Part shown: piece by piece, positions 1 to 13,132 of the stretch
Position numbering within the stretch: position 1 is the stretch's first letter
Layout of the letters: each line of letters begins with the position of its first letter
NCBI GenBank assembly: GCA_011524785.1
Contig: WTJQ01000408.1
Coordinates: 1-13,132, forward strand
Origin: Planctomycetota bacterium
Lineage (GTDB): Bacteria > Planctomycetota > UBA1135 > GCA-002686595
DNA length: 13,132 nt
Reading direction: 5' to 3'
Notes under the pieces: model-generated
Told to the model about the DNA's origin: nothing
Seen by the model: only the letters and a program-made list of their open reading frames with translations
Databases searched by the model: none
Translations under genes and position numbers: made by a program

Positions 1-2
1 GC

Positions 3-731
3 CTTGCGAGGATCGAGAACCGATGGGCGGGCGCGGAGGAGGGCCCGGGCCCGGCCGCGTCCACGACGGGCGGCTCGGCGGCTCCCGATCTCGCGCCCCT
101 CGCCGAGGCGCTGGGGGGGAGGGGGAGCAGGCGCCTGGTGGAGGAGCTGCTGCAGGCCGTTGGGGAGGATGGGCTGCTCGGACCGGGGGCCGATGCCGCG
201 CTCGTCGGGCTCGGGGCCAGCGCGGCGCAGCGACGACGCTTCCGAGCTGCCGCGACCCTGGCGAGTCGACTGCTCCCCGGGCACCGAGACCCGCTGAGGG
301 CAGGCGCGGAGCTCCGCCCCTCGACGGCGGCCCGTCGCCTCCTGCTCGAGACCTGCGGGCTGGAGGTGGAGACCTTCTGGGTCCTCCTGCTCGACGGTCG
401 GCATCGCCTCACCCTGCTCCGCAGGGTCTCCATGGGGACCCTGACGGCCTCCCTCGTCCATCCGCGGGAGGTCTTCCGGGAGGCCATCCGCGCCGGAGCC
501 GCCGCCCTCGCGGTCGGGCACAACCACCCGAGCGGCGACCCGGAGCCGAGCGTGGAGGACTGGGCGGTGACTCAGCGGCTCCACGAGGCCGGCAGGCTGT
601 TGGGCATCCCGCTGGTGGACCACCTGGTGGTGGGGGGGCGCTCCTGGGTCAGCCTGCGGGCGCGTCCTGGTTGGCCCCGTGGGCCCGGACGAGGAGCGAG
701 GCCCCGACCACCGCCGCAGTGCTCGTCCTGA
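3..731 (+). CDS. radC: RadC/JAMM-domain DNA repair-associated protein, 5' truncated
   Basis: The frame is open from the left edge of the window. No ATG, GTG or TTG occurs in it before the GTG at 138, and the residues before 138 still align with the N-terminal RadC helical region, so the true start is probably just outside. Numbering from the first full codon, residues about 28-92 form the helical/helix-hairpin-helix part (a GRGSRRLVEELL segment, then VGLGA). The C-terminal JAMM metalloprotease-like domain spans about 100-215. It shows PREVF (E156), then HNHPSGDPEPSVED with H173, H175, S183 and D186, which is the complete metal-binding signature. The family is widespread. Its old link to RecA-dependent repair is weak and its exact role unsettled. 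The stop codon lies inside the 3' end of the convergent rsmE, and the last 25 or so residues (Arg/Gly/Pro-rich) go beyond the conserved fold, in the overlap. Family assignment is certain; the 5' end is not visible. Confidence 0.93.
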   Translation, partial: LARIENRWAGAEEGPGPAASTTGGSAAPDLAPLAEALGGRGSRRLVEELLQAVGEDGLLGPGADAALVGLGASAAQRRRFRAAATLASRLLPGHRDPLRAGAELRPSTAARRLLLETCGLEVETFWVLLLDGRHRLTLLRRVSMGTLTASLVHPREVFREAIRAGAAALAVGHNHPSGDPEPSVEDWAVTQRLHEAGRLLGIPLVDHLVVGGRSWVSLRARPGWPRGPGRGARPRPPPQCSS

Positions 732-1479
732 GGACGAGCGGGCCGAGGCCGAGCCCGTGGGCCCCCGACGAGCGCAGAAGTTCGAGCTCCTCCGAGCTCC
801 AGCCACCCTCGGGGCCAACGAAGAGGCTCAGCCTCGGAGGACCCTGGCGAATCGAGGGGCGCTCGTGAGCGGAAGGGGTCTTGTGAGCCGAGGCAGGCTC
901 GTAGAGGTCTTCAGGGTCCGAAGATCCGGCCTCGAGATAGAAGCTGGATCCGGCCTCGCTGCTCGCCCGAGCCAGGGCTCGTTCGAGGTCCAGGGGCTCC
1001 GCGATCTCGAGGTCCCAGAGGCGCAGGCACTGCTTGGATGCCTCATGAGCGGCGCGTTCCAGGCGGTCGGGGCGGACTCGGGCTCCTCCTGGATCCTGGC
1101 TCCGCTGCGTCGTCAGGGGGACCCAGCGCGCCGCACCGACCTGGGCGAGCTGGTCGGCCATGGTCTCGGCTTCGCCCTGCCGCGGGATCGGGGCGAGCAC
1201 GGTCAGGTGGGGCAGCGAGGAGCCAGGATCGCCCGGTCGAGGCTCCGTGCGGGCGGCGCCGTCGAGGGCCAGCTCGAGGGTGCGTCGGTCGGCGTGCGCG
1301 ACCGTCAGGGGCCACTCGCTGCCCTGGCCATCGAGGCCCAGCAGCCGGTCCCCTGGAGCGAGGCGCAGGACCCGAAGCGCGTGCGCCTCGTCGGCCTCCG
1401 TGAGGCGAGGCGGCAGGCCGTCCTCGGAGGGGCGCAACCGGAAGCGTCGCAGGGGGGCATCACCACGCCGTCTGGGCAT
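649..1479 (-). CDS. rsmE: 16S rRNA (uracil1498-N3)-methyltransferase RsmE
   Basis: A 276-aa SPOUT-superfamily methyltransferase. RsmE methylates N3 of U1498 in 16S rRNA in the 30S subunit using S-adenosylmethionine. The N-terminal PUA-like barrel (about 8-75) begins RRFRLRP and has the EAHALRVLRLAPGD segment. The SPOUT domain (about 90-265) contains EASKQCLRLW (145-154), LFVGPEGGWSSEEL (219-232) and LGPLVLRTSTA (245-255), the SAM-binding trefoil knot. The usual R-T-E-T-A is R-T-S-T-A here, with Ser in the Glu position. Residues about 184-213 are a polar, probably disordered insertion containing two similar SAHKTPS/SAHERPS units just before the knot. The ATG at 1479 fits the family's N-terminus. 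No Shine-Dalgarno sequence precedes it; a TACGCT element lies six bases upstream. The 3' end overlaps radC convergently by 83 bp. Length is slightly above the usual 240-250 aa. Confidence 0.93.
   Translation of the reverse strand: MPRRRGDAPLRRFRLRPSEDGLPPRLTEADEAHALRVLRLAPGDRLLGLDGQGSEWPLTVAHADRRTLELALDGAARTEPRPGDPGSSLPHLTVLAPIPRQGEAETMADQLAQVGAARWVPLTTQRSQDPGGARVRPDRLERAAHEASKQCLRLWDLEIAEPLDLERALARASSEAGSSFYLEAGSSDPEDLYEPASAHKTPSAHERPSIRQGPPRLSLFVGPEGGWSSEELELLRSSGAHGLGLGPLVLRTSTAAVVGASLLVRAHGANQDAPAG
721..739. repeat. Perfect inverted repeat centred on the radC stop codon
   Basis: GCTCGTCC, then TGA, then GGACGAGC: an 8-bp perfect stem with a 3-nt loop, and the loop is the radC stop codon. 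The same bases on the minus strand encode the conserved VLRTS segment of RsmE. No U-tract follows on either strand, so it is not a typical intrinsic terminator. It could still act as a weak hairpin at the convergent 3' ends, or be a by-product of the RsmE-coding constraint. The repeat itself is directly visible; any function is a guess. Confidence 0.5.
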
Positions 1480-1594
1480 GTCAGGAGCGTAGCGGGCGCG
1501 GGGCGGACGCCGTTACCCTGGGCGCCCCTGGGGTTAGTCCCCCTGCCTCCTGAAGCCGCCAGAGCGGCGTTCGCCGAGCCTCCGGGCCCCCTCC
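1480..1594. promoter_or_regulatory. Divergent intergenic region between rsmE and the secretion cluster
   Basis: This 115-bp gap is the only place for the promoters of rsmE (leftward) and the FHA-led cluster (rightward). On the minus strand TACGCT (+ strand 1486-1491) ends six bases before the rsmE ATG, a spacing compatible with a TANNNT -10 box driving a leaderless mRNA, though no -35 is clear. Small dyads are present: GGGCGCCC at 1520-1527 and GGGG-TTAGT-CCCC at 1530-1542. CGCGGGGCGGACGC at 1497-1510 differs at one base from a sequence upstream of the gspG-like gene. No convincing sigma-70 pair was seen on the plus strand, and no GGAGG lies before either start. Promoter function is inferred from gene orientation only. 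Confidence 0.4.
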
Positions 1595-3571
1595 ATGTCG
1601 GATCGACCCTCCCTGCGCTTCCTCTCCGGCGACCGAGCCGGCGAGGTGGTCCCCCTCACGGGGCCCACGTTCACCATCGGGCGGCGCCCGGGCAACTCGC
1701 TCCAGGTCGCCGATCCCTCGGTCTCGGGCAAGCACGCCGAGCTGACCCTCGACGACCTCGGGCTCGTGGTGCAGGACCTGGGCAGCACCAACGGCACGCG
1801 CGTGGACGACGAGCGCATCGTCGAGGAGCGGGTCCAGGCCGGCGCGGTCCTGCGCTTCGGCAACGTGGAGCTGCGCTTCGAGGATGGCAGCGAGGCGCCT
1901 CTGGCGGGCGGCACGAGTGAGCCGGTCGGCCATGCGGCTGGCGCCTCTGGCGGCGAGCTCGTCCTGGAGGAGCCCGATGCGGCCGGGACGATCGATGCCG
2001 CCAAGCTCGAGGCCAGCCGTCGAGGCTCCAAGGTCCTCCCCTTGATCATCGTGCTGCTCGCTGCGGGGGCTGGCGCGGCCTGGTACCTGCTCCCCTCGCC
2101 CAGCGACTCCGGCGGCGGACAGGGCGCGACGGCACCTGCTCCTGTGAGTGCTCCCGCTGGTGAGCTCCTCGCAGCCAGCTACTCGTTCGAGGCCGATGCC
2201 GGTGCCTGGAGCGCACCGGACGACGCGGCTCCCGCCTTCGACACGTCGCGCATGGCGCGTCGGTCCGGACGGGTCGGCCTGCTCGCGGAGCTCGACCCGG
2301 CACTGGGCGTGCAGACCCACCTCTCCCCCGAGGTGCGCGTGAGCGAGGGGCGGTACCGCGCCTCCGTCTCCTTCCGCGCTCCGGACGCCGGGGCCGAGGG
2401 GCGCCTCGCCGTCGAGCTCGCCTCGTCCCGCGAGGACGGCCCGCGCGCGCTCTCCATTCGAACCCCCTGGGCTGGCCTCTCCGACGAGTGGCTGGACACG
2501 GAGCTGCCGCTCGAGGTGCCGCCCGGCTACGACCGTGCCCACGTCTCCCTCGAGGCTCGTGCCTCGGGCGCCGTCACCGAGGGCGATCCTGTCCTGGTCG
2601 AGGTTCACGCGGACGATGCCTCCCTCGTCGCCGACGGACGGAGCGCGCCCGTCCTCGAGCTGGGGACGCGTGCGCTCCTCGCGAGCGGCTCTCCGACCTC
2701 GCACGTGACCCTGGTCGACGTGCAGCGCCTGCTCCTGCCGAGCATCCGCAGGGCGGACGACGGCGCGCTCGAGGTGGCCTCGTCGGCTCGCGGCGCGCGG
2801 ATCACCGCGCCTGGTGCGGCTGCGGCCAGTCGCTGGCTCGTGCGCACCGCGCCGAGCCTCACCGAGGGCGGCCTGCGGAGTCTGGGCACGACCGGGTCCG
2901 CTTCGCACCCCGCCGCCTTCGAGCGGGGCGAGGTCGAGTCGGTCCTCCTCGGCGCGGGGCGCGGCCTCGTGACCCTGCGCTGCGACGCGGGGACCGCGCT
3001 GGCCGGCCGCCCCCTGGCGGGCGGCGGCTGGGAGCTCGAGCTGACGACCCCCGGCAGCGGGGGCTTCGTGGTCCAGGTCGACTTCCAGGAGGAGCTCTCC
3101 GAGGCCCTCCAGCTGGCGAGCGGAGCCCGCAAGGCGACCCGGGAGGGGCGCGTGGGCGAGGCGCTCCAGGCGTGGCAGTCGCTGCTCGACTCCGCGCCCT
3201 ACGACCGGGACGTGACCACCGAGGCAGAGGCGGCCGTGGCGAGCCTGGCCCTCGCCGCGCGCGCCGAGCTCGGCGAGCTGGAGGAGGAGATCGCGCGCGC
3301 CCGCTTCTTCCGCCTGACGGACGGCTACCGCGGCGCGATCGAGTCCGCCGACGCGTTGGCCGGCCGCTACGCCGGGACCGAGATCGCGGAGCAGGCCGAG
3401 GCGCTCATCGCGCCCCTGGAGGTCGAGCTCGATGGACTCGAGCAGGGGCGCGTCGACGACGAGCTCGCGCGGCTGGAGGCGATCCGCCTCGCGCTGCGCG
3501 CGCAGGGACAGGACCTCCTCGTCGAGGCGGTCCAGGGCCTGCTCAACACGAAGCAGGGTGGAGGTCGCTGA
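1595..3571 (+). CDS. FHA-domain membrane protein with carbohydrate-binding-like beta-sandwich and helical C-terminus
   Basis: A 658-aa protein. Residues about 6-97 form a forkhead-associated domain with GRRPGN (29-34), SVSGKHAEL (42-50) and DLGSTNGTRV (61-70), the residues that bind phospho-threonine peptides. An Ala/Gly-rich linker and one membrane span (about 147-165) follow, giving a cytoplasmic FHA and an external remainder. Residues about 192-346 look like a galactose-binding/CBM-type beta-sandwich: they open SYSFEADAGAW and close VEVHADDASLVA. A second beta-rich region (about 350-498) and a Glu/Ala-rich helical, TPR-like tail (about 500-650) complete it. It starts the cluster, and its stop lies 3 nt before pilM. 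FHA proteins often accompany secretion systems as phospho-dependent scaffolds, so a regulatory or assembly role is inferred. No Shine-Dalgarno sequence precedes the ATG; the start was chosen because the FHA fold begins at once. FHA is certain, the CBM-like call moderate, the function unknown. Confidence 0.85.
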   Translation: MSDRPSLRFLSGDRAGEVVPLTGPTFTIGRRPGNSLQVADPSVSGKHAELTLDDLGLVVQDLGSTNGTRVDDERIVEERVQAGAVLRFGNVELRFEDGSEAPLAGGTSEPVGHAAGASGGELVLEEPDAAGTIDAAKLEASRRGSKVLPLIIVLLAAGAGAAWYLLPSPSDSGGGQGATAPAPVSAPAGELLAASYSFEADAGAWSAPDDAAPAFDTSRMARRSGRVGLLAELDPALGVQTHLSPEVRVSEGRYRASVSFRAPDAGAEGRLAVELASSREDGPRALSIRTPWAGLSDEWLDTELPLEVPPGYDRAHVSLEARASGAVTEGDPVLVEVHADDASLVADGRSAPVLELGTRALLASGSPTSHVTLVDVQRLLLPSIRRADDGALEVASSARGARITAPGAAAASRWLVRTAPSLTEGGLRSLGTTGSASHPAAFERGEVESVLLGAGRGLVTLRCDAGTALAGRPLAGGGWELELTTPGSGGFVVQVDFQEELSEALQLASGARKATREGRVGEALQAWQSLLDSAPYDRDVTTEAEAAVASLALAARAELGELEEEIARARFFRLTDGYRGAIESADALAGRYAGTEIAEQAEALIAPLEVELDGLEQGRVDDELARLEAIRLALRAQGQDLLVEAVQGLLNTKQGGGR

Positions 3572-3574
3572 ACC

Positions 3575-5209
3575 ATGGCGCGCAACATGACCGCACTGGA
3601 CGTGGGGGCCGGCTCGGCCGTCGCCGTCCACGGACGCTTCGAGAAGGGCTCCTTCCGCATGGCGGGCTTCGCCGCCGCCGAGGGGGGGAGCTTCGCCGAC
3701 GCCTACGGGGCCCTCGAGCTGCCCTTCAAGCCGTCCGCGGCCCGCGTGGCCATCAGTGGCAAGGACCTCAACGTGCGCTACACGCGCGTCCCGCAGGTCC
3801 CGGACTGGCAGCTGCGCCGGCTGATGCGCTTCGAGGTGGCCGAGGTGGGGGACACCTCGGGCACGGAGGTCGCCAGCGACTTCAACCTGCTGCCGACGCC
3901 GCCCGAGGCGGACGGTGAGGACATCGTCCTGCTGGCCATGGCGCGCACGTCGCTCCTCGAGGAGCACGAGGCCGGCCTCGAGGAGCTCGGCGCCAGCCTG
4001 GAGTGCTTCACCCCGGCCGCGATCGGCCTCTACAACGCCTACCTCCGCCACGGCGTCGTGCAGGACGACACGGTCCTCCTCGCGAACGTGGGGCAGGACT
4101 GCGTGGACGTGGTGATCCTGCGGGGTCCCGACCTCGTCTTCGCGCGCAACCTCTCCGGCGGGGGCCGCCTGTTCCAGGAGGCCGTCGCGAGCCAGCTCGG
4201 CGTGCAGCCCGCCCAGGCCGCGCGCCTCGTCAGCGAGTTCGCCGATCTCCGGCCGGGAGCGTCCCACGCCACGCCCAACCACGAGCGGGTCTCGCGCGCC
4301 TCCTCGGCGGCGGCCGGCCAGCTGGTCTCCCTGCTCCAGTCGGCAGTGCTGTTCTGCAAGACGCAGGTCAAGCTGCCGTCGCTCAAGCTCGACCGCGTCC
4401 TCGTCACCGGCGGCACCGCGCGCATGGCGGGTCTCCCGGAGGTGCTGGGCGCGGGCCTCGGCGTGCCCGTGGAGCGCTTCGATCCCTGGGCCGTGGTCGA
4501 CACCTCGGCCCTCTCGCCCGAGGAGGTCGACAGCCTCGAGGCGCATCGCGACGAGGCCGTGGTCGCCCTCGGGCTCGCCACGATGGCGACCGACCCCGAG
4601 GCCTACGGCCTCGAGATCGTGCCGCCCGCGCTCGCCGCGCGGCGGGAGCTCTACGGCCGCAAGCTCTGGCTCATCGCGGCCGCGGTCGTGGCCGTGGCCT
4701 ACCTGGGCTTCTTCGCGGCGACCTCGTCCTCGCGCGCGACCGAGCTGCAGAAGCAGGAGCGTGTCGTGCGCTCGCAGGTGGCCGGCAAGCAGCGTGTCGA
4801 CCAGAAGGCGCGTGAGCTCCTCGAGGAGAACGCGCGGCTCGTGGAGGAGACCCTCGAGCTGCAGCGGCTCCTGGGCACGGGCGAGCAGCTGGCGCGCACG
4901 GTCGAGGCGCTCGGCGAACACCTGCCCTCCGACTTCTGGATCGAGCGCCTCGAGGGACGCTGGGGCGTCGACACGGAGCTCGGCGTGGGGGACAACGTCC
5001 CGCGGCCGCTCGTGCTCCTGAAGGGGGCGCTCCGCCAGGGTGCGCAGGCGCCCATCGTCCAGTACCAGACCCTGGTGGAGTCCTTGGAGGGTGACCTCCC
5101 CGGCGTCCGGACCAACTCGGCCTTCGACCGCGATCGCTTCTCGATCGACCTGACCACGTTCGGGGACCCGGTGGAGCCGGCTCCCGAGCCCGACGAGGAG
5201 GAGTCCTGA
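3575..5209 (+). CDS. pilM: PilM-PilN fusion (GspL-like) inner-membrane assembly platform protein
   Basis: A 544-aa protein. Residues 1-340 form a PilM-type actin-like ATPase fold: ALDVGAGSAVAVHGR (7-21) at the first phosphate loop, LLANVGQDCVDVVILRG (168-184) at the second, LSGGGRLFQEAV (193-204), and VTGGTARMAGLPEVL (277-291) at the adenosine end. Residues about 346-382 resemble a PilN start (LEIVPPALAARREL), then a membrane span (about 364-382), a coiled coil (about 388-432) and a small alpha/beta region (about 440-530) before an acidic tail. In most T4P systems PilM and PilN are separate. One chain with cytoplasmic actin fold, single span and external ferredoxin-like part matches GspL of type II secretion. 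The ATG lies 3 nt after the FHA stop, with GGAGG at 3560-3564 and 10-nt spacing. Its expected job is to couple the cytoplasmic ATPase to the external platform. The PilM half is firm; the PilN half rests on topology. Confidence 0.88.
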   Translation: MARNMTALDVGAGSAVAVHGRFEKGSFRMAGFAAAEGGSFADAYGALELPFKPSAARVAISGKDLNVRYTRVPQVPDWQLRRLMRFEVAEVGDTSGTEVASDFNLLPTPPEADGEDIVLLAMARTSLLEEHEAGLEELGASLECFTPAAIGLYNAYLRHGVVQDDTVLLANVGQDCVDVVILRGPDLVFARNLSGGGRLFQEAVASQLGVQPAQAARLVSEFADLRPGASHATPNHERVSRASSAAAGQLVSLLQSAVLFCKTQVKLPSLKLDRVLVTGGTARMAGLPEVLGAGLGVPVERFDPWAVVDTSALSPEEVDSLEAHRDEAVVALGLATMATDPEAYGLEIVPPALAARRELYGRKLWLIAAAVVAVAYLGFFAATSSSRATELQKQERVVRSQVAGKQRVDQKARELLEENARLVEETLELQRLLGTGEQLARTVEALGEHLPSDFWIERLEGRWGVDTELGVGDNVPRPLVLLKGALRQGAQAPIVQYQTLVESLEGDLPGVRTNSAFDRDRFSIDLTTFGDPVEPAPEPDEEES

Positions 5210-5211
5210 CC

Positions 5212-5982
5212 ATGGACCTCGAGAACTACTGGCAGGAGAACAAGAACTTCGTCCTCTCGGTCGCGGGGGGCGCGCTCGTGTTCCTGATCGGCTTCCTCGT
5301 GCTCGACTCGAGCTACGGGGCCGACCTGCGGGGCTCGGCCGCGCGCCTCAACCGCGAGCAGCAGAAGCTGCGGCAGTCCTACTACACGAACGCCGACCTC
5401 GGCCGCGTCGAGGAGGAGCACGCCGCGCTGACCGCGGCCCTCGACCAGCTGGCGGGCGCGGCGGCCTTCCAGCCGCGCGAGGGCTTCCAGCTCCGGGACG
5501 GGGCCGGCTCGCCGAGCAACCAGTACTTCGGGCGCGTCGACCGCGTGCAGCGCGAGCTGGAGCTGCTCGCGGGCCGCGCGCGCTGCGTGCTGCCCGACGG
5601 GCTCGGGCTCGAGCCGCTCAAGACCAACGACGTGGAGGTCATCGGACGCCAGCTCGAGGCCCTCGACCTGCTCGATCGCGCCCTGCGCCGCGCCATCGAG
5701 GCGGGGGTCGATCGGGTCTCGCGCGTCGAGGTCCAGCTCGACCCGAGCCTCGGCGGGCGCTCCGGCCTGGGGCGCGTCGAGCGGACCCGCGTTCAGCTCC
5801 GCATGGTCGCGGACCCCCCCGCGATCACCGCCTTCCTCCACGCGACCCAGCGCGGCGCGACGCCTCTGGTCGTCGACAGCTACGACGCCCGCGCGGCGAG
5901 CGGCCGTGAGGACGAGGTCGCGCTCGACATCACGCTGGTGGCCGTTCGCCTCCACGAGCTCGCCGAGGAGGGCGAGGAGTAG
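5212..5982 (+). CDS. pilO: PilO/GspM-like inner-membrane platform protein
   Basis: A 256-aa protein with a short cytoplasmic N-terminus, one membrane span (about 12-31), a coiled-coil helix (about 38-82), additional helices (about 105-165) and a C-terminal alpha/beta region (about 168-247) suited to the ferredoxin-like fold of PilO and GspM. The segment RTRVQLRMVADPPAITAFLH (191-210) looks like the strand-then-helix part of that fold. Sequence identity to PilO is too low to see by eye, so the call rests on topology and on its place 2 nt after the PilM-PilN gene, as in pilMNO and gspLM operons. It would heterodimerise with the PilN half in the periplasm. It is somewhat longer than the usual 160-210 aa, with the excess in the middle helices. 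GAGGAGGAG (5195-5203) precedes the ATG, overlapping the end of the upstream coding sequence. Confidence 0.7.
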   Translation: MDLENYWQENKNFVLSVAGGALVFLIGFLVLDSSYGADLRGSAARLNREQQKLRQSYYTNADLGRVEEEHAALTAALDQLAGAAAFQPREGFQLRDGAGSPSNQYFGRVDRVQRELELLAGRARCVLPDGLGLEPLKTNDVEVIGRQLEALDLLDRALRRAIEAGVDRVSRVEVQLDPSLGGRSGLGRVERTRVQLRMVADPPAITAFLHATQRGATPLVVDSYDARAASGREDEVALDITLVAVRLHELAEEGEE

Positions 5983-5984
5983 TC

Positions 5985-8771
5985 ATGGCCATCAAGCAGG
6001 AACAGGTCGTCTTCGCCGTCACCGCCGCCCTCCTGGGCTGGTGGGTGTCCGGCGACCTCTCCCAGGGCTCGACCCGCGGCCGGAGCCGCGGGGGCAGCCG
6101 CGCGCCCGAGCTCGAGGCCTTCCCCGCGCCGGACCCGGCGCTGGCCCTGGCCGCGCGCGACGACCTCGAGCGCCTCCCCCGGGACCTGTTCACGCCTCCG
6201 CGGGACACGGCTCCGCTCCCGCCCCTCGGCCTGGAGACGCCGCCCGAGCCTCCTCTGGACGCGCTCTGGCCGCCGCCGGCGCGGTCCCTCGGGATCGCCG
6301 CCTACTCCAAGCTGCTGCGGACCCCGGTGGTCGCCATGCCCGCGCCCGGCCTCTTCGAGACCGTCCTGACCGAGAGTGCGCCCGCACCCTTCGAGGACGT
6401 CACCGAGGAGGAGGACGAGGGCGAGGCCTCCCTCGCCATCGGCGGGGGTGACGGCGCGGACGCCGAGGAGCTGCTGAGCGCCGAGGAGCGTGCCGAGCGC
6501 ATCGCCTCGTGGAAGCGCCTCTACGACTGGCTCGAGCCGGCCAACGGAGGCGCCCTGCGCTTCGGCTCGATCGTCAACGGCGAGCGCTACACCCTGGACC
6601 AGCGTCCCGCCGAGCCGATCGAGTTCGTCGAGGTCAAGCCGGACACTGGCGAGCGCGTCCACCCGCCGAACTTCCCGCCCGTGCTCTTCGAGCCCGAGCG
6701 CCTCGCGAGCTGGTCGCTGGCCGACACCCCCTCGAACCGCGTCAGCCTGTTCCGCGCGCGGGTGGGGAATCAGCTGCGGCCCGGCGACCTCGTGGAGGCC
6801 ATGCAGATGGTCGACCTGTGCATCGCCGAGCGCCACAACGCTCCGGGGCTGCTCGACACGGCCGTCGAGCTCGCCCAGCTCGCGACGAGCGTGTTCGGGG
6901 AGGACGGTCAGGCCGATCCCTTCGCCGTGCTCAAGCTGGCCGAGGTCTACGAGGCCGGGTTCCGCGGCGAGGAGGCCTACGCCCTCTACCGCGGCCTGGT
7001 CGAGGGCGGCCAGCGGACGAACGCCGTGGCCTGGGCGCGGATGGCGCAGCTCGAGGCGCGCTACCGCCTCTTCGACCTCGCGGAGGAGCACTTCCTCCAG
7101 GCGATCGGCCTGAATGGGGCCAACCACTTCGCCCGGCTCGCCTACGGCCGCTTCCTGCTCGATCGGGGGCGCGGGGCCGAGGCGGTCGAGCACCTGCTCG
7201 AGGCCGAGCGCCGCGAGCCCCGCGACTCCGAGGGGCGCGCCCTGCGCGTCCTGACCCGCGGCAGCCTGGGGCATGCGCACCTCGCGGCCGGGGACCCGAC
7301 CAAGGCGGCCGGGGCCTTTGGGCGTGCGATCGCGGCCGACGACCAGGACCCGGATGCGGTCGCAGGTCTCCTGGCCGCCGCGCTGCTCACCGGCGACGAG
7401 GTCGCCCTCGGCGACGCGACGGCCGCCGCCGAGGCCCTGGCCGAGAGCGGGAGCGGCGCGACGTTCGACCTGCTCATCGCCACGGGCGTGGCCGCGCTGC
7501 GTGAGGGCAACCCGCTGAAGGCGCGGAGGCAGCTGACCCTCGCCGCCGAGAGCGATCCGTTCCGGGCCAGCGAGGCCTGGCGCGCGCTGTCCTGGCTGGC
7601 CGAGATCACGGGCCACCCCGAGGAGGCCAGCGGCTTCATCGAGCAGGCCTGGCAGGCCGATCCGACCGACGCCTGGACGCTCTACCAGCGCGCGCGGCTC
7701 CTCATGCGTCAGGACGACCTCGCGGGCGCGCACCAGATGCTGCGCGAGGCGCTCGACCAGGAGCTCGACTTCGCCGAGGCCCTCATCGCCATGGGCAAGG
7801 TCGCCCAGCTCGAGGGACGGGCGACGGACGCGGAGCTCTACTTCGAGCGTGCGCTCGGCCTTGACCCGGGCCGTCCCGCGCTCCACACGCGGCGCGGCTT
7901 CAACCTGCTGCGCCTCGCCGACGTCGTCGCCGCGGAGGCCTCGTTCACGGACGCCCTGGCCGCGGATCGCGGCGCCGCCGGTGCCCGGAGCGGTCTCGCC
8001 TGGTGCGCCTACGCCCAGGGGGACAGCCGCGAGGCCCTGTCCCGCTACGGCGAGCTGGCCGAGTTCCTGCGGGACCCGGCCGACCCCCAGCGCCAGCACG
8101 CGGAGGGGCAGGCGGCCCGCATCGTGGACCACGAGGCCAAGGAGGTCTGGTCGGACTCCTTCACGCGCCCCTCGGGGATGCTGCTCGGGAACGGCTGGAC
8201 CACGGACATCGGCTTCGGGCCGGAGGTGACCCTCGAGGAGGGGACCGTCCGGCTGGCGGGCCTGTTCGAGACCAAGGGCACCGTCCGCGTGTTCCGCGAG
8301 GAGCCCGTGGACGCGTTCCTCTCCTACGAGGCCGTCGTCACGGTCTCCGCCGAGACGCGGGCCCGGGTCGGGATCTTCCTGGCGCGCGAGCGCGTCTCGC
8401 GCACGTCGGAGAGCCAGACCCTGGCGGCCGTGCGCCTGACGCGCGCGTTCGGGAGCGCCGCGGACCTGGAGCCGATCCAGGCCGAGCTCGCCAAGCAGGG
8501 GGAGCTGGACAACGACACGACCGACCTCTTCACGACCACCTGGGAGCCGGGCGTCCCGCTGCGCATGGGCATCGTCCGCCGCGGCGAGGGCTCGGAGACG
8601 GTGGTGGACCTCTTCGTCGACGGCGAGGAGGTCCTGAGCGGGATCCCCATGTCGCGGCTCTTCGCCGGGACCAGCGGAATGCGCTTCGGCCTCATGGTCC
8701 AGGGCGACCAGGGGCGGACGTGCGAGGTCACCTTCGACGAGGTCCGCGTCGTTCGCCGCAAGCAGCCCTGA
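5985..8771 (+). CDS. Membrane-anchored TPR protein with C-terminal ConA/LamG-like domain, in the PilP/GspC position
   Basis: A 928-aa protein. A hydrophobic segment at about 8-22 is an uncleaved anchor or signal-like span. A Pro-rich stretch (about 45-125) and an acidic low-complexity stretch (137-170) follow. A short beta-rich piece (about 188-224; FGSIVNGERYTLDQRPAEPI) could be a reduced PilP/GspC homology domain, but this is tentative. From about 265 to 715 there are tetratricopeptide-type helical repeats; the clearest are about 560-660, with FERALGLDPGRPALHTRRGF (620-639). Residues about 720-925 form a beta-sandwich of LamG/ConA or DUF1080 type: VWSDSFTRP opens it, VVDLFVDGEEV (873-883) is the typical late strand pair, and FDEVRVVR closes it. 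The gene starts 2 nt after pilO. Its position suggests an envelope scaffold, perhaps the bridge to a secretin, with the TPR part for protein contacts. Domain calls are good; function is inferred. Confidence 0.82.
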   Translation: MAIKQEQVVFAVTAALLGWWVSGDLSQGSTRGRSRGGSRAPELEAFPAPDPALALAARDDLERLPRDLFTPPRDTAPLPPLGLETPPEPPLDALWPPPARSLGIAAYSKLLRTPVVAMPAPGLFETVLTESAPAPFEDVTEEEDEGEASLAIGGGDGADAEELLSAEERAERIASWKRLYDWLEPANGGALRFGSIVNGERYTLDQRPAEPIEFVEVKPDTGERVHPPNFPPVLFEPERLASWSLADTPSNRVSLFRARVGNQLRPGDLVEAMQMVDLCIAERHNAPGLLDTAVELAQLATSVFGEDGQADPFAVLKLAEVYEAGFRGEEAYALYRGLVEGGQRTNAVAWARMAQLEARYRLFDLAEEHFLQAIGLNGANHFARLAYGRFLLDRGRGAEAVEHLLEAERREPRDSEGRALRVLTRGSLGHAHLAAGDPTKAAGAFGRAIAADDQDPDAVAGLLAAALLTGDEVALGDATAAAEALAESGSGATFDLLIATGVAALREGNPLKARRQLTLAAESDPFRASEAWRALSWLAEITGHPEEASGFIEQAWQADPTDAWTLYQRARLLMRQDDLAGAHQMLREALDQELDFAEALIAMGKVAQLEGRATDAELYFERALGLDPGRPALHTRRGFNLLRLADVVAAEASFTDALAADRGAAGARSGLAWCAYAQGDSREALSRYGELAEFLRDPADPQRQHAEGQAARIVDHEAKEVWSDSFTRPSGMLLGNGWTTDIGFGPEVTLEEGTVRLAGLFETKGTVRVFREEPVDAFLSYEAVVTVSAETRARVGIFLARERVSRTSESQTLAAVRLTRAFGSAADLEPIQAELAKQGELDNDTTDLFTTTWEPGVPLRMGIVRRGEGSETVVDLFVDGEEVLSGIPMSRLFAGTSGMRFGLMVQGDQGRTCEVTFDEVRVVRRKQP

Positions 8772-8827
8772 GACGCGGGGCGCACGCTGCATCGCGGGGC
8801 GCCCGTCGCACGACTCCCTCCAGACCC
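8772..8827. promoter_or_regulatory. Intercistronic gap with a direct repeat, possible second promoter
   Basis: This is the only real gap in the cluster (56 bp). CGCGGGGCGC occurs twice, at 8774-8783 and 8793-8802, 19 bp apart start to start, roughly two helical turns. The downstream pseudopilin ATG has no Shine-Dalgarno sequence; CCCTCC lies just upstream, as it does before the FHA gene. These features would fit a separate promoter or operator for the pseudopilin genes, but no -10/-35 pair is recognisable. The same 10-mer also occurs inside coding sequence near 2953, so it may reflect GC-rich composition. Confidence 0.3.
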
Positions 8828-9475
8828 ATGAAGATCGCCTCCTCGACCGCCCGCGCCGGGTTCACCCTGATCGAGCTCCTGGCCGTGATGGTCATCCTCG
8901 GGATCCTGACCTTCTTCCTCATCCAGACGGGGGCCGGCGCCTCCGAGACGGTGCGGGTCGGAGCGACCCGAGGCTTCATCTCGACCCTCGAGGCGCAGAT
9001 CAAGGAGCACGAGCTCGACGCCGGGGACCACCCGCCCTCCAGCTTCCCCCGGACGCTCGACCCCAAGCCGACCACGGCCAACATGGGGGCGGAGATGCTG
9101 GTCATCGCGCTGTGGCCCAAGGACGGGAGCCGCGCGTCCGAGCCGGAGGAGGGGCGCCTCATCAACACGGACGGCGACGACACGCGCCAGTCGCACACGG
9201 TCTTCTCCTCGGGCTCCGCGTTCGAGCTCGCGGACGACTGGGGCAACCCGATCGCGTACTTCCACCGCCGCGACTACGACGAGCCCTGCATCTACGTCAC
9301 GTACGACGAGACCGGCGAGCCCGTCGAGGAGCGCGTGCAGGCGCTCGTGAACCCCGTGACCGGGGACCCGTACAACCGCGGGTCGTTCCAGCTCGTCTCG
9401 GCGGGCCCGGACGGCTTCTTCGGCACCGACGACGACATCGGCAACTTCACCGTCGTGGAGGACCCCGGCCCTTGA
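8828..9475 (+). CDS. gspG: GspG-like major pseudopilin
   Basis: A 215-aa prepilin. The start ATG gives a basic leader ending at Gly11, then F12-TLIE16, the prepilin peptidase site with N-methylated Phe at +1 and Glu at +5. The hydrophobic helix runs to about residue 33. The globular part has DDWGNPIAYFH (136-146) and ends with SAGPDGFFGTDDDIGNF (191-207), matching the C-terminal calcium-binding loop of GspG proteins. Length exceeds the usual 140-150 aa: residues about 66-135 form a longer middle region, a pattern I associate with planctomycete prepilin-like proteins. It would build the pseudopilus shaft extruded by the platform. An open frame extends upstream to 8003 but runs through the TPR gene; the prepilin signal fixes the start at 8828. 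It has no Shine-Dalgarno sequence and follows the 56-bp gap. Its stop overlaps the TTG start of the next gene. Confidence 0.92.
   Translation: MKIASSTARAGFTLIELLAVMVILGILTFFLIQTGAGASETVRVGATRGFISTLEAQIKEHELDAGDHPPSSFPRTLDPKPTTANMGAEMLVIALWPKDGSRASEPEEGRLINTDGDDTRQSHTVFSSGSAFELADDWGNPIAYFHRRDYDEPCIYVTYDETGEPVEERVQALVNPVTGDPYNRGSFQLVSAGPDGFFGTDDDIGNFTVVEDPGP
9457..9461 (+). promoter_or_regulatory. Ribosome binding site deciding a TTG start
   Basis: GGAGG lies 10 nt before the TTG at 9472, inside the end of the gspG-like gene. The same motif and spacing (3560-3564) precede the PilM-PilN start. This supports TTG as the true start of the GspH-like gene, since no ATG or GTG is available in frame before its membrane helix. 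Confidence 0.7.
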
Positions 9476-10512
9476 GCCCGCGCCGCCCTGCTGCGGGCGG
9501 CGGGATCCAGGACCCGCGCGCCGGCCTCACCCTGCTCGAGCTGCTCATCGTGATGAGCCTGCTCGCGCTGGTGCTCGGGGTCGGTGCGGGCTCTCTCGCG
9601 AACCTCGATCCGGGCCGGCGGACGGCGCTCTCGACGGTCACGAGCACCCTGCGCCTCGCGCGCAACGAGGCGGTGGCCCGCCGCGCGCCGGCGCGCGTCA
9701 CGATCGACCGGGCCACCGGACGCCTGCAGGCCGAGGGGCTCCGCGTGGTCGGGACCTGGCGCTTCGAGGACGAGGGCGTCATCGAGGGCTTCGGGCCCCC
9801 GGCCGAGCTGCTGGGGGGCGACGTGCCGCGCACGGACGCCGGGCACATCGGCAAGGCGCTGGACTTCGCGGCGGGTCCCCCGGCGGGGCGGCTGGCCGTG
9901 GCGCTGGAGGAGGACCCCGCCTGCGACCCGCGGGACGGCTTCGCGCTGGAGCTCGCGCTGCGCGTGCAGCAGGCGAGCGGGACGCGCATCGCGGACCTCG
10001 GTGGCTCGGCGGGCCTCGACCTGCGCTCCGACGGCTCCCTCGTGGGCTGGTTCATCCAGGAGGTCGTCGGCGCCACGGGGCGCGGGGCCAAGGGCGGACG
10101 CATCCGCCTCGAGTCGGCCGCCGGCGTGGTCCCGGTGGGCCGCTGGTGCCGCCTGCGCCTCGAGTACGACCGTCGCGTGCTGCGAGCCCTCGTCGACGAC
10201 GTCGAGGTGGGGATCGTGGCGGCCGAGGGACGCGTCTGGGAGCCGGAGGGCTCCCTGCTCGTGGGGGGAGGGACCGGCGGGCTGATGGCCCAGGTCGACG
10301 ACCTCGTGCTCTCCGTGGTCAGCGCCGGGGACGCCGCGCTCCTGCCGGCAGGGGTCACCCTCAAGAAGGACAGCCCGACCCAGGTCCACTTCACACCCAC
10401 CGGCTCGCTCGATCCGCGGCAGCACCCCGCGCCGCTGGAGCTCGTGCTCGAGTACGACGACGGGGACCAGGACACGATCCGCGTCGGCCTCTACGGGACG
10501 GTGGAGGGATGA
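9472..10512 (+). CDS. gspH: GspH-like minor pseudopilin with an inserted LamG/ConA-like domain
   Basis: A 346-aa protein when started at the TTG that overlaps the gspG stop as TTGA. This start yields a leader ending at Gly18, then L19-TLLE23, a prepilin peptidase site with Glu at +5, and a hydrophobic helix to about 43. Residues 50-90 (STLRLARNEAVARRAPARVT) match the GspH/FimT region where the helix enters the first strands. Instead of continuing as GspH, residues about 94-282 form a LamG-like sandwich: TWRFEDEG, HIGKALDFAAG (125-135), VGRWCRLRLEYD (222-233) and LVDDVEVG (240-247). The C-terminus then resumes a GspH pattern: TQVHFTPTGSLDP (303-315) and DTIRVGLYGTVE. Normal GspH is about 150-190 aa. 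In type II secretion GspH links the tip complex to the shaft. The next gene overlaps by ATGA. An upstream open stretch from 9112 in this frame is antisense-like noise inside gspG and was not used. Confidence 0.87.
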   Translation: MSPRRPAAGGGIQDPRAGLTLLELLIVMSLLALVLGVGAGSLANLDPGRRTALSTVTSTLRLARNEAVARRAPARVTIDRATGRLQAEGLRVVGTWRFEDEGVIEGFGPPAELLGGDVPRTDAGHIGKALDFAAGPPAGRLAVALEEDPACDPRDGFALELALRVQQASGTRIADLGGSAGLDLRSDGSLVGWFIQEVVGATGRGAKGGRIRLESAAGVVPVGRWCRLRLEYDRRVLRALVDDVEVGIVAAEGRVWEPEGSLLVGGGTGGLMAQVDDLVLSVVSAGDAALLPAGVTLKKDSPTQVHFTPTGSLDPRQHPAPLELVLEYDDGDQDTIRVGLYGTVEG

Positions 10513-13132
10513 GCACGCGCCATCTCCAGCGGAGCCGCGGAGGCTTCGTGCTGATCTCGGTGCTGGTGGTGCTGCTCGCGCTCCTCGTGCTGACGGCGCC
10601 GTTCCTCGCGACCGCGCGCAACGCCTCCTCCGCTGGCGCCCAGGCCGCGGACCGAGCGGAGGCCCGCCTGGGCCTCGCCTCGGCGTCCCGGCACGCGCGG
10701 GCCCACCTCTCCGGGTCCCACCCGGCCTTCGACGAGACGCCCTGGGCCGACGGCCCCGACGAGCTCAGCGTGCCGCGCACGCTCCCGGAGGAGTTCCTCG
10801 ATCCGCACGACCCCCGCGGGGCCATGTGGGACCTCGACGTTTGGGACGAGTCCGGGCGCATCGACCTCGACAGCGCGAGCCCGTTCGTCATCGGGAACCT
10901 GACTGGCCTCCGGGGACGCCTCTCGCGCCCGGTCGAGCCGGCGGCTCGGGACGTGGTGCCCGTGAACAACCTGTCCGCCTTCCCGGACTCGGGGGTCCTG
11001 ATCCTCCGCGGGGAGTGGATCCGCTGGTCGGGCAAGTCGGGCGGTCCGGACGGCGGCCTGACGGGGCTGACCCGCGGGGTGGGTGCCTTCGAGGACGACG
11101 ACGGCAAGTGGTCGACCGATGGTCCGCTCCCGCCGATCCAGCACGGGGTCGGGGATCACGCCATCGACCAGCGTGCCTATGCCCTCCCCCTCTGGCGGAT
11201 CGCGACCGCGGGAACGGGGCTCCGCGGGCTCGACGCCTTCGAGCAGCTGGCGGAGCTCGACGACTTCGCTCTGGAGGGCAGCATCGACCCGGCCCTGCGC
11301 GCGCGCATGCGCGAGCTCGGGACGGTGCACGGGGACATCGCGGCCGGCCGGACCTGGCAGCGCCCGACCCGCCTGCTCAGCGGGGTCACGCCCTTCGAGA
11401 CGTACACGATCCGCGTCGCCGAGGACCGCTGGTTCGCCGAGGGGACGACCGTCTGGATCTCCGACGGGCAGGTGGACGAGTTCCGCATCGTCATGCGCCG
11501 CGCGCGCGGCGGGACGCTCGTCCTGGACCAGGCGCTCGAGCACCGCTTCGACGCTTGGCGCGCCACCGTGCGCCCGCTCGCGCGGCGCCCGGTCAACCTG
11601 AACACCGCGCCCGCGGCCGTGCTGGAGGTCCTCTTCGAGGGCCTGCAGGTCGCCGGCCGGAACGAGCGCATCACGGCCTCGGAGGCTCGCGACCTGGCGA
11701 CCGTCGTCCAGGAGTCGCGACCCATCGACGGCTGGGAGGACTTCCTGCAGCGCGTGGTGCTGCCCTCGGCCGGCCTCGAGACCCTGCCCGACGACGCTCC
11801 GCGGCGTCCCCGGCTGCTCGATGGCGACACGGGCTTCCTCGATCCCCTCGACGCCACCGCGCTCTACCTGAACGGCCTCAACGCCAACGACAGTCGCCTG
11901 GCCTTCTCGACCATGCCGTTCGCGTTCACCTCGCGCGAGGTCTACGGCATGCACCTGCGCTCGGCGGTGGCCGCTCGCAGCGGTGTCGAGCGGGCGCGTG
12001 CGACGCGGGACCGCTGGGAGCTGATCTCACCGCCCGGGCCGCTGTTCGAGCTGTTGAGCCGGCAGGTGGACATCGAGGAGGCCGTGCGCCTCGATCGGGA
12101 GTCCGCCTGGTGGGCCACGGGCCCCGAGCCGGTCGTGCGCTTCGACGGCGTGGTGGTCCCGCCCTCGCGCTTCGCGGCGCACATGGGGGCCGTGGGGGGC
12201 AGCGCCTTCGTGCCCGGGCTCAGTGAGCCGGTCTACGACCGTGCGGGTGAGGAGGTCCAGCCCCAGCGCGTCTTCGCCTCGCGCGAGGAGGACGGCTTCG
12301 CCCAGCTGTGGGCCGCTCGCGTGCCCGACGCCCAGGCCTGGAACGGGCACGCCCTGCACTTCGACCAGGAGACCTCGAGCCTCGAGGGCCGCTGGGTCGC
12401 CGAGACCGGCAGCATCGTCCGCGACCCGGCCAGCCAGCTGGTGGGTTGGACGACGGAGGGCGAGCAGAACCTGCTGCGCGCCCTGTCCTTCCAGGGCTGG
12501 TTCCAGCTGCGACAGGTGGGGGAGTCCACCCTGCTCGACGTCGCCGGCACGAGCCTGGAGAGTGACCGGGTCCAGATCCTGCTCGAGGGCCCCGACCTCG
12601 TGGTGCGCGTGCTCGACGGCTTCGGCGACCACCCCGACTCGCCCGAGCGTGAGGCGGCCGAGCTCCGCTACGCGATCGCGCCCGGGGACGGTCCTGGTCT
12701 GCCGGTCGGGGTCTGGCACCACCTCGCGCTCGACGTGAGCGGCACCCGGCCAGACCAGCTCGGGCTGCTTGTGAACGGGCTCGCCGTCGGCGTCCGGCGC
12801 ATGGGCCAGTCGATCACGACCGGGCCCGTGGGCGACGCGGACGGCTTCATCCCGCTGGAGCGGACCGAGGGCTTCCCCTCGCAGGGCGTGGCGCGCATCG
12901 GCAACGAGCTGGTCGAGTACGTGCTCTCGGCGGGCGGGCTCGACTGCACCTTCAACGAGACCGGGCCCCTCGCGGGCTTCGGGGGGCGCTTCGCGCGCGA
13001 GATGCACGACCGCGAGACGACCGACCCCGCGGACGTCACCATCCCCGCGGCCCTCGAGCGCGGCACGCTCACGACCTCGTACCCCTCCGGCACGACGGTC
13101 CAGAACTACGGCTACACGATCCCCGCCAGCTC
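10509..13132 (+). CDS. gspK: Giant GspK-like minor pseudopilin with LamG-like domain and repeated beta modules, 3' truncated
   Basis: The frame stays open to the window edge: 874 codons, against about 320 aa for ordinary GspK. The leader ends at Gly12, then F13-VLIS17; Ser replaces Glu at +5, as expected for GspK. After the helix (about 13-35) come WDLDVWDESGRIDLDSASP (107-125) and PVNLNTAPAAVLEVLFEGL (361-379), hallmarks of the T2SSK core, followed by a helical stretch ending in GWEDFLQRVV (408-417). Between the two hallmarks, and again near the end, are small beta modules (about 158-192, 292-356 and 787-846; FPDSGVLILRGEWIRWSG versus FPSQGVARIGNELVEYVL). Residues about 595-765 look LamG-like: WNGHALHFDQ (611-620), GVWHHLALDVSG (734-745) and LGLLVNGLAVG (751-761). 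GspK caps the pseudopilus, so the added domains would sit at the tip. Start by ATGA overlap with gspH. The C-terminus is not visible. Confidence 0.86.
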   Translation, partial: MSTRHLQRSRGGFVLISVLVVLLALLVLTAPFLATARNASSAGAQAADRAEARLGLASASRHARAHLSGSHPAFDETPWADGPDELSVPRTLPEEFLDPHDPRGAMWDLDVWDESGRIDLDSASPFVIGNLTGLRGRLSRPVEPAARDVVPVNNLSAFPDSGVLILRGEWIRWSGKSGGPDGGLTGLTRGVGAFEDDDGKWSTDGPLPPIQHGVGDHAIDQRAYALPLWRIATAGTGLRGLDAFEQLAELDDFALEGSIDPALRARMRELGTVHGDIAAGRTWQRPTRLLSGVTPFETYTIRVAEDRWFAEGTTVWISDGQVDEFRIVMRRARGGTLVLDQALEHRFDAWRATVRPLARRPVNLNTAPAAVLEVLFEGLQVAGRNERITASEARDLATVVQESRPIDGWEDFLQRVVLPSAGLETLPDDAPRRPRLLDGDTGFLDPLDATALYLNGLNANDSRLAFSTMPFAFTSREVYGMHLRSAVAARSGVERARATRDRWELISPPGPLFELLSRQVDIEEAVRLDRESAWWATGPEPVVRFDGVVVPPSRFAAHMGAVGGSAFVPGLSEPVYDRAGEEVQPQRVFASREEDGFAQLWAARVPDAQAWNGHALHFDQETSSLEGRWVAETGSIVRDPASQLVGWTTEGEQNLLRALSFQGWFQLRQVGESTLLDVAGTSLESDRVQILLEGPDLVVRVLDGFGDHPDSPEREAAELRYAIAPGDGPGLPVGVWHHLALDVSGTRPDQLGLLVNGLAVGVRRMGQSITTGPVGDADGFIPLERTEGFPSQGVARIGNELVEYVLSAGGLDCTFNETGPLAGFGGRFAREMHDRETTDPADVTIPAALERGTLTTSYPSGTTVQNYGYTIPAS

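Follow-up and report, generated by a model that had tools for sequence, protein, structure and literature searches.

A Planctomycetota operon of type II secretion-type platform and pseudopilin genes with predicted beta-sandwich domains in four of its proteins

The window, that is the whole stretch of 13,132 nucleotides that was analysed, is one entire contig of a MAG of 3.43 Mb (652 contigs, 79% complete) and contains seven closely spaced genes, FHA, PilM-PilN, PilO, TPR, GspG, GspH and GspK, preceded by a cut RadC gene and by RsmE on the opposite strand. The arrangement is operon-like since GspG and GspH, as well as GspH and GspK, share 4-base overlaps. The following features were identified:

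1595..3571, + strand, FHA protein, 658 aa
about 1616-1885, + strand, cytoplasmic FHA domain of the FHA protein
about 2033-2089, + strand, TM helix of the FHA protein
2108..2638, + strand, predicted CBM4-like beta-sandwich region of the FHA protein, residues 172-348
about 2639-3094, + strand, region of the FHA protein between the CBM4-like sandwich and the C-terminal region
3575..5209, + strand, PilM-PilN fusion, GspL-like, 544 aa, TM residues 364-382
5212..5982, + strand, PilO/GspM-like protein, 256 aa, TM residues 13-31
5985..8771, + strand, TPR protein with a C-terminal ConA-like sandwich, 928 aa
8118..8768, + strand, ConA-like sandwich of the TPR protein, residues 712-928, AF2 pLDDT 91.1
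8828..9475, + strand, GspG-type pseudopilin, 215 aa, N_methyl E 2.4e-6
9472..10512, + strand, GspH-type modular pseudopilin, 346 aa when read from the TTG at 9472, start uncertain
9748..10320, + strand, LamG domain of GspH, about residues 93-283
10509..13132, + strand, GspK-type pseudopilin, truncated by the contig end, 874 aa here
10950..11105, + strand, repeated beta module of GspK, copy 1, residues 148-199, E 1.4e-8
12294..12800, + strand, LamG domain of GspK, residues 596-764
12840..13124, + strand, repeated beta module of GspK, copy 2, residues 778-872, E 2.1e-27

Platform and pseudopilins could be recognised by sequence, as the initial annotation had proposed. The PilM-PilN protein with its TM helix has a GspL-like architecture, yet its best family name is PilM, and with E 1e-29 and 103.9 bits against a cut-off of 650 bits it falls outside Amuc_1101_fam. 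The PilO/GspM-like assignment is based on a weak XpsM match together with position, conservation and the TM helix. For the three pseudopilins the NCBIfam equivalog matches (5.5e-10 in GspG) are all below cut-offs. GspH shows N_methyl at its N-terminus (E 1.6e-5) and a Pfam GspH match just above cut-off, and by its combination of prepilin motif and extra LamG domain it is a modular pilin. The LamG may be inserted within the GspH pilin head, as the C-terminal strands look pilin-like; the LamG-removed sequence was matched over its N-terminal part only.

GspK was identified by a hydrophobic N-terminus in the hydropathy scan, a GspK family match and a LamG profile, and Pfam N_methyl gave no match in the window GspK. 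The 26 homologues that are complete within their loci are 1603-1799 aa long. The repeated beta module, with the motif FPxxGxxxIGxExxxY..., is usually present in three copies per homologue (35 homologues) and in 0 of 199 controls; the E values of its copies listed above derive from a model built from these same proteins. Copy 2 is predicted to fold into a small beta-barrel-like structure resembling, at modest Z, small phage-protein barrels.

When searching named genomes with PilM-PilN 16 loci were found, 13 of them from Planctomycetota bacterium, the closest (L032) with 90% identity. In relatives the genes 3' of GspK encode proteins of ~365, ~165 and ~505 aa, and in G007, the sole relative annotated downstream, an unmatched protein is followed by an I-like N_methyl protein, a TPR protein, a PPIC-type isomerase and ScpB. 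The I-like protein represents a further pseudopilin downstream of GspK in that relative; among the same downstream genes the J-like one of 361 aa gave no family match. Elsewhere in these surroundings the closest relative has, upstream of the operon, a nitric-oxide synthase oxygenase-domain gene (E 9e-126; L032:1523-2773), and at L088:5235-7397, 3' of ScpB and downstream of the operon, a 720 aa protein is encoded whose collagen-like repeats match Pfam weakly (E 4e-4).

Sandwich domains, a type of fold that frequently serves in sugar binding, were found in the four components for which they had been claimed. GspH belongs to the LamG/ConA-like superfamily by profile, GspK by profile and a modest fold match, and the TPR protein by fold, the latter according to the AF2 model, Foldseek and VIA for residues 712-928. 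A PDB sequence profile of the TPR C-terminus was unconvincing, the best hit being an Ig-like protein (E 0.0012) over individually weak repeats; the hydropathy scan showed no TM in this protein, which we infer to be periplasmic. In the FHA protein the predicted sandwich is called by sequence profile only, residues 172-348 matching PDB profiles of 8zdo (E 1e-8) and 4d0q (E 4.8e-4), with no Pfam support among 41 members, and for residues 345-500 solved structures gave no significant relative. In one relative (L039:2076-3137) the operon is preceded, at a distance of a few kb, by a gene for a Ser/Thr protein kinase (Pkinase in Pfam, E 1e-43), a possible partner for the FHA domain; in several relatives genes upstream of the operon are similar to it in length, by which alone they were matched.

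Comparison of the sandwich profiles with hhalign revealed that the LamG domains of GspH and GspK are related (Prob 88, E 2.9e-6), while TPR against GspH is marginal (Prob 71), TPR against GspK poor (Prob 17) and the FHA profile matched neither of the two it was compared with, TPR and GspH. At least two kinds of sandwich therefore seem to be present. Alignments were made of 41 of 48 FHA, 43 of 46 TPR, 38 of 40 GspH, 35 of 41 GspK (9 of the 35 truncated at a locus or contig end) and 42 of 48 PilM-PilN sequences. The mean pairwise identity of the LamG domain was 0.365 in GspK (core 0.392) and 0.301 in GspH (pilin part 0.385), that of the ConA domain in the TPR protein 0.292 (TPR 0.323) and that of the FHA sandwich 0.269 (FHA domain 0.436, C-terminal region 0.290). 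The sandwiches evolve somewhat faster than the best-conserved parts and at about the same rate as the remainder, and on these values they resemble an integral component more than a rapidly changing adhesin; the identities do not separate glycan binding from protein binding.

The most conserved sandwich positions hold many W, F, G and D, and the GspK piece has several invariant or near-invariant polar residues (R92, D108, H143). In the ConA-like fold the GH16 catalytic motif is of the ExDx(x)E type. A GH16-type catalytic domain was rejected, as the motif occurs in 1 of 43 TPR, 1 of 38 GspH, 0 of 35 GspK and 0 of 41 FHA pieces, the window's own having none.

The window-type PilM-PilN (E<=1e-60) was found in 57 of 61 genomes sampled from the organism's own up to the order level, its own included. 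Gene calls, made with a simple in-house caller, were obtained for 55 of 56 loci (none for L076). Removal of three duplicates (L064, L081, L086) left 52, of which 33 have the complete seven-gene series in sequence, 19 are partial and 0 are out of order. The partial loci, among which four short or badly called ones (L043, L046, L079, L080) are counted that were excluded from the alignments, reflect contig or locus ends, genes missed by the caller or divergence beyond BLAST. At class level the GspH profile (E<=1e-8) matched 116 of 121 genomes and 52/52 of good quality, all matched genomes among those listed belonging to the same order. In the phylum sample it matched 152 of 199 (good-quality subset 86/113), many weaker matches spanning the pilin part alone or the LamG part alone, and PilM-PilN at E<=1e-30 matched 136 of 199 (70/113), some of these being other PilM proteins. 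Some near-complete genomes, e.g. G127, G149 and G180 (each 99-100% complete), gave a match to neither.

Among the best 60 GspH matches outside the order, 46 are at most 12 kb from a PilM-PilN match, 11 are further away or on another contig and three have no listed PilM-PilN. In 18 loci outside the order, several of them truncated by contig ends, PilM-PilN was found in 16 and the GspH LamG in 18 (by design, the loci having been chosen for their GspH match). The GspK LamG is present in 15 of them, and the TPR and FHA sandwiches were recognised in 14 and nine, respectively. Since the sandwich-bearing genes recur in these loci, the operon architecture, as judged from such matches, is older than the order. 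The extra regions are accordingly conserved in homologues, neither absent nor random. Four independent fusions, as the initial annotation had it, do not fit this picture: recent ones are ruled out by the presence of the extra regions throughout the order and, in part, in outgroups, and the GspH and GspK LamG domains are related to each other. The proposal of one shared ligand class is weakened likewise, as the sandwiches differ in kinship, GspH and GspK being related but FHA matching neither TPR nor GspH. An estimate of chance clustering was not relied on, as it depends strongly on the number of LamG genes: taking 2900 genes in total and counting all seven-gene windows, it is about 0.005 if 12 of them are LamG genes and 0.24 if 40 are, and 80 would leave no evidence at all. 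The RadC and RsmE flanks suggest that the operon serves a core envelope function, as does the fact that even genomes of 1.8-2.5 Mb have the GspH gene.

Neither the operon nor the scanned neighbouring genes yielded a secretin, an ATPase or a retraction ATPase, and the operon yielded no major T4 pilin; GspD, E and F in particular are absent from the window, from ten upstream genes of three relatives and from the downstream genes of one. T2SSE ATPases and secretins are present in 37/37 genomes searched, including the organism's own, where a second locus (L102) holds GspD-E-F and small pseudopilins. In its counterpart in the relative G007 (L103) the best NCBIfam matches, most of them below cut-offs, are to GspD, E, F, G, H and J. 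The profiles of PilM-PilN, PilO, GspK and the sandwiches matched none of eight GspDEF-type loci at E<=1e-3, and the GspH profile matched these loci essentially in the pilin part; a split type II secretion system is thus the simplest reading, in which the operon and the GspDEF locus are, by their predicted genes, complementary. The GspDEF locus doubles as a control, its pseudopilins, from the same or related genomes, being without extra domains. Since it has its own G, H and J, two separate machines are also possible.

Among the 199 phylum genomes 99 have both PilM-PilN and GspD, 19 PilM-PilN only, 16 GspD only and 65 neither, with cut-offs picked after viewing the lists (about 4e-42 for PilM-PilN, 1e-70 for GspD; edge cases G305 at 3.4e-42 and G222 at 2.2e-39). 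A strong GspD match is consequently missing in 19 of 118 PilM-PilN genomes and PilM-PilN in 16 of 115 GspD genomes; with GspD at 1e-60 the numbers are 107, 11, 26 and 55, and the co-occurrence, not corrected for relatedness, is inflated by shared ancestry. The organism's genome has three GspF-type genes, one in the GspDEF locus and two on contigs beside PilB-type ATPases, as seen directly for C260 and judged from a relative (L114) for C183. In that relative a PilT-family gene adjoins PilB and PilC, and in the organism's own genome (L118) a T2SSE-family gene of similar size, not named PilT, does the same. Besides the GspDEF locus, a short contig of the organism's genome encodes another secretin (L111:1909-3510), with GspD as its best match (E 2e-47).

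With a probability of about 0.5 we propose that the operon encodes the platform and pseudopilus of a T2SS-type machine exporting folded proteins, with the sandwiches acting within the secretion cycle. In such a type II secretion-type machine, a member of the type 4 filament class, the products would form the pseudopilus and the platform in the inner membrane, and the separate GspD-E-F-pseudopilin locus of the same genome would supply secretin, ATPase and GspF. The known GspI-J-K tips suggest by analogy that GspH and the giant GspK, as modular pilins, would place their LamG modules at the tip of the pseudopilus. The CBM4-like domain of the FHA protein and the ConA-like domain of the TPR protein would surround the platform on its periplasmic side. 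The sandwiches would most likely dock exoproteins, other subunits or envelope glycan during the cycle, and the FHA domain would sense Thr phosphorylation and so control the machine. The sandwich arrangement is probably part of the machine's working because it is old and widely conserved. Ligand binding by the sandwiches is a fair guess by analogy, as modular pilins with PF13385 domains are known and lectin activity is proven for one ConA-like module of a pilin.

Alternatively, and possible though doubtful, the products may form a polysaccharide-binding filament on the cell surface. Its LamG tip and giant GspK would reach outside, a PilT-type ATPase would provide retraction and the TPR and FHA sandwiches would hold the glycan once it has been drawn into the periplasm. 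The proven lectin, the ConA-like module of Streptococcus sanguinis PilC as described in the available text of PMC9934059, is in line with this, as are the PilT-family gene and its similar-sized counterpart mentioned above and the PilM-containing MUL2 locus of Akkermansiaceae, which available parts of PMC13174399 tie to glycan attachment and uptake and whose Amuc_1101_fam the window PilM-PilN matches, but at a score of 104 against 650 bits. Against it, the operon offers neither retraction ATPase, secretin nor major pilin, the sandwiches are not clearly faster-evolving than most remaining regions and a glycan site on them is putative.

LamG folds frequently bind proteins. This counts for a structural role, here considered rather unlikely, in which the sandwiches bind subunits together or to peptidoglycan and extend the periplasmic reach, with no extracellular ligand; the retention of all four together across large distances and the conserved W, F, G and D, which may be core positions, agree with it, whereas R92, D108 and H143 of the GspK piece could form a site. 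Improbable as it is, a general envelope machine for large glycans may also be envisaged for much of Planctomycetota, in which a T2SS-type piston with sandwiches on its tip (GspH, GspK) and on its periplasmic parts (FHA, TPR) would move the polymer from surface to periplasm under an FHA Thr-phosphorylation switch. That the sandwiches are mis-called beta-rich regions is very hard to believe: the window sequences alone gave no Pfam sandwich match above cut-off and the GspK Foldseek matches are weak, but homologue scans, PDB profiles and models are concordant, and TPR and GspH already speak against it.

The GspL-like PilM-PilN, the GspM-like protein, GspG/H/K and the GspDEF locus elsewhere in the genome resemble a type II secretion system (Gsp), from which the present one differs in its two loci, the LamG on GspH, the sandwich-bearing FHA and TPR subunits and a GspK that is 1600-1800 aa long and includes LamG as well as repeated beta modules. 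Pilins with grafted domains, including PF13385 and ConA-like lectin modules, are described for S. sanguinis PilB and PilC in available parts of PMC8179133 and PMC9934059, where GspK is already termed modular, the former mentioning both Planctomycetes and GspK; here, in contrast, two pseudopilins and two non-pilin platform-associated proteins are concerned, in one operon conserved widely in the phylum. MUL2 (amuc_1099-1102; PMC13174399) likewise has a PilM-family protein and, in the four-gene list seen there, no ATPase, but PilM-PilN is far below the Amuc_1101 cut-off and the gene set, with GspG/H/K here, is another. In the same phylum pili-like fibres of Planctopirus limnophila and Gemmata obscuriglobus bind the polysaccharide dextran (PMC5394234); the text available of that paper names no fibre genes, and the two are not among the species shown to have the operon. 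The open-access literature searched gave no description of a LamG pseudopilin or Laminin_G_3 modular pilin, which does not prove their absence in print; pseudopilin, concanavalin and type II secretion are mentioned together in the S. sanguinis pilin papers, among others, as far as their text was available.

A GspK of such length poses a new problem for the protein-secretion field. The intake of large polysaccharides by some of these bacteria, whose mechanism is called unknown in the part of PMC11131199 available, is a process for which the operon supplies candidate genes in some Planctomycetota. The findings suggest that modular pilins extend beyond single adhesins to two minor pseudopilins and two platform-associated proteins that, within one phylum, have long held lectin-type folds.
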